Shown here one piece after another: positions 1 to 64,000 of a stretch of DNA of 64,000 nucleotides; the stretch's first letter is position 1; every line of letters starts with the position of its first letter. Both the position numbers and the translations under genes were made by a program. The notes under the pieces were generated by a model. That model worked only from the letters and a program-made list of their open reading frames with translations, did not search any database and was not told the DNA's origin. Source of the stretch: Woeseiaceae bacterium (GTDB taxonomy: Bacteria > Pseudomonadota > Gammaproteobacteria > Steroidobacterales > Woeseiaceae); contig JABDOQ010000017.1 of the NCBI GenBank assembly GCA_013043165.1, forward strand, positions 1 to 64,000, given 5' to 3'.

Positions 1-134
1 TGATGCCGGGCGACAACGTGCAGATGGTGGTTGAGCTGATAGCACCGATCGCGATGGAAGACGGCCTCAGGTTCGCTATCCGTGAGGGTGGCCGCACCGT
101 CGGTGCCGGCGTCGTCGCAAAGGTTATCGAATAA
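1..134 (+). CDS. tuf: Elongation factor Tu, C-terminal end (partial)
   Basis: This is the last 44 codons of an open frame that enters from the left edge and ends in the residues VAKVIE followed by TAA. The sequence matches the C-terminal beta-barrel domain of EF-Tu, the GTPase that delivers aminoacyl-tRNA to the ribosome. The short rpsJ-proximal position is the usual end of the str operon (rpsL-rpsG-fusA-tuf). No terminator is visible before rpsJ, so tuf and rpsJ are probably co-transcribed. The G domain lies outside the window. Confidence 0.93.
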
Positions 135-152
135 GAGCCTTATACGCCCACG

Positions 153-220
153 GACGGCATATTCGTCACCGGAATGGCTCGCTAACGCTGCGTTTTGCTT
201 CCGGTGAAGATCATCCCGCT
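153..220 (+). repeat. Palindromic intergenic repeat, copy A
   Basis: This about 68-nt element between tuf and rpsJ starts with GACGGCATATTC. Its arms at 166-174 and 199-207 form a perfect 9-bp inverted repeat around a 24-nt loop. A second copy lies at 579-646 on the other side of rpsJ. The loop shares ATGGCTCGCT with that copy. The arms differ in ways that keep pairing, notably C169-G204 here against T595-A629 there. Confidence 0.8.
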
Positions 221-255
221 CGCAGGCGCTACGAAACATTAACAAGGAGCCAATT

Positions 256-570
256 GTGGCGACAAACCAGAACATACGAATCCGTCTGAAAGCGTTCGAT
301 CATCGTCTGATTGACACGTCAGCGCGTGAAATCGTGGATACGGCCAAGCGTACCGGCGCCACCGTAAAAGGGCCGATCCCGCTGCCGATGAGGAAGGAGC
401 GTTTCACGATCCTGGTATCTCCTCATGTCAACAAGGATGCCCGGGATCAATATGAGATTCGTACGCACAAGCGCCTGATGGATATCGTGGATCCGACCGA
501 CAAGACCGTCGATGCCCTGATGAAGCTGGAGTTACCGGCCGGCGTCGATGTGCAAATCAAGCTGAATTGA
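256..570 (+). CDS. rpsJ: 30S ribosomal protein S10 (uS10)
   Basis: The 104-aa product matches S10 over its full length ([14 protein letters not shown] near the N-terminus, GVDVQIKLN at the C-terminus). S10 sits in the head of the 30S subunit and also serves in NusB-dependent antitermination. The start is GTG, with AAGGAG at 244-249 placed 6 nt upstream. It is separated from rplC by about 490 nt holding a repeat, a promoter and a structured leader. It may therefore belong to the tuf transcript rather than lead the S10 operon as in E. coli. Confidence 0.97.
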
Positions 571-578
571 TCGCCGCA

Positions 579-646
579 GACGGCATATTCCTCATCGAAA
601 TGGCTCGCTGCGCTGCGCTTTACTTCCGATGAGGAATATCCCGCCC
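579..646 (+). repeat. Palindromic intergenic repeat, copy B
   Basis: This is the second copy of the element at 153-220, beginning 9 nt after the rpsJ stop. The arms 585-597 and 627-639 are a perfect 13-bp inverted repeat around a 29-nt loop, longer than in copy A. Opening motif GACGGCATATTC and loop motif ATGGCTCGCT are shared. As RNA it would form a strong hairpin at the 3' end of the tuf-rpsJ message. There is no U-run directly after it. Confidence 0.8.
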
Positions 647-723
647 GCGACGGGTCGGCTAACACATTGATTTAACTTGGGAAGAAGCTTCCCAACAAAT
701 CCGCAAAAAAGGCTGGAAACCGC

Positions 724-751
724 TTGTATTGGGGGTTTCGAGTCGTATAAT
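724..751 (+). promoter_or_regulatory. Putative sigma-70 promoter for the rplC-led operon
   Basis: A perfect TATAAT at 746-751 follows TTGTAT at 724-729 with a 16-bp spacer, in the gap between rpsJ and rplC. The -35 matches consensus only in its first three bases. It would give a leader of about 300 nt before rplC. No other comparable signal is seen nearby. Confidence 0.6.
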
Positions 752-757
752 AGCGGG

Positions 758-1060
758 CTCGCTGCATTTGGCCGGACCGGGAGTCGGCCAAAGTCAGTAA
801 AGGAAGACATCTGTCGCCAGGAAATCGAGGGTGACACGGCAAATCCCGGAACCGCCGGACCGATTGATGGATCGGATCGGAGCTTAGGGTCAGCCCCAGA
901 GCAAAGAGAGCGCAGCTCTCAGCGATGGCTGGCCCTTTCGCATGTCTGGAAGAAGTGCCAGATCGAGGAAAACAACAGCCGAAGCCAATCGTAGTTTCGG
1001 TGTTGAAATTGGAATTAGAGTCAGGCGCTGGCCAATCGAAGTCAGCGCGAGGTTTTGAAG
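758..1060 (+). promoter_or_regulatory. Structured leader upstream of rplC
   Basis: This roughly 300-nt untranslated stretch contains three stem-loops. The first is 767-774 with 785-792 (8 bp, perfect). The second is 886-895 with 927-936 (10 bp with one G-U), enclosing a 6-bp hairpin at 906-920. The third is 1025-1030 with 1043-1048 (6 bp), just before the rplC ribosome-binding site. In E. coli L4 represses the S10 operon through a hairpin leader placed before rpsJ. By position this could be the equivalent moved to before rplC (inference). Short frames inside it show no family resemblance. Confidence 0.5.
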
Positions 1061-1705
1061 ATGACGATGGGTCTTGTTGGCCGCAAGTGCGGCATGACAC
1101 GTGTCTTTACGGAAGACGGAATTTCGATTCCGGTGACCGTCGTGGAGGCACAGCCAAACCGAATCACACAGGTGAAGACCGTGGAGACGGACGGCTATCG
1201 CGCGCTACAAGTTGTAGCCGGCAGCCGCAAAGCGTCCCGGGTCGTCAAACCTGCAGCCGGCCACTTTGCCGCAGCGAAAGTCGAAGCCGGCGACCTGATT
1301 ACCGAATTCCGCATTGCAGACGGCGATGAGACGGAATACCAGATTGGCACGGAATTACGTGTCGAGTTGTTCGATGAAGGCCAGAAGGTTGATGTAGTCG
1401 GCACATCAATTGGTAAAGGATTTGCGGGCACTGTTAAACGGCATAATTTCTCAATGCAGGACGCGACGCACGGCAACTCGCTCGCTCATAGAGCCCCGGG
1501 TTCTATTGGTCAGAACCAGACGCCCGGCCGAGTCTTCAAAGGCAAGAAGATGTCCGGCCAAATGGGTAACGTGCGCCGCACGGTCCAGAATCTCGAGATC
1601 GTGCGCGTTGATGGCGAGCGCAATCTGTTGTTGATCAAGGGCGCTGTCCCGGGTCATCGTGGCGGTAGCGTAGTAGTACGTCCCGCTGTCAAGGCCAGGA
1701 AGTAA
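1061..1705 (+). CDS. rplC: 50S ribosomal protein L3 (uL3)
   Basis: The 214-aa product has the L3 start [16 protein letters not shown] and the conserved central loop [16 protein letters not shown], whose glutamine is methylated by PrmB in relatives. L3 is an early 50S assembly protein near the peptidyl-transferase centre. I place the start at ATG 1061 because GAGG at 1049-1052 is correctly spaced for it. An in-frame TTG six nt earlier would sit on top of that site. It is the first gene after the long structured leader. Confidence 0.96.
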
Positions 1706-1716
1706 GGGGCGCATTG

Positions 1717-2319
1717 ATGAAATTGAAACTACAGGACAAAGGCTCCGTTGACGTTCTCGATTCAGCATTTGGGGCGGACTACAACGAAGCACTCGTGCAC
1801 CAGGTTGTAACGGCACACTTGTCAGGTGCGCGTGCCGGCACAAAAGCACAGAAGAATCGCGCCGCAGTACGTGGCGGTGGCGCCAAACCCTGGCGACAGA
1901 AGGGCACTGGCCGCGCACGCGCAGGCACCATCCGCAGCCCGATCTGGGTTGGCGGCGGTCGCGCATTTGCGGCGAAGCCTCGTAACTACGAGCAGAAAGT
2001 AAACAAGAAGATGTATCGTGCTGCGCTGCGCTCGATGATGTCCGAGTTGGTTCGACAGGATCGCCTGGTCATCGTCAAAGACCTGGCGCTCGAGGCGCCG
2101 AAGACCAGGTTGCTGGCGGCAAAGCTCAAAGAGCTCGAGCTGAGCAGCGTTTTGATTCTGAACGAGGCATTCGACGAAAAGCTTTTCCTGGCCGCTCGTA
2201 ACCTGCCGAACGTTGGCATTTGTGATGTCGTTGCCATCGATCCGGTTGTGCTGATTCGCTTTGACAAGGTACTCGTGACCTTGCCGGCACTGAAGCTCAT
2301 CGAGGAGCGCCTGTCATGA
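1717..2319 (+). CDS. rplD: 50S ribosomal protein L4 (uL4)
   Basis: The 200-aa product carries the L4 extended loop ([20 protein letters not shown]) that lines the peptide exit tunnel. In E. coli L4 is also the repressor of the S10 operon, so it is the obvious ligand for the leader ahead of rplC (inference). The start is ATG 1717, with AAGGGG 7 nt upstream; TTG at 1714 is too close to that site. The stop overlaps the rplW start by 4 nt (ATGA), implying translational coupling. Confidence 0.96.
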
Positions 2320-2624
2320 GCAATGCGGCACACCAGGAAAGATTGATGACGGTCATTCGCGGACCGCACCTATCGGAAAAATCGCACGTTGCGGCGGAGA
2401 AGAACCAGGTTGTCCTGAAAGTAAGGACCGACGCGACCAAGAAAGAGATTCAGCAGGCTGTTGAATTGCTGTTCGAGGTCAAGGTGGATGGCGTTCAGGT
2501 CGTCAACGTGAAAGGCAAAACGAAGCGGTTCCAGCAATCCAAAGGTCGTCGCTCGAACTGGAAGAAGGCTTACGTAAAGCTCGCCGAAGGAAGCTCCGTC
2601 GAAGAGTTCTTCGGCGCTGACTAG
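2316..2624 (+). CDS. rplW: 50S ribosomal protein L23 (uL23)
   Basis: The 102-aa product shows the L23 features [10 protein letters not shown] near the N-terminus and [10 protein letters not shown] with the basic loop around residues 68-80. L23 lies at the tunnel exit, where trigger factor and SRP dock. It overlaps rplD by 4 nt and ends 11 nt before rplB, the standard S10-operon arrangement. Confidence 0.95.
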
Positions 2625-2635
2625 AGGTAACGATT

Positions 2636-3463
2636 GTGTCATTGCATAAAGCCAAGCCAACCTCCGCGGGACGTCGATTTGTCGTTGCCGTCAAAACGTC
2701 GGAGCTGCATAAAGGCAAGCCATACGGACCGCTTCTCGGCAAGAAGACGTCGAAGGGCGGCCGCAATAATAATGGTCGGATAACCATTCGCCACCAGGGT
2801 GGAGGTCATAAGCAGCGGTACCGCATCGTCGATTTCAAGCGCGACAAGGACGGTATTCCAGGGGTTGTAGAGCGCCTCGAATATGATCCCAATCGCAGTG
2901 CGCACCTGGCTTTGATCAAGTATGCCGATGGCGAAAGGCGTTACATTCTGGCGCCCAAGAACGTTCGCGCCGGCGCGCCGATAATCAGCGGCGAGGACGC
3001 GCCCATTAAGCCGGGCAATGCCCTGCCGATTCGTGCGATTCCGGTTGGCACGACGATACACAACATTGAGATGAAGCCAGGCAAGGGCGGCCAGCTTGTT
3101 CGTTCCGCCGGCGGGTCCGCGCAGTTGGCGGCACGCGAAGGTGTTTATTCGACGGTCCGGCTGCGCTCTGGTGAAACACGCAAGATTCACGTTAGCTGCC
3201 GCGCGACGGTCGGTGAAGTGGGTCATGGCGAACACAATCTGCGCAAGCTTGGCAAGGCAGGCGCCAGTCGCTGGAGAGGCGTTCGGCCGACTGTGCGTGG
3301 CGTAGCCATGAACCCGGTGGACCACCCGCACGGTGGTGGTGAAGGGCGAACGTCAGGTGGCCGTCACCCGGTGAGCCCCTGGGGTACGCCGACAAAGGGC
3401 GCGAAAACGCGTTCAAACAAGCGCACGGACGGCATGATCGTTCGTCGACGCAAGCGTAAGTAA
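2636..3463 (+). CDS. rplB: 50S ribosomal protein L2 (uL2)
   Basis: The 275-aa protein is of normal L2 length. It keeps the conserved C-terminal segment [14 protein letters not shown], whose histidine lies close to the peptidyl-transferase centre, and the basic tail VRRRKRK. Translation begins at GTG 2636, preceded by GAGGTAA at 2624-2630. It sits between rplW and rpsS with gaps of about 11 nt on each side. Confidence 0.97.
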
Positions 3464-3475
3464 AGGATTTCGATA

Positions 3476-3748
3476 ATGCCGCGTAGTGTAAGAAAAGGCC
3501 CGTTCGTCGATAACCACCTGGCGAAGAAAGTTACAGAGGCTGCCAAGAAAAATGATCGCCGACCGATCAAGACCTGGTCGCGTCGCTCGATGGTGTTGCC
3601 GGATATGGTTGGTTTGACCATTGCAGTCCACAACGGACGTCAGCACGTACCGGTTCTTATTTCGGAGAACATGGTTGGGCACAAACTCGGCGAGTTTGCG
3701 ATGACACGTACGTTCCGCGGTCACTCCGGTGATCGCAAGACCAAATAG
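3476..3748 (+). CDS. rpsS: 30S ribosomal protein S19 (uS19)
   Basis: The 90-aa product opens with [15 protein letters not shown] and contains [18 protein letters not shown] and [15 protein letters not shown], all diagnostic for S19. S19 binds S13 in the 30S head and contacts the A-site tRNA. AAGGA lies about 9 nt before the ATG. The gene ends 13 nt before the chosen rplV start. Confidence 0.97.
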
Positions 3749-3761
3749 GGGATCGGGTTCA

Positions 3762-4097
3762 ATGCAAGTTGCAGCAACACTTAGATACGCGCGAATCTCG
3801 CCGCAGAAATGCCGCCTGATGGCTGACGCTATCCGTGGCCAGTCGGTTGACGCCGCTTTGCGTACGTTGACGTTTTCGCCGAAGAAGAGTGCTCGCATCG
3901 TAAAAAAGGTCCTGGAGTCGGCTGTCGCCAACGCGGAGCACAATCACGGTGCGGACATTGATGAGTTGAAAATTGCGACGATCGAGGTAAACGAGGCTCC
4001 GACGCTGCGTCGTTTCCGCGCCCGTGCCAAGGGTCGCGGCGCACGAATCATCAAGCGGAACAGTCACATTACAATTCGGGTGGCAGACGAAAAATGA
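3762..4097 (+). CDS. rplV: 50S ribosomal protein L22 (uL22)
   Basis: The 111-aa product ([20 protein letters not shown]) matches L22. The beta-hairpin [14 protein letters not shown] near residues 85-98 reaches into the exit tunnel, where macrolide resistance mutations map in other bacteria. The frame is open upstream to 3729 inside rpsS, but the family N-terminus and a GGGGAT site fix the start at 3762. It is followed by 52 nt of unremarkable sequence before rpsC. Confidence 0.95.
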
Positions 4098-4149
4098 TCA
4101 CCGCATTCAATTTTCATCTCGCTGACCAGCCACGGGACGAGTAAGAACT

Positions 4150-4839
4150 ATGGGCCAAAAAGTACATCCAACAGGTATACGTCTTGGCATCGTCAAGGAT
4201 TGGGCATCAAAGTGGTATGCCGATTCAAAGACGTTCCCCGGATACATACACGACGATCACGTGATTCGGGTTTTCATCAAGAAAAAGCTGAAAGACGCGT
4301 CGGTCAGCCGGATCGCTATCGAGCGCCCTGCGAATAAAGTGAATATCACCATTTTCACGGCGCGTCCTGGCATCGTCATTGGCAAGAAAGGCGAGGACAT
4401 TGAAAAGCTTCGCTTAGAGCTGTCGAAGATGATTGGCATGCTGATTCAGGATGTACGCATCAACATCAGCGAGGTTCGCAAGCCGGAGCTTGATGCACAG
4501 TTGGTTGCCGAGGGTATCGCGCAACAGCTCGAGCGCCGCGTCATGTTTCGTCGTGCTATGAAGCGCGCGGTAACGAATACGATGCGTGTTGGTGCTGAGG
4601 GTATAAAAGTCAAGGTCGGTGGCCGACTGAATGGTGCAGAAATTGCGCGTTCCGAGTGGTATCGCGAGGGTCGTGTTCCGCTGCATACGCTGCGCGCGGA
4701 TATCGATTATGGCACGGCTACAGCAAACACCACATACGGCACGATCGGCGTGAAAGTTTGGATTTTCAAGGGCGAGGTCTTTGACAAGCCCGAAGCGGTT
4801 CCGGCAGAAGCTGCAGAAGCAGCTGGTGCGCGTACTTAA
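4150..4839 (+). CDS. rpsC: 30S ribosomal protein S3 (uS3)
   Basis: The 229-aa product has the S3 opening [18 protein letters not shown] and the KH domain motif [17 protein letters not shown] near residues 72-88. It also has the C-terminal domain with [13 protein letters not shown]3 forms part of the mRNA entry channel. The alanine/glutamate-rich tail is ordinary. A REP-like element occupies the 84-nt gap to rplP. Confidence 0.97.
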
Positions 4840-4858
4840 GAATTGAAGATAAAGGTGT

Positions 4859-4899
4859 CGTAGGAGCGGCTTCCCCATTCGGGAACAACGTTAGCCGCG
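4859..4899 (+). repeat. REP-like element (GTAGGAGC family)
   Basis: The gap between rpsC and rplP holds GTAGGAGCGGCT followed by AGCCGCGAC. This gives an outer GCGGCT/AGCCGC stem with an inner TTCCC/GGGAA hairpin. The GTAGGAGC head recurs at 6540, 9371, 10050, 11992 (minus), 44231 (minus) and 54113 (minus). Confidence 0.7.
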
Positions 4900-4923
4900 A
4901 CAGATGACCGACGGAATAACACA

Positions 4924-5337
4924 ATGCTACAGCCTAAGAGAACAAAATTTCGCAAGCAGATGAAAGGGCGCAACCGCGGTCTCGCGCTACGTGGTAGCAA
5001 CGTATCGTTCGGTAAATACGGCCTCAAAGCGACGGGTCGCGGCCGGCTGACGGCACGTCAGATTGAGGCAGCGCGTCGCGCGATGACGCGCTATATCAAG
5101 CGTGGTGGAAAGATCTGGATCCGGGTCTTTCCGGACAAGCCGATTTCGAAAAAGCCACTCGAAGTTCGTCAGGGCAAGGGTAAGGGCAACGTTGAATACT
5201 GGGTTTGTCAGGTTCAGCCGGGCCGGGTGCTGTATGAAATGGAAGGCGTAACGGAAGAAATTGCGCGTGAGGCATTCCGCCTGGCAGCTGCAAAACTGCC
5301 GTTCGCGACCGCGTTTGTAACTCGTCAGGTGATGTGA
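4924..5337 (+). CDS. rplP: 50S ribosomal protein L16 (uL16)
   Basis: The 137-aa protein begins [19 protein letters not shown] and keeps the conserved [12 protein letters not shown]-type segment (here [17 protein letters not shown]). L16 organises the A-site side of the 50S subunit. It is the last step before the L29-S17 pair, and its stop overlaps the start of rpmC as TGATG. Confidence 0.97.
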
Positions 5338-5543
5338 TGAAAGCAAGTGACCTCCGGACCAAGTCAGTAGAAGAACTCAACGATGAGCTTGTTGCACTTC
5401 GTCGTGAGCAGTTCAATCTGCGTATGCAGCACGCAACGGGCGAACTGACGCAAAACCACGAACATGGTCGGGTTAGAAAAGATATCGCGCGAGTCAAGAC
5501 GGTTTTGACCGAACTTGAGCGTGCGGCAGGTGATGACAAATGA
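5337..5543 (+). CDS. rpmC: 50S ribosomal protein L29 (uL29)
   Basis: The 68-aa helical protein [18 protein letters not shown] ends with the L29 motif [14 protein letters not shown]29 sits at the tunnel exit beside L23. The frame also has a GTG at 5334, but ATG 5337 gives the family N-terminus and shares an A with the rplP stop. Its own stop overlaps the rpsQ start by 4 nt, so L16, L29 and S17 look translationally coupled. Confidence 0.94.
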
Positions 5544-5809
5544 GTGAAGAAAGCAAGACACAGCGTACACTCGTCGGTCGCGTCGTTAGCGACAAGATGG
5601 ACAAAACCGTTTCGGTCGCTATCGAACGAGTGATCAAGCACCCGGTTTATGGCAAGTACATTCGCCGTACCGGCAAGGTCCTTGCTCACGACGCGGCGAA
5701 TGAATGCAAAGCCGGTGATCGAGTTGCGATTTCGGAGTGCCGCCCGATTTCGAAGAATAAATCCTGGTCCGTCGTCAACGTCGTTGAACGGTCGGCGGAC
5801 AAGCAATAA
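5540..5809 (+). CDS. rpsQ: 30S ribosomal protein S17 (uS17)
   Basis: The 89-aa product contains [20 protein letters not shown] and the closing [19 protein letters not shown], typical of this OB-fold primary 16S binder. In E. coli rpsQ closes the S10 operon and rplN opens the spc operon. Here only 16 nt separate them and no promoter stands out, so transcription probably continues into rplN. Confidence 0.96.
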
Positions 5810-5825
5810 CACTTAGGATGCAGTC

Positions 5826-6194
5826 ATGATTCAGATGCAGACAGTTCTGGACGCCGCCGATAATTCGGGCGCTCGTCGCGTGCAGTGCATCAAGGTACTC
5901 GGCGGCTCGAAGCGCCGTTATGCCGGTGTGGGCGACGTTATCAAGGTAAGCGTTAAAGATGCGATTCCGCGCGGCAAGGTCAAGAAGGGCGAGGTCTACA
6001 ATGCTGTTGTCGTTCGCACGCGCAAGGGCGTCCGCCGCAAGGACGGTTCACTGATTCGCTTCGACGGCAACGCGGCTGTGCTGCTAAACGCTCGTCTTGA
6101 GCCTATAGGCACACGTATTTTTGGTCCGGTTACGCGTGAATTGCGCACCAGCCGATTCATGAAGATTATTTCGCTTGCTCCCGAAGTTCTGTAG
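5826..6194 (+). CDS. rplN: 50S ribosomal protein L14 (uL14)
   Basis: The 122-aa product starts [18 protein letters not shown] and ends [17 protein letters not shown]-like ([17 protein letters not shown]), matching L14, which forms the B8 inter-subunit bridge. Its last codons and TAG stop lie inside a perfect intrinsic-terminator hairpin (6181-6210). The 3' coding sequence and this transcription signal are therefore the same DNA. Confidence 0.96.
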
Positions 6195-6210
6195 GAACTT
6201 CGGCTTTTTT
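6181..6210 (+). terminator. Intrinsic terminator-like hairpin across the rplN stop codon
   Basis: CCGAAGTTC (6181-6189) pairs perfectly with GAACTTCGG (6195-6203) around a TGTAG loop, followed at once by CTTTTTT. The rplN stop codon TAG (6192-6194) is in the loop. By structure it is a textbook Rho-independent terminator. Because at least fifteen essential genes lie downstream, it must leak, be prevented by translating ribosomes, or be bypassed by a downstream promoter. Confidence 0.8.
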
Positions 6211-6222
6211 GGATAAATTAAA

Positions 6223-6537
6223 GTGAAGAAGATTAGAAAAGGCGATGAAGTGATCGTAACAACCGGCAAGGATAAGGGTCGACGTGGCACTGTTCTGCAG
6301 GTTTTTGCTGACAATCGCGTATTGGTCGAGGGCGTAAATTTAGCCAAGAAACATATCAAGCCGAACCCGAATATTGGTGAGGCCGGTGGCATTCGTGATA
6401 CTGCGATGCCTATGGATATTTCGAACGTACTCGTTTTTAACCCGAAGTCGAAGAAGGGCGAACGGGTTGGTTTTAGCGTCGGGAAAGACGGCAGCAAGGT
6501 GCGTGTCTTCAAGAGCGGCGACGCAGTCGATATTTAA
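6223..6537 (+). CDS. rplX: 50S ribosomal protein L24 (uL24)
   Basis: The 104-aa KOW-domain protein reads MKKIRKGDEVIVTTGKDKGRRG and ends GKDGSKVRVFKSGDAVDI. L24 is a 50S assembly initiator. Translation starts at GTG 6223, 12 nt after the T-run of the terminator hairpin, with only a weak purine-rich site. L24 and the genes after it depend on read-through of that hairpin. Confidence 0.95.
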   Translation: MKKIRKGDEVIVTTGKDKGRRGTVLQVFADNRVLVEGVNLAKKHIKPNPNIGEAGGIRDTAMPMDISNVLVFNPKSKKGERVGFSVGKDGSKVRVFKSGDAVDI

Positions 6538-6539
6538 TT

Positions 6540-6582
6540 GTAGGAGCACCCGAAAGGGCATGAACGCGCCCTGGCGCGCGAT
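6540..6582 (+). repeat. REP-like element between rplX and rplE
   Basis: GTAGGAGCACCCGAAAGGGC (6540-6559) gives a short CCC/GGG hairpin. It is followed by an imperfect GCGCC/GGCGC palindrome ending at 6580. The whole element fits the 58-nt gap before rplE. In E. coli this is the region where S8 binds spc mRNA to control L5 translation, so the element occupies a normally regulatory spot. Confidence 0.6.
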
Positions 6583-6595
6583 TTGAGAAGAGAAA

Positions 6596-7138
6596 ATGTC
6601 ACGTTTACAGGAAAAATATCAGAACGAGCTCGCTGGAGAAATCCAGAAGAAGCTTGGTCTGAGCAATCCGATGGAAGTGCCCCGCATCACCAAGATCACG
6701 CTGAACATGGGCGTTGGCGAGGCGGTAGCCGACAAGAAAATCATGGAGAATGCTCGCGCCGACATGGAGAAAATTTCCGGTCAGAGGCCGGTGACGACGA
6801 TTGCCCGAAAATCAGTGGCTGGCTTCAAGATTCGTGACGGCATGCCTATCGGCTGCAAGGTTACGCTGCGTCGTGAACGCATGTATGAGTTCCTCGATCG
6901 CCTCGTTAACATTGCAATTCCGCGTATTCGTGATTTCCGTGGTCTGAACCCCAGGTCCTTCGACCGGCAGGGGAATTACAGCATGGGTGTTCAGGAGCAG
7001 ATTATTTTTCCGGAAATCAATTACGACGAAATAGATGCACTGCGTGGCATGGACATAATTATTACCACGACGGCGCGTACACCAGAGGAAGGCAAAGCGC
7101 TTCTCGAAGCGTTCAACTTTCCGTTTAAGAAGAAGTAG
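6596..7138 (+). CDS. rplE: 50S ribosomal protein L5 (uL5)
   Basis: The 180-aa product contains the L5 signature [21 protein letters not shown] and the later [21 protein letters not shown]5 binds 5S rRNA in the central protuberance. AGAAGAGA precedes ATG 6596. It is separated from rpsN by 9 nt. Confidence 0.97.
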
Positions 7139-7147
7139 GGACAATAC

Positions 7148-7453
7148 ATGGCCAAGAAATCGATGATCATGCGTGAACTGAAGCGTGCCAAGCTCGTCGC
7201 TCGGCATGCCGAAAAGCGCAAGGCGCTGAAAGCGATCGTTCGCAATATCCATAGCTCTGACGAGGAGCGCGCTGTTGCACAGGCGAAGCTGAACAAGTTG
7301 CCGCGTGACGGCAGCCCGACACGGCAACGGAATCGTTGTGCCATTACGGGTCGTCCGCATGGTGTATATCGCAAGTTTGGTCTCGCCCGTAACAAGCTAC
7401 GTGAAGCCGCCATGAATGGCGAAGTTCCCGGCCTCACAAAAGCCAGCTGGTAG
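7148..7453 (+). CDS. rpsN: 30S ribosomal protein S14 (uS14), zinc-free form
   Basis: The 101-aa long-form S14 ([36 protein letters not shown]) has only one cysteine. It therefore lacks the two CxxC pairs of the short zinc-binding form. S14 completes the 30S head. The normal spc position between rplE and rpsH is kept. By contrast rpmJ downstream retains its zinc ligands. Confidence 0.96.
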
Positions 7454-7466
7454 GCGGAGACAGAAC

Positions 7467-7862
7467 ATGAGTATGACGGATCCAATCGCAGACATGCTGA
7501 CGCGTATTCGCAATGGGCAGAAGGCGCGCAAAGTTGCAGTGTCTATGCCGGCGTCGAAAGCAAAGGAAGCTGTCGCGAAAGTATTGAAAGACGAAGGCTA
7601 CATCACGGGCTTTTCGACTGACGGTGAAGGCGCGGAGAAAACGCTAACGGTCGAGCTCAAGTATTTTGAGGGTGTGCCCGTGATCGAGAAGATCCAGCGC
7701 GCCAGTCGTCCAGGCCTGAGGATTTACCGCGGCAAGGAAGATCTGCCCAAGGTCCTTGGTGGTCTTGGCGTGGCTATCGTTTCGACCTCGGCGGGCGTCA
7801 TGAGTGACCGCCAGGCGCGGGAAAAAGGCGTTGGCGGGGAGGTTCTCTGCATCGTGTCGTGA
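7467..7862 (+). CDS. rpsH: 30S ribosomal protein S8 (uS8)
   Basis: The 131-aa product ([19 protein letters not shown]-terminal [21 protein letters not shown]) matches S8, a primary 16S rRNA binder. In E. coli it is also the translational repressor of spc mRNA. The open frame reaches back to 7416 within rpsN, but family length and the AGGCGGAGA site before 7467 set the start. Confidence 0.96.
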
Positions 7863-7892
7863 TGCGCGATCCCGAAGCTAAGAGATAGGACT

Positions 7893-8426
7893 ATGTCAAG
7901 AATTGCAAAAGAACCGGTTGAATTGCCAAAAGGCGTCGAGTTCAGACAGGACGGCAATGTTGTCACGCTTAAGGGTGGCAAAGGCGAGCTGTCCGTGGTG
8001 CTGAATTCGGAAGTGGAGCTGAAGCAGGATGACAATGTTTTGAGTTTCGCGCCGCGATCCGGATCGCGTTTCGCGGCCGCGGTGGCCGGCACAATGCGCT
8101 CCATCATCGCCAATATGGCGCAGGGCGTGTCTGAGGGTTTTGAGCGCAAGCTGGAGCTGGTCGGCGTCGGCTATCGCGCGCAGGCCCAGGGCAAGAAGCT
8201 CAGTCTGAGCCTGGGTTTTTCGCACCCGGTCGAATATGTCGTGCCGGATGCAATCTCGGTCGAAACGCCGAGCCAGACCGAAATTGTAATCAGAGGCGCC
8301 GACAAGCAGCAGGTGGGTCAGGTTGCTGCGGAAATACGGCGCTTCCGTCCGCCCGAGCCTTACAAGGGCAAGGGCGTGCGTTACGCAGGTGAGCATGTCG
8401 TTCTGAAAGAAGCGAAGAAGAAATAG
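7893..8426 (+). CDS. rplF: 50S ribosomal protein L6 (uL6)
   Basis: The 177-aa product starts [17 protein letters not shown] and has the duplicated L6 fold with the C-terminal signature [15 protein letters not shown]6 lies near the factor-binding stalk base. It follows rpsH by 30 nt, with AAGCTAAGAGATAGG upstream, and precedes rplR by 14 nt. Confidence 0.97.
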
Positions 8427-8440
8427 GCAGGGTTGACACC

Positions 8441-8800
8441 ATGAAGTTGGACAAGAAACAAAATCGCTTGCGTCGTGCTCGTAGAGGACGCGCCAAGATT
8501 CGTGAGCTCGAGGCTATCCGCCTTAGCATTCATCGTACGCCGCGCCACATTTATGCGCAGTTGATCGGCAGCGGTGACAACCAGGTTCTTGTGTCGGCAT
8601 CGACACTGGAAGCTGAAGTGCGTAAGGGGATCAAGAATGGCGGTAACGTCGATGCGGCAGCCATCGTGGGCGAGCGCATCGCTCAAAAGGCGAAAGCGGC
8701 GGGCATTGATACGGTTGCGTTTGATCGCTCTGGTTTTCGTTACCACGGACGCGTCAAAGCACTGGCTGAAGCGGCCCGCGAGGCGGGATTGAAGTTTTAA
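8441..8800 (+). CDS. rplR: 50S ribosomal protein L18 (uL18)
   Basis: The 119-aa protein starts [19 protein letters not shown] and closes with [26 protein letters not shown], diagnostic for L18, which carries 5S rRNA together with L5. It ends 18 nt before a six-codon minicistron and 44 nt before rpsE. Confidence 0.97.
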
Positions 8801-8818
8801 CTACTCAGAGGAAATTCG

Positions 8819-8839
8819 ATGGCTGAAGACCGTCGATAA
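8819..8839 (+). CDS. Six-codon minicistron ahead of rpsE
   Basis: ATG GCT GAA GAC CGT CGA TAA lies between rplR and rpsE and would encode MAEDRR. It has the only strong ribosome-binding site in the gap (AGAGGAAA at 8807-8814), whereas rpsE itself has just ATAAGC in front of ATG 8845. It is in a different frame from rpsE and stops 5 nt before it. It may promote re-initiation at rpsE, or it may be a relic of an older rpsE start. No protein family can be assigned. Confidence 0.4.
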
Positions 8840-8844
8840 GCAAA

Positions 8845-9351
8845 ATGGCTAGAAACGAACAAAATCAATCGAACGATGACCTGATCGAGAAGCTGGTTAC
8901 CGTAAACCGCGTGGCCAAGGTCGTGAAAGGCGGTCGTCAATTTGGCTTCACGGCTTTGACCGTGGTTGGTGACGGACAGGGCAAAGTCGGATTCGGGTAT
9001 GGCAAGGCACGAGAGGTGCCGATTGCGATTCAGAAGGCGATGCAAAACGCCCGTAACAACATGATTAAGGTCAATCTGAATAACGAAACTCTGCAATACG
9101 CAAAGAAAGGTCGCCACGGCGCAACCCTGGTCTACATGCAGCCGGCTTCCGAAGGTACCGGCGTCATTGCCGGTGGTGCGATGCGAGCGGTTTTCGAGGC
9201 AGCGGGCGTCCGTAACGTACTGGCGAAGAGCTATGGCTCGCGCAACCCGATTAACGTCGTTCGCGCAACGATCAAAGGACTGTCGGAGATTCATTCGCCG
9301 CAGGCCATTGCAGCGAAGCGCGGCAAGAAAGTTAAGGAAATCCTGGCTTAG
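8845..9351 (+). CDS. rpsE: 30S ribosomal protein S5 (uS5)
   Basis: The 168-aa product has [20 protein letters not shown], the loop where spectinomycin-resistance changes map in other bacteria. It also has [17 protein letters not shown] in the C-terminal domain. S5 shapes the mRNA channel and decoding fidelity. Its ribosome-binding site is weak and a minicistron with a strong site precedes it. A REP element and an AT-rich segment separate it from rpmD. Confidence 0.97.
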
Positions 9352-9369
9352 AGCCAGACAACCATTGTT

Positions 9370-9394
9370 TGTAGGAGCGGCTACTAGCCGCAAA
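9370..9394 (+). repeat. REP-like element between rpsE and rpmD
   Basis: TGTAGGAGCGGCTACTAGCC shows the GTAGGAGC head followed by a GCGGCT/AGCCGC stem with a three-base loop. It is the most compact copy of the family in the window. Confidence 0.75.
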
Positions 9395-9415
9395 TAGAGA
9401 AATAGAGACAGGATC

Positions 9416-9604
9416 ATGGCGACGCCAAAAGAATTGAAGGTCACGCTGGTTAAGAGCAAGTTTGGGCGGCTGAAGAGCCACAGGGCCTGCGTTGCCGGCC
9501 TGGGGCTGAGAAAGATGCACCAGACGGTGAGGGTCATCGATACGCCGGAAAATCGCGGCATGATCAATCGCGTTTCGTACCTCCTGTCGGTAGAGGAAGC
9601 CTGA
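9416..9604 (+). CDS. rpmD: 50S ribosomal protein L30 (uL30)
   Basis: This 62-aa protein with [19 protein letters not shown] and [20 protein letters not shown] is a complete L30. It is present in the standard spc position between rpsE and rplO. ATG 9416 follows AGACAGGATC. The stop is one base before rplO, so the two are coupled. Confidence 0.96.
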
Positions 9605-9605
9605 C

Positions 9606-10040
9606 ATGCGCCTGAATAATATTTCACCGGGAAACGGTGCCAAAAAAGTGGGCAAGCGCCTGGGCCGCGGTCATTCTGCGGGTCAGGGCAAGACCAGCGG
9701 TCGCGGCCAAAAGGGTCAGCACGCACGCTCGGGCGGATACCACAAGGTTGGTTTCGAGGGCGGCCAGATGCCGTTGCAGCGTCGGCTGCCGAAGGTCGGT
9801 TTTCGCTCGCGCATGGCGCGCTTGACGGCCGAGCTGCGCCTGCACGAACTCGAGATTCCGTCAGCCGATGTTATTGATATTGAAGTGCTGAAGAAGGCGA
9901 ACCTGGTTCCGGCATTCGTGACCAAGGTGAAGGTCATAAAGTCCGGCGTAATCAAGAAGGCGGTCAAGCTGAAAGGCCTCGCGGTCACCAAAGGTGCTCG
10001 TGTGGAAATCGAAAAAGCTGGCGGCAGCATCGAAGCATAG
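9606..10040 (+). CDS. rplO: 50S ribosomal protein L15 (uL15)
   Basis: The 144-aa product has the long glycine/arginine-rich N-terminal extension ([20 protein letters not shown]) and the core [18 protein letters not shown] typical of L15, a late 50S assembly protein. It starts one base after the rpmD stop. A REP element fills the gap to secY. Confidence 0.97.
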
Positions 10041-10049
10041 GAAAGCATC

Positions 10050-10074
10050 GTAGGAGCGCCCCAAAGGGCGCGAC
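10050..10074 (+). repeat. REP-like element between rplO and secY
   Basis: GTAGGAGC is followed by a perfect GCGCCC (10056-10061) / GGGCGC (10066-10071) stem with a CAAA loop and a closing GAC. This copy sits in the untranslated gap before the GTG start of secY. Confidence 0.75.
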
Positions 10075-10098
10075 AAACGAACACAGGAAGAATGTAAC

Positions 10099-11460
10099 GT
10101 GGCGAAGAAGCCCCAACAAAGTCCGGCTGATCTGGCAAAGACGGCGAGCAAGCTAGGCGAACTGCGAATTCGCTTGCTGTTTCTCGTTGGCGCGCTGATC
10201 GTATACCGCGTTGGCACCTTTATTCCGGTGCCTGGCGTGGATCCGGTTGCGTTGGCTGATTTCTTCGAGCAACAGTCGGGCAACCTGCTTGGCATGTTCA
10301 ACATGTTCTCCGGTGGTGCGCTTTCCCGCTTCGGTATTTTCGCGCTCGGTATCATTCCCTATATTTCCTCGTCCATTATCATGCAGATGGCGAGCCATAT
10401 CGTCCCGAGCCTGCAGGCCTTGCGCAAAGAAGGTGAATCGGGTCGCCGCCAGATCGTGAAATACACACGCTACGGCACGGTTGCGCTGGCCAGTTTCCAA
10501 TCCGTCGCTGCGGCGTCGTGGTTGTCGAACCAGGCCGGCCTCGTGGTTAACCCGGGCACGGCGTTCCTGATTACGGCCTGCATTACGTTGGTTACGGGCA
10601 CGGTCTTCCTGATGTGGCTGGGCGAGCAAATCACGGAACGCGGCATAGGTAACGGCATCTCCATGATCATCCTCGCAAGTATCGTTGCCGGTTTGCCGTC
10701 CGCGATTGCCGGAACGGCCGAGCTCGTCCGGAACGGCGAAATGAGCGCTATTACAGCTATCCTGATGTTAATCGGTGGCATTGCGGCAATCATATTCGTG
10801 GTTTACATGGAGCGCGCGCAGCGCCGAATCACGGTGAACTACGCGCGGCGTCAGCAGGGTCGCAAGATGTTCCAGGCACAGAGCACGCACCTGCCATTCA
10901 AGATCAACATGTCGGGCGTTATCCCGCCGATCTTTGCCTCGAGCATCCTGATGTTCCCGGCGACGATTGCACAGTTTTTTGGACAGGCCGCCGATCCTAA
11001 CGCCGTGCAGCGCGCGTTGCAGACTATTGGCGCGAATCTCGGTCCCGGGCAGCCAATCTATGTATTGCTGTATGCAGCAATGATTGTTTTCTTCTGCTTC
11101 TTTTATACCGCGCTGATGTACAACTCGAAAGACACGGCGGACAACCTGAAGAAAGCCGGTGCCTTCCTGCCGGGAATTCGGCCGGGCGCCCACACAGCAG
11201 AATACATTGACCGGGTGCTGACCCGATTAACGTTTTGGGGCGCGTTTTATATCGCCGGCGTTTGTCTCCTGCCTGAACTGGTTCGCATGTTTTACCCGGC
11301 GATGCCTTTTAGTTTCGGTGGCACATCGCTGCTGATCCTGGTCGTCGTCACGATGGATTTCATGGCGCAAATGCAGGCGCATGCGATGAGTCATCAGTAC
11401 GAAGGCATGATGCAGAAGGCCAATCTGCGCAACTACGGCAGGGGTGGACAAGTACGCTGA
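10099..11460 (+). CDS. secY: Protein translocase subunit SecY
   Basis: The 453-aa product has the ten-helix SecY layout. SecY is the channel of the SecYEG translocon for secreted and inner-membrane proteins. Visible signatures are [14 protein letters not shown] in the first periplasmic region, the plug-region [35 protein letters not shown], and the C-terminal cytoplasmic ANLRNYGR tail. The start is GTG 10099 after ACACAGGAAGAA. It occupies the classical place between rplO and rpmJ at the end of the spc operon. Confidence 0.97.
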
Positions 11461-11486
11461 GTTGATCAGCGCTTAGGAGCAAGCTC

Positions 11487-11600
11487 ATGAAAGTAAGAGC
11501 ATCAGTCAAGAAGATCTGCAGAAATTGCAAGATCATTCGTCGCAACGGCGTCGTGCGGGTTATCTGCACGGACGCGCGGCATAAGCAGCGCCAGGGTTAG
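11487..11600 (+). CDS. rpmJ: 50S ribosomal protein L36 (bL36), zinc-binding form
   Basis: A 37-codon frame reads [20 protein letters not shown], then [13 protein letters not shown]. Zinc ligands C11, C14, C27 and H32 are all present. It has a good site (TTAGGAGC) before ATG 11487. It lies between secY and rpsM exactly as in other gammaproteobacteria. It is too short for most length cut-offs. Confidence 0.95.
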
Positions 11601-11630
11601 TACCGGCACTAATTGATGAGGAATACGTAA

Positions 11631-11987
11631 GTGGCACGCATAGCAGGCATAAACATACCGTTGAACAAGCACGTCGTGATTGCTTTGACGTCGATCTTCG
11701 GTATTGGAGACTCGCGCGCGAAGAAGATTTGCGAAGCAGCCGGCGTTCCGCCGAACATGCAGGTCAAGGATCTGGCTGAACCCGAAGTGGCGAAGCTAAG
11801 AACCGCCGTCGCGACGTTTACAGTCGAAGGTGATCTGCGTCGCGAGACGTCCATGAATATTAAGCGTCTGATGGACCTCGGTTCGTACCGTGGCATTCGT
11901 CACAGACGTGGTTTGCCGCTGCGCGGCCAACGCACGCGCACAAACGCGCGCACTCGCAAGGGACCGCGTCGTCCTATTAAACGTTAG
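11631..11987 (+). CDS. rpsM: 30S ribosomal protein S13 (uS13)
   Basis: The 118-aa product ([45 protein letters not shown] region) is S13, which bridges to the 50S subunit and touches P-site tRNA. The start is GTG 11631 after ATGAGGAA. It opens the alpha-operon gene set. No promoter is obvious between rpmJ and rpsM. Confidence 0.97.
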
Positions 11988-11991
11988 GGAA

Positions 11992-12018
11992 TCGCGGGCT
12001 GGGCTCGCTCCTACAGAC
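11992..12018 (-). repeat. REP-like element, inverted, between rpsM and rpsK
   Basis: Read on the minus strand, the sequence starts TGTAGGAGCGAGCCCAGCCC. It is the same GTAGGAGC family in reverse orientation, with a GCG.GC / GC.CGC stem. It begins a few bases after the rpsM stop. Confidence 0.65.
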
Positions 12019-12041
12019 ACGTTGTCTAACTGGAATTGATA

Positions 12042-12422
12042 ATGGCAGAAGCAAAGAAAAAGAAGGTCAAAAAGCACGTTGTTGACGCAGTTGCGCATAT
12101 ACATGCTTCCTTCAACAATACGATCATCACGATAACCGATCGACAGGGCAACGCCCTGTCGTGGGCCACTGCAGGTGGCTGTGGTTTTCGCGGTTCTCGT
12201 AAGTCCACCCCGTTCGCAGCCCAGGTGGCGTCGGACAAAGCGGGCCGAGTGGCCCTCGAGTTCGGTGTCAAGAATGTGGATGTTCGGGTTCGCGGGCCAG
12301 GTCCCGGTCGCGAATCTGCCGTACGCGCTCTGAACGCCCTGGGATTTCGTATTCAAAGTATTGAGGATGTTACACCTATTCCTCACAACGGCTGTCGCCC
12401 GCCGAAAAAGCGTCGCGTATAG
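12042..12422 (+). CDS. rpsK: 30S ribosomal protein S11 (uS11)
   Basis: The 126-aa product ([50 protein letters not shown]) is a complete S11, which lines the 30S platform at the E site. ATG 12042 is preferred over an in-frame TTG at 12036 because it gives the family N-terminus with the usual lysine run. Confidence 0.97.
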
Positions 12423-12432
12423 AGGCTGAATA

Positions 12433-13053
12433 ATGGCAAGATATTTAGGACCAAAGTGTAAACTGTCCCGCCGCGAAGGCACGGACCTGTTTCTTAAGAG
12501 TGGCGTAAGGCCGCTCGAATCGAAGTGCAAACTCGAAGTACCGCCTGGCGGACCGACGCAACGTCGTCCCCGCATGTCGGACTACGGACTGCAGCTTCGC
12601 GAGAAACAGAAGCTCCGTCGAATGTACGGCGTGCTCGAGCGACAGTTCCGCAATTACTACAAACGTGCTGCGCAGTTGAAGGGCTCAACTGGCGAGAACC
12701 TGCTGCGTCTTCTCGAAGGTCGCCTCGATAACATCGTTTATCGTATGGGCTTTGCCTCGACACGTGCCGAGGCTCGCCAGCTTGTCAGCCATAAGAGCAT
12801 TGAGGTGAACGGCAAGGTCGTGAACATTCCGTCCGCCCAGCTCAAAGCCGGTGATGCCATCAATATCCGCGAGAAAGCGAAGAAGCAACTTCGCATTCAA
12901 AGCGCATTGGAAATAGCAAGTCAGGTCGGCATGCCCGAATGGGTCGATGTCGATGCCAAGAAGATGGCAGGTGTCTTGAAATCATTACCGGACCGGGAAG
13001 ATATTCTCCCCGATATAAATGAAAACCTTGTCGTCGAGCTGTACTCGAAGTAG
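12433..13053 (+). CDS. rpsD: 30S ribosomal protein S4 (uS4)
   Basis: The 206-aa product begins [20 protein letters not shown] and has the S4 RNA-binding module [22 protein letters not shown] near residues 97-118. S4 nucleates 30S assembly, helps unwind mRNA, and in E. coli represses the alpha operon by binding upstream of rpsM. Only two N-terminal cysteines are present, so this is not the four-cysteine zinc form. Confidence 0.97.
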
Positions 13054-13071
13054 TCAGGAGGGTCTTTACCC

Positions 13072-14073
13072 ATGCAGGAATCAGTACACGAATTTCTGAA
13101 GCCGCGCGTTGTAAAAGTTACGCCGGTCAACGATCTGCAAGCAAAAGTTACGATCGAACCTTTCGAACGCGGTTTCGGCCACACGCTCGGCAATGCGCTA
13201 CGTCGCATTCTGCTGTCGTCTATGCCTGGCGCCGCGATAACAGAAGCCGAGATAGAAGGTGTGCTGCATGAGTACACCAGCATCGAGGGCGTGCAGGAAG
13301 ATGTTGTCGACATTCTGTTGAGCCTGAAGCAGGTTGCTGTCACGATGAATACGCGTGACATGGCAGAACTCCGCTTGTCGAAGAAAGGGCCGGGGCCGGT
13401 TACAGCCGGGGATATTCAGCTCGACCATGACGTCGAAATCATGAATCCCGAGCTGGTTATTGCCAACCTGACGAAGGCCGGTGAGCTGAACATGCTTCTG
13501 AAGATCGAGCGTGGCCGTGGCTACCGCCCGGCGACACAGCGCCCGTCATTCGAGGACCATGCAGGCCCTATCGGCCGCCTGATGCTCGACGCCTCGTTCA
13601 GCCCTATCAATCGCGTGACCTACAATGTCGAAGCGGCTCGTGTTGAGCAGCGCACCGACCTCGACAAGCTGCTGATCGACATCGAAACAAACGGCACGAT
13701 CGATCCCGAAGAGGCTATTCGTCGGGCCGGCAGCATTCTTAAGGATCAGCTGTCCGTATTCGTCGACCTTCAGGGCCAGGAAGAGGGTATTGGTGCTCAA
13801 GCCGAGAGTCAGGTTGATCCGATCCTGTTGCGTCCTGTCGATGAGCTCGAGCTTACCGTTCGCTCGGCGAATTGCCTCAAGGCAGAGAACATCATGTATA
13901 TCGGTGACCTGGTGCAGCGCACGGAAGTTGAGCTGTTGAGAACACCGAATCTTGGCAAGAAGTCTCTGACAGAAATCAAGGAAGTACTGGAGGGCCATGG
14001 TCTCGGCCTGGGTATGCATCTGGATAATTGGCCGCCGGCAAGCCTGCGTCCCGAACATGAACTTATGATGTAG
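13072..14073 (+). CDS. rpoA: RNA polymerase alpha subunit
   Basis: The 333-aa product has the N-terminal dimerisation domain ([20 protein letters not shown] near residues 33-52) that seeds core assembly. It also has the C-terminal domain ([19 protein letters not shown] and [19 protein letters not shown]) that contacts UP elements and activators. AGTCAGGAGGGT precedes ATG 13072. It is placed between rpsD and rplQ as in the alpha operon, tying polymerase supply to ribosome production. Confidence 0.98.
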
Positions 14074-14127
14074 AACAGCTCGAGTATTTGCTCGCGTTGT
14101 AGCTGAACACAAATTTAGGAAAGACAA

Positions 14128-14508
14128 ATGCGCCATAGAAAATCCGGTCGTCGACTGGGTCGCAACAGTTCTCATCGTAGCGCCATGTTTCGTAATATGG
14201 CGACGTCGATGTTGAAGCATGAGACGATCAAGACAACGTTACCCAAGGCAAAAGAATTGCGTCGCGTCGTTGAGCCGCTCATTACGCTTGCAAAAAATGA
14301 CAGCGTCGCGAATCGCCGCCTGGCATTTGATCGACTGCGTGATAAAGAAGCCGTGGGCAAACTCTTCACCGAAATTGGCCCACGTTTCAAGGAACGACCC
14401 GGTGGTTACCTGCGAATCCTGAAGACGGGCCCTCGTCCAGGCGATGCTGCGCCAATGGCTATCGTCATGATGACGGAACAAGCTTCCGCGGCAGTCGTTG
14501 AGGACTGA
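14128..14508 (+). CDS. rplQ: 50S ribosomal protein L17 (bL17)
   Basis: The 126-aa product ([40 protein letters not shown]) is L17, located by the tunnel exit. ATG 14128 follows TTTAGGAAAGAC. It is the last gene of the ribosomal block and is followed after about 55 nt by a strong terminator. Confidence 0.97.
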
Positions 14509-14562
14509 GCCGATTCGCTGTAGCGGATGAATTATTAGCGCCACAGGCGGCGTTCTGACTGC

Positions 14563-14591
14563 AAAAAACCGGGCAATTGCCCGGTTTTTTT
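14563..14591 (+). terminator. Rho-independent terminator of the alpha operon
   Basis: AAAAAACCGGGC, an AATT loop and GCCCGGTTTTTTT form a perfect stem flanked by an A-run and a T-run. The hairpin can therefore act in both directions. It ends the long ribosomal transcript. Confidence 0.92.
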
Positions 14592-14754
14592 GTGCCCACC
14601 TGTCTACATAAGTTATTGAAATAAATAAATAAATACGGGAATTTCTAATCTTGTGAGTCGCCTCACAGCGATAATCGATCAGTCGTCCTAGAGTAGTCGT
14701 TCAATTCTCTCTGGGAATAGAACGATTAGCAGCGACAAGTCCTTTGACGATTGC

Positions 14755-15036
14755 GTGTTTCTGGCGAAAGAAGCCTTCGATCCGGACGCCGTGTTTCTCG
14801 ACGACATCGTCGATGACAACGTGTTGCCATACCTTAGCCTTGCCGTCGATGGTCTGACTGAGCCGAGTGACGGCAAAAAGGGCAAGCTTGAAATGCGACC
14901 GGAAGATGTTGCCGCGAACGAACCCCTGCCAGCCGATACGACGATGCCCGTCGCGACATTGGGCGATGAACTCCTGGATGTCTATGGGTGGGAGTCGAGC
15001 CTGTGGAAAAAGATCAAAGGCTATATCGGTTTTTGA
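14755..15036 (+). pseudogene. Unassigned coding remnant or small hypothetical gene
   Basis: An open frame of 93 codons from GTG 14755 reads FDPDAVFLDDIVDDNVLPYL and ends SLWKKIKGYIGF. Codons show the G-first, C/G-third pattern of real genes on this strand. However, there is no ribosome-binding site, and the frame stays open upstream to a stop at 14689 without an ATG, so a start may have been lost. I recognise no family. The antisense frame at 14701-15126 has exactly complementary codons and is probably its shadow. The preceding 14592-14754 holds only an AT-rich AAAT run and a small TGAG/CTCA hairpin. Confidence 0.3.
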
Positions 15037-15149
15037 CACTTTTGGGCGCCGATCGCCTGGACGACTCAATCGCTCCGACAGCAGCATGCGATAAAAATCC
15101 ATTCCAGATCTTCCACCACTGTCCAAATGATGAATGCTAGTATTCGGGG

Positions 15150-15989
15150 ATGATCTTCAAAGACAAGACCGTGATCATCACGGGTGGCTCCGAGGGCGTT
15201 GGTGCGGCCACCGCACGCCTGTTTGCCGATGCTGGCGCCAACCTTATGCTGGTCGCGCGCAACAAGAAAAATCTCGAGCTTGTCGCCGAGGAGTTACGCG
15301 ACAAGACAAAAGTACAAATTTTTGCGATGGACGTAACTGACGCGGACGCCTGCGTTGATGTATTCAAAAAGTCGCAGTTCGAGTTTGGGCGTGTCGATAT
15401 CCTGGTGAACAACGCGGGATATCACGCACGTGGCATGGTTGAAGAGGTCGAGGCCGCAGAACTTGCCAGGATCGTCGATGTAAATCTTCGCGCGCCCATC
15501 ATGCTGAGCCGCATTGCCCTGCCTTACCTGAGAGAAGCCGGGGAAGGCGCGATAATTAATGTCGGATCCCTGGCGGGCCGGACGCCTGTCCCGGGCTCAG
15601 CGACTTATGCGGCCACAAAAGCGGGTTTGCGCGCGTTTTCGCTGGCGCTGGCCGAGGAACTTCGTGGCAGCGAGATCAAGATAGGACTGGTGTCACCCGG
15701 CCCAATCGATACGGCCTTCATCATGTCGGACATGAACAAGGTGTCTGACATTACGTTCTCGCAGCCAATGAGTACGGCTGAAAATGTGGCGCAGACCATT
15801 CTGGATCTCTGTGGCAACAACATAAATGAGAAGTCGATGCCGCCGATCAGCGGCCTTCTTGCAACGCTGACTTACCTGGTACCGTGGATTGGTCGACAGA
15901 TGAGACCGGTACTCGAACGCAAGGGCCAAAGGGTGAAGAAAAAGCTCAAAGCAGAGGCGCGGGCACGCGCCACGGCTGAGGGAGATTAG
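15150..15989 (+). CDS. Short-chain dehydrogenase/reductase
   Basis: The 279-aa Rossmann-fold oxidoreductase has TGGSEGVG at residues 11-18 for cofactor binding, NNAG at 87-90, and the catalytic set S140, Y153 and K157 (YAATK). The C-terminal 40 residues are lysine/arginine-rich after a hydrophobic stretch (LLATLTYLVPWIG). Such a pattern in relatives acting on lipids suggests membrane association. Position 15138-15143 (TAGTAT) is a possible -10 only 6 nt before the ATG, so the message may have almost no leader. The substrate cannot be told from sequence; 3-ketosphinganine- or ketoacyl-type reduction are possibilities. Confidence 0.9.
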   Translation: MIFKDKTVIITGGSEGVGAATARLFADAGANLMLVARNKKNLELVAEELRDKTKVQIFAMDVTDADACVDVFKKSQFEFGRVDILVNNAGYHARGMVEEVEAAELARIVDVNLRAPIMLSRIALPYLREAGEGAIINVGSLAGRTPVPGSATYAATKAGLRAFSLALAEELRGSEIKIGLVSPGPIDTAFIMSDMNKVSDITFSQPMSTAENVAQTILDLCGNNINEKSMPPISGLLATLTYLVPWIGRQMRPVLERKGQRVKKKLKAEARARATAEGD

Positions 15990-15991
15990 AA

Positions 15992-16028
15992 AAGGAGACC
16001 CGAAAATGGGGGAGTTCCGGGTCTCCTT
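15992..16028 (+). terminator. Hairpin after the SDR gene
   Basis: AAGGAGACCCG (15992-16002) pairs perfectly with CGGGTCTCCTT (16018-16028). The stem is 11 bp with a 15-nt loop, immediately after the SDR stop. The T-run is short, so it may act as a weak terminator or as 3'-end protection. The following 16029-16211, up to the convergent lysR stop, shows no gene. Confidence 0.6.
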
Positions 16029-16211
16029 GCTGGTCGCCGACACGATTTGAGATCACGCAGCAACCCTTTCGCTGTTTATCGTTTGCATCTATGTTTCTGG
16101 CGCTCGCATTTTATCCAGCCTGTCGAGATTGCCGGCCAGGTCAGGTGCTACAGTAAAGTCACGGTGAGAAACGTACAAACGAGAAAAATTGCACTCCGTA
16201 CCAAAAAAAAT

Positions 16212-17108
16212 TCAGGTGTCGTCCGTGAAATTCTGTAACGCCCATTCTCTAAACAGCCTTATCTCATCCTTATCCCTATCCTCTGCGCGACATACGAGGT
16301 AGTAGGCATCCCTGGTGACCAGTTCATGGTCGAACAATTGCACGAGCGCGGATGACTCGAACCAGGAATTGCTCAACTGTTTCGGCACGAGGGCCGCGCC
16401 GAGCCCTTGCTCCGCGGCGCGTGCTACGGCAATCATCGAGTCCAGACGAATCCCGTTCGCATGATCCGGCAGTTTGATACGGGATGAGCGTTGCCACTCG
16501 CGCCAGGCTTTGGGTCGAGACTCATGAATGACCAGCGGGAATGGGCTGACGATCTTGCTGCCCCGAATTTTTATGGCGTCATAAAAGTCGGGCGTCCCGG
16601 CGGGAAGCAGGCGCAACGGAAATAGCCGCTCGCATGCGAGCACGTCAGGGGGAGTCTTGAATATTCGAAGGGAAACATCGGCCGTACGCGGGTGCTTCTC
16701 GGGCGATTCGTCGCTCGTATCGATGCTGATTTCGATATCGGGATTTTGCTCAACAAATTCCGGAAGACGAGGCACAAACAGTTCACTGGCAAAGAACGGC
16801 TGTACGGAAATGCGCAGCGACCGCGATTGCTGCACCCTTGTGTTTTGAGCAATGACCGAATCGAAATCGGCAATCAAAGGACTGATATCGTCGTAGAGTG
16901 CGGTGCCGTCGGCAGTCAGGTGCAGTGAGCGCGGCGTGCGCTCGAATAGCTTGAATCCAAGGTCTGATTCCAGCTGCTTGATCTGGTGGCTTACCGCGGA
17001 CGATGTGAGAAACAGCAGCTCCGCTGTCTCACGAAAGCTTTCGCGCTCGGCGGCCACGCAAAAGACTCGCATTGCCCGCAGCGATATATTGCGATTTACG
17101 GTGCCCAT
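16212..17108 (-). CDS. LysR-family transcriptional regulator
   Basis: The 298-aa product starts at ATG 17108 (MGTVNRNISLRAMRVFCVAA); the frame is open further upstream without family resemblance. A winged helix-turn-helix occupies residues 9-68 (AELLFLTSSAVSHQIKQLES) and a type-2 periplasmic-binding-like effector domain follows from about residue 95. N-terminal style resembles the GcvA/AmpR branch. It lies downstream of pepQ on the same strand and converges with the SDR gene, so no divergent target is indicated. A 7-bp perfect palindrome at 17201-17221 upstream could be its own operator. Confidence 0.92.
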   Translation of the reverse strand: MGTVNRNISLRAMRVFCVAAERESFRETAELLFLTSSAVSHQIKQLESDLGFKLFERTPRSLHLTADGTALYDDISPLIADFDSVIAQNTRVQQSRSLRISVQPFFASELFVPRLPEFVEQNPDIEISIDTSDESPEKHPRTADVSLRIFKTPPDVLACERLFPLRLLPAGTPDFYDAIKIRGSKIVSPFPLVIHESRPKAWREWQRSSRIKLPDHANGIRLDSMIAVARAAEQGLGAALVPKQLSNSWFESSALVQLFDHELVTRDAYYLVCRAEDRDKDEIRLFREWALQNFTDDT

Positions 17109-17200
17109 ACTTGACTCAAAATGCACTATTCGTGCCAACGCCGCTGGATTGGCGGCTCGCCCGGAAAGCCACGCGCGGCTTGAGTTTCGACTCTGGCGAC

Positions 17201-17221
17201 GAAATATTACAGGGATATTTC
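17201..17221. promoter_or_regulatory. Candidate LysR operator palindrome
   Basis: GAAATAT (17201-17207) and ATATTTC (17215-17221) form a perfect inverted repeat around 7 nt, about 95 nt upstream of the lysR start. It contains T-N11-A spacing as in LysR boxes. The role is inferred from position only. Confidence 0.35.
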
Positions 17222-17258
17222 GCGCCAATTCAGGGCAGGGACGGTTGGTGGCGATCCG

Positions 17259-18620
17259 TCATGAGGCAGCAGCAAAAGCGTCGCGAGTCAGATTCTCCCG
17301 ATCATTGATCATTACCCGCACGTCGTCCTCGATACGGATACCGCCGAAGGGCCGTAGCCAGTTGACCATGTCCCAGTTGATGAGTTTCTCGGCAGGCGTA
17401 TCGCTCAGCTTCTCGAGCAGCATGTCGATGACATAGAGACCTGGCTCGATGGTCAGCACCATATTCTCTTCGAGCACGCGTGTCAGCCTGAGAAACGGAT
17501 GCCCGCTGGGTGGGTCAATTGCAGTACCGGACTCGTTTTCCATGAAGCCGGCGACGTCATGAACCTGAATGCCAAGAAGATGACCGAGCCCGTGCGGGAA
17601 GAACGCCGTTGTGACACCCGATTCGAGCAGCGTGTCAGGGTCGCCGGTTGCGAGCTCCGCGTCAACCAGCACCTCGGCCAGCATCCTGTGTGTGTCAACA
17701 TGCAAATCGCGATAGTCGACGCCGACTTCGACCCTGTTGACGATTTCCCGTTGCATGACATCCATGCGGTCAATCAGGTCCTGAAATCGCGTGTCATCGA
17801 AGGAATAGGTGCGCGTGATGTCCGAGGCGTAGCCGTGCACCTGCGCGCCGGCATCGATCAGGAATGAATGACAAGTATCCGGATTGCTGCGCTCGAGATC
17901 GGTGTAGTGCAACACGGCGCCGTGTTCGTTGAGCGCGATAATATTGCCGTAGGGCAACTCGTAGTCGGTGTGACCGACAGCCTGACAGTAGGCGCGGTGA
18001 ATCTCGAACTCCGGAAGACCTGCGCGAAACGCCGCCTCTGCCGCACGATGCCCCATTGCACCACGCTTTGAGGCGAGCCGCATGATGGCGAGCTCGTAGT
18101 CAGTCTTGGTGCTACGTGCATAATGCACGATGTTGATTGCCGTGTTGGGGTTGATACGCTCTACGCCGTAGGCGAGCGTTGCGTCCTCGATTTCGCCAAT
18201 GACAATGCACTTTTCACGCTGTGCGGGCAAAAGCTCGGCTACGTCCTCTATAGCATTCACGATGCGGATGTCAAAGTGTCGCGTCCAGTAGCCCTCCGGC
18301 GGACCGGGCACGACGTGCCAGTAGTCCCGAGGTTGGTAATAGAGAAGCAGCGGCGTCTCACCTGGGGTGTAGACGATGTAGGAAAACGGCAGCTTCGTCA
18401 GCGGTGCCCAGCTCACGAAGTGCGGATTGGCTTTGAACGGGTAGAAGTTGTCGTCGAGGAAAGCGACTTTTGGGTTTCCCGAATAAATAATGACATGGCT
18501 TGCACCCGCCTGTTCCAGCGCATGATCGTGCCGCGCCGTTAGGGTCTCGAGATGGCCTGCGTATAAAGCGCCGAGTGATGGATTTTTGTCGGTATAGTCG
18601 CTGTTCACAGGGAAGATCAT
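17259..18620 (-). CDS. pepQ: Xaa-Pro dipeptidase
   Basis: The 453-aa protein with the pita-bread metallopeptidase fold removes the N-terminal residue from Xaa-Pro dipeptides. The two-metal site is complete: D256, D267, H347, E392 and E431 (in FLIDAG, SDITRTY, HGLGHLLG, TIEPG and RIEDD). Length and N-terminal domain fit PepQ rather than PepP. ATG 18620 is chosen because the family sequence begins there; the frame is open 38 codons further without homology. It diverges from ggt across 85 nt, and both enzymes feed peptide or glutathione turnover. Confidence 0.94.
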   Translation of the reverse strand: MIFPVNSDYTDKNPSLGALYAGHLETLTARHDHALEQAGASHVIIYSGNPKVAFLDDNFYPFKANPHFVSWAPLTKLPFSYIVYTPGETPLLLYYQPRDYWHVVPGPPEGYWTRHFDIRIVNAIEDVAELLPAQREKCIVIGEIEDATLAYGVERINPNTAINIVHYARSTKTDYELAIMRLASKRGAMGHRAAEAAFRAGLPEFEIHRAYCQAVGHTDYELPYGNIIALNEHGAVLHYTDLERSNPDTCHSFLIDAGAQVHGYASDITRTYSFDDTRFQDLIDRMDVMQREIVNRVEVGVDYRDLHVDTHRMLAEVLVDAELATGDPDTLLESGVTTAFFPHGLGHLLGIQVHDVAGFMENESGTAIDPPSGHPFLRLTRVLEENMVLTIEPGLYVIDMLLEKLSDTPAEKLINWDMVNWLRPFGGIRIEDDVRVMINDRENLTRDAFAAAS

Positions 18621-18705
18621 ACCCTGTTGCTGGCGCCGTCGGCGAGTGCCATCATTGGTGCCCCCCGGCAAACGGCATCCCGGTCTGCGCGGATCGGAGC
18701 ACAGG

Positions 18706-20418
18706 ATGAGACGAGTTGCATGGTCGATATGCATTGCACTGTTGGTTTACGGGATACCCGTTTTGGCATCTGAGCCGGGATACGATCGGGTTACGGGCCG
18801 CGCGCTTGCTTCCCGATCGGAGGTTATTGCGCCTCACGGTATGGCAGCGACGAGCCAGCCGCTGGCGACACAGATTGCTATCGATATCCTGAAAGCGGGC
18901 GGCAGTGCCGTCGATGCTGCCATCGCGGCGAACGCTGCACTGGGTCTCATGGAGCCCACGGGCTGCGGCATCGGCGGGGACTTGTTCGCGATCGTCTGGG
19001 ACGCCGACAAAAATGAGCTCACGGGCTTGAACGCATCGGGACGAGCGCCGCAGGCGATGACGCTCGAGTATTTCCAAAAGCGCGGCATCGATAAAATTCC
19101 GCCGTTTGGCCCGTTACCCGTGAGTGTGCCCGGTGCCGTGGACGGATGGTTTGAACTGCATGGACGTTATGCGCGCCTGCCAATGCGTGACATCCTGGCG
19201 CCGGCAATTCGCTATGCGCGTGACGGCTTTCCCGTGTCAGAAGTCATTGCCTATTACCTTGACCGTAGCGTCGATTGCATCGGGGAATACCCGGGATTCG
19301 CTGAGACCTACATGCCCAACGGCAGAATGCCGCGCAAGGGCGAGATGTTCCGAAACCCGCGGTTGGCGAATACCTATGAGGCGATTGCGAGAAAAGGCCG
19401 CGACGAATTTTATAAAGGCGATTTCGCGAAAAGGATCGACGCCTATATGACAGAGCAGGGCGGCTTGCTAAGTTACGATGACCTGGCCGCGCATCAGTCG
19501 GAATGGGTCACGCCGGTCTCAACAAATTATCGTGGCTGGGAGGTATACGAGTTACCGCCGAACGGCCAGGGCATCGCCGCGCTGCAAATCCTGAATATTC
19601 TGGAGGGCTTCGACATCGCGGCCATGGGATTCGGTAGTGCCGGGTACCTGCACACGCTGGTCGAAGCCAAAAAGCTGGTGTTCGAGGACCGCGCCCGGCA
19701 CTACGCGGACATGAACTTCGTCGACGTGCCTGTCGCACGACTGATTTCGAAGGACTACGCGAGCGAGCGGCGCGAGCTTATTTCATCAACGCAGGCGTCG
19801 AAACGGCTGCCAGCCGGAGACGCAGGGCTTGAAGAGGGTGACACTATCTACCTGACGGTCGCCGACAAGAACGGCAACATGGTGTCGCTGATCCAAAGCA
19901 ACTACCGCGGTATGGGGTCCGGAATGACGCCCGGAGAACTCGGCTTCGTGCTGCAGGATCGCGCGGAGCTTTTTGCGCTCGAAGAAGGCCACGCGAACGT
20001 CGTTGAAGGCGGCAAGCGCCCGTTCCATACGATTATCCCGGCATTCGTGATGAAGGATGGTAAGCCATTGATTAGTTTCGGTTTAATGGGCGGTTCGATG
20101 CAGCCCCAGGGGCATGCGCAGGTCATAGTAAACATGGTCGACTTCGGCATGAACCTGCAGGAAGCCGGGGATGCTGCCCGAATTAATCACACCGGCTCGT
20201 CTGCACCGACGGGCACAACGATGATCGATGGTGGCACCGTCCATATGGAGAGCACTTTTGACGCATCGACGCGTGAGGCAATGAAGTCCCTCGGGCATAC
20301 GCTTGGTTCGAGCGATGGCAGTTTCGGCGGATACCAGGCGATCATGCGGGATGAGGCGCAAGGCGTGTATTATGGCGCGTCCGAAGTACGCAAAGACGGC
20401 CACGCGGCAGGATACTAA
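18706..20418 (+). CDS. ggt: Gamma-glutamyltransferase (exported)
   Basis: The 570-aa Ntn-hydrolase has a signal peptide at residues 1-21 (RRVAWSICIALLVYG, cleavage near VLAS). GGT cleaves or transfers the gamma-glutamyl group of glutathione in the periplasm. The proenzyme self-cleaves before the nucleophile, here Thr380 in EGDTIYLTVADKNG. The surrounding sequence is the DTxYL variant seen in YwrD-like members rather than the TTHYSV form of E. coli. Binding motifs PTGCGIGGD (large subunit) and MGGSMQPQGH (small subunit) are present. ATG 18706 is preferred over an upstream open frame that overlaps the pepQ promoter region. The stop is 3 nt before trpS. Confidence 0.93.
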   Translation: MRRVAWSICIALLVYGIPVLASEPGYDRVTGRALASRSEVIAPHGMAATSQPLATQIAIDILKAGGSAVDAAIAANAALGLMEPTGCGIGGDLFAIVWDADKNELTGLNASGRAPQAMTLEYFQKRGIDKIPPFGPLPVSVPGAVDGWFELHGRYARLPMRDILAPAIRYARDGFPVSEVIAYYLDRSVDCIGEYPGFAETYMPNGRMPRKGEMFRNPRLANTYEAIARKGRDEFYKGDFAKRIDAYMTEQGGLLSYDDLAAHQSEWVTPVSTNYRGWEVYELPPNGQGIAALQILNILEGFDIAAMGFGSAGYLHTLVEAKKLVFEDRARHYADMNFVDVPVARLISKDYASERRELISSTQASKRLPAGDAGLEEGDTIYLTVADKNGNMVSLIQSNYRGMGSGMTPGELGFVLQDRAELFALEEGHANVVEGGKRPFHTIIPAFVMKDGKPLISFGLMGGSMQPQGHAQVIVNMVDFGMNLQEAGDAARINHTGSSAPTGTTMIDGGTVHMESTFDASTREAMKSLGHTLGSSDGSFGGYQAIMRDEAQGVYYGASEVRKDGHAAGY

Positions 20419-20421
20419 AGC

Positions 20422-21432
20422 ATGACGAAGGAGATCTACCTCACAGGGATTACCACCACGGGAACGCCACACATCGGCAACTACGTTGGCGCGATTCGTC
20501 CTGGTATTGCGGCCAGCAAAGATCCGAAAAAGAAGAACTACTATTTCCTGGCCGATTTTCATGCGCTCGCAAAAAGCGGCGACCCGGACCAGATCAGCAA
20601 GTCGACGCTGGAAATCGCGGCCGCATGGATGGCGCTGGGCCTGGATACAGAGCATGCGACGTTCTACCGGCAATCCGATATTCCGGAGATAACTGAGCTG
20701 ACCTGGGTGCTGACGAGCATGACGGCCAAGGGCCTGATGAACCGGGCCCATTCCTACAAAGCGGCGGTGCAGGCGAACGTCGAAAGTGGCAACAAGGATC
20801 CTGACAAGGGCATCACCATGGCGCTGTACAGCTACCCGATTCTGATGGCTGCAGACATCCTGATGTTCAAGTCGACCAAGGTTCCGGTCGGGAGAGACCA
20901 GAAACAGCATGTCGAAATGGCGCGCGACATGGCGCAGCGATTTAATCATCACTACGGCGACATATTCGTGCTGCCGGAGCCGGTCATTGATGATCACACG
21001 GCAGTACTCGCGGGACTTGACGGCCGCAAGATGAGCAAGAGCTACAATAATACGATCCCGTTGTTCGCGGCGGAAAAACCGCTGAGAAAACTCATCATGA
21101 AAATCAAGACCAACAGTCTTGAGCCGGGCGAGCCGAAGGAAACGGAGGGCAGTACTATCTTCGACATCTTCAAAGCCTTCGCGACCCCTGGCGAAACGGC
21201 AGAGGTCGAGAAGCTCTATGCCGAGGGTATCGCCTGGGGAGAGATGAAGCAGAAATTGTTCGAGTACATCAACGAGCATATTAAGCCCGCCCGCGACGAA
21301 TACGAGCGACTGATTGCCGACCCGGCGATTGTCGAGGCGGAGCTCGTGAAGGGTGCGGAACGAGCGCGAGAAATCGCCGTGCCCTACATGGCGACAATTC
21401 GCGACGCAATAGGAATTCGAAAACTGGGATAG
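20422..21432 (+). CDS. trpS: Tryptophanyl-tRNA synthetase
   Basis: The 336-aa class I synthetase charges tRNA-Trp. The HIGH-type motif is HIGN (residues 17-20) within TGTPHIGNYVGA, and KMSKS is at 203-207. The family segment MALYSYPILMAADILMF lies in the catalytic core. It starts 3 nt after ggt, so the two are probably co-transcribed, and it is followed at 9 nt by a DUF4404 gene. Length is typical of the family. Confidence 0.96.
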   Translation: MTKEIYLTGITTTGTPHIGNYVGAIRPGIAASKDPKKKNYYFLADFHALAKSGDPDQISKSTLEIAAAWMALGLDTEHATFYRQSDIPEITELTWVLTSMTAKGLMNRAHSYKAAVQANVESGNKDPDKGITMALYSYPILMAADILMFKSTKVPVGRDQKQHVEMARDMAQRFNHHYGDIFVLPEPVIDDHTAVLAGLDGRKMSKSYNNTIPLFAAEKPLRKLIMKIKTNSLEPGEPKETEGSTIFDIFKAFATPGETAEVEKLYAEGIAWGEMKQKLFEYINEHIKPARDEYERLIADPAIVEAELVKGAERAREIAVPYMATIRDAIGIRKLG

Positions 21433-21440
21433 GCGCGACC

Positions 21441-21704
21441 ATGAGCAATAAAGAGATTCGAGAGTTACTGGCCAGGCTCCAGAATGAAATTCAGAAGACG
21501 GAGCTGGATGACGATACGCTCGCGGCCGTGCGTGAGCTGGATACAGATATCGACGACCTGCTGGACCCCGAAGGGCACCGCGCGGAAACGGATACTGTTC
21601 TGGAGAAAGCCAGGGAACTGGAAACAAACTTCGCGACAGAACACCCGACCATCGAGCGTTTCTTGCGCGAGGTGATTGATGTGCTCGTTCGAATGGGAAT
21701 CTGA
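21441..21704 (+). CDS. DUF4404 family protein
   Basis: This small acidic helical protein of 87 aa (IRELLARLQNEIQKTELDDD; DTDIDDLLDPEG; HPTIERFLREVIDVLVRMGI) fits the DUF4404 pattern. Function is unknown. It is predicted cytoplasmic and largely coiled-coil, with no membrane segment. It is likely in the trpS transcript, and small hairpins at 21715-21765 follow it. Confidence 0.75.
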   Translation: MSNKEIRELLARLQNEIQKTELDDDTLAAVRELDTDIDDLLDPEGHRAETDTVLEKARELETNFATEHPTIERFLREVIDVLVRMGI

Positions 21705-21784
21705 GTGCATATTGGTGTGGGCGTCAGTCGCCACTGACTGAAGAGGGCCTTGCCAAGAGGCCGTTACTCCATGGGAGAAGGGTT

Positions 21785-21970
21785 GTGGGTCATAAAGAAT
21801 ATTGCGTTATTTCAGGTACGCTGTTTGCTCTGGTCGCTCTTGCCCACTTGCTGCGAATCGTCTACGGGATGTCGGTCCAGGTCGATGATTTTGCGGTTCC
21901 GATGATGGTTTCCTGGGTTGGCCTGGTCATACCGGGCGCACTGGCAGTCTGGGCGTTGCAGATCAAATGA
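21785..21970 (+). CDS. Small two-helix membrane protein
   Basis: The 61-aa product starts at GTG 21785 (AGAAGGGTT just upstream) and has two hydrophobic helices, about residues 8-27 and 39-59 (MVSWVGLVIPGALAVWAL). It resembles short conserved proteins of unknown function. Its stop overlaps the cupin start by 4 nt, suggesting coupled translation. Confidence 0.6.
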   Translation: MGHKEYCVISGTLFALVALAHLLRIVYGMSVQVDDFAVPMMVSWVGLVIPGALAVWALQIK

Positions 21971-22341
21971 GTCGCCCGACAGCATTCAATCCGCGCACGC
22001 ATACGATCGGTCTTGGCCGCGACTTGCTGGCCTGCACGGTTCCCGAGAGACCCGATCCTCCGATTGCCGTCGATGGAGTTACTTTTGGCGTCGCCGAGAT
22101 GTCCGGGAACTCACCTCATGGCGGCGAGATGCATCCCGACGGTGATGAGGTTTTATACCTGATTGCCGGCCGGGCCAGGGTAGTTTTCCTGGATACTGAT
22201 GACGACGATATAGAGATGCGGCCGGGAGACGGCCTGGTTGTGCCGAAGGGAGTCTGGCACCGGGTAGACATCCTCGAACCCTGCCAGATCGTATATTTGA
22301 CGCCGGGTCCGAATAACCAGTTCAGGCCGTTGCAGGACTAA
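21967..22341 (+). CDS. Cupin-domain protein
   Basis: The 124-aa single-cupin barrel contains GGEMHPDGDEVLYLIAGRAR (first cupin motif with H and E ligands) and PGDGLVVPKGVWHRVD (second motif with H), so a metal site is likely. Substrate and reaction are not evident; sugar isomerase, dioxygenase and sensory roles all occur in this fold. It overlaps the upstream membrane protein by 4 nt. Confidence 0.85.
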   Translation: MSRPTAFNPRTHTIGLGRDLLACTVPERPDPPIAVDGVTFGVAEMSGNSPHGGEMHPDGDEVLYLIAGRARVVFLDTDDDDIEMRPGDGLVVPKGVWHRVDILEPCQIVYLTPGPNNQFRPLQD

Positions 22342-22363
22342 TGCAGGCGGGTGCGGAACAGTT

Positions 22364-22696
22364 ATGAACGAACTCTCTTTTCTGGTCAAAGGCTCGGCCG
22401 CGGACCCCTACGAGCTTACGTTTATCAAAGACGGTGACAGCCTGACGGCGCTATGCACCTGCCCGGCGGGCCAGTTCGGAAATTTTTGCAAACACCGAAT
22501 CACGATTCTCGATGGTGATGACAAAGCCATTGTTAGTAACAACGCGGACCGGGTTGCAACAATTGTCGAATGGCTGCGGGGAACCGATGTGGCGGCGGCT
22601 TTGGCTGAGTTTCGGAACCTGGAAAATACCGGCAGCGGATCAAAAAACGCCCTCGCTGCCGCGAAAAAGAAGTTGGCACGAGCAATGAATACTTGA
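22364..22696 (+). CDS. Stand-alone SWIM zinc-finger protein
   Basis: The 110-aa protein contains CTCPAGQFGNFCKH near residues 31-44, a CxC...CxH SWIM-type zinc finger normally found as part of SNF2 ATPases or transposases. Here it is the only domain, followed by a short helical tail rich in alanine and lysine. A nucleic-acid or protein contact role is likely, but the partner is unknown. No helicase is nearby. Confidence 0.75.
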   Translation: MNELSFLVKGSAADPYELTFIKDGDSLTALCTCPAGQFGNFCKHRITILDGDDKAIVSNNADRVATIVEWLRGTDVAAALAEFRNLENTGSGSKNALAAAKKKLARAMNT

Positions 22697-22781
22697 AGTC
22701 GACTACTTTCACCTCAATCGCTGCTGCCTGCGTCGTCGTATAGTATGGCGATCGCCGGCTACCGTCATTAAAGAGAATACG

Positions 22782-24047
22782 TTGCAGACATCGAAGAACT
22801 ATCGCAATTACGTGCTGCTGTTGCTGATGGTCGTATATATCTTTAATTTTATTGATCGGCAGATTCTGGTCATCCTGCAGGAATCGATCAAGGCGGAGCT
22901 CGGTCTCAGTGACAAGCAGCTCGGTTTGTTGTCCGGCTTTACGTTCGCTGTCTTCTACGTAGTGTGTGGAATTCCGATCGCGCGCTGGGCGGATCGCTAC
23001 AACCGCGTCAACATCGTATCGCTGTCGATAGCCGTATGGAGCGGGATGACTGCGCTCAGCGGCCTGACAGCGAACTTCATGCAGTTGCTGGCGGCGAGAA
23101 TTGGTGTTGGCGTTGGCGAGGCTGGCGGAAGCCCGCCGTCGCACTCGATAATTTCAGATTATTTCCCGCACGAAGAGCGCGGTCGGGCACTGTCGGTGTA
23201 TTCCATCGGAATCTATATCGGTATTCTGATCGGATTCCTGCTGGGCGGATGGGTCAACCAGTTCTTCGGGTGGCGTGTTGCATTTCTGGTCGTGGGCTTG
23301 CCCGGAATCCTTATGGCCGTTGTCGTAAAGCTTACGTTGCGGGAGCCGCCGCGCGGCCAGATGGACGACGGCGATCACACCGATGCTCCCGAGAGCCACT
23401 TACTTGTCGACCTGAAACGTTTGTGGGCGCTACGCAGCTTTCGATACGCGGCTTTCGGCGCGGGATTCAACGCGTTTCTTGGCTACGGTGCCTTGAATTT
23501 CATGCCGTCGTTCGCCATTCGCATATACGACGTTCCCGTGGGCCTGGTGGGCACCTGGCTGGCTTTGATCGCCGGTTTCGCCGGAGCCGCGGGCGCCTAC
23601 GCGGGGGGACACCTGAGCGACCACCTTGGCAAACGGGACTACCGCTGGTCGTACTGGGTGCCGGCGCTCAGTACCTTGGGCGCCGGCCTGTTGCTATTGC
23701 CGATGATGTTGAGCGGTCAGCAGTACGTCATGTGGGGCATCTATGTCCTTGTGGCGCTATGCCAGGCTATGTTCCTCGGGCCGACGATTGCAATGGCGCA
23801 TGCGCTCGTCGGACCTCGTTATCGAGCTTTATCGTCGTCCGTGTTGTTCTTTGTGCTGAACATCATCGGGCTCGGGCTCGGCCCGCTGACCGTCGGCGCG
23901 GTCAGCGACGCGCTGGCACCGTCGCTCGGCGTTAATTCGATACGTTGGGCAATCATGAGTACCGCGATCGCCGCGTTTGTCGGTGCTGGTCTTTACTTCA
24001 ATGCAGCCCGTTACGTTCGTAGTGACCTGCGGTCCGGAGAAAGATAA
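22782..24047 (+). CDS. MFS transporter (spinster-like)
   Basis: The 421-aa product has twelve predicted membrane helices. The first begins YVLLLLMVVYIFNFIDRQIL, and the loop 2-3 motif is WADRYNR. The helix-4/5 signature GVGVGEAGGSPPSHSIISDYFP is typical of the spinster-type MFS branch common in proteobacteria that degrade complex organics. Start is TTG 22782 after AAAGAGAATACG; no nearer ATG fits the fold. The substrate is not predictable. It is followed after 13 nt by a methyltransferase. Confidence 0.9.
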   Translation: MQTSKNYRNYVLLLLMVVYIFNFIDRQILVILQESIKAELGLSDKQLGLLSGFTFAVFYVVCGIPIARWADRYNRVNIVSLSIAVWSGMTALSGLTANFMQLLAARIGVGVGEAGGSPPSHSIISDYFPHEERGRALSVYSIGIYIGILIGFLLGGWVNQFFGWRVAFLVVGLPGILMAVVVKLTLREPPRGQMDDGDHTDAPESHLLVDLKRLWALRSFRYAAFGAGFNAFLGYGALNFMPSFAIRIYDVPVGLVGTWLALIAGFAGAAGAYAGGHLSDHLGKRDYRWSYWVPALSTLGAGLLLLPMMLSGQQYVMWGIYVLVALCQAMFLGPTIAMAHALVGPRYRALSSSVLFFVLNIIGLGLGPLTVGAVSDALAPSLGVNSIRWAIMSTAIAAFVGAGLYFNAARYVRSDLRSGER

Positions 24048-24060
24048 GCTCGGAGTTACT

Positions 24061-24681
24061 ATGAGCAAGAGCGGCAAAACCCATTGGCAGAGAGTCTACG
24101 TCGAGAAAAACCCTACCGCGGTCTCCTGGTACCAGCCAGTTCCCGAAAAATCCCTGCAGTTTATTCGCTCGACGGGCATAGCCAAGGACAAACCGATCCT
24201 CGATGCCGGTGGCGGGGCATCCACGCTCGTTGATCACCTGATGAACGAGGGCTACACGGATATCAGTGTCCTCGATATCTCCGGCAAGGCGCTCGAACGG
24301 TCGCGTGACCGGCTTGGCAATCTCGCGGGAGCTATAACGTGGATTGAATCGGATGTCACGGAGTTCGAGTCCTCGCGAAAGTTTGCACTGTGGCATGACA
24401 GGGCCGTATTTCATTTTCTGACCCAATCGGTCGATCGCGATAAATACATCGAGGCGGTTTGCCGGGCCCTGCAACCGAAGGGACATCTCGTGCTGGCCAC
24501 TTTCGGACCGCAGGGTCCCGAGCGTTGCAGCGGCCTGGACATTCAGCGCTACGGCGTCGATGAATTGCAGATCCTGTTTGGCAGCCGCTTCGATTTATGC
24601 AGTCACGAACTCGACGAGCATGCGACACCGACCGGATCGAAGCAGCAATTCCTGTATTCATGGTGGCAAGCGGCGTCCTGA
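24061..24681 (+). CDS. Class I SAM-dependent methyltransferase
   Basis: The 206-aa product starts at ATG 24061 (MSKSGKTHWQRVYVEKNPTA). SAM-binding motif I is ILDAGGGASTLVDHL (residues about 46-60), the acidic end of beta-2 is VLDISGKAL, and motif IV-like ALWHDRAVFHFL follows. The family often annotated as tellurite/thiopurine-like methyltransferases shares the HWQ.VY opening. The true substrate is unknown. The open frame upstream overlaps the MFS gene and is ignored. Confidence 0.88.
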   Translation: MSKSGKTHWQRVYVEKNPTAVSWYQPVPEKSLQFIRSTGIAKDKPILDAGGGASTLVDHLMNEGYTDISVLDISGKALERSRDRLGNLAGAITWIESDVTEFESSRKFALWHDRAVFHFLTQSVDRDKYIEAVCRALQPKGHLVLATFGPQGPERCSGLDIQRYGVDELQILFGSRFDLCSHELDEHATPTGSKQQFLYSWWQAAS

Positions 24682-24711
24682 AAAAAGCGCACAAAGAAAA
24701 GGAGAATAGCT

Positions 24712-25101
24712 ATGGACATCAACATCTGGGCTGTAGTGGTGGCAGCCGCATCCAGTTTCCTGTTGGGAGGCCTGTGGTATTCGCCACTGCTATTCCTGAA
24801 GCCGTGGAACAATGCCATGGGCCGTACCGAAGAAGATAATGGTCACCCTGCGAAAGTCTTCGGTTTGAGCTTTCTTTTCGCGCTGGTCTCGGCATACGTT
24901 TTTGCTCTGTTGCTGGGGCCCGATCCGGTCCTGTCAGAATCCTGGAAAGCGGGGCTCCTGGTCGGGCTTGGTTTTGTCGGCATGAGCTTCGGCATCAACT
25001 ATCAGTTCGCCAACCGCCCGTTTACCGCACTGTTTATCGACGGCGGGTATCACACCGGGCAGTTTGTCATTTATGGCCTGATTCTCGGTGCGTGGCACTG
25101 A
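24712..25101 (+). CDS. DUF1761 family membrane protein
   Basis: The 129-aa product has four hydrophobic segments and the family pattern SSFLLGGLWYSPLLF near the N-terminus and GYHTGQFVIYGLILGAW at the end. No function is established for the family. AAAGGAGAA precedes ATG 24712. Its last 10 nt overlap the GNAT gene start. Confidence 0.82.
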   Translation: MDINIWAVVVAAASSFLLGGLWYSPLLFLKPWNNAMGRTEEDNGHPAKVFGLSFLFALVSAYVFALLLGPDPVLSESWKAGLLVGLGFVGMSFGINYQFANRPFTALFIDGGYHTGQFVIYGLILGAWH

Positions 25102-25628
25102 TCAAGGCATCTCCCGACTGGCACCTGGAGACCGAGCGACTTTCACTGCGGCGAATTACGCTGCAGGACGCCGACTTGATGCTGGCAATCTGGAACGATC
25201 CTGCTTTCATGCGTCATGTCGGAGATCGCGGTATTCGCACGGCTAACGAGGCAAAGGCTGCTCTGAAAGAAGGCGCATTCAAGTTGTATGATGACTATGG
25301 TTACGGCCCGTACTGCATGTCACTCAAACAAAGAGGCGCGAGAATCGGCATCTGCGGTCTGTTTCGACGCGACAACCTGGACGACCCGGACATCGGTTTT
25401 GCAACACTTCCGAATTATTGCGGCATGGGATTCGCTGCCGAGGCAGCACATGCCGTTCTCGCCCACGCGCGTGACGATCTGGGTATACAGCGTCTGACAG
25501 CGATCGTGTCTCCTGAAAACCGGGCGTCAATCAGGTTGATTGAAAAACTTGGCATGAGTTTCGAAAGAGGCATTACAATGCCGGGCGAAGAAGACGATAT
25601 CAGCCTGTACAGCATGAGCCTGTGCTGA
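25092..25628 (+). CDS. GNAT-family N-acetyltransferase
   Basis: The 178-aa product resembles the RimJ/RimL branch: LETERLSLRRITLQDADLML at the N-terminus, acetyl-CoA loop region GFATLPNYCGMGFAAEA, and NRASIRLIEKLGM near the end. It transfers acetyl from acetyl-CoA to an amine, and whether that is protein or small molecule is unclear. Start GTG 25092 overlaps DUF1761 by 10 nt. Confidence 0.9.
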   Translation: MALIKASPDWHLETERLSLRRITLQDADLMLAIWNDPAFMRHVGDRGIRTANEAKAALKEGAFKLYDDYGYGPYCMSLKQRGARIGICGLFRRDNLDDPDIGFATLPNYCGMGFAAEAAHAVLAHARDDLGIQRLTAIVSPENRASIRLIEKLGMSFERGITMPGEEDDISLYSMSLC

Positions 25629-25643
25629 TCGGGCAGGAGAAGC

Positions 25644-26132
25644 ATGGAGTTTTTCAGGAACGACGGTGCCCGGACGGGCCTCTTTTTTGGGGCAACCTCT
25701 GGTGTTATTACGACAATTGGTCTGATTGTCGGCCTCAATTCCGGCACGAAGTCCGTGATTGCAGTCCTCGGCGGCATTCTTGTCATCGCCGTTGCCGACG
25801 CGATGTCCGATGCGCTCGGCATTCACCTGGCCGAGGAGGCGGATCCGAGTACGTCGCACGGTCACGTCTGGTCGGCGACCATAATGACCTTCCTTACGAA
25901 GTTCGTATTCTCGATCAGTTTCGCCGTGCCGTTACTACTGCTGCCGCTTGCGACGGCCGTTCTGGTTTCGGTCGCATGGGCGATGCTGGTTATTGTTGTA
26001 TTGAGCTATTTTCTGGCGCGTTCGCAGGGAGAGTCGCCGTTAGCCATTATTGCAGAGCATGTCGGCATCGCCATGTTGGTCGTCATTTTCTCCCACTATA
26101 TTGGTGTCTGGGTAGGAAAAGCGTTTGGATAG
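25644..26132 (+). CDS. VIT-family-like metal transporter
   Basis: The 162-aa membrane protein has about five helices. The opening GATSGVITTIGLIVGLNSGT is characteristic of the VIT1/CCC1 iron-manganese transporter family, as is the acidic ADAMSDALGIHLAEEAD after helix 2. It is shorter than full VIT proteins, lacking the long cytosolic metal-binding loop, so transport competence is uncertain. AGGAGAAGC precedes the ATG. Confidence 0.72.
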   Translation: MEFFRNDGARTGLFFGATSGVITTIGLIVGLNSGTKSVIAVLGGILVIAVADAMSDALGIHLAEEADPSTSHGHVWSATIMTFLTKFVFSISFAVPLLLLPLATAVLVSVAWAMLVIVVLSYFLARSQGESPLAIIAEHVGIAMLVVIFSHYIGVWVGKAFG

Positions 26133-26135
26133 TTG

Positions 26136-26525
26136 ATGACTGACGATAACGAAATCATCGACTGGCGAAAGCTACGTGAGTTTGCGGCCGTCGATCTGAC
26201 GCGCTCGTTCGTGCTGTCATGGCATGTCGAAGGGGACATATTGATCATCGACATCGATATTTATCTGATGCCCGAACACCCGTTTTACGAGAACCCGCGG
26301 CCGGCCGAAAAGGTCTGTATTCGCCCGGCATCCATCGAGTTCCCGTTCTGTGAGTCGCTGCGCCCGCACGGCAGATCGGGGGGTGAACTTGTTGATATTG
26401 CGAGTAATTTGGGCCACGGGGCGCTGACAGACCTGCGCCGGCTATCCGATGCTCATTACGAAATCAGCGGTGAGTTTGGTACCGTGTTTGTTGACGCCGA
26501 GCGGCCTCTGTTGAGGCTCAAATAA
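26136..26525 (+). CDS. Hypothetical protein
   Basis: This 129-aa soluble protein (MTDDNEIIDWRKLREFAAVD) is rich in acidic and aromatic residues, with no transmembrane segment or known motif that I can identify. ATG 26136 is used in place of TTG 26133. It starts only 3 nt after the VIT-like gene and is probably co-transcribed with it. Confidence 0.6.
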   Translation: MTDDNEIIDWRKLREFAAVDLTRSFVLSWHVEGDILIIDIDIYLMPEHPFYENPRPAEKVCIRPASIEFPFCESLRPHGRSGGELVDIASNLGHGALTDLRRLSDAHYEISGEFGTVFVDAERPLLRLK

Positions 26526-26549
26526 CCGCGGCGGCCTCTGGAGACCATT

Positions 26550-26918
26550 TTGAGAGCAAACAACAGAATTGACTACGTCGAAATTCCTGTTACCGACCTT
26601 GAGGCGACGCGGGAATTCTTTAGCTCGTTATTCGGCTGGTCATTCCAGGAATGGGGCGACGAGTATATGAGCTTCAACGATGGTCGCCTTGACGGTGGCT
26701 TTCGTCATTCTGAGGAGCCGGCTCCATCCACGGGTGTGTTGCTCGTATTTTTTAGTGACGACCTCGAGCGAGATGTCGAGAGAGTGAAGGATCTCGGCGG
26801 TACGATCAGCCAGGACATATTTTCCTTTCCCGGCGGCCGTCGATTTCATTTCGTTGATCCGGTTGGTACGGAGTACGCCATGTGGGCGGAAATTGCCGAC
26901 GACCATGGTGGAGAATAA
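26550..26918 (+). CDS. VOC-superfamily (glyoxalase-like) protein
   Basis: The 122-aa two-module betaalphabeta protein reads IDYVEIPVTDLEATREFFSS and FFGWSF-type FGWSFQEWGDEY. The C-terminal FVDPVGTEYAMWAE supplies the usual glutamate ligand region. Members include glyoxalase and antibiotic-binding proteins, and the substrate is unknown. Start is TTG 26550. It ends 3 nt before upp. Confidence 0.85.
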   Translation: MRANNRIDYVEIPVTDLEATREFFSSLFGWSFQEWGDEYMSFNDGRLDGGFRHSEEPAPSTGVLLVFFSDDLERDVERVKDLGGTISQDIFSFPGGRRFHFVDPVGTEYAMWAEIADDHGGE

Positions 26919-26921
26919 GAC

Positions 26922-27545
26922 GTGGCCGTATTGATCGATCATCCTTGCGTACAGCACAAACTAGCGGTTATCCGCAATGTCGATACGGGGCATAAGCGCT
27001 TTCGCGAACTGGCCAAAGAAATCACCAAGTTTATTTGTTATGAAGCGTTGAAAAACATCAAGACAAAAATTGTGACCGTACAAACTCCTGTTGCTGAAGC
27101 GACTTGTCGCAAGATTGATACGAATATTGTCGTGGTACCTATTTTGCGAGCCGGGATCGGGATGCTCGAGGGCATTCTCGAGCTTGTGCCGACGGCGAGG
27201 GTCGGATTCATCGGGTTGTATCGCGACGAGAAGACGAAGCTGCCGGTCAGCTACTACGAACGCTATCCGCCTCAGATCAGGGGCGGGACATGCATCGTCA
27301 TTGATCCGATGCTGGCGACCGGTGGATCAACGGCCGCAGCTATCGACAGGCTAAAGGACGAGGGCGCGGATGACATCATCGTTATCTGTATCGTGACTTG
27401 TCCGGAAGGAATTGAACTGGTCGAGAAAGCGCACCCCGACGTGCTCATTTACGCTGCCGCGATCGACGAAAAACTGAACGACAAGAAATACATCGTACCG
27501 GGACTGGGAGATGCCGGGGATCGTCTCTTCGGAACGTCGCACTAG
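26922..27545 (+). CDS. upp: Uracil phosphoribosyltransferase
   Basis: The 207-aa enzyme makes UMP from uracil and PRPP in pyrimidine salvage. The PRPP-binding loop is VIDPMLATGGST, and the C-terminal uracil-binding segment is YIVPGLGDAGDRLFGT. Start is GTG 26922, 3 nt after the VOC gene. A uraA permease gene, often a neighbour, is absent. Confidence 0.96.
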   Translation: MAVLIDHPCVQHKLAVIRNVDTGHKRFRELAKEITKFICYEALKNIKTKIVTVQTPVAEATCRKIDTNIVVVPILRAGIGMLEGILELVPTARVGFIGLYRDEKTKLPVSYYERYPPQIRGGTCIVIDPMLATGGSTAAAIDRLKDEGADDIIVICIVTCPEGIELVEKAHPDVLIYAAAIDEKLNDKKYIVPGLGDAGDRLFGTSH

Positions 27546-27557
27546 CACGGGGGTTAC

Positions 27558-27980
27558 ATGGCGGAAAACAAGACAAAGCCCACCAAAGCCAGTGTTACCG
27601 CCTTCATCAAGGGCATCGAGGACGAGCAGATGCGCCGCGACGCCAGGAAGGTAGCGACCATGATGCGCGAGGCGACGGGATCACGCGCCAGGATGTGGGG
27701 CGCCAACATCGTCGGTTTTGGGGAGTATCATTACAAGTACGCGAGCGGCCGTGAAGGAGACTTCATGATTGCAGGTTTTTCGCCGCGCAAACAGGCGCTG
27801 ACATTGTATGTCATACCTGGCTTCAAGCGTTTCGAATCGCTGATGGGCAAGCTCGGAAAATACAAGACCGGCAAGTCATGTCTTTACATCAGGCGCCTTT
27901 CCGACGTCGATGAGAAAGTGTTGAAGCGCTTGATTGTCGAATCAGTCAAATACATGCGGAAAAATTACGAGACTAAATGA
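27558..27980 (+). CDS. DUF1801 family protein
   Basis: The 140-aa alpha/beta protein (VTAFIKGIEDEQMRRDARKV; MWGANIVGFGEYHYKYASGR; GKSCLYIRRLSDVDEKVLKR) has the YdhG/DUF1801 pattern. The molecular role is not established. It lies between upp and a TerB-like gene with short gaps. Confidence 0.85.
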   Translation: MAENKTKPTKASVTAFIKGIEDEQMRRDARKVATMMREATGSRARMWGANIVGFGEYHYKYASGREGDFMIAGFSPRKQALTLYVIPGFKRFESLMGKLGKYKTGKSCLYIRRLSDVDEKVLKRLIVESVKYMRKNYETK

Positions 27981-27987
27981 GAGCGTC

Positions 27988-28458
27988 ATGAGCAGCGAGA
28001 TTCTAAGTTCGACATTGAAAGGCACAAAATTGATTGTCGAAACGTCGGAGGGAACCGAGACTTACGACTCGCAGTTTCTGGTTGCTGCATTGTTACTCCA
28101 TGTCGCCCGTGGCAGTGGAAAAATCGAACCCGAAGAGTCATCGCAGATAATTGACCTGATCGAGGAACATTTTCGACTTGAAGGCGCGGAGTCGCTGGAA
28201 CTCATCACGCGTGCATTGTCGGAAATGGCCGACAAACCCACGCTCGTCGATCTGCTGAAGGACCTCGCGCCTACATTGTCGGATAGTGATAAAGAAGACA
28301 TCGCGTTCATGGCGTTGAAAGTTGTCGCTGCGGACGGGCGCCGCAATATTTCTGAAATGGAACAGTTCAATAAGACTGTCGAAGCGATGGGGATTGCGCC
28401 CGAGATAGTGCATCGGGCGTTTGATCGATATTTCGCGCAGACGATGCCAGGCGACTGA
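27988..28458 (+). CDS. TerB-like tellurite resistance domain protein
   Basis: The 156-aa all-helical protein starts at ATG 27988 after AATGAGAGCG. Features are LVAALLLHVARGSGKIEPEE in the first half and AFMALKVVAADGRRNISEME in the second, a duplicated TerB-type helical repeat with acidic metal-binding positions (COG4103-like). The function is unknown beyond metal or stress association in the family. The frame open upstream overlaps the DUF1801 gene. Confidence 0.8.
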   Translation: MSSEILSSTLKGTKLIVETSEGTETYDSQFLVAALLLHVARGSGKIEPEESSQIIDLIEEHFRLEGAESLELITRALSEMADKPTLVDLLKDLAPTLSDSDKEDIAFMALKVVAADGRRNISEMEQFNKTVEAMGIAPEIVHRAFDRYFAQTMPGD

Positions 28459-28461
28459 CGC

Positions 28462-28510
28462 TGGCGATGCCTATGCACAGCGTTGGCGATGCCTATGCAC
28501 AGCGTTGGCG
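28462..28510 (+). repeat. 22-bp perfect tandem duplication
   Basis: The unit starting TGGCGATGCCTATGCACAGC occurs at 28462-28483 and again at 28484-28505, followed by a third partial TGGCG. It fills most of the gap between the TerB-like gene and the MAPEG gene and is not coding. Confidence 0.9.
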
Positions 28511-28538
28511 CATCCTGTAAAACAAGGGAGAAAAAGAA

Positions 28539-28925
28539 ATGACGAGCGAACTAACCGTCTTAACCTGGGTGGTGACGCTGAATGCGGTCATGTGGATTCC
28601 ATACATAATCAATACGATTATGGTCCGCGGCTTGATAGATGCTGTCGGGTACCCGGACGCGCCGAAACCTCTGTCGGGCTGGGCAACAAAGATGAAAGCG
28701 GCGCACTACAATGCCGTCGAGAATCTCGTCGTATTTGCAGCGCTGGTGCTGATCGCAAATGCGGCCGGCGTAAGCAATGAAATCACGGTGCTGGCGTGCC
28801 AGGTCTATTTCTGGGCACGCGTCGTGCATCTGCTTTCATACACGATGGCCATTCCCTGGGTCAGAACGCTCGCGTTTGCCGTCGGCTGGGTATGCCAGGT
28901 CGCGATTATCCTGCAGTTGCTATGA
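28539..28925 (+). CDS. MAPEG-family membrane protein
   Basis: The 128-aa product has four membrane helices. The family signature is in the middle: KMKAAHYNAVENLVVFAALV with the conserved N and E, and later FWARVVHLLSYTMAIPWVRT. Eukaryotic MAPEG proteins handle glutathione and eicosanoids; bacterial members are mostly uncharacterised. AGGGAGAAAAAG precedes the ATG. It converges on uup. Confidence 0.88.
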   Translation: MTSELTVLTWVVTLNAVMWIPYIINTIMVRGLIDAVGYPDAPKPLSGWATKMKAAHYNAVENLVVFAALVLIANAAGVSNEITVLACQVYFWARVVHLLSYTMAIPWVRTLAFAVGWVCQVAIILQLL

Positions 28926-28949
28926 GTGTATGGCCGCTGCGGTCATGCA

Positions 28950-30854
28950 TCAATGTGACTGCAGCGAGTCTTTCATCGTTTCGAGCTCAGCCCACCTTTC
29001 GATGCGTTGCTCCAGGCGCGACTCTGCCTCGCTGAGTTCCTTTAGCCTTTGCTGCACGAGCGTATTGTCCTGGGAATAAAAGTCGGGCATGGCGACCACC
29101 CGCTGCAGTTCCGCAATGCTTTGCTCGATCACCTGGATCTCGGCCGGTAGCTGGTCGAGTTCCCGCTGATCCTTGTAACTTAGCTTGGACGGTTGCCTCT
29201 TCTTGCGTCGCTCAGCCGCCGCACGTTTTTTTTGTTCGATAAGCAATGGGCTGTCTGGCTCTGCGAGTGCGTGGCCCTGGCGCACCCAGTCGCTGTAGCC
29301 GCCAACGTATTCCTGAATATTGCCGCCGTCCTCGAAGACGACCGTACTCGTGACAACGTTGTCGAGGAATTGACGATCATGACTGACCACGAGGAGCGTG
29401 CCGGCATATTCGCACAGCCGCTGCTCCAGTACTTCCAGCGTTTCAATATCAAGATCATTCGTCGGCTCATCGAGGATCAGAAGGTTCGCGGGGCGGGTAA
29501 AAAGTTTCGCAAGGATTACCCGGTTTCGCTCGCCACCGGAGAGTGACTTGATCGGCGTCATCGACCGTTTCGGCGTGAACAGGAATCCCCTGAGGTATCC
29601 CACGATGTGGCGTTCCTTGCCGTTGAGACTGATATAGGTGCGACCCTCGCCGACGTTGTAGGCGACCGATTTTTCCAGGTCCAGAGTCTCGCGCAGTTGG
29701 TCAAAATAGCCGATCTCGAGGTTTGTGCCGTGCTTCACGGTCCCGGCTTGCGGTTCCAGCTCTCCGATCAGCAGTCGCAAAAGCGTCGTTTTGCCAACCC
29801 CGTTGTTGCCGATCAGGCCGATACGATCACCGCGCATGATTTTTATGGAAAAATCGCGGATGACCTGTTCATCGCCGTAGCTATAGCTGATATTGCGTGC
29901 GCGAATGACCTTTCGTCCCGACTGTTCGGCTTCCTCGATATGGATGCGCGCGGTACTTTCTTTCGCAATGCGGCTTTCACGTTCCGCGCGCATCTTCTGC
30001 AGCGTCCGAACCCGGCCTTCGTTGCGCGTGCGTCGCGCCTTGATTCCCTGTCGCACCCATACTTCTTCCTGCTCGAGTTTCTTGTCGAACCGGGCTTCGG
30101 CCGTTGCCTCGTCCTCCAGTACTTTCTCTTTGCGGGTCAGGAAATTTTTGTAGTCGCCTGGCCAACTCGTCAACCTGCCTCGATCTATTTCAACGATTCG
30201 CGTCGCAAGACGCTGCAGAAACGCGCGGTCGTGAGTGATGAACAAAACGGCGCCGGGATAGCCGTAAATGCGATCCTCCAACCATTTGATTGTCGCAATG
30301 TCGAGATGATTCGTCGGCTCATCGAGCAGCAGCAGGTCGGGTTTTTGTACCAGTGCCTTGGCTAGTGCGACGCGGCGGCGCCAGCCGCCCGAGAGCTCGT
30401 GCATCGATTTGTCGGCAGGCAGATTCAACTCGGTCATTGTCGTTTCGACGCGCTGTTCCAGGTGCCAGCCTTCGTGGGTGTCGATCTTCGCATGCAGCGC
30501 CTCGAGCTCACGCAGGCCGTGTTTGTCAAGCTCGAGTTTTGATCGGGCGTCGTATTCGACAAGCAGACGTTCGATCTGTGTGAGCCCGGCACGAATGACA
30601 TCGCTGACCGGCATCTCCATTGCCTCGGGCAAGGTCTGCTCCAGTTGACTGACAACCAGGTCCGACCTTGCCGTAATCTCACCGCGATCGGCTTCGAGCA
30701 TTCCCATAATGAGCTTCAACATCGTTGACTTGCCGGCGCCATTACGGCCGATCAGGCATATTCGTTCACCAGGCTCGATCGAGAAATCGGCGTCGCGCAG
30801 AATGACCTGCTCGCCGAATTCCAGTCCGATTCCGTCGAAACGAAGTAGTGACAT
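28950..30854 (-). CDS. uup: ABC-F ATPase Uup
   Basis: The 634-aa protein has two ABC domains in one chain and no membrane part. The first has GRNGAGKST at residues 36-44, signature LSGGWRRR and Walker B LLLLDEPTNHLD. The second has GNNGVGKTT, LSGGERNR and LLILDEPTNDLD. The linker contains VRQGIKARRTRNEGRVR, characteristic of Uup, and the C-terminal 80 residues form the Uup coiled coil. ABC-F proteins act on the ribosome E site; Uup also affects transposon excision and ribosome assembly. Length matches the E. coli protein closely. Confidence 0.94.
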   Translation of the reverse strand: MSLLRFDGIGLEFGEQVILRDADFSIEPGERICLIGRNGAGKSTMLKLIMGMLEADRGEITARSDLVVSQLEQTLPEAMEMPVSDVIRAGLTQIERLLVEYDARSKLELDKHGLRELEALHAKIDTHEGWHLEQRVETTMTELNLPADKSMHELSGGWRRRVALAKALVQKPDLLLLDEPTNHLDIATIKWLEDRIYGYPGAVLFITHDRAFLQRLATRIVEIDRGRLTSWPGDYKNFLTRKEKVLEDEATAEARFDKKLEQEEVWVRQGIKARRTRNEGRVRTLQKMRAERESRIAKESTARIHIEEAEQSGRKVIRARNISYSYGDEQVIRDFSIKIMRGDRIGLIGNNGVGKTTLLRLLIGELEPQAGTVKHGTNLEIGYFDQLRETLDLEKSVAYNVGEGRTYISLNGKERHIVGYLRGFLFTPKRSMTPIKSLSGGERNRVILAKLFTRPANLLILDEPTNDLDIETLEVLEQRLCEYAGTLLVVSHDRQFLDNVVTSTVVFEDGGNIQEYVGGYSDWVRQGHALAEPDSPLLIEQKKRAAAERRKKRQPSKLSYKDQRELDQLPAEIQVIEQSIAELQRVVAMPDFYSQDNTLVQQRLKELSEAESRLEQRIERWAELETMKDSLQSH

Positions 30855-30920
30855 GACAGGTCCTGCGCGGGTTAGGCGTGTATCCTAGCCCGAAACACAA
30901 TAAGCAAACAGGGGAAGCGC

Positions 30921-31127
30921 ATGAGCGAGGAGCGTTTTATCGATCTTGAGAGCCGGCTGGCTCATCAGGACCAGCTGCTGAACGATCTCAATGATGTAGT
31001 GACCGGACAGCAGGCGAAAATCATGCAACTGGATGAGCTCTGCAAATCATTGACCGCCCGAATTCGCTCGCTGTCAGACGCCATTCCGGCGGCTGATTCG
31101 GCGGACGAAAAGCCGCCGCATTATTGA
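30921..31127 (+). CDS. slyX: SlyX-like protein
   Basis: This 68-aa coiled-coil protein (RFIDLESRLAHQDQLLNDLN) ends KPPHY, the SlyX hallmark. The role is unknown. ATG 30921 follows GGGGAAGCGC. It diverges from uup and precedes the giant membrane-protein gene by 71 nt. Confidence 0.92.
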   Translation: MSEERFIDLESRLAHQDQLLNDLNDVVTGQQAKIMQLDELCKSLTARIRSLSDAIPAADSADEKPPHY

Positions 31128-31140
31128 TCTCTAACCCCGA

Positions 31141-31168
31141 TTCCATGGAGCTTGCGTTGGCGTATAGT
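31141..31168 (+). promoter_or_regulatory. Possible promoter of the giant membrane-protein operon
   Basis: TATAGT (31163-31168) follows TTCCAT (31141-31146) with a 16-bp spacer, about 30 nt before ATG 31199. The -10 is good and the -35 is poor. It is the only candidate in the gap after slyX. Confidence 0.35.
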
Positions 31169-31198
31169 GTTGTTACAGCTGCGCCGGAGAAAAACCTT

Positions 31199-34100
31199 AT
31201 GAAGTCGATGCCAAGGCTGTTTGCACTAACCCTGCTATTCATGATGGCTGCCACCGCGGCCCAGGACTATGTACCGGCAGATCTGCAGGACTGGCAAGAA
31301 TGGGTTCTGAAGGACAAGGAATACCGCGACTGTCCTTTTTATTTTAATCGTAACGCCGCCGAGCGCCAGGATTTTGTATGTTCCTGGCCCGGGCAGCTCA
31401 CGCTGTCGGTCGCAGAGTCGGGCGCGGAGTTTACCCAGCAGTGGACCGTATACGCAGAGGAGCAGTGGCTCTCGTTACCCGGCAGCGTGGACTACTGGCC
31501 CGAAGCGGTTACGGTCAACGATCAGTCCGTTGAGGTTATTGCACAGAATAATGTTCCGAGTGTGCGGCTCGCGCCGGGTACCTATCGCGTTGCAGGTCGC
31601 TTCGGGTGGGACGAGCGTCCGGGAGTACTTCGTTTGCCCCCTGAGAGCGGACTTGTCGCACTTGACGTCGATGGCCGCAAGGTCGAGCGACCCGAATTCG
31701 ATCGCAATGGCATTTTTCTTGGCGAACGCAAACTTGATACACGCGTCGTCAATTCGGTTCGTGCCGAAGTACACCGGCTGGTCGTGGATGACGTGCCCAC
31801 GCGGCTCATAACGCAACTGCAGATCGACGTATCCGGCAGCGTGCGCGAAGAGCTGTTTGGCCCGATTCTTCCGGACGGTTTCGTGCCATTGAACATTCAC
31901 AGTCCGCTGCCCGCCAAGCTCGAAGCCGACGGCAACCTGCGGTTCCAGGTTCGGCCAGGTCGCTGGACGATCTACCTGAATGCTCGCGGGCCCGGCGCCG
32001 TGAACAGCATCGTAAGGCAGGGCGCGGGCACGAACCTGCCGGCGTCGGAAATCTGGAGCTACCAGTCAAACGACCGATTGCGCGTGAGCGTGGCCGAAGG
32101 CTTGCCACCAGTCGATCCACGGCAAGTGCAGGTACCTGGAAACTGGCAGAATTTTCCGGCCTTTCGTGTCGATCCGGGTGCCACATTTGCGATCACCGAG
32201 CGCAGTCGCGGCGTCGTGTCGGCGACGAATGAGCTGTCTCTCGCACGGACTCTCTGGCTGGATTTCGACGGCGGCGGCTTCGTGGTCAAGGACAGCGTCG
32301 GCGGGCGCATGCGCACGGATTGGCGGCTGGATATGGGGCCACCGTATACCCTGCTGAGCGCGACTGAAAATGCGCGCGATCTGCTTATCACCAAAGGTCG
32401 GAGTGAGGGCCAAACCGGTGTTGAGCTGCGGCAAACCAACGTTAGCCTCGCCGCGCTGGGGCGCATGAACGCGCGTGGGTCGATGCCCGTTACGGGCTGG
32501 GAGACGCGTTTCACTGACGTACGGGCGACGCTGAATTTGCCGCCGGGCAACAAGCTCCTCGTCGCGCCCGGCGTTGATAGCGCTCGGGGGAGCTGGTTGA
32601 GTGAGTGGCAGTTACTCGATTTTTTCCTGGTGCTGATTATCACGATCGCGGTTTGGCGCCTGATCGGCCGAGGCCCCGGAATTATTGCGGTGCTGGCGCT
32701 CGTGCTCAGTTTTCACGAGCCTTATGCACCAAGCTGGCTGTGGGTGAACCTGCTGATTGCCATCGCGCTGATGCGTGTCGCACCGGCCGGTCGCTTGCGT
32801 CAGATCGTTTCCGGCTACCAGCTGCTCAGTGCCGTGGCCCTCGTCATCGCCCTGGTTCCTTTTGTCGCGAACCAGCTGCGCATTGCCATTTATCCGCAGC
32901 TCGAGCCGCAATACAACCAGTACCAGTTGTACGAGCCCACGGTAATGCCCACGTCCGAACCGGCCGAACAGATGATGCCGGCCCGGGAAAGCAAGGCCAT
33001 TGAGCGAAGAACCGAGGCATTCAAGGCCGACGGAGACGCGCTGCAGGAGATCGTCGTTACGGGCTCGAAAGCCGTTGATTTTGTGCGCTATGCGCCGAAT
33101 GCGATCGTTCAGGCCGGACCCGGCATTCCCTCGTGGCAGTGGAATACCTATGCGCTGGGCTGGAGCGGCCCGGTCGATGCTGAGCAGACTATGCGTCTCG
33201 TTGTGTTACCGCGCTGGCTGGTCAGTGCGCTGCGCGTCTTGGAAGTTGCATTGTTATTGCTGTTCGCCGCGGTGCTCGCCGCCGAAATACTAAACAAGCG
33301 CTGGGCATTGCCGGGCGGATTCGCATTGGGAAGGAACCGGGCTGTCGGCGTCCTGGCCGTTGCGATGCTGGCGACGACGATGCCGCTCAGCCCAACTGCC
33401 GAGGCACAAATGCCGGACGCGAACCTGTTGAAGCAGCTGGAACAACGCCTGACCGAACCGCCCGACTGTGTGCCGCGCTGCGCGGAGATCGTATCTGCCG
33501 ATGTTGCCGTCGGCGCCGATGCCATCAACATGCGCCTGGGCATTCACGCCATGGCAGATATCGCGCTGCCGCTGCCAGGTTCCGCCGATGGCTGGCAGCC
33601 TCAGTCCGTCTTGCTCGACGGCACGGCTAATGCACGCGTCCTTCGCAGCGGCGATAGTTCCCTGTGGCTGCACGTCGGGGCCGGACGCCACTCAGTGACG
33701 CTGCGTGGACCCATTCGGGCCGTCGACAGCCTTGAGCTTGCATTTCAGTCGCCACCCCGCGTGATCACAGTTGATAGCGACGGCTGGTTTGTTGCCGGCA
33801 TCAAGGACCGCCGGCTCCTGTCCGGATCATTGCAGCTTACGCGCCTGCAGACTGATGCGGGTGGCGATGAAACCGTCCGTTGGGAAAGTAGCCGCTTTCC
33901 GGCATTCGCGCGAGTCGAACGAACCGTCGAACTCGATCTCGACTGGCGCGTCAGGACAACCGTCTATCGCGTGGCGCCGATGCAAGGCGGATTGACGCTG
34001 GATGTGCCCCTGATTGACGGCGAAAAAATTATCAGCGGCGAATTTACGGTCGAAAATAACCGGGTTCTCGTGTCGATGAGTCCACAACAACAATCGATCA

Positions 34101-35269
34101 GCTGGACATCGAATCTGCCGCGCACGTCGCCGTTGACCCTGACCGCCGAAGACGGCGCAGCCTGGAACGAGGTTTGGCGCTTCGCGGTCGGCAATATCTG
34201 GAATGCCGGGTTCGAAGGCGTGCCTGAAAGTGATACCGGTGGCGACGTCAGCGAAATCCGTGTCGCCGAATTCAACCCCAGGGGTGGCGAACAATTGACG
34301 CTGGTCGCCACACGACCCGAAGCCGCTGAGGGCTCGACCCTCGCGTTCGATTCCGTCAACCTCGCGGTTACCCACGGCAGTCGTTCCAGCGACACGACGC
34401 TCCGACTTGGTTATCGCAGCACGCGAGGTGCTCAGCACGTACTGCGCCTGCCGGACGGCGCTGAAGTGACTTCGGTGCAAATCGACGGCCTCTCGCAGTC
34501 GCTGCGCGCGGAGGGCGGCGAGCTGACGTTGCCGATATTGCCGGGCGAGCATGCGATCCAGATCGATTGGCGGCAAAGCGGCGAAATGGGTCTGCGCACA
34601 CTGACACCGGCGGTGGACATCGGAGCGCCGGCCAGCAATATCGAACTGTCTCTTACCAAGCCGCGCGACCGCTGGCTGCTCGGCACCAGCGGACCTCAGC
34701 TGGGCCCCGCGGTGCTGTACTGGTCTGAACTCGCCGTGCTGGTCCTGTTCGCGCTGATTCTTGGCCGCGTTGGACTTGCGCCACTCAGGAGCCGGCACTG
34801 GTTATTGCTGGGCCTGGGATTCAGTACCTTCAGCTGGCCCGTCCTGGGCATAGTCGTGGCCTGGCTGCTGGCCTGCGGCGTACGCGAAAAATGGCAAACC
34901 GATGTGAACTGGTGGCGTTTCAATCTGATCCAGCTCGGGATAGGCGGACTCTCCGTCGTTGCGCTGCTCAGCATCGCTACGGCTCTGCCGCAGGGTCTGC
35001 TCGGTACACCAGACATGCACGTGGCCGGGCACAATTCCTATGGCGACGTTCTGAGCTGGTTTGCCGACAGCAGCGACTCGGCGCTGCCCGTCGCGTCGGT
35101 GTTTTCGGTGCCACTATGGATTTACAAGGCGCTGATCCTGGCCTGGGCTCTGTGGCTTAGCTTTGCGCTGGTGCGCTGGCTGCCGTGGGTGTGGCAGTGC
35201 TTCAGCAGCCAGGGTTACTGGCGCTTCAAAAACAGCGATGCACTTAGAGCTGAAGGCGAGGGACGATAA
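31199..35269 (+). CDS. Giant duplicated inner-membrane protein with TonB-box-like motif
   Basis: The 1,356-aa product has a signal peptide (PRLFALTLLFMMAATAA), a beta-rich periplasmic part to about residue 465, and hydrophobic helices near 470-560 and 673-698. A second signal-like helix at about 714-735 ends PTAEA. A second beta-rich part runs to about 1165, followed by four more helices from about 1171 to 1345. The two beta parts look duplicated: LSLPGS at residues 91-96 matches LPLPGS at 790-795 with similar flanking strands. The soluble segment between the membrane bundles contains LQEIVVTGSKA at 615-625, the form of the TonB box of outer-membrane receptors. I know no characterised homologue. 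ATG 31199 is chosen for the signal peptide. It heads a tight operon with the next three genes. Confidence 0.8.
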   Translation: MKSMPRLFALTLLFMMAATAAQDYVPADLQDWQEWVLKDKEYRDCPFYFNRNAAERQDFVCSWPGQLTLSVAESGAEFTQQWTVYAEEQWLSLPGSVDYWPEAVTVNDQSVEVIAQNNVPSVRLAPGTYRVAGRFGWDERPGVLRLPPESGLVALDVDGRKVERPEFDRNGIFLGERKLDTRVVNSVRAEVHRLVVDDVPTRLITQLQIDVSGSVREELFGPILPDGFVPLNIHSPLPAKLEADGNLRFQVRPGRWTIYLNARGPGAVNSIVRQGAGTNLPASEIWSYQSNDRLRVSVAEGLPPVDPRQVQVPGNWQNFPAFRVDPGATFAITERSRGVVSATNELSLARTLWLDFDGGGFVVKDSVGGRMRTDWRLDMGPPYTLLSATENARDLLITKGRSEGQTGVELRQTNVSLAALGRMNARGSMPVTGWETRFTDVRATLNLPPGNKLLVAPGVDSARGSWLSEWQLLDFFLVLIITIAVWRLIGRGPGIIAVLALVLSFHEPYAPSWLWVNLLIAIALMRVAPAGRLRQIVSGYQLLSAVALVIALVPFVANQLRIAIYPQLEPQYNQYQLYEPTVMPTSEPAEQMMPARESKAIERRTEAFKADGDALQEIVVTGSKAVDFVRYAPNAIVQAGPGIPSWQWNTYALGWSGPVDAEQTMRLVVLPRWLVSALRVLEVALLLLFAAVLAAEILNKRWALPGGFALGRNRAVGVLAVAMLATTMPLSPTAEAQMPDANLLKQLEQRLTEPPDCVPRCAEIVSADVAVGADAINMRLGIHAMADIALPLPGSADGWQPQSVLLDGTANARVLRSGDSSLWLHVGAGRHSVTLRGPIRAVDSLELAFQSPPRVITVDSDGWFVAGIKDRRLLSGSLQLTRLQTDAGGDETVRWESSRFPAFARVERTVELDLDWRVRTTVYRVAPMQGGLTLDVPLIDGEKIISGEFTVENNRVLVSMSPQQQSISWTSNLPRTSPLTLTAEDGAAWNEVWRFAVGNIWNAGFEGVPESDTGGDVSEIRVAEFNPRGGEQLTLVATRPEAAEGSTLAFDSVNLAVTHGSRSSDTTLRLGYRSTRGAQHVLRLPDGAEVTSVQIDGLSQSLRAEGGELTLPILPGEHAIQIDWRQSGEMGLRTLTPAVDIGAPASNIELSLTKPRDRWLLGTSGPQLGPAVLYWSELAVLVLFALILGRVGLAPLRSRHWLLLGLGFSTFSWPVLGIVVAWLLACGVREKWQTDVNWWRFNLIQLGIGGLSVVALLSIATALPQGLLGTPDMHVAGHNSYGDVLSWFADSSDSALPVASVFSVPLWIYKALILAWALWLSFALVRWLPWVWQCFSSQGYWRFKNSDALRAEGEGR

Positions 35270-35271
35270 AC

Positions 35272-35889
35272 ATGTCACGCTTGAGATTGCTCTGGATCGC
35301 CGTGTTCCTCGGGGTACTGATCTGGTCCGGTATTGCGCCCAAGGACTATGTGACCTGGTGCCTCGAGGTTCTTCCGGCCGTGTTGGGCGCTGTCGTTCTT
35401 CTATTCACTCGCAAGCGCTTTCCGCTGACGACGTTGATTTACGTGTTGATATTGATTCACTGCGTGGTCCTGATGGTCGGCGGCCACTACACCTACGCTG
35501 ACGTACCGCTCGGTGAATGGTTCCGTGAAACCTTCGATGGATCACGAAATAACTACGACAAGCTGGGGCATTTCGTACAGGGATTCATTCCGGTGATGAT
35601 TGCGCGCGAGTTAATGGTCCGATTGAGAGTATTTAACTCGGCGGCGTGGCGAAATTTTTATATCGTCTGTTTTTGTCTCGCTTTCAGCGCATTTTACGAA
35701 CTCATCGAGTGGTGGGTCGCACTGTTATCTGACGAAGCGGCCGAGGCATTCCTCGGGACACAAGGGTACGTGTGGGATACCCAGTCCGACATGGGTTGGG
35801 CCTTGTTTGGCGCCGTGCTTGGACTTTTGCTGCTCAGCAAATGGCATGACAGGCAGCTGCGTGAGCAGGGCTTCGTTTCCGCGGCTTGA
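35272..35889 (+). CDS. DUF2238 (YjdF-like) membrane protein
   Basis: The 205-aa product has six predicted helices and the family pattern YDKLGHFVQGFIPVMIARE with FSAFYELIEWWVALL, rich in conserved histidine, glutamate and tryptophan at the membrane face. The function of DUF2238 is unknown. It starts 2 nt after the giant gene and ends 3 nt before the hydrolase, indicating a single operon. Confidence 0.9.
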   Translation: MSRLRLLWIAVFLGVLIWSGIAPKDYVTWCLEVLPAVLGAVVLLFTRKRFPLTTLIYVLILIHCVVLMVGGHYTYADVPLGEWFRETFDGSRNNYDKLGHFVQGFIPVMIARELMVRLRVFNSAAWRNFYIVCFCLAFSAFYELIEWWVALLSDEAAEAFLGTQGYVWDTQSDMGWALFGAVLGLLLLSKWHDRQLREQGFVSAA

Positions 35890-35892
35890 GAA

Positions 35893-36597
35893 ATGATGCG
35901 ACGTGCAGGAATCGTTTGCGCACTGCTGCTGGCCAGCAGCGCGGCGCTGGCCATCGACTGTGTCGTTCTTCTGCACGGGCTTGCCCGAACCGCGACGTCA
36001 ATGAACCCGATGCAACGCGCCTTGATTGATGCAGGATTCGAGACTGCGAACATCAATTACGCGTCGCGTGACAAGTCGGTGGAAGAGTTGGCAGAAATCG
36101 TCATCCCGGAAGGACTGGACGCCTGCCGGGCAAAAGACAGTGTCGGGCACATCCACTTTGTAACGCACTCTCTCGGCGGCATACTGCTGCGCCAATACTT
36201 GAGCGCGCACTCGATTCCGGACCTGGGCCGCGTGGTCATGCTTGGTCCTCCCAACCAGGGCAGCGCAGCGGTCGACAAACTTCGGGGTGTTCCTGGATAT
36301 GACTGGCTGAATGGTCCGGCAGGACTGCAGCTCGGTAAGGGAGAGGACAGCGTACCGCGAAGCTTGGGTCCGGCGACATTCGAGCTGGGCGTAATCGCCG
36401 GTAATCGCACAATCGATCCAATAACATCGTCGGTGCTCGAGAACCCCGATGACGGCAGGGTTTCCGTTGAAGATACCAAGCTCGATGGCATGGCCGATTT
36501 TGTCGTTGTCGAACACTCGCACGCCTTCATGATGCGAATGCGACGTCCGATCGACTTGACGATCCGGTTTCTGAACAGCGGGAGTTTCGCGGATTGA
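35893..36597 (+). CDS. Exported alpha/beta-hydrolase (lipase-like)
   Basis: The 234-aa product has a signal peptide (residues 1-20, ending SSAALA). The oxyanion region is VVLLHGLARTATSM, nucleophile elbow THSLGG, and the likely catalytic histidine is in VEHSHAFMM after an acidic loop. The order fits a small periplasmic esterase or lipase. The substrate is unknown; membrane lipids or cell-wall esters are plausible given the neighbours. The stop overlaps the TTG start of the ATP-grasp gene. Confidence 0.88.
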   Translation: MMRRAGIVCALLLASSAALAIDCVVLLHGLARTATSMNPMQRALIDAGFETANINYASRDKSVEELAEIVIPEGLDACRAKDSVGHIHFVTHSLGGILLRQYLSAHSIPDLGRVVMLGPPNQGSAAVDKLRGVPGYDWLNGPAGLQLGKGEDSVPRSLGPATFELGVIAGNRTIDPITSSVLENPDDGRVSVEDTKLDGMADFVVVEHSHAFMMRMRRPIDLTIRFLNSGSFAD

Positions 36598-37484
36598 AGA
36601 GAGTCGCCTACTTGACGATGCAGGATATGGGAGATTTTGTCACCGATTTTCACCTGAGTGTCGAACCAATGGCCGCGCTCGACTGGCAGGTCGAGACAGT
36701 TCCCTGGCGATCAAACAGAGACTGGAACGAGTTCGATGCCGTATATATCTGCACACCGTGGGATTATCCGGATTACCTGCCGCAGTTCCTCGGCGTCCTC
36801 GCAAGTATCGAATCGTCGCAGGCCCTGCTCATCAATGATCTGTCCCTGGTTCACTGGACGATGGAAAAGACCTATCTTCGAGATATCGAGCTGCGCGGCG
36901 GTGTCATCGTTCCCAGTACCTGGTACGAAGATTTCGAGTCGGTAAATCCGGCAAATTTTTTCGCCGAACACGACACCGGCAAAGTGGTGATAAAGCCGAC
37001 CGTGGGCGCGAACGCCAAGGACACGTTTGTGCTCGCGGACGCGGTTGATGAAGATACTCTGCAAATGCTGGGGCAGGTCTATTCGGGGCGCGCGTTTTTT
37101 GTCCAGCCTTTTATCGAGGCGATTCAGTCGGAGGGAGAATACTCGCTGTTCTTTTTCAACGGCGAATACAGCCACGCGATTCTGAAGACGCCGAAAGCCG
37201 GCGATTTTCGCGTCCAGGAGGAGCACGGTGCTGACATCAAGGCCGTGAAACCGTCAAAAGGATTGCTCGATACCGCACACGAATTGTTCGCTTCGATCGA
37301 GCCGCTTCCCACGTATGGCCGCGGTGACTGGGTGCGGGGGGCCGATGGCCGTTACCTGCTGATGGAACTGGAGCTGATCGAGCCGTCGCTTTATCTACGT
37401 ACCGACAGCGGCGCTGCGGCGAGGTTTGCGCGCGCGTTTGACGAGCGGTTTCAGAAATTCGCCGGTAAAAGAGCCCTTGGTTGA
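36594..37484 (+). CDS. ATP-grasp family enzyme
   Basis: The 296-aa product has a pre-ATP-grasp region (residues about 1-85, with [17 protein letters not shown]). The ATP-grasp fold follows: [19 protein letters not shown] binds [21 protein letters not shown] and [14 protein letters not shown] supply metal and ligase residues. Such enzymes join a carboxylate to an amine or thiol using ATP. The start TTG 36594 overlaps the hydrolase stop by 4 nt. The last 90 nt overlap the convergent uvrA gene, with both reading frames intact. Confidence 0.86.
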
Positions 37485-40268
37485 CGCAACTTTCTCGGGC
37501 GTTCCCGTTGCGATGATGCGGCCCCCGTTATCGCCACCCTCGGGTCCGAGATCGATGATCCAGTCAGCCGTCTTGATGACATCGAGATTGTGCTCGATGA
37601 CGACGACCGTATTGCCATGGTCACGCAAGCGGTGCAGCACGCCCAGCAGCTGTTCAATGTCGTGAAAGTGCAGTCCCGTCGTCGGCTCGTCGAGTATATA
37701 AAGCGTGTTGCCGGTATCTCTCTTCGACAGCTCCTTGGCAAGCTTCACTCGCTGCGCCTCGCCGCCGGACAAGGTCGTCGCATTCTGGCCGAGCCGAATG
37801 TAGGTCAGGCCGACGTCCATCAGGGTCTGCAGTTTCCTCGCAACGACGGGCACATTCCTGAAAAACTCCGCGGCATCTTCCACCGTCATTTCCAGAACTT
37901 CGTGGATATTCTTACCCTTATAGCGAATCTCCAGCGTTTCGCGGTTGTATCGTTTTCCCCGGCAGACGTCGCAGGGCACATAGACGTCCGGCAGAAAGTG
38001 CATTTCCACTTTTATGACGCCGTCACCCTGGCAGGCTTCGCAGCGGCCGCCTTTGACGTTAAAGCTGAAACGCCCCGGCATGTATCCGCGTGAGCGTGCC
38101 TCCTGGGTCCCCGCGAACAATTCGCGAATGGGTGTGAACAGCCCGCTGTAGGTCGCCGGGTTGGATCGCGGCGTGCGGCCGATAGGACTCTGGCTGATAT
38201 CGATGACGCGATCGATCTGGTCCAGTCCCTTGATTTTCTCGTGCGGCGCCGGGCTGCGGCTTGCCCGATTCAACGCTTCGGCGACGGCCTTGTACAACGT
38301 ATCGTTGACGAGCGTTGACTTGCCGGACCCGGAAACACCGGTAATACAGGTCATGAGGCCAACCGGGATCGAGGCTTCGACGTTTTTAAGGTTATTGCCT
38401 GTGGCGCCGACAATCACGATCTGGCGATCGGGGTTTGCAGGTGTGCGGTCCCCGGGTACGGCAATCGCACGCTTGCCCGACAAATACTGCCCGGTGAGCG
38501 AGCGCGGCTCGTCCTTGATTTCCTGGGGCGTACCCTGAGCAACAACCTGGCCGCCGTGTACACCGGCGCCGGGACCGAGATCCACAACGTGATCGGCCGA
38601 GAGTATCGCTTCCTCGTCGTGCTCCACGACGATGACCGTGTTGCCGATGTCGCGCAGGTGCGTCAGTGTGCCGAGCAGGCGCTTGTTATCGCGCTGATGC
38701 AGGCCGATGGAAGGCTCGTCGAGGATGTACATGACGCCGACCAGCCCCGAGCCGATCTGGCTTGCCAGTCGAATGCGCTGTGCTTCGCCACCCGACAGCG
38801 TTTCGGCGCTGCGGTCGAGCGACAGGTAGTCGAGACCGACGTCAGACAGGAAACCGACGCGCTCGCTGATTTCCTTGACGATCTTGTCGGCGACCGTCGC
38901 TCGCCAGCCGTCCAGTTTCATGGTGTCGAAGAATTCGCGCGCGTGCCCGACGGAAAGGCTGGTGATTTCAGGCAGCGTCTGCTCAGCGACAAAGACATGT
39001 CGGGCGGCGCGGTTCAGCCGCGTGCCGTTGCAGTCCGGGCAGTCCTGGCTGTTTAAAAACTTCGAGAGTTCTTCGCGGACGGCGCTGGATTCGGTTTCGC
39101 GATAGCGGCGCTCGAGGTTCGGCAGCACGCCTTCGAAGCGATGCAGTTTCTTGATTTGCAGGCCGCGCGAGTTGGCGTAGACGAACTCAATCTTGTCCTT
39201 GCCGCTGCCGTACAGGACGATATTCTGTAGTTTCTTCGAGAGTTCGTTGAACGGCGTTTCGATATCGAAATCGTAGTGAGACGCCAGGCTCTGGATCATC
39301 TGGTAGTAGTACGTGGTCTTGCGGTCCCAGCCGCGAATGGCGCCGCCGGCAAGCGACAGGCCGGGGTTAACGACCACGCGATCGGCGTCGAAGAATTGCT
39401 TGACGCCGAGACCGTCGCAGCCCGGACAGGCGCCGCTCGGGTTGTTAAACGAAAACAGCCGCGGTTCGAGTTCAGTGAGGCTGTAGCCACAGATATTGCA
39501 GGCAAAACGATCGGAGAAAATGATCTCCTCCTGCTGGGCGTCATTCATCCACGCGATACGCGCAACTCCGTCGGCCAGGCGCAGCGCCGTCTCAAACGAC
39601 TCGGCAAGGCGCAGGCGAATGTCATTCTTGACCTTGAAGCGATCGACGATCGCGTCGATATTGTGTTTCTTACGCAGATCGAGTGCAGGCGGCTGGTCAA
39701 GTTCATAGATCTCGCCGTCGATGCGAGCGCGGATAAAGCCCTGCGCCTGCAGGTCCGCCATTAGCTGCACATGCTCACCCTTGCGATCGGCAACTACGGG
39801 CGCGAGCAGCATCAGGCGCGAGCCTTCGGGTAGCTCCAGCACGTGATCCACCATCTGGCTGACGGTCTGCGCTTCGAGCGTGATGTCGTGGTCCGGGCAA
39901 CGGGGTGTGCCCGCGCGGGCGAATAACAGCCGCAGGTAGTCGTAGATCTCGGTGACTGTGCCGACCGTCGAGCGTGGGTTATGAGACGTCGATTTCTGTT
40001 CGATCGAGATCGCCGGCGACAGTCCGTCGATATGATCGACATCGGGTTTTTCCATCATTGAGAGGAACTGGCGCGCATAGGCGGACAGCGACTCCACGTA
40101 GCGACGCTGGCCCTCCGCATAAATCGTATCGAAGGCCAGTGACGACTTGCCGGAGCCGGACAGCCCGGTGAGCACGATCAGTTTTTCGCGTGGCAGGCTG
40201 AGATTGATGTCGCGCAGGTTGTGGGTCCTGGCGCCACCAATATTTATGTGACCAACAATCGACTTCAT
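37395..40268 (-). CDS. uvrA: UvrABC system protein A
   Basis: The 957-aa damage-recognition ATPase of nucleotide excision repair. The first ABC module has [20 protein letters not shown], and zinc-finger cysteines CNICG and CPGCDG lie in the insertion. The second ABC module has [16 protein letters not shown], zinc module CEACQGDG and CDVCRGKR, and signature [15 protein letters not shown]. The C-terminus carries about 15 extra basic residues ([15 protein letters not shown]) beyond the usual end, and this extension lies in the overlap with the ATP-grasp gene. A degenerate LexA-like box is 29 nt upstream. Confidence 0.97.
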
Positions 40269-40296
40269 GGCGGGGATTCAGGGATCGGGAAACAAC

Positions 40297-40312
40297 CTGT
40301 TAATATACGCCG
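40297..40312 (-). promoter_or_regulatory. Possible LexA (SOS) box upstream of uvrA
   Basis: On the minus strand the 16-mer CGGCGTATATTAACAG agrees with the LexA consensus CTGTATATATATACAG at 11 of 16 positions. It has an intact ACAG half and a poor left half. It overlaps a TATATT -10-like element. uvrA is SOS-controlled in E. coli. Confidence 0.35.
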
Positions 40313-40344
40313 CCGCGCGTCTGCGGCGCAAAGGAAGTCTGAGA

Positions 40345-41529
40345 TTGAGTGCAGAAAACCCTGACACCGTTATACGGATGCATGCATCCGAACGCCGCTC
40401 TGTGGCCGTAGTTGCGCTGATCTCCATGATTCGCATGTTCGGCCTGTTTGCGCTGTTGCCGGTGCTGTCGCTGTATGCGGCGGACCTGCAGCACGCCACG
40501 CCGCTCCTGATCGGGCTGGCCGTGGGTGCCTATGGGCTGACCCAGGCCGGGCTTCAGATACCGCTGGGTGCGCTCTCGGATCGTATCGGGCGCATCCCGG
40601 TTATCGTGCTCGGCCTCGCGATATTCGCGGCCGGCAGCGCGCTCGCCGCCATCAGTGACTCCATATACGGTGTCATCGCGGGTCGGTTGCTGCAGGGCGC
40701 CGGCGCAATATCGGCGACGCTGACCGCACTCATCACCGACGCCACGCGCGAGGAAGTCCGGACCCGGTCCATGGCCGTATTCGGCGTCGGTATCGGCATC
40801 TCGTTCATGGTTGCGATGGTGGCGGGTCCCCTGATCGCGGCGCATTTTGGCGTCAAGTCGTTGTTCTGGATCGCGGCGGCACTGGCTATCGCTGCAGGGC
40901 TGCTACTTGGTTTGCTGCCCGAGATTCCGCGCCCGGCGCGGCGCGAAAGCTGGAGCCTGGTTCCGGCTTTTCGCCCGGATCTGCTGCGCATCGATTTTTT
41001 CGTCTTTTTGCTGCATACCATCATGACGGCGACATTCGTTGCCCTGCCGTTTCTTCTGCATGACCGGCTCGACATGGCATTGACCGACCATTGGAAAATG
41101 TACGTCGCGGCGCTGCTGTTTTCGCTCGTGATCGCGGTGCCAATGATCATCAGGGACGAACACGAGGGACGTGGACGGCTTATCGGCATTGCCGTGGCCC
41201 TGATTCTCGGTGCACAGCTGGCGCTGACATTTCTCGGATTTTCGGTGGCGCCCGTGTTCCTCGCGCTGGTCTTGTATTTTGCCGGCTTCAACTTCCTCGA
41301 GGCCGGTCTGCCGGCACGATTGTCGAAGCTCGCTGACAACGATGTGCGCGGCGCCTCACTTGGCGTGTTCTCCAGCGCGCAGTTCCTTGGTGCATTCTCG
41401 GGCGGTCTGATCGGCGGCCGATTCCTGGGCCAGGGCCGGCCGGCGGACGTGTTTTTCGTCTGTGCGCTCCTCGCCGGTATCTGGCTGGCGCTGCAGGGCT
41501 TCGGGCGCTTGCGGCGGGAATCCGCATAA
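40345..41529 (+). CDS. MFS transporter (YajR-like)
   Basis: The 394-aa twelve-helix transporter reads SMIRMFGLFALLPVLSLYAA in helix 1 and LSDRIGRIPVI in the loop 2-3 MFS motif. I start at TTG 40345 because AAGGAAG lies 7 nt upstream; ATG 40378 has no ribosome site. The family resembles YajR-type drug or multi-substrate exporters, but the C-terminal ferredoxin-like domain of YajR is missing. It is divergent from uvrA and precedes ssb, a common genomic order. Confidence 0.88.
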   Translation: MSAENPDTVIRMHASERRSVAVVALISMIRMFGLFALLPVLSLYAADLQHATPLLIGLAVGAYGLTQAGLQIPLGALSDRIGRIPVIVLGLAIFAAGSALAAISDSIYGVIAGRLLQGAGAISATLTALITDATREEVRTRSMAVFGVGIGISFMVAMVAGPLIAAHFGVKSLFWIAAALAIAAGLLLGLLPEIPRPARRESWSLVPAFRPDLLRIDFFVFLLHTIMTATFVALPFLLHDRLDMALTDHWKMYVAALLFSLVIAVPMIIRDEHEGRGRLIGIAVALILGAQLALTFLGFSVAPVFLALVLYFAGFNFLEAGLPARLSKLADNDVRGASLGVFSSAQFLGAFSGGLIGGRFLGQGRPADVFFVCALLAGIWLALQGFGRLRRESA

Positions 41530-41654
41530 TTAGGGTCTTGCATGCAGAAATCGGGGTAGCTTTTGCCCTCTCAGGCTCTACAATAGTTCCCCCTCGCCGC
41601 CGTGGCGGCGGGTCACATAACAAAACGACATTCAGCTGAGAGCAGGGGACCGAT

Positions 41655-42119
41655 ATGGCCCGCGGAATAAACAAAGTCATTATTGTTGGCAACCTGGGAC
41701 AGGATCCCGAGACGCGCTATATGCCAAGTGGCTCGGCCGTTACGAACTTTACGGTCGCTACCAACGAGTCGTGGAAAGACAAGCAGACCGGTGAGCAGAA
41801 AGATCGCACCGAGTGGCATCGCGTGGCGATGTTCAATCGCCTGGCGGAAATCGCGGCCGAGTACCTGCGCAAGGGCTCGCAGGTCTATATCGAAGGCAAG
41901 CTTCGGACGCGCAAGTGGCAGGGCCAGGACGGCAATGATCGCTACACGACCGAGATCATCGCCGACGAGATGCAAATGCTCGGCAGCCGCGGTGACGGCG
42001 GCGGAGGAGGCAACTTCGGCGGCGGCAAGGGCGGCAAGGGCGGCAAGGGCGGCAGCAAGGGTGGCAGTGCGCCGCCGCAGCCGGGTCCCGACGACTTCGA
42101 CGACGATATTCCTTTCTAG
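41655..42119 (+). CDS. ssb: Single-stranded DNA-binding protein
   Basis: The 154-aa product has an OB fold over residues 1-110 ([40 protein letters not shown]). A glycine/lysine-rich linker of repeated GGKGGKGG units follows, then the acidic tip DDFDDDIPF that recruits partner enzymes. ATG 41655 follows AGCAGGGGACC. It is placed after MFS and uvrA as in many gammaproteobacteria. Confidence 0.97.
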
Positions 42120-42125
42120 GATTCG

Positions 42126-43430
42126 TCAGTAGAGCAGGGCAAACGCAAGGCTTGCGACGATCAAGCCCGAAAACATAATGGGCAGCCCGACTTTCAGCCA
42201 CTGCAACGGGGTGATCCTGGCGCCGGGCACGCCGCTGCGCTCGGCCTGTGCGACGACGACGATATTCGCCGTCGCACCTATGTGGGTGCCATTGCCGCCG
42301 AGCGCCACACCGATCGCCAGCGCCCACCACAGTGGTCCGGTGTCGATGCCTTCGGCAGTCAAGGCGCCAATGATCGGAATCATGGTCACCGTAAACGGAA
42401 TGTTGTCGATCAGCGCGCTGAGAATGGCGGCGATCCACATGAGTCCCAGCGCGGTCACAAGCAACATGTTCGGGTCCCGTGCCATTTCTGCCAGTTTGCT
42501 GCCGATGACGTCGAGCAAACCGGTTGCCTCGACGCCGCCGACGATGACAAACAGCGAGGCGAAGAACAGCAGGATAGACCAGTCCACTTCGTCGACGAGT
42601 TTGTCGGCATGCGGCCGCACAAGAAGCAGCGCCAGTGCAAGTCCGATCAGGCTGACGAAGGACGGATAATAGTGCAGCTTGTGGTGCGCGAAGAACAGAA
42701 TCACGACCAGGCCCATCACCACCAACATGCGATTGACCAGGGCGGGATCCTGGATGGCCTTGCTTTCATCGAGATCGACGAGGTCCCGTGCACCGCCAAG
42801 AGATCGCAGCTCCTTGCGAAAGAAGAACAACAATAGCAGCATGGTCGCGACCCACGGCGCTGTTGCCAGCGGCCCCATGTTAATCAGAAATGTGAGGAAG
42901 TCTATGTCAGCGGCGCTACCGATCATGATATTCGGGGGGTCGCCGACGAGTGTCGCTGCACCGCCGATGTTCGACAGCATGGCCTGCCCAATCAGAAACG
43001 GCGCCGGGTTCAGGTTGAGCAGCCGTGTGACGAGAATGGTGAGTGGGGCGAATATGATCACCGTGGTGACATTGTCGAGGATCATGCTTAGCACGCTGAC
43101 GGCTGTTCCCAAGTAAAGCATCAGCCGCACCGGGCTGCCGCCGGACGCTTTCGCGAGTCGAATTGCCATGTATTCGAACATGCCCGTTGTGCGCAGCAGG
43201 GCAACCAGCAGCATCATGCCCATCAGCAATACGATGGTGTTGGCGTCTATAGCGGTCAGCGCCTCTTCCTGGGTGTAGAAGCCCATCCAGCCGCCGACGG
43301 CGATCATGATGACAGCGCCCGCCAGTGCGGCGTAGGTCCGATGCAGGCGTTCGCTGAAGATCATCGCGTATGCGGCGACGAGGATGGCCGTGGCCACCCA
43401 CATTGAGGTGATATCGTTGTGCAGTTCCAC
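42126..43430 (-). CDS. Ion-transporter superfamily permease (ArsB/NhaD-like)
   Basis: The 434-aa product has eleven or so membrane helices. Conserved pieces are MILDNVTTVIIFAPLTILV and GDPPNIMIGSAADIDF in the first half and SALIDNIPFTVTMIPII with GGNGTHIGATANIVVV in the second. This is the inverted repeat of the IT superfamily (ArsB, NhaD, CitT). The substrate ion is uncertain. It sits 2 nt after a CBS-domain gene on the same strand, and CBS pairs often regulate ion carriers. Confidence 0.88.
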   Translation of the reverse strand: MELHNDITSMWVATAILVAAYAMIFSERLHRTYAALAGAVIMIAVGGWMGFYTQEEALTAIDANTIVLLMGMMLLVALLRTTGMFEYMAIRLAKASGGSPVRLMLYLGTAVSVLSMILDNVTTVIIFAPLTILVTRLLNLNPAPFLIGQAMLSNIGGAATLVGDPPNIMIGSAADIDFLTFLINMGPLATAPWVATMLLLLFFFRKELRSLGGARDLVDLDESKAIQDPALVNRMLVVMGLVVILFFAHHKLHYYPSFVSLIGLALALLLVRPHADKLVDEVDWSILLFFASLFVIVGGVEATGLLDVIGSKLAEMARDPNMLLVTALGLMWIAAILSALIDNIPFTVTMIPIIGALTAEGIDTGPLWWALAIGVALGGNGTHIGATANIVVVAQAERSGVPGARITPLQWLKVGLPIMFSGLIVASLAFALLY

Positions 43431-43432
43431 GT

Positions 43433-43888
43433 CTATGGTGAATTCCGATCGAGCAAGCGGCGTGCCAGTGACACGGTGCTCAGTGTGCCGTGGTAATTGT
43501 GCTCGTCGTCGATCACGAACAGGTAGCTTGTTTGATAGCTTTGCATCACTGCCACGGCCTTCGCCATCGGTGACGCCGGCGTTATTGTCGGGATGTCCTT
43601 GATGATGAACTTATCGATGGTCATATCGAGCAGTTCCTTTTCCCTGAGCGGCGGAAACTGCAGCGCCGTAATCGTGTCACCAAGCAGCCTGGCGTGTTCG
43701 ACCATGGCGGCGGGAATACAGACTTCGCCGAGTATATGGCGGATAGACGCTCTGCCGGTGAACTTGCCGCTGGCTGCCTGGAACGGCAGCACTGCGAAAT
43801 TCGCTTTCACGCACTCAGCGAATAGCTCGCGGACGGTCATTCCCGGGAATGCCGCCGCTGTGGGCACTGCAAATTCGATCAGGCTCAT
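43433..43888 (-). CDS. CBS-domain protein
   Basis: The 151-aa product has two CBS motifs (MTVRELFAECVKANFAVLPF and IPTITPASPMAKAVAVMQSY with YLFVIDDEHNYHGTLSTV). The pair would bind adenine nucleotides. It is immediately upstream of the ion permease in the same operon, so it probably senses energy state to gate or regulate that carrier (inference). Confidence 0.88.
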   Translation of the reverse strand: MSLIEFAVPTAAAFPGMTVRELFAECVKANFAVLPFQAASGKFTGRASIRHILGEVCIPAAMVEHARLLGDTITALQFPPLREKELLDMTIDKFIIKDIPTITPASPMAKAVAVMQSYQTSYLFVIDDEHNYHGTLSTVSLARRLLDRNSP

Positions 43889-44098
43889 GGCTGGCCACCG
43901 CTCCTGGCTTGGAGAATAACAGCCCCGATCATAAAACTCCCCGCCGGCCGGCGCTGTACGGATAAATACTTGCGCTCCGGCCGCCTGCGGGCAGTGACTG
44001 TTTCGTGCCCGTGGTGTAGGATCGCGCGCCTCCCCAGTCCACGTGGGGCAGGCCGAAAAGCAGCCTGTGCCGCTAATTTACAGCAGGAAACAGAAGTC

Positions 44099-44260
44099 AT
44101 GGGTGCCTTCAAGGAGCCTCGCGGCGGTGAACTAAAAGATCTTTACCTCGATCCAGCGGTGGCTGGGGCCGAGAAACAGGCGGCGCGTGATGACGCGTCC
44201 CGGGACCTGACCGAGCGCCAGCTCTGCGACCGCGCCCTGGGGCGAGCTCCTACGGTGTAA
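44099..44260 (+). pseudogene. ATP sulfurylase N-terminal remnant
   Basis: A 53-codon frame reads MGAFKEPRGGELKDLYLDPA and then DLTERQLCD, which closely follows the start of sulfate adenylyltransferases (EPHGG-EL...DLTPRQLCDLELL). It then breaks after LCD (44230) into RALGRAPTV and a stop, exactly where a REP-like element begins. The rest of the roughly 400-codon gene is gone. A ribosome site (CAGCAGGAAACA) remains, so a short peptide could still be made. miaB starts 10 nt after the stop. The preceding 43889-44098 has no other gene. Confidence 0.65.
44231..44254 (-). repeat. REP-like element, inverted, at the ATP sulfurylase breakpoint
   Basis: On the minus strand the sequence starts CGTAGGAGCTCGCCCCAGGG. 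It belongs to the GTAGGAGC family, with a weaker stem than others. Its first base abuts the last recognisable ATP sulfurylase codon. Confidence 0.65.
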
Positions 44261-44270
44261 GATCGGACTT

Positions 44271-45617
44271 ATGAGCAAGAAGCTGTATATCAAAACCATG
44301 GGTTGCCAGATGAACGAGTACGACTCGGACAAGATGGCGGATCTATTGCGCGAGTCACACGGCTATGAATTGACGCACACGCCCGACGATGCGGACCTGT
44401 TGCTCGTCAATACCTGTTCGATTCGCGAGAAAGCACAGGAAAAAGTGTTTTCCGAACTGGGCCGCTGGCGGGCGCTGAAAGAAAAGAACCCGGCCATTAA
44501 AATTGGCGTAGGCGGTTGCGTCGCCAGCCAGGAAGGCGAAGGCATAACGACGCGCGCGCCGTTTGTCGATGTCGTATTCGGACCGCAAACCCTGCACCGC
44601 TTGCCCGAGATGATCGACGGCGCGGCACAGACCGGTGCTTCGGTCGTCGATATTTCTTTTCCCGAGATCGAGAAATTCGACTGCTTGCCGGAGCCGCGTG
44701 CGGAAGGGCCCACGGCATTCGTCTCGGTCATGGAAGGTTGCAGCAAGTACTGCAGTTTCTGCGTTGTTCCATACACGCGCGGCGAAGAAATCAGCCGGCC
44801 CTTCGATGATGTGATCGCTGAAGTAGCGAGCCTCGCAGAGCAGGGTGTGTGCGAAGTAAACCTGCTTGGTCAAAACGTCAACGCCTATAGAGGGCCGATG
44901 CACGACGGAAAAATCGCCGATCTTGCGACGCTCATTTATTATGTCGCGGCCGTCGAGCGTATCGAGAGAATTCGATTCACGACATCGCACCCGGTCGAAT
45001 TCACGGATAGCCTGATCCAGGCCTACGCCGAAGTGCCGAAGCTTGCGAGCTACCTGCACCTGCCCGTGCAGCACGGATCTGACAGGGTGCTCGCCGCGAT
45101 GAAACGCGGACATACGGTTCTCGAATACAAGCAAAAGATCCGCAAACTTCGCGAGGCCCGACCGGACATTTCCCTGTCGTCGGACTTCATTGTCGGATTC
45201 CCCGGCGAAACCGACAGTGACTTCGAAGCGTTAATGAACCTGATTGCGGATATCGGATTCGATCAGTCGTTCAGTTTTATCTATAGCGCGCGCCCTGGAA
45301 CACCGGCCGCCAGTCTTGTCGATGACACGCCAATGGACGTGAAAAAGCAGCGCCTTCAGATCCTGCAAGCGCGTATCAATCAGCAGGCCATGGAAATCAG
45401 TCGTCGCATGGTCGGCACGACGCAGCGCGTCCTGGTTGAGAAAATTTCAAAGAAGAGTTCCAGCCAGGTCTCCGGGCGGACAGAGAACAATCGTTGGGTG
45501 AACTTCGACGCCGGTCCGTCATACATTGGACAGTTCGTGGATGTCACTATTACCGAGGCGCTGCCACATTCGCTGCGCGGCCGTCTGCTACTTCCCAAGG
45601 CGCGTGCTTCAGGGTAA
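44271..45617 (+). CDS. miaB: tRNA-2-methylthio-N6-dimethylallyladenosine synthase
   Basis: The 448-aa enzyme inserts sulfur and a methyl group into i6A37 of tRNAs reading U-starting codons. Fe-S ligands are present: auxiliary C12, C49 and C83, and radical-SAM C157, C161 and C164 (CSKYCSFC), at the same positions as in E. coli. The C-terminal TRAM domain ([14 protein letters not shown]) is complete. It opens the miaB-phoH-ybeY-corC-lnt-leuS-lptE cluster. Its immediate upstream sequence is a truncated ATP sulfurylase gene. Confidence 0.97.
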
Positions 45618-45735
45618 TCTGTGAACCAATGATCTATTGCCACGATAGATACACAGTCATGCATTTCGCCAGGCATGGCATCGCGCCGGTCTTCCTGACA
45701 GGCGGCTTTCTGCAAAGAGGTTTCGACTACAGATC

Positions 45736-46719
45736 TTGAATGCTGTCCAGATTTCTCGGGACGTTGTCCTCGAGCCCGCCGATAATAGCCGCCTCGCGAA
45801 CCTGTGCGGGCAGTTTGATGAACACCTTAAACAAATCGAACGCCGCCTGGGTGTCGAAATCGCCAGCCGCGGAAATCGTTTCCGGGTGACCGGCCTTCCA
45901 GGGGCCGCCGAGGTCGGCGGTGAGGTCCTGATATCGCTATTCGAGATGACCGACAACGAACGCCTGGATCCGGAGCGTGTACACATGATGTTGCAGGAGT
46001 CCTTTATGAATGACGCGGATGTGACAACGCCAGCAGCTGAAGATGCCGGGGACGAGATATTCACGATTCAGACGCGACGCAAACTGATTCGCCCGCGCGG
46101 TGCCAACCAGACGGCGTACATGAAGAGCATCCAGCAGCACGATCTCGCCTTCGGTATCGGGCCGGCCGGCACGGGCAAAACCTATCTCGCCGTTGCGAGC
46201 GCCATCGACGCGCTAGAGTCTGAGCAGGTTCGCAGGATCGTGCTCGTCCGACCAGCCGTTGAAGCGGGCGAGCGACTGGGTTTCCTGCCGGGCGACTTGT
46301 CGCAAAAGGTTGATCCTTATCTACGGCCGATGTACGACGCGCTTTACGACATGATCGGCGCCGAGCGGGTAACGCGACTGATCGAACGCAACGTCATCGA
46401 GATAGCTCCGCTCGCATTCATGCGCGGTCGTTCGTTGAACGAGTCTTTCGTTATTCTCGACGAAGCACAGAATACCAGCGTCGAGCAAATGAAAATGTTC
46501 CTGACGCGCATCGGCTTCGGTTCACGCGCGGTTGTTACCGGTGACATTACGCAGATCGATTTGCCGTCGGGGCAGCAATCTGGTCTCAAGAATGCGACCG
46601 AAGTCCTCAACAACGTCAAGGGGGTGGCGTTCACCTACTTCACGCCAAAGGATGTGGTGCGACACCAGCTGGTGCAGCGCATCGTCAGGGCTTACGAAGA
46701 AAGTGAACAGGAAGGCTGA
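45736..46719 (+). CDS. ybeZ: PhoH-like ATPase (YbeZ)
   Basis: The 327-aa product has an N-terminal KH-like segment (residues about 30-70). The PhoH P-loop domain follows with FGIGPAGTGKTYLAV, Walker B FVILDEAQNTS and VVTGDITQIDLP. YbeZ works with YbeY in rRNA maturation. Start TTG 45736 is the only one giving the full family length; its AGAGG site is rather far upstream. It is 119 nt after miaB and 9 nt before ybeY. Confidence 0.94.
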   Translation: MNAVQISRDVVLEPADNSRLANLCGQFDEHLKQIERRLGVEIASRGNRFRVTGLPGAAEVGGEVLISLFEMTDNERLDPERVHMMLQESFMNDADVTTPAAEDAGDEIFTIQTRRKLIRPRGANQTAYMKSIQQHDLAFGIGPAGTGKTYLAVASAIDALESEQVRRIVLVRPAVEAGERLGFLPGDLSQKVDPYLRPMYDALYDMIGAERVTRLIERNVIEIAPLAFMRGRSLNESFVILDEAQNTSVEQMKMFLTRIGFGSRAVVTGDITQIDLPSGQQSGLKNATEVLNNVKGVAFTYFTPKDVVRHQLVQRIVRAYEESEQEG

Positions 46720-46728
46720 CGCGATCCG

Positions 46729-47220
46729 GTGACTACCCAGGCCTCGCTGGTCATCGACGTCCAGATCGCTTGTCATGAGTCGGACGTTCCCTCGGCAAGA
46801 CAAATACGGTCCTGGGTAACCCGGGCCGTAGCAGGCTCGGGGAGGAAGATTGCTGCCAACGCTGAAATATCGGTGCGTTTGGTCGACAGGGAAGAGATCC
46901 GCTTGCTGAATCGTGACTATCGGCAGCTGGACAAGACGACCAACGTGCTGTCGTTCCCGGCAGGAGAGATATCAGGGCTTCCGGCGGAAGCCGCACAGCT
47001 GCTGGGCGACGTCGTGGTCTGTGCCGCGGTCGTGCGCGATGAAGCGACCACACAGGGCAAATCCGAAGACGAGCATTGGGCGCACATGCTGGTGCACGGC
47101 ACGCTGCACCTCTTGGGCTATGATCACGAAACGGCGGCTGAGGCCGCGGAAATGGAGGCCCTGGAGGCCAGCATTCTGGCGGCCAACGGGCTGACAGACC
47201 CATACCTCACGTCGCCCTAG
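46729..47220 (+). CDS. ybeY: Endoribonuclease YbeY
   Basis: The 163-aa single-strand RNase acts in 16S 3' processing and ribosome quality control. The zinc triad H123, H127 and H133 lies in HGTLHLLGYDH. Residue 65-77 segment RQLDKTTNVLSFP is conserved. GTG 46729 starts 9 nt after ybeZ. Confidence 0.96.
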   Translation: MTTQASLVIDVQIACHESDVPSARQIRSWVTRAVAGSGRKIAANAEISVRLVDREEIRLLNRDYRQLDKTTNVLSFPAGEISGLPAEAAQLLGDVVVCAAVVRDEATTQGKSEDEHWAHMLVHGTLHLLGYDHETAAEAAEMEALEASILAANGLTDPYLTSP

Positions 47221-47242
47221 AGACCTGATAGACTGGGAAAAT

Positions 47243-48094
47243 ATGAACGACAAACCGCCAAGTACGGGCGGCTCGGGAATACCCGGACTCGTCGCGCGAA
47301 TCAAGCGCGCGTTCAAGGGTGAGCCCTGGAGCCGCGATGAAATACAGACCTTTATCCAGTCCGAAGTCGAACTCGATGCCGAGGAAAAGAGCATGCTTTT
47401 CGGCGTACTCGAGGTATCCGAGACCCAGGTGCGCGATGTCATGGTGCCGCGCTCGCAAATGGTTGTCATCGATATCCAGCAGGAGTTCGACGAGATTCTC
47501 GCACTGATCGTCGAATCCGGACATTCCCGCTTTCCAGTAATCGGCGCAGATCGAGACGAAATCGTTGGCATACTGCTGGCCAAAGATCTGCTGCGCTATT
47601 TCGGATCCGATGCAGCTAAAGAAATTACGATACAAAAGGTGCTGAGACCGGCGGCCGTCATACCGGAGTCAAAGCGCCTGAATGCGTTGCTGAAAGAATT
47701 CCGGGCCAGTCACAATCACATGGCCATTGTCGTCGATGAATACGGTGGCGTTGCGGGCCTGCTGACGATCGAGGACGTGCTCGAGGAAATTGTCGGTGAA
47801 ATCGACGATGAGCACGACCAGGAAGAGGCGGTGTTCATTCGTCCGGACGGCGATCGAAACGGCAAGCCGAGCTATGCGGTCCGTGCATTGACACGCGTCG
47901 AAGACTTCAACGAGTATTTTTCGTGCGAACTGGAAGACGAGGAATACGATACGATCGGTGGACTTGTCATGCATGAGCTGGGTCGGCTGCCGCGTCGCGG
48001 CGAGAAAGTCTATTTCGGCGGTTTCGAATTTGCCGTGATCAAAGCCGACAAGCGGCGCATTGATGCGCTGCAGGTTCAGCGACGGGGCGAGTAG
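47243..48094 (+). CDS. corC: Magnesium/cobalt efflux-associated protein CorC
   Basis: The 283-aa cytosolic protein has a CBS pair ([20 protein letters not shown] and [40 protein letters not shown]). A C-terminal CorC/HlyC domain with [12 protein letters not shown] and LPRRGEKV follows. It is linked to divalent-cation export and to the YbeY-YbeZ pathway (YbeX). It is followed at 5 nt by lnt. Confidence 0.94.
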
Positions 48095-48099
48095 AATAC

Positions 48100-52126
<4,027 letters not shown>

Positions 52127-52127
52127 A

Positions 52128-52595
52128 ATGGTCTGCATAGCAGTCGTTACGCTCATCGCCGGCTGCGGCTTTCACCTCCAGGGTGCGTTTACGGCGCCTG
52201 CCACGCTGGAGCGTACCTATATTGCGACCAATGATCAGTACAGCCAGTTCTACCGGGAGCTTCGTTTACAGCTGCAGGATGCGGGCGTCCAGCTTGTCGA
52301 TACGCAGGCCGAGTCGACAGCAACATTCTCGATTCTGTATGACGAAACCGATCAGCGTGTACTGTCCGTATCCGCTCGCAACGTGCCTACTGAGTACGAG
52401 GTGTATTACACAATTCAGTATGCTATCGATGGCACTGATAGCAGACTGCTGGAAACACAGGACTTGACCATTACGCGCAACTACACCTATGACTCGAGGC
52501 TGGTTCTGGGCAAGGCTCGCGAAGAGGAGTTGCTGCGAGAAGCAATCGTCAGAGATCTCGTTCGCATCGTCCTGAAACAAATCTCAACCATATAG
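52128..52595 (+). CDS. lptE: LPS-assembly lipoprotein LptE
   Basis: The 155-aa product has a lipoprotein signal with lipobox LIAGC (Cys13) and the LptE opening GCGFHLQGAF. LptE plugs the LptD barrel that inserts lipopolysaccharide into the outer membrane. ATG 52128 is one base after leuS. In E. coli holA follows directly; here the next gene is unrelated and holA is 4.8 kb away. Confidence 0.92.
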   Translation: MVCIAVVTLIAGCGFHLQGAFTAPATLERTYIATNDQYSQFYRELRLQLQDAGVQLVDTQAESTATFSILYDETDQRVLSVSARNVPTEYEVYYTIQYAIDGTDSRLLETQDLTITRNYTYDSRLVLGKAREEELLREAIVRDLVRIVLKQISTI

Positions 52596-52602
52596 ACATA
52601 GC

Positions 52603-53106
52603 GTGGCTGCGATAGTAAATCGCAAAGTACTGACCATCGCCGATGTCGAGTTCGGTGATCTCGTTTCATTGCTGAGCCAATACGATCTTCAATTGCTCGT
52701 CGAGAATGATAACGAGCCAATCACGGGCAGCTACTGGGGCGACTCGGAAGCAGGAATCGTAGGCAAGACGGTATATGTACGTCGCGACACGCCCGTGCAT
52801 TCCCTGTTGCACGAAAGTTGCCATGTTATTTGCATGACAGCGGATCGCCGGGAACGGCTCGATCGTGATGCCGGGGGTGACGATCTCGAGGAGGCCGGCG
52901 TGTGTTATCTGCAGCTTGTTCTTGCGGACCGCATCAGCGGGGTCGGGCGAGAACGTCTCATGCAGGACATGGACGCATGGGGCTACAGTTTCCGTCTTGG
53001 CAGTACCCGTGAATGGTTCGAGAAAGACGCCGAAGACGCCCGAAAATTCCTTATTAATCATGGTCTTTTGACTCAGCATGGGGAGCCCGTTAGCGCTCTG
53101 CGCTGA
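52603..53106 (+). CDS. Uncharacterised protein with HExxH motif
   Basis: The 167-aa soluble protein contains LLHESCHVICM with HExxH at residues 70-74, followed by DDLEEAGVCYLQ at 93-104, which could supply a third zinc ligand. This is the layout of a gluzincin-type metalloprotease core. There is no signal peptide, so it acts in the cytoplasm. I recognise no named family. Start GTG 52603 is 7 nt after lptE. Confidence 0.7.
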   Translation: MAAIVNRKVLTIADVEFGDLVSLLSQYDLQLLVENDNEPITGSYWGDSEAGIVGKTVYVRRDTPVHSLLHESCHVICMTADRRERLDRDAGGDDLEEAGVCYLQLVLADRISGVGRERLMQDMDAWGYSFRLGSTREWFEKDAEDARKFLINHGLLTQHGEPVSALR

Positions 53107-53135
53107 CGGTCAGACTGCGAAGTGTATAGTCTCGT

Positions 53136-53834
53136 ATGGTCTGGATTCGCTATGTTCTGTATTTTGTCGCGACCGCGTTCGTGACGCTGGCTCTGACGCA
53201 GATGGAAATTGCGTCGCCGGGTAGCCTGAAGCTGCATCTCGTAGTCTCCGACAGTGACGTCTATGGCACGAGTGAGTTCTCGCCTGTCGAAATTATTCAG
53301 GCGATCATTCTGGGTGTCTGCGGTCTCATCATGCTCTGGGTAGCAAGATATTGTCCGTCCCAGCGGCCGATTGCCTTCGGCTTTGGAGGCCTGGCACTGG
53401 TGTTCCTGATCCGCGAGTCCGATTATTTTCTCGACCGGTTTGTCGCTGACAACTTGTGGCAGGTACTCGTCGCCATCCTGGGTTCACTGCTTATTGCCTA
53501 CACGTACCGACATCGAAAGCGGCTGACGATTGCGCTTGCACGCATATGGCCGTCGCCGGGACTGACCTTATTGTTCGCCGGCGCCATTATTTTGTTTGCC
53601 TTTGTACCATTGGTCGGTCATGAACCGCTGTGGCAATCGATCCTCGGCGATGCGTATCAACGCGTTATCAAGCTGGCAATCGAGGAATTCATCGAGCTTA
53701 TGGGTTACTACCTTTGGATGATCGGTACGATCGAATACGCATTTGAGGCGCGAGCGATCGCGTACCGGGCGCCGCAGCCCGCCGTACGACGACAGCGTGA
53801 CAAACGACGTCGAACGGCGAAACGCACTTTCTGA
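53136..53834 (+). CDS. Hypothetical polytopic membrane protein
   Basis: The 232-aa product has about six hydrophobic helices, the first at residues 3-20 and the last near 190-205 (EFIELMGYYLWMIGTIEYAF). It ends in a strongly basic tail (RRQRDKRRRTAKRTF). Conserved-looking charged residues E and D lie within or beside helices. The family was not recognised. It is followed by the palindrome-rich island. Confidence 0.65.
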   Translation: MVWIRYVLYFVATAFVTLALTQMEIASPGSLKLHLVVSDSDVYGTSEFSPVEIIQAIILGVCGLIMLWVARYCPSQRPIAFGFGGLALVFLIRESDYFLDRFVADNLWQVLVAILGSLLIAYTYRHRKRLTIALARIWPSPGLTLLFAGAIILFAFVPLVGHEPLWQSILGDAYQRVIKLAIEEFIELMGYYLWMIGTIEYAFEARAIAYRAPQPAVRRQRDKRRRTAKRTF

Positions 53835-53870
53835 CTACCCCCACCCACCTTTCTTTCCGCTGGGCGCCGA

Positions 53871-53987
53871 TTGGGTAGCTCCTCGCGCTTAAGCTCGCTC
53901 GACGTCCCTGTCTCGCTCGCATCGGGTTCCGCTTGCTTTGGCGCCCTGCGTCGCGGCGCTTCACACGACGCTCGAGGAGCTACCCAA
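53871..53987. repeat. Long inverted repeat in the island
   Basis: TTGGGTAGCTCCTCG and CGAGGAGCTACCCAA are perfect complements 87 nt apart. Single-stranded, this would fold into a large stem-loop. The arm contains TAGCTCC rather than the REP core. Confidence 0.88.
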
Positions 53988-54112
53988 CCGACACCCTCCG
54001 GCAACACGACTGGGCAGCGGCGGATAGGGCTGCGCGCTTTGCGGCGGCGAGTGCGAGCCTGCCTAAGGCAGGCGGCCGACAAACCAAGCGGTCTGGCGAC
54101 CGCCGCTATCGC

Positions 54113-54138
54113 TTCGCGCCCTGGGGGCGCTCCTACAG
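54113..54138 (-). repeat. REP-like element, inverted, inside the island
   Basis: On the minus strand the sequence starts TGTAGGAGCGCCCCCAGGGC. The stem is GCGCCC/GGGCGC, almost identical to the copy at 10050-10074. Confidence 0.78.
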
Positions 54139-54166
54139 ACACACGATTTGGCAGCGGCGGGGAACG

Positions 54167-54220
54167 CGGCGATGGCTTGCGACGCGACGTTGCGTCGCTG
54201 GAGCTAGCAAGCCATCGCCG
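54167..54220. repeat. Nested inverted repeat in the island
   Basis: CGGCGATGGCTTGC pairs perfectly with GCAAGCCATCGCCG. Nested within is GCGACGC/GCGTCGC with a 6-nt loop. Confidence 0.85.
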
Positions 54221-54303
54221 TGATCAACGCCAGCCCATTGGGCAGGGCATGAGCTCCCCCCAAACGGGGCCGCCGCGAAGCAAAAAGTAAGGGGTGAGGG
54301 TGG

Positions 54304-54801
54304 TTACAGGACGGTGGGATTCGGCGCGTCGCCGTAGACGTCCGCGGGATCAAATACCTTTTCGGTGTCCGTCCACTCGAGATCCACGTGTCCGTCGGCC
54401 TGTTTCGACGCAAAATCGCCGCCAATTGGAACCTTGCGGTAGAAGCAGCTGCGATACCCTACGTGACAACTCGCGCCGCCGGCGACATCAACGCGCAGCC
54501 ATATGCAGTCCTGATCATCGTCGACCAGGAGTTCGCGCACTGTCTGCACGAGCCCGCTCGTTGCTCCCTTGTGCCAAAGAACCTGCCGGCTGCGGCTATA
54601 GTAGTGAGCTTCGCCCGTGCTGATCGTCAGCTGCAGCGCCTCGGCGTTCATGTAGCCCTGCATGAGCAACTCGCCGGTATCGGCATCCGTCGTCACAGCT
54701 GTAATCAGGCCGCGTTCGTCGAACCTGGGCGCGAGCTCATTGCCTTCCTCGACCTGTTCGATGGATTTGCGGGCTTGAAATCTGACCGGCGCGACAGACA
54801 T
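54304..54801 (-). CDS. hisI: Phosphoribosyl-AMP cyclohydrolase
   Basis: The 165-aa enzyme opens the purine ring of PR-AMP in histidine synthesis. Signatures are [30 protein letters not shown] and [14 protein letters not shown]. Zinc Cys112 and Cys119 are kept. The usual DCD motif reads DDDQDC here, so the third cysteine is shifted to residue 99. About 30 residues precede and follow the core domain. No hisE or other his genes are nearby. Confidence 0.9.
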
Positions 54802-54906
54802 TGGCAGTCCTCGTTAATATTCATGCGGGCCGGAAGAATACCGATCGTAGCCGTCAGCAGCAATATTGCTATGATTGCGTTTTTTGACCGACCGAACCGA
54901 GACGCG

Positions 54907-56286
54907 ATGACTATACAGCTGCACGACACGCTCCGCGGCAAGAAAGTCCGCTTTGAACCCCAGGAAGCGGGTGAGGTGACGATGTACCTTTGCGGGCCGA
55001 CCGTCTACAACTACGCGCACATCGGCAATGCCCGACCTGCCGTCGTGTTCGATCTGCTGGCGCGAGTTTTGCGCCGCCGATACAAACTGACGTTCGCCCG
55101 CAATATCACGGACGTGGACGACAAGATCAACGCGGCGTCGATCGAGACAGGCAGGCCTATTGACGATATTACGGCCCACTACATCAAGGCATACAACGAT
55201 GATATGGCTGCGCTGGGCGTTCAGCCGCCCGACGTCGAGCCGCGCGCCACGCAACATATTGACGTAATGATCGCAATGATCGAATCGCTGGTCGAAAAAG
55301 GCTTTGCCTACGTTGCAGAAGGGCATGTGCTTTTCGATGTTTCGTCGTTTGAGCGCTACGGCGAGCTGTCGAAACGCGATCTGCGGGAAATGATCGCAGG
55401 ATCGCGAGTCGAGGTCGCGCCGTACAAGAAATCCGCACACGACTTCGTACTTTGGAAACCGTCGACAGCGGAACTTCCGGGATGGGACTCACCGTGGGGG
55501 AGAGGGCGGCCCGGCTGGCATATTGAATGCTCCGCCATGGCGGAAAAACACCTCGGTAAGACGATTGATATTCATGCCGGCGGGCAGGATCTTGTTTTTC
55601 CGCACCATGAAAACGAACGTGCCCAGAGCCGCTGCGCCCACGATGGCGCTCCGTTCGCGCGCTATTGGCTGCACAACGGTTTCCTGAGCCTCAATGAAAC
55701 CAAGATGTCGAAGTCATTGGGCAACGTCCTGCTCGTGCACGACATGATCGAGACCATCCCGGGTGAAGTCATTCGGCTCGCGCTGTTGAGCGCACATTAT
55801 CGGCAGCCGCTCGACTGGTCCGCTGCGACCATCGAATCGGCGCGGCGCATGCTCGACCGGCTTTACGGTGCGGTTCGCGGTATTTCCGTTTCCGACGAGG
55901 CGCGTCGCGCAGCGACTGTACCTGATGCATTGCTCGAGGCGCTGGAGGACGATCTCAATACGCCCAGGGCATTGGCCGAAGTTTTTGCACTGGCGCGCGC
56001 GCTCAACAAGGCAAATGAGGAGAACGAAAAGCAGTCGCTCGCGGCACAGTTGTATGCCTGCGGCGAGTTGATGGGCCTGCTCGGCGACGATCCCGAGCAG
56101 TGGTTTGCGGGGCACGTTGAAGGTGACATGCCTGCCGCAGAAATCGAAGCGCTGATCGAGGAACGCAATGCGGCAAAGGCCGAGCGCGATTTCAAACGGG
56201 CCGACGCCATTCGTGATCAGCTGCAGGCCGCGGGAGTCAGCATTCAGGACAGTCGCAGCGGCACGACCTGGCGTCGGGGCGGTTGA
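54907..56286 (+). CDS. cysS: Cysteinyl-tRNA synthetase
   Basis: The 459-aa class Ia enzyme. Zinc-binding C29, the HIGN motif at 38-41 (AHIGNARP), further zinc ligands in HIECSAMA and FPHHENE, and KMSKS in ETKMSKSLGN are all present. ATG 54907 is the family start; the frame runs open upstream only because it is antisense to hisI. sufE follows 4 nt after its stop. Confidence 0.97.
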   Translation: MTIQLHDTLRGKKVRFEPQEAGEVTMYLCGPTVYNYAHIGNARPAVVFDLLARVLRRRYKLTFARNITDVDDKINAASIETGRPIDDITAHYIKAYNDDMAALGVQPPDVEPRATQHIDVMIAMIESLVEKGFAYVAEGHVLFDVSSFERYGELSKRDLREMIAGSRVEVAPYKKSAHDFVLWKPSTAELPGWDSPWGRGRPGWHIECSAMAEKHLGKTIDIHAGGQDLVFPHHENERAQSRCAHDGAPFARYWLHNGFLSLNETKMSKSLGNVLLVHDMIETIPGEVIRLALLSAHYRQPLDWSAATIESARRMLDRLYGAVRGISVSDEARRAATVPDALLEALEDDLNTPRALAEVFALARALNKANEENEKQSLAAQLYACGELMGLLGDDPEQWFAGHVEGDMPAAEIEALIEERNAAKAERDFKRADAIRDQLQAAGVSIQDSRSGTTWRRGG

Positions 56287-56290
56287 CGCG

Positions 56291-56716
56291 ATGACGAACG
56301 AAGTACAGGCAGCACAGCAGGAACTCATCGAGGAATTCAGTCTTTTCGAGGATTGGATGGATCGCTATCAGTACCTGATTGACCTCGGACGCCGACTGCC
56401 TGAATTTCCCGAGGCGCTGCGCACGGAAGAAAACCGTATCAGGGGCTGCCAGTCGCAGGTCTGGTTTGTCGCAGAGAAAAAGGACGGTCGACTGGAGTTT
56501 CGGGCGATCAGCGACGCGGCAATTGTATCGGGTCTTATCGCCCTGTTGCTGCGCCTCTATAGCGGCCGATATCCGCAGGATATACTCGATACCCCGCCGG
56601 ACTTCGTGACAGCGCTGCAGCTCGAGAGCCACCTGAGTCCGACGCGCAGCAACGGCCTGTCATCCATGCTCAAGGCAATCCGCGGTTTTGCGACCGAGGC
56701 CTTGCGGGCCGCCTGA
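56291..56716 (+). CDS. sufE: Sulfur acceptor protein SufE
   Basis: The 141-aa protein has the acceptor cysteine C53 in RGCQSQVWF. SufE takes persulfide sulfur from the SufS desulfurase for Fe-S cluster assembly; no sufS is nearby. Placement directly after cysS links cysteine use and sulfur transfer. The stop shares an A with the yidD start (TGATG). Confidence 0.93.
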
Positions 56717-56979
56717 TGCCCTCCGCGGCAAGCCGACTACTGGCGAAGCCTCTGATCTGGCTCGTCAAATTCTATCGGCTGGCAGTTTCGCCCTGGCTGG
56801 GCGGCAACTGCCGCTATCAACCCACCTGCTCGAGCTATGCGATCGAGGCCCTGCAAACGCACGGTGTACTTCGAGGCAGTTGGCTGGCCGCAAGACGCAT
56901 GGCTCGTTGCCATCCCTGGGGTGGCTCAGGCTACGACCCTGTGCCAGGTACCGGGCAGGACAGGCATGAGGCCAACTGA
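56716..56979 (+). CDS. yidD: Membrane protein insertion efficiency factor YidD
   Basis: The 87-aa protein has an amphipathic N-terminus ([18 protein letters not shown]) and the family core [19 protein letters not shown] with [12 protein letters not shown]. YidD normally lies beside rnpA and yidC. Here it is coupled to sufE, away from that locus. Confidence 0.93.
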
Positions 56980-57071
56980 CCCGGTTCGGGCCATAGTCGC
57001 TCGCCCCCGCTCATGCGTGGTAATGCGGGACTCGTGGCAATATTGAGCCGAAATTGAACGCCAAAATGGGG

Positions 57072-57099
57072 TTATTACGCCGCCAATGGGCTGTACAAT
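57072..57099 (+). promoter_or_regulatory. Possible promoter upstream of the Trm112-like gene
   Basis: TACAAT (57094-57099) follows TTATTA (57072-57077) with a 16-bp spacer. It sits only 8 nt before ATG 57108, so the transcript would be nearly leaderless. No ribosome-binding site is seen. The gap 56980-57107 holds nothing else recognisable. Confidence 0.4.
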
Positions 57100-57107
57100 A
57101 ATGAGCC

Positions 57108-57362
57108 ATGGATAAGCGACTTCTGACGATACTTCGATGTCCGGTGAGCCACAAGGGCCTGGCGGTTCTGAAGAAAGACAGGCTGGAGCAGGTTAACGCC
57201 GCGATCCACGCCGGAGGCCTCGTCAACAATGAGGGATCGAAGCTTGCCGAGCCACTGGCAGAAGCGCTGGTTACAGACGACGGCAAGCGTATCTATCCGG
57301 TTGCCGACGGTATCCCGGTTCTGCTCGAAGGCGAATCCATCTCCATGGAGCAGCTTGTTTGA
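57108..57362 (+). CDS. Trm112-like (UPF0434) protein
   Basis: The 84-aa protein begins LLTILRCPVSHKGLAVL and ends with RIYPVADGIPVLLEGESI, the zinc-ribbon-like Trm112p pattern with a reduced cysteine set (one Cys here). Related proteins activate methyltransferases. Its stop overlaps the holA TTG start by 4 nt. Confidence 0.85.
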   Translation: MDKRLLTILRCPVSHKGLAVLKKDRLEQVNAAIHAGGLVNNEGSKLAEPLAEALVTDDGKRIYPVADGIPVLLEGESISMEQLV

Positions 57363-58363
57363 AGATCCAGGCAAATCAGCTCTCGTCTCATCTCAAGAAA
57401 TCGCTCGCACCTTGCTACCTCGTTACCGGTGATGAACACCTGCTCGTCGCGGAGGCGCTGGATGCGATTCGCGAGGCGGCACGGCAGCGCGGTTTCGGTA
57501 TGCGTGAGCTGCACGTTGCGACGGCCGGTTTCGACTGGCTGCAGCTTGCCGCGTCGAGCGCTAACCTGTCGCTGTTCGCCGAACGGCGCATGATCGAGCT
57601 GCGACTGCCGACCGGCAAGCCCGGACGTGCTGGCGGTGAGGCGATTATCGAGCTCGTGCGACAGTCCGGACCCGAGACTCTGTTCATTGTTACGGCGCCG
57701 AAGCTGGATCGAAGCGCCGCTGCCTCGAAATGGGCAAAGACGATCGATCAAAAGGGCGTCAGTCTGCCGATCTGGCCCATCGGTATTCGCGAGCTGCCGG
57801 GCTGGATCGCCAATCGCATGCGCAGCGCCGGACTGCAGCCCGAGCGCGATGTCGTCACGCTTATTGCCGATCGTGTCGAGGGCAACCTGCTCGCGGCCGG
57901 CCAGGAAATCGAGAAGCTGCGTTTGCTGCTCGGCGAAGGACCTGTCAGCGTCGAGGATGTCAGCAACGCGGTCGTCAACAGCAGTCGCTACGATGTCTAC
58001 AAACTTGCTGATGCCGCCATGGCCGGCGATGCGACGCGCGCGGTCAGGATCCTGGGTGGCCTTCGCTCGGAAGGCGTCGAGCCGGTCATCGTCATGTGGG
58101 CGCTCACTCGCGAACTGCGCACGCTTTCGAAACTTGATGACGTTATTCGCCAGGGCGGTGATCTCGGCAGCGCGATGCAGAAGAACGGCGTTTGGCGTAA
58201 TCGTCAGGGGCTTGTGCGTAGCTGTATCGGACGACACCAGCGCGGTTCCTTTAACCGCATGTTGAAATCTGCGGGGCGTGCCGATGCGGCGGCCAAAGGA
58301 CAGCGCGCCGGGGATCCGTGGCAGATGGCGTGCGATCTCGTCGTTGGAATGGCGCGCCTATGA
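57359..58363 (+). CDS. holA: DNA polymerase III subunit delta
   Basis: The 334-aa clamp-loader subunit opens the beta clamp. N-terminal CYLVTGDEHLLVAEALDAIR (residues 19-38) and the mid-region VIWPIGIRELPGWIANRM-type segment fit HolA. Start is TTG 57359 overlapping the preceding stop. It overlaps nadD by 4 nt. In E. coli holA directly follows lptE. Confidence 0.92.
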   Translation: MKIQANQLSSHLKKSLAPCYLVTGDEHLLVAEALDAIREAARQRGFGMRELHVATAGFDWLQLAASSANLSLFAERRMIELRLPTGKPGRAGGEAIIELVRQSGPETLFIVTAPKLDRSAAASKWAKTIDQKGVSLPIWPIGIRELPGWIANRMRSAGLQPERDVVTLIADRVEGNLLAAGQEIEKLRLLLGEGPVSVEDVSNAVVNSSRYDVYKLADAAMAGDATRAVRILGGLRSEGVEPVIVMWALTRELRTLSKLDDVIRQGGDLGSAMQKNGVWRNRQGLVRSCIGRHQRGSFNRMLKSAGRADAAAKGQRAGDPWQMACDLVVGMARL

Positions 58364-59019
58364 GGCCGATGGGTGTTTTCGGTGGCACTTTCGATCCGAT
58401 TCACTACGGCCATTTGCGGACGGCGTTCGAGATGCTGCAGGCGTTACGTTTCGAGGAAGTTCGCTTCATTCCCTGTGGTGATCCGCCGCACCGCGGCACA
58501 ACTTTTGCCGCGGGCCCGCAGCGTTTGCGCATGGTTGAGCTGGCTGTGTCCGGAATGGAAGGATTCGCGGTTGATGACCGGGAACTTCGGCGCAAAGGGC
58601 CGTCGTACACGATCGATACGCTTTTGGCCTTGCGCAGGGAATTTCCGCATCGGGCATTGGGTCTGATAGTGGGAATGGACGCGTATCTCGGTTTCACAGG
58701 ATGGCATCGTTGGAATGAAATTCTGGATGTCGCACACATTGTCGTCGCGCACCGTCCGGGCTGGAAAGCACCGGATATCGGCCCGCTGGGTGAGCTGATT
58801 ACCGAGTTCGGTACACATCGTGTCGACGACCTGCACGATACGCCGAACGGGCGGATTCACATTCACGCCGTGACGCAGCTCGAGATTGCGTCAACCGAAA
58901 TTCGCGATCTTATCGCTGCGGGTCGCGATCCGACATTTCTGATGCCGGACGCCGTTCGCGACGAGATCGAAAACAGCGGTTGTTACGTACGGGGAGAGTC
59001 TCGTGATGAGGCATCGTAG
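58360..59019 (+). CDS. nadD: Nicotinate-nucleotide adenylyltransferase
   Basis: The 219-aa NAD-synthesis enzyme has GVFGGTFDPIHYGHLRTAFE (nucleotidyltransferase HxGH at residues 15-18) and the late ISSTxIR-type motif IASTEIRDLI. ATG 58360 overlaps the holA stop by 4 nt. It converts nicotinate mononucleotide and ATP to deamido-NAD. Confidence 0.95.
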   Translation: MRPMGVFGGTFDPIHYGHLRTAFEMLQALRFEEVRFIPCGDPPHRGTTFAAGPQRLRMVELAVSGMEGFAVDDRELRRKGPSYTIDTLLALRREFPHRALGLIVGMDAYLGFTGWHRWNEILDVAHIVVAHRPGWKAPDIGPLGELITEFGTHRVDDLHDTPNGRIHIHAVTQLEIASTEIRDLIAAGRDPTFLMPDAVRDEIENSGCYVRGESRDEAS

Positions 59020-59094
59020 TGGCGTAACGTGTTTGCGCGAAATGAAGTCGGAAATCAGTTGGGAGTCGAATTTGAAGATTATCGAGATCCGTGA

Positions 59095-59448
59095 ATGAAC
59101 AGCAACAAGCTAACGAAGCTGATCATTGACGCGCTGGAAGACGTCAAAGCCCAGCACATCGTCAAACTCGATGTGCGCGACATGACGACAGTAACGGACT
59201 ACATGATCATCGCCAGCGGCACGTCCAGTCGTCACGTCAAGGCGCTGGTTGATAGCGTCGCTGAAAAGGCCAAAAAGGCCGGCCATCGGGCCATTGGTGT
59301 CGAGGGTGAGGAAGGCGGCGAGTGGGTCTTGCTTGATCTGCAGGATGCCCTGGTACATGTGATGCTGCCGAAGGTGCGCGAATTCTATAACCTGGAGAAA
59401 CTCTGGTCGATTGTGCCGACCGGGGACGCTACGGCAACCGACGGATAA
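59095..59448 (+). CDS. rsfS: Ribosomal silencing factor RsfS
   Basis: The 117-aa product has the signature [20 protein letters not shown] and ends with [20 protein letters not shown]. RsfS binds L14 and blocks subunit joining in starved cells. It follows nadD after 75 nt without recognisable content and precedes rlmH by 3 nt. Confidence 0.95.
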
Positions 59449-59451
59449 GGC

Positions 59452-59922
59452 GTGCACATCAGACTATTTGCCGTCGGTGACCGCCAACCTTCCTGGGTGG
59501 AGGAGGCCTTCGGAATATATACCGCGCGATTCCCACGTGAGTGGAAGTTTCGTCTCGACTCGATCGCTGCTGCGCGACGCAGCAAAAATGAAAAATCGCA
59601 ACAAGCGATGGCGGCGGAAGGAGAGCAGATACTCGCCAGGCTCGGTGCGACGGAGCAGGTTGTCCTCCTCGACGAGCGAGGCAAAGAGCTGACGAGTCGG
59701 ATACTCGCGGCCAGGCTCGCTAATTGGCAAACGGAGAGCCGCGACCTGTGCTTTGTCATCGGTGGCCCCGACGGCGTTTCTGATGCAATCCGGCAACGCG
59801 CAGACTTTACCTGGTCGCTGTCGCGACTGACATTGCCGCACGGTATGGCGCGAGTGCTGGTAGCAGAACAACTGTATCGTGCGTGGTCGCTACAGACCGG
59901 CCACCCGTACCATCGAGCCTGA
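59452..59922 (+). CDS. rlmH: 23S rRNA pseudouridine-1915 N3-methyltransferase
   Basis: The 156-aa SPOUT methyltransferase has the trefoil-knot motif FVIGGPDGVSDAIR and C-terminal RVLVAEQLYRAWSLQTGHPY H-type ending. It modifies helix 69 of 23S rRNA in assembled 70S ribosomes. GTG 59452 is the start. Confidence 0.95.
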   Translation: MHIRLFAVGDRQPSWVEEAFGIYTARFPREWKFRLDSIAAARRSKNEKSQQAMAAEGEQILARLGATEQVVLLDERGKELTSRILAARLANWQTESRDLCFVIGGPDGVSDAIRQRADFTWSLSRLTLPHGMARVLVAEQLYRAWSLQTGHPYHRA

Positions 59923-59926
59923 GAGA

Positions 59927-60532
59927 TTGGCCATTGCCTCGCAACCATCGCTGTGCCTGGCATCGTCGTCGCCGCGGCGCCAGGAAATTCTAAAGGCACT
60001 GCGGCTCGAGTTCCTGGTCAAAGAAATTGTCGTGAATGAAGACCGGCTGGCAGGTGAGACGCCGCAACAGATGGTCGTCAGGCTGGCGGCGGCGAAGGCT
60101 CGTGCGGCGGAGGTGGAAGCGTCCTGCCTCGTCATCGGGTCCGATACCATTGTCGTGCTCGGTGACGAAGTGCTTGGCAAGCCGCGACACCGGGACGAGG
60201 CCGTCGCGATGATCTTGCGTTTGTCGGGACGCCGTCATTGTGTACTGACCGGCGTCGCGCTGCGTGGCCCGGGCGGCGTGCAGACTGCACTCAGTTCGAC
60301 AGACGTGTGGTTTCGCGAAATCAGTCGCGACGAGGCGCTCGCATACTGGCACAGTGGAGAGCCGCGCGACAAAGCGGGCGCGTACGGCATACAGGGGCTT
60401 GGCGGCGCTTTTGTCGAGGCGATAAAGGGCAGCTATTCGGGCGTCGTTGGATTGCCCGTCTTCGAGACCACACGATTGCTGCAGGATGCCGGGATCGACG
60501 TATTGGCAAAGCAGAGTGACCATGACGGATGA
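59927..60532 (+). CDS. maf: Nucleoside triphosphate pyrophosphatase Maf
   Basis: The 201-aa product has SLCLASSSPRRQEILKAL, VIGSDTIVVLGDEVLGKP and GAYGIQGLGGAFVEAIKGSY, the Maf signatures. It hydrolyses non-canonical or pyrimidine NTPs. I start at TTG 59927; the frame reaches back into rlmH without homology. It overlaps rng by 11 nt. Confidence 0.92.
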   Translation: MAIASQPSLCLASSSPRRQEILKALRLEFLVKEIVVNEDRLAGETPQQMVVRLAAAKARAAEVEASCLVIGSDTIVVLGDEVLGKPRHRDEAVAMILRLSGRRHCVLTGVALRGPGGVQTALSSTDVWFREISRDEALAYWHSGEPRDKAGAYGIQGLGGAFVEAIKGSYSGVVGLPVFETTRLLQDAGIDVLAKQSDHDG

Positions 60533-62000
60533 ATCGTTAAAAGAAGAAATTCTGATCAACGTGACGACGACCGAAGTGCGTGCGGCGCTGCTGGAGAACG
60601 GCGTGCTGCAGGAAGTGCATATCGAACGAGCGGCCCGCCGTGGATTGATCAGCAACATTTACAAGGGCCATGTGTTGCGGGTGTTACCCGGCATGCAGGC
60701 GGCATTTATCGACATTGGCCTGGAGCGCACCGCTTTTCTGCATGCTTCCGATATCGCTCCGGGCCGGGGACAAGACAGTTCGGACGAGGTGCCGCCCATA
60801 CGTGACCTCGTTCGTGAAGGTGACGAGATCATGGTGCAGGTTGCAAAGGACCCGCTGGGCAACAAGGGAGCACGATTGACGACATTCATTACTTTGCCTT
60901 CCAGGCATCTTGTGCTGCTGCCGTGCAGCGATGCTGTCGGTATCTCGGCACGCATCGAAGATGAAGGCGAACGCGAGCGACTTCGCGGCGTTGTTGAAGA
61001 AATTCTGGCCGAGAGAAACCTGGACTGTGGAGTCATCGTGCGTACCGTTGCCGAAGGCATGGACGGGGAGGCCCTGCTCGCCGACCTGAAGTACACGCTC
61101 AAGTTGTGGGAGGTTGTTCAGGAACGGTGCAGCAAGACCCGTGTAAAAATGCTGGTACATGAGGATCTTTCGCTGCCGCTGAGGGTTCTTCGGGACATGG
61201 TCACCAGCGAAATCGAGCGTATCCTCGTCGATTCTGAGGATGATTTCACTGCCATGCAGGAATTCGCCGACACCTATTTGCCGGATATCGAGCCAAAGCT
61301 GGAGTTTTACCAGCGGCGCCGGCCGATTTTCGACCTGCACGGCATCGAAGATGAGATTCGCAAATCGCTGGATCGAAGTATTCCTTTGAAATCAGGAGGT
61401 TATTTGATATTCGACCAGACCGAGGCGATGACGACCGTCGATATCAATACGGGTGGCTATGTTGGTCATCGCAACCTCGAAGAGACGATCTACCGGACGA
61501 ATCTCGAGGCCGCTGTTGCGATCGCGCGGCAGCTGCGCCTGCGAAACCTGGGCGGCATCATCATCATCGATTTTATTGATATGGAAGAACCGGATCACCG
61601 TGAAAACGTGCTGCACGTGCTGGAGCAGTCGCTGGCGCGGGATCACGCGCGAACCCAGATCACGCCGGTATCGCCTTTGGGCCTGGTCGAAATGACACGA
61701 AAACGAACGCGAGAAAGCCTGCAACATATTCTGTGTGAAGACTGTCCAAGCTGCGCCGGCCGCGGCTTTCTGATGACGGCTGAGACCGTCTGTTTTGAAA
61801 TTTTTCGAGAGACCATACGGCAATCGAGACAATTTGAATTCGACGAGGTGCTGGTGCTGGCACACCAGAACGTCATTGAACTGTTGCTGGATGAACAAGC
61901 CAGGAGCCTTGCCGAACTGGAACAACAGACCGGCAAGTCGATCCGACTGCAGACGGAGTCACTGTATGTCCAGGATCAGTTTGACGTTGTATTGATGTAG
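60522..62000 (+). CDS. rng: Ribonuclease G
   Basis: The 492-aa endonuclease is needed for 16S 5' maturation. An S1 domain spans about residues 30-125 (GNIYKGHVLRVLPGMQ-type start), catalytic acids are in AMTTVDINTGG and IIIIDFIDM, and zinc-link CEDCPSCAGRG joins the dimer. No long C-terminal scaffold is present, distinguishing it from RNase E. ATG 60522 overlaps maf. yhdP follows 23 nt after the stop, giving the classical maf-rng-yhdP order. Confidence 0.96.
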   Translation: MTDESLKEEILINVTTTEVRAALLENGVLQEVHIERAARRGLISNIYKGHVLRVLPGMQAAFIDIGLERTAFLHASDIAPGRGQDSSDEVPPIRDLVREGDEIMVQVAKDPLGNKGARLTTFITLPSRHLVLLPCSDAVGISARIEDEGERERLRGVVEEILAERNLDCGVIVRTVAEGMDGEALLADLKYTLKLWEVVQERCSKTRVKMLVHEDLSLPLRVLRDMVTSEIERILVDSEDDFTAMQEFADTYLPDIEPKLEFYQRRRPIFDLHGIEDEIRKSLDRSIPLKSGGYLIFDQTEAMTTVDINTGGYVGHRNLEETIYRTNLEAAVAIARQLRLRNLGGIIIIDFIDMEEPDHRENVLHVLEQSLARDHARTQITPVSPLGLVEMTRKRTRESLQHILCEDCPSCAGRGFLMTAETVCFEIFRETIRQSRQFEFDEVLVLAHQNVIELLLDEQARSLAELEQQTGKSIRLQTESLYVQDQFDVVLM

Positions 62001-62023
62001 GTATCGGAGTAGCTGCCAGGAAA

Positions 62024-64000
62024 TGAAATTCTTTCTGCAACGCCTGTTCAAATTCGCTGCGTACACTGCGGCCGGCGTTGTTATTTTACTGGCCATCGCC
62101 GTAGGTTTGTTTCGACTTTTTCTGCCGCGGTTGCCAGAGTACCAGGACGATATCAAGAGCTGGGCCAGCGCAGCAATCGGCATGGAGGTCGAGTTTTCCG
62201 GAATGGATGCGCGCTGGGGGCTGAGCGGGCCGGAGCTCCTGTTCCGCGATACGGCACTCGTTCGTGTGGAGGGCCAATCCCGCGTCGTGGCGGCTGAAGA
62301 AGTGCGGGTCGGCATCGCGCTGACACGCCTGCTTGTTGAAGGCGTCAGGGTTGTCGATCGCGTTGTGATCCGTGGTGCGAGTATTGAAGTACGCCAGCTT
62401 GAGGATGGGCAGTGGTGGATTCAAGGAGCTCCCGCTGAAGAGCTGCTCGAAATGAATAAGGGTCGCAGTCCCGGCCAGTCCGATGTCGAGTTGATCGGTC
62501 AGGACATCGAGATCGCTTTTCTGCAGCCGCGCGACGAGCGGCCAAAATTTTTTGAAATTCCGCGCGTAGCCGTGAGTGTCGACAGGAATCGTATCGCACT
62601 GGATGCGGACCTTCGTTTGCCTGAAGACCTGGGCCGGCAGCTCGGCATTGCGGCCACGCAACTGCTTACGCCGCCAGAGGAAGAACGTCATTGGGACATA
62701 GTCGTCGAGGCCGATGACATCGACCTGGGCGGGTGGTCGCGTCTGCGCAGGAGCAGCGATCGTCGTGCGCTATCCGGTACTGGCGACGCCGATTTTTCGA
62801 TTGCCTATGCCGATGGCCGTGTTCGAAGCGCCAGCGCTGACATCGACTTCACCGGGATTTCGCTCAAACCAGATCAACTTTTCGATATGCGCGGCCGGTT
62901 TGAGCTCGATGTTGCAGCGGATGGCTGGCTCGTCGCCGCCGAAGAACTTCAGATTGCGACAACCGACCACGAATGGCCGGAGGCGTCATTGCGAGCCGAG
63001 GTCAGTACGGACGCCACGGGAAAAGTCGTGTTGATGGACGTTCGTGCCTCGTACCTCGACCTGCAGGACGCCAGCCTGTTCATACCGTTGCTCGATGCTG
63101 ATCGACAACAGCAACTATCGAGTTACGCGCCGAGCGGCAGGGTGCGCAACCTGATTGCGACTGTGTCCGATATCGGTTCGGATTCACCGCGCTTTGATAT
63201 TGCCGCAGAGCTGGATTCAGCAGGCGTGGCCGCCGATGGCAGCCGCCCTGGCGTAAGGGGTTTTTCCGGCGTGTTGCGCGCAAACCGACAGGGCGGTCGC
63301 GTCGAGATTCGCTCGACCGACATGGTGATCGACATGCCCGACTACATTGCGAGTCCAATTGATGTCGACTCCGCTGAGGGCACAGTAATCTGGCGAAGCG
63401 GAGACGCCAAAACGACAGTGCTGTCGGATAGTATTCGAATTCGTAACAAGGTTTTCGATAGCCAGAGCAACGTGCAATTGATCATGTATGCCGGAGAGTC
63501 GTCACCGGAAATCGATCTTGATGCAACGTGGAGCATTACCGACGTCTCTGAAGCGAAAAATTATATTCCGCAGAAGATCATCAAGCCCAAGTTGTACAAC
63601 TGGTTCCAGTCTGCGCTCGTGAAAGGCGCGATACCCCGCGGCACAACAACGCTGAACGGTCCCCTGGATAAGTTTCCGTTCGATAACGGTGAGGGCAGGT
63701 TTCTCGTGCAGGCATCGGTTCGTAACCTGACGTTCAAGTATCAACCGCGATGGCCGGCTACCGACCGGTCCGACATGGAGGTTGTTCTCGACAACATGCG
63801 CTTGTACTCGGTGAGCAACCGATCTGTCAGCGCGGGCAATCAAACGGTCGATGCCAAGATCGAGATTGCGGACTTGCGAGATCCGGTCCTTACGATTGAT
63901 GCTTTCTCGACAGGTACTCTTGAGACGATTCGAGCTTTCTCGATGCAAAGCCCGATCGGTGACGTTTTTGGTGGCCAGCTGGATCGCGTCACCGTATCAG
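62024..64000 (+). CDS. yhdP: YhdP family AsmA-like protein (partial, runs off the window)
   Basis: An open frame of at least 659 codons begins MKFFLQRLFKFAAYTAAGVV, with one N-terminal membrane anchor. A long beta-rich periplasmic domain follows (DUF3971-type; GMEVEFSGMDARWGLSGPEL, ISLKPDQLFDMRGRFEL). YhdP, TamB and YdbH together carry phospholipids to the outer membrane in E. coli. CCAGGAA precedes the ATG. The 3' end is beyond 64000. Confidence 0.9.

Follow-up and report, generated by a model that had tools for sequence, protein, structure and literature searches.

A TonB-box-like motif in a predicted periplasmic loop of a widespread inner-membrane protein of the Woeseiaceae

The motif LQEIVVTGSK lies inside a 1356-residue inner-membrane protein encoded in a window of 64,000 nucleotides from a Woeseiaceae bacterium (the whole stretch of contig JABDOQ010000017.1 that was analysed), and is here read, with a modest preference, as a true TonB box on a protein that is not a receptor. 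It would dock the C-terminal domain of TonB, and docking or parking is the favoured form of that interaction. To our knowledge, the box-bearing partners of TonB are outer-membrane receptors or imported toxins; among the matches listed from the open-licence literature (titles and starts of abstracts), none describes such a box in an inner-membrane protein native to the cell. If the reading is true, TonB has inner-membrane clients or regulators and its partners are not limited to receptors, and there would be a handle on how a few TonB proteins serve dozens of receptors. The motif is, in addition, a first clue to a membrane protein of marine bacteria, about 1350 residues long and widespread, for which no Pfam or NCBIfam family was found.

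The open frame spans positions 31124-35269 of the window, and the ATG at 31199 gives the 1356 residues. The features considered are the following:

31199 to 35269, forward strand: gene of the host protein, 1356 residues, with two lobes and about ten membrane segments, of no named family
31199 to 31261, forward strand: apparent signal peptide MKSMPRLFALTLLFMMAATAA, assigned by eye
31268 to 32614, forward strand: lobe 1 (residues 24-472), soluble, predicted periplasmic (hydropathy profile, hhalign)
32615 to 32881, forward strand: membrane segments 1-4 (about residues 473-561), the first two hardly separated (hydropathy); within them, a K/R-rich loop (residues 529-541), predicted cytoplasmic (hydropathy and charge)
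32906 to 33109, forward strand: hypervariable linker with the motif (residues 570-637), predicted periplasmic (alignment, hydropathy)
33041 to 33070, forward strand: TonB-box-like motif LQEIVVTGSK (residues 615-624; translation, matrix, conservation)
33110 to 33232, forward strand: conserved loop end, beginning QAGPGIPSWQWN (residues 638-678; alignment)
33233 to 33400, forward strand: membrane segments 5-6 (about residues 679-734; hydropathy)
33401 to 34714, forward strand: lobe 2 (residues 735-1172), homologous to lobe 1 (hhalign)
34715 to 35188, forward strand: C-terminal membrane segments (about residues 1173-1330; hydropathy)
35272 to 35889, forward strand: neighbour gene for a DUF2238 membrane protein (YjdF-like), found beside the homologue only in loci of the window's own family

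Matches to the protein occur in 55 of 107 genomes of the family, 43 of 196 of the order and 54 of 369 of the class (overlapping sets of examined genomes), and the seven named-genome loci with a homologue are titled Woeseiaceae in six cases and Gammaproteobacteria in one. The window protein itself gives no match in Pfam or NCBIfam; the best Pfam match among 33 homologues is 0.0066, in a single member, and a sequence search with a profile of 33 homologues finds no solved structure at E<=1. Both the Plug and the FecR domain are absent from the window protein and from the 33 homologues scanned. Judged by the missing Plug domain and by the internal box (615-624 of 1356, not at the mature N-terminus as in TonB-dependent transporters), the window protein is not a receptor.

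Presence of the DUF2238 neighbour was compared over all loci, duplicates among them, in which the sequence continues for 600 bases or more past the gene. A relative of the DUF2238 neighbour is found in 33 of 74 loci overall, 33 of 41 in the family and 0 of 33 elsewhere; as it is limited to the family, the neighbour does not define the function of the protein, and a role common with DUF2238 was dropped. In 16 loci (11 from the class), no conserved neighbours in the wider class were seen by eye, and none of the six TonB_C matches of the genome lies on the contig of the window.

The sequence-only reading had placed LQEIVVTGSKA at residues 615-625, and positions 33041-33073 do translate so when counted from the ATG at 31199. 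The motif fits the box consensus of the receptors of the same genome. A DNA pattern for E[IVM][IVM]VT[GA] finds seven sites genome-wide, against two for the reversed pattern: five are followed by a Plug match within 50 bases, one is the window site, and the last (L119) belongs to a frame whose contig has no Plug match and is taken for a chance frame. A ten-column matrix was then derived from 16 receptor TonB boxes of this genome, picked and registered by eye; three of the 19 receptor loci (L132, L137 and L142) had no usable N-terminus and were left out. With this matrix, the window motif scores 21.5, and the 16 receptor boxes score 16.7-30.4 against a matrix that contains them.

The linker between YPQLE and QAGPG was scored in 96 non-redundant homologues with 500 shuffles each. 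These are what remains of 110 loci covering residues 560-740 once 14 sharing an identical 200-residue stretch were removed. In the family they represent 50 of the 55 genomes with a match, the remaining five having only a fragment or a broken copy; the order's other families contribute 18 of 20 genomes, and the class the 28 best-scoring of 52. At p<=0.01 the motif is present in 41 of 50 family members, in half of the homologues contributed by the order's other families (9/18) and in 1 of 28 from the rest of the class, so that the conservation in orthologues on which the sequence-only reading depended holds in the family, half holds in the order and fails beyond it. At p<=0.05 the counts are 47/50, 10/18 and 3/28. 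The best match of the whole protein falls in the linker in 42/50, 9/18 and 2/28, respectively, and the linker makes up 5.4% of the length of the family protein. In the family, the median best score is 18.8 inside the loop and 8.2 outside it, where the highest is 13.3. A chance resemblance may be envisaged, as short degenerate motifs arise randomly and three of the class homologues reach p<=0.05, but it is highly improbable in view of the 41 of 50 family members at p<=0.01 and of the reversed matrix, which reaches a score of 10 in 0 of 50 family loops.

The conservation pattern separates the motif from its surroundings. Of the 41 family members, 40 have E and one has D at the third motif position, and the columns on either side are near random. 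As the 41 were chosen by score, core frequencies and core identity are biased upward, but flank variability is unbiased. Among pairs that are 50-60% alike (450 pairs), the eight-residue core is 0.58 identical, the 24 residues before it 0.10 and the whole protein 0.55; among those 60-70% alike (252 pairs), the values are 0.59, 0.11 and 0.64. Thus core conservation is not above that of the whole protein, and in close pairs it is below it: the ten closest pairs give 0.68 for the core, 0.87 for the whole protein and 0.45 upstream. The conserved E, V, T and G are each coded by several synonymous codons (GAG 21 and GAA 19 at the third position; GTG, GTC, GTT and GTA for V). A core that is kept next to an upstream stretch of about 0.10 identity, with mixed synonymous codons, points to selection on the peptide, and the segment is read as a putative short linear motif under selection, with some play within its consensus, in a flexible linker.

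Against this stands the possibility of an evolutionary leftover, in which the linker once received a copy of a receptor N-terminus that now decays without function. It fits the nine of 50 family members that fall short of p<=0.01, the close pairs in which the core changes more than the whole protein, and the linker text VITREDIDKSG of one homologue (L083), which by eye looks like the beginning of a receptor plug domain, so that part of a receptor might have been incorporated there. It is nevertheless considered improbable, given a core near 0.6 identity beside an upstream linker of about 0.10, the mixed synonymous codons, and a tree made without the linker, on which the motif state requires 15 parsimony changes, some of them threshold effects between clear and degraded forms.

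The chief rival to TonB docking is that the motif forms a conserved short beta-strand for another partner, either a lobe of the protein itself or another periplasmic protein, with no involvement of TonB. This has a substantial, if minority, likelihood. Docking close by would suit the near-fixed distance between the motif and QAGPG within the family (13-17 residues in 39/41); in the order, the distance ranges from 12 to 45 residues in the nine members at p<=0.01, which does not suit rigid packing. The core, moreover, copies the receptor box including its S/A-K/R tail, and its variants in the linkers (VTTG, ITVT, VIVT, VS[GA]) occur in receptor boxes too, which speaks for the TonB box over a strand for another partner.

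The motif-bearing loop, flanked by predicted membrane segments, begins near residue 561 and ends near 679; its length of about 118 residues is close to the roughly 110 between membrane helices given in the sequence-only reading. According to mean hydropathy in the 96 aligned homologues, membrane segments lie near residues 481, 497, 519, 551, 689, 725, 1180, 1211, 1255 and 1316. The short neighbouring loops are rich in K/R (2.9 per homologue in loop 529-541 and 3.5 in loop 699-715, over 96 homologues) and the loop 561-679 is poor (0.4 in its first 12 residues and 1.3 in its last 12), so that by the positive-inside rule, together with hydropathy, it is predicted to be periplasmic. Lobe 1, preceded by an apparent signal peptide, must be periplasmic as well, on the same side as the loop. 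This agrees with the periplasmic position that the sequence-only reading had made a proviso, with one reservation: segments 481 and 497 are barely apart and were counted as two, with RLIGRG between them, and if they are read as one the crossing count flips the loop to the other side, contrary to the charge rule. With six close sequences as input, AlphaFold gives models of mean pLDDT 36.1 and 38.3, too poor to carry weight; the linker has no secondary structure in them, but the model is poor throughout.

The two soluble lobes (residues 24-472 and 735-1172) align over 375 columns at 16% identity, with an hhalign probability of 91% and an E-value of 1.1e-6 for this comparison of two single profiles, and three control pairs of other protein parts give 0.1-0.9%. 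Their homology indicates an internal duplication, with membrane segments after each copy; this family of membrane proteins, widespread and unmatched in Pfam, thus carries duplicated lobes of about 440 residues.

Beyond the order, the motif is nearly absent. The only class homologue of 28 at p<=0.01 (L096) carries it 14 residues before QAGPG; its genome holds 25 Plug domains, and it is placed among relatives without the motif, with weak node support (0.49). The other 27 class homologues miss p<=0.01, yet 21 of the 22 class genomes counted hold at least one Plug domain; the motif is therefore not needed for the basic role of the protein. Plug domains were counted in 47 genomes holding the protein, four of which have at least 80. 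Of 28 genomes with at least 10 Plug domains, 19 have the motif (p<=0.01), versus 0 of 19 with fewer than 10, and the median number of Plug domains is 32 with the motif versus 6 without it (47 genomes, four counted as at least 80). Within the 22 class genomes alone, the number of Plug domains and the motif score are unrelated (rho 0.08, p 0.74), and G625 and G508, with 27 and 13 Plug domains, lack the motif. Ancestry explains much of the association between motif and receptor number which, being seen over 47 genomes and absent within the class, was set aside as evidence.

The sequence-only reading had proposed the protein as a competitor, a regulator or an energy-coupled partner of TonB; conservation among near relatives and the predicted periplasmic loop favour a partnership with TonB, and its near absence from the rest of the class does not. 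In PMC12905483 the TonB box is described as disordered, forming a strand when it folds against the C-terminal domain of TonB. In the mechanism favoured here, the loop would be flexible as well as periplasmic, its box would bind the C-terminal domain of TonB, and TonB would be held near the protein in competition with the many receptors. Since the inner membrane anchors the window protein as well as TonB, pulling would do little work, which favours docking or parking over energised transport; force-driven opening is judged less likely than parking, recruitment or competition.

Several known systems resemble this arrangement in part. TonB-dependent outer-membrane transporters share with it the consensus [LIV][ED]E[IV]xVT[GA][SAT][KR] of this genome's receptors, the predicted compartment and the hypervariable surroundings; they carry the box at the mature N-terminus, whereas that of the window protein lies in an inner-membrane loop, without a Plug match. 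FecR-type anti-sigma regulators are also inner-membrane proteins linked to TonB-dependent receptors. FecR-type regulators bind the signalling domain of the receptor, and are not known to bind TonB by means of a box; the window protein, unlike them, has no FecR match. The accessible parts of PMC11658791 place TonB boxes in all TBDTs and in TonB-dependent colicins, which indicates that a box can work outside a receptor. As presented in the same parts and in those of PMC9022066, TonB-dependent colicins and pyocins are likewise non-receptor proteins with a box; as toxins they are imported, the box being pulled inwards from the exterior, whereas the window protein is a resident of the cell's own membrane. 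Finally, in the MacA2B2 efflux system of Aeromonas hydrophila, TonB affects a machine with inner-membrane parts; there, according to the excerpted text of PMC8082627, TolC has no TonB-box domain and the mechanism is left open.

Box-like text also occurs in other non-receptor proteins. A slightly looser DNA pattern gave 100 sites in six relatives, two of which lie in the linkers of homologues and 98 of which were read by eye. Many of the latter are receptor N-termini and many are chance frames or stretches inside other domains. By eye, L205 looks like an efflux adaptor with the box text inside, and L199 likewise has internal text; such occurrences inside other proteins fit a strand for another partner. 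Three sites (L211, L202 and L191) directly follow an apparent signal peptide and show no receptor text. Similar but looser text after the apparent signal peptide of small secreted non-receptors is again in keeping with a strand for another partner.

The first of the three, L211:94-1101 on the reverse strand, is a divergent TraB/PrgY/GumN protein (PF01963, 6.5e-22) with EALEEIVVTGKLPG right after the apparent signal peptide. TraB/GumN proteins were rejected as general box carriers: there are 31 matches in 26 genomes, and only L211 has the box among those read. Of 24 other TraB/GumN loci read in the right frame, none has a box near the N-terminus and L289 has one loose match near the C-terminus; L288, L294, L300, L302, L303 and L304 stayed outside this reading, another frame having been picked. 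VWA/YfbK proteins, in which TonB-box-like text might be expected, were dropped as box carriers, as the only two found in 22 genomes (L206 and L207) contain no box in their first 260 residues. L191 is a short secreted-looking frame in which a second copy of the box begins (VMEEIVVTATRPAWQRTDFVMEEVV) and is cut by the end of the contig.

L202 (also L306) encodes a 273-residue protein without a Pfam match, and has 13 matches in 26 genomes, none of them in the window's own genome. Six of the matching proteins, L309, L310, L311, L313, L314 and L315 (E 3.9e-9 to 5.2e-5 against L202), have looser, unscored box-like text in the same place (EEIVITGKT, EEIVVIGER, DEIVVQGEK, EEITSYGRK, DEIVVASQK and EEITIVGDR). 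In these small secreted-looking proteins, the box-like text is followed by a conserved FN.LNDD..YDI.C segment, and those scanned (L202, L309, L310, L311 and L314) give no convincing Pfam match. Five further secreted-looking proteins, L307, L312, L316, L317 and L318, have C-termini that match the final 70 residues of L202 (E 9.1e-10 to 2.8e-4), and the N-terminal part of all five is a TonB_C domain (PF03544, E 9.6e-18 to 2.8e-5, above the cut-off). The shared C-terminal domain is a hint that the box-like proteins may be tied to the TonB_C proteins. With this hint in its favour, it may tentatively be proposed, as a doubtful generalisation, that receptor-rich gammaproteobacteria possess resident non-receptor partners (the window protein, the small secreted family and at least one TraB/GumN protein) that would hold, share out or sense TonB. 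Weak TPR matches are seen in the middle of three of the five TonB_C proteins. L308:1027-1947, on the forward strand, encodes a Sel1-repeat protein whose C-terminal part has VDEIIVYGDIS and resembles the small secreted family.
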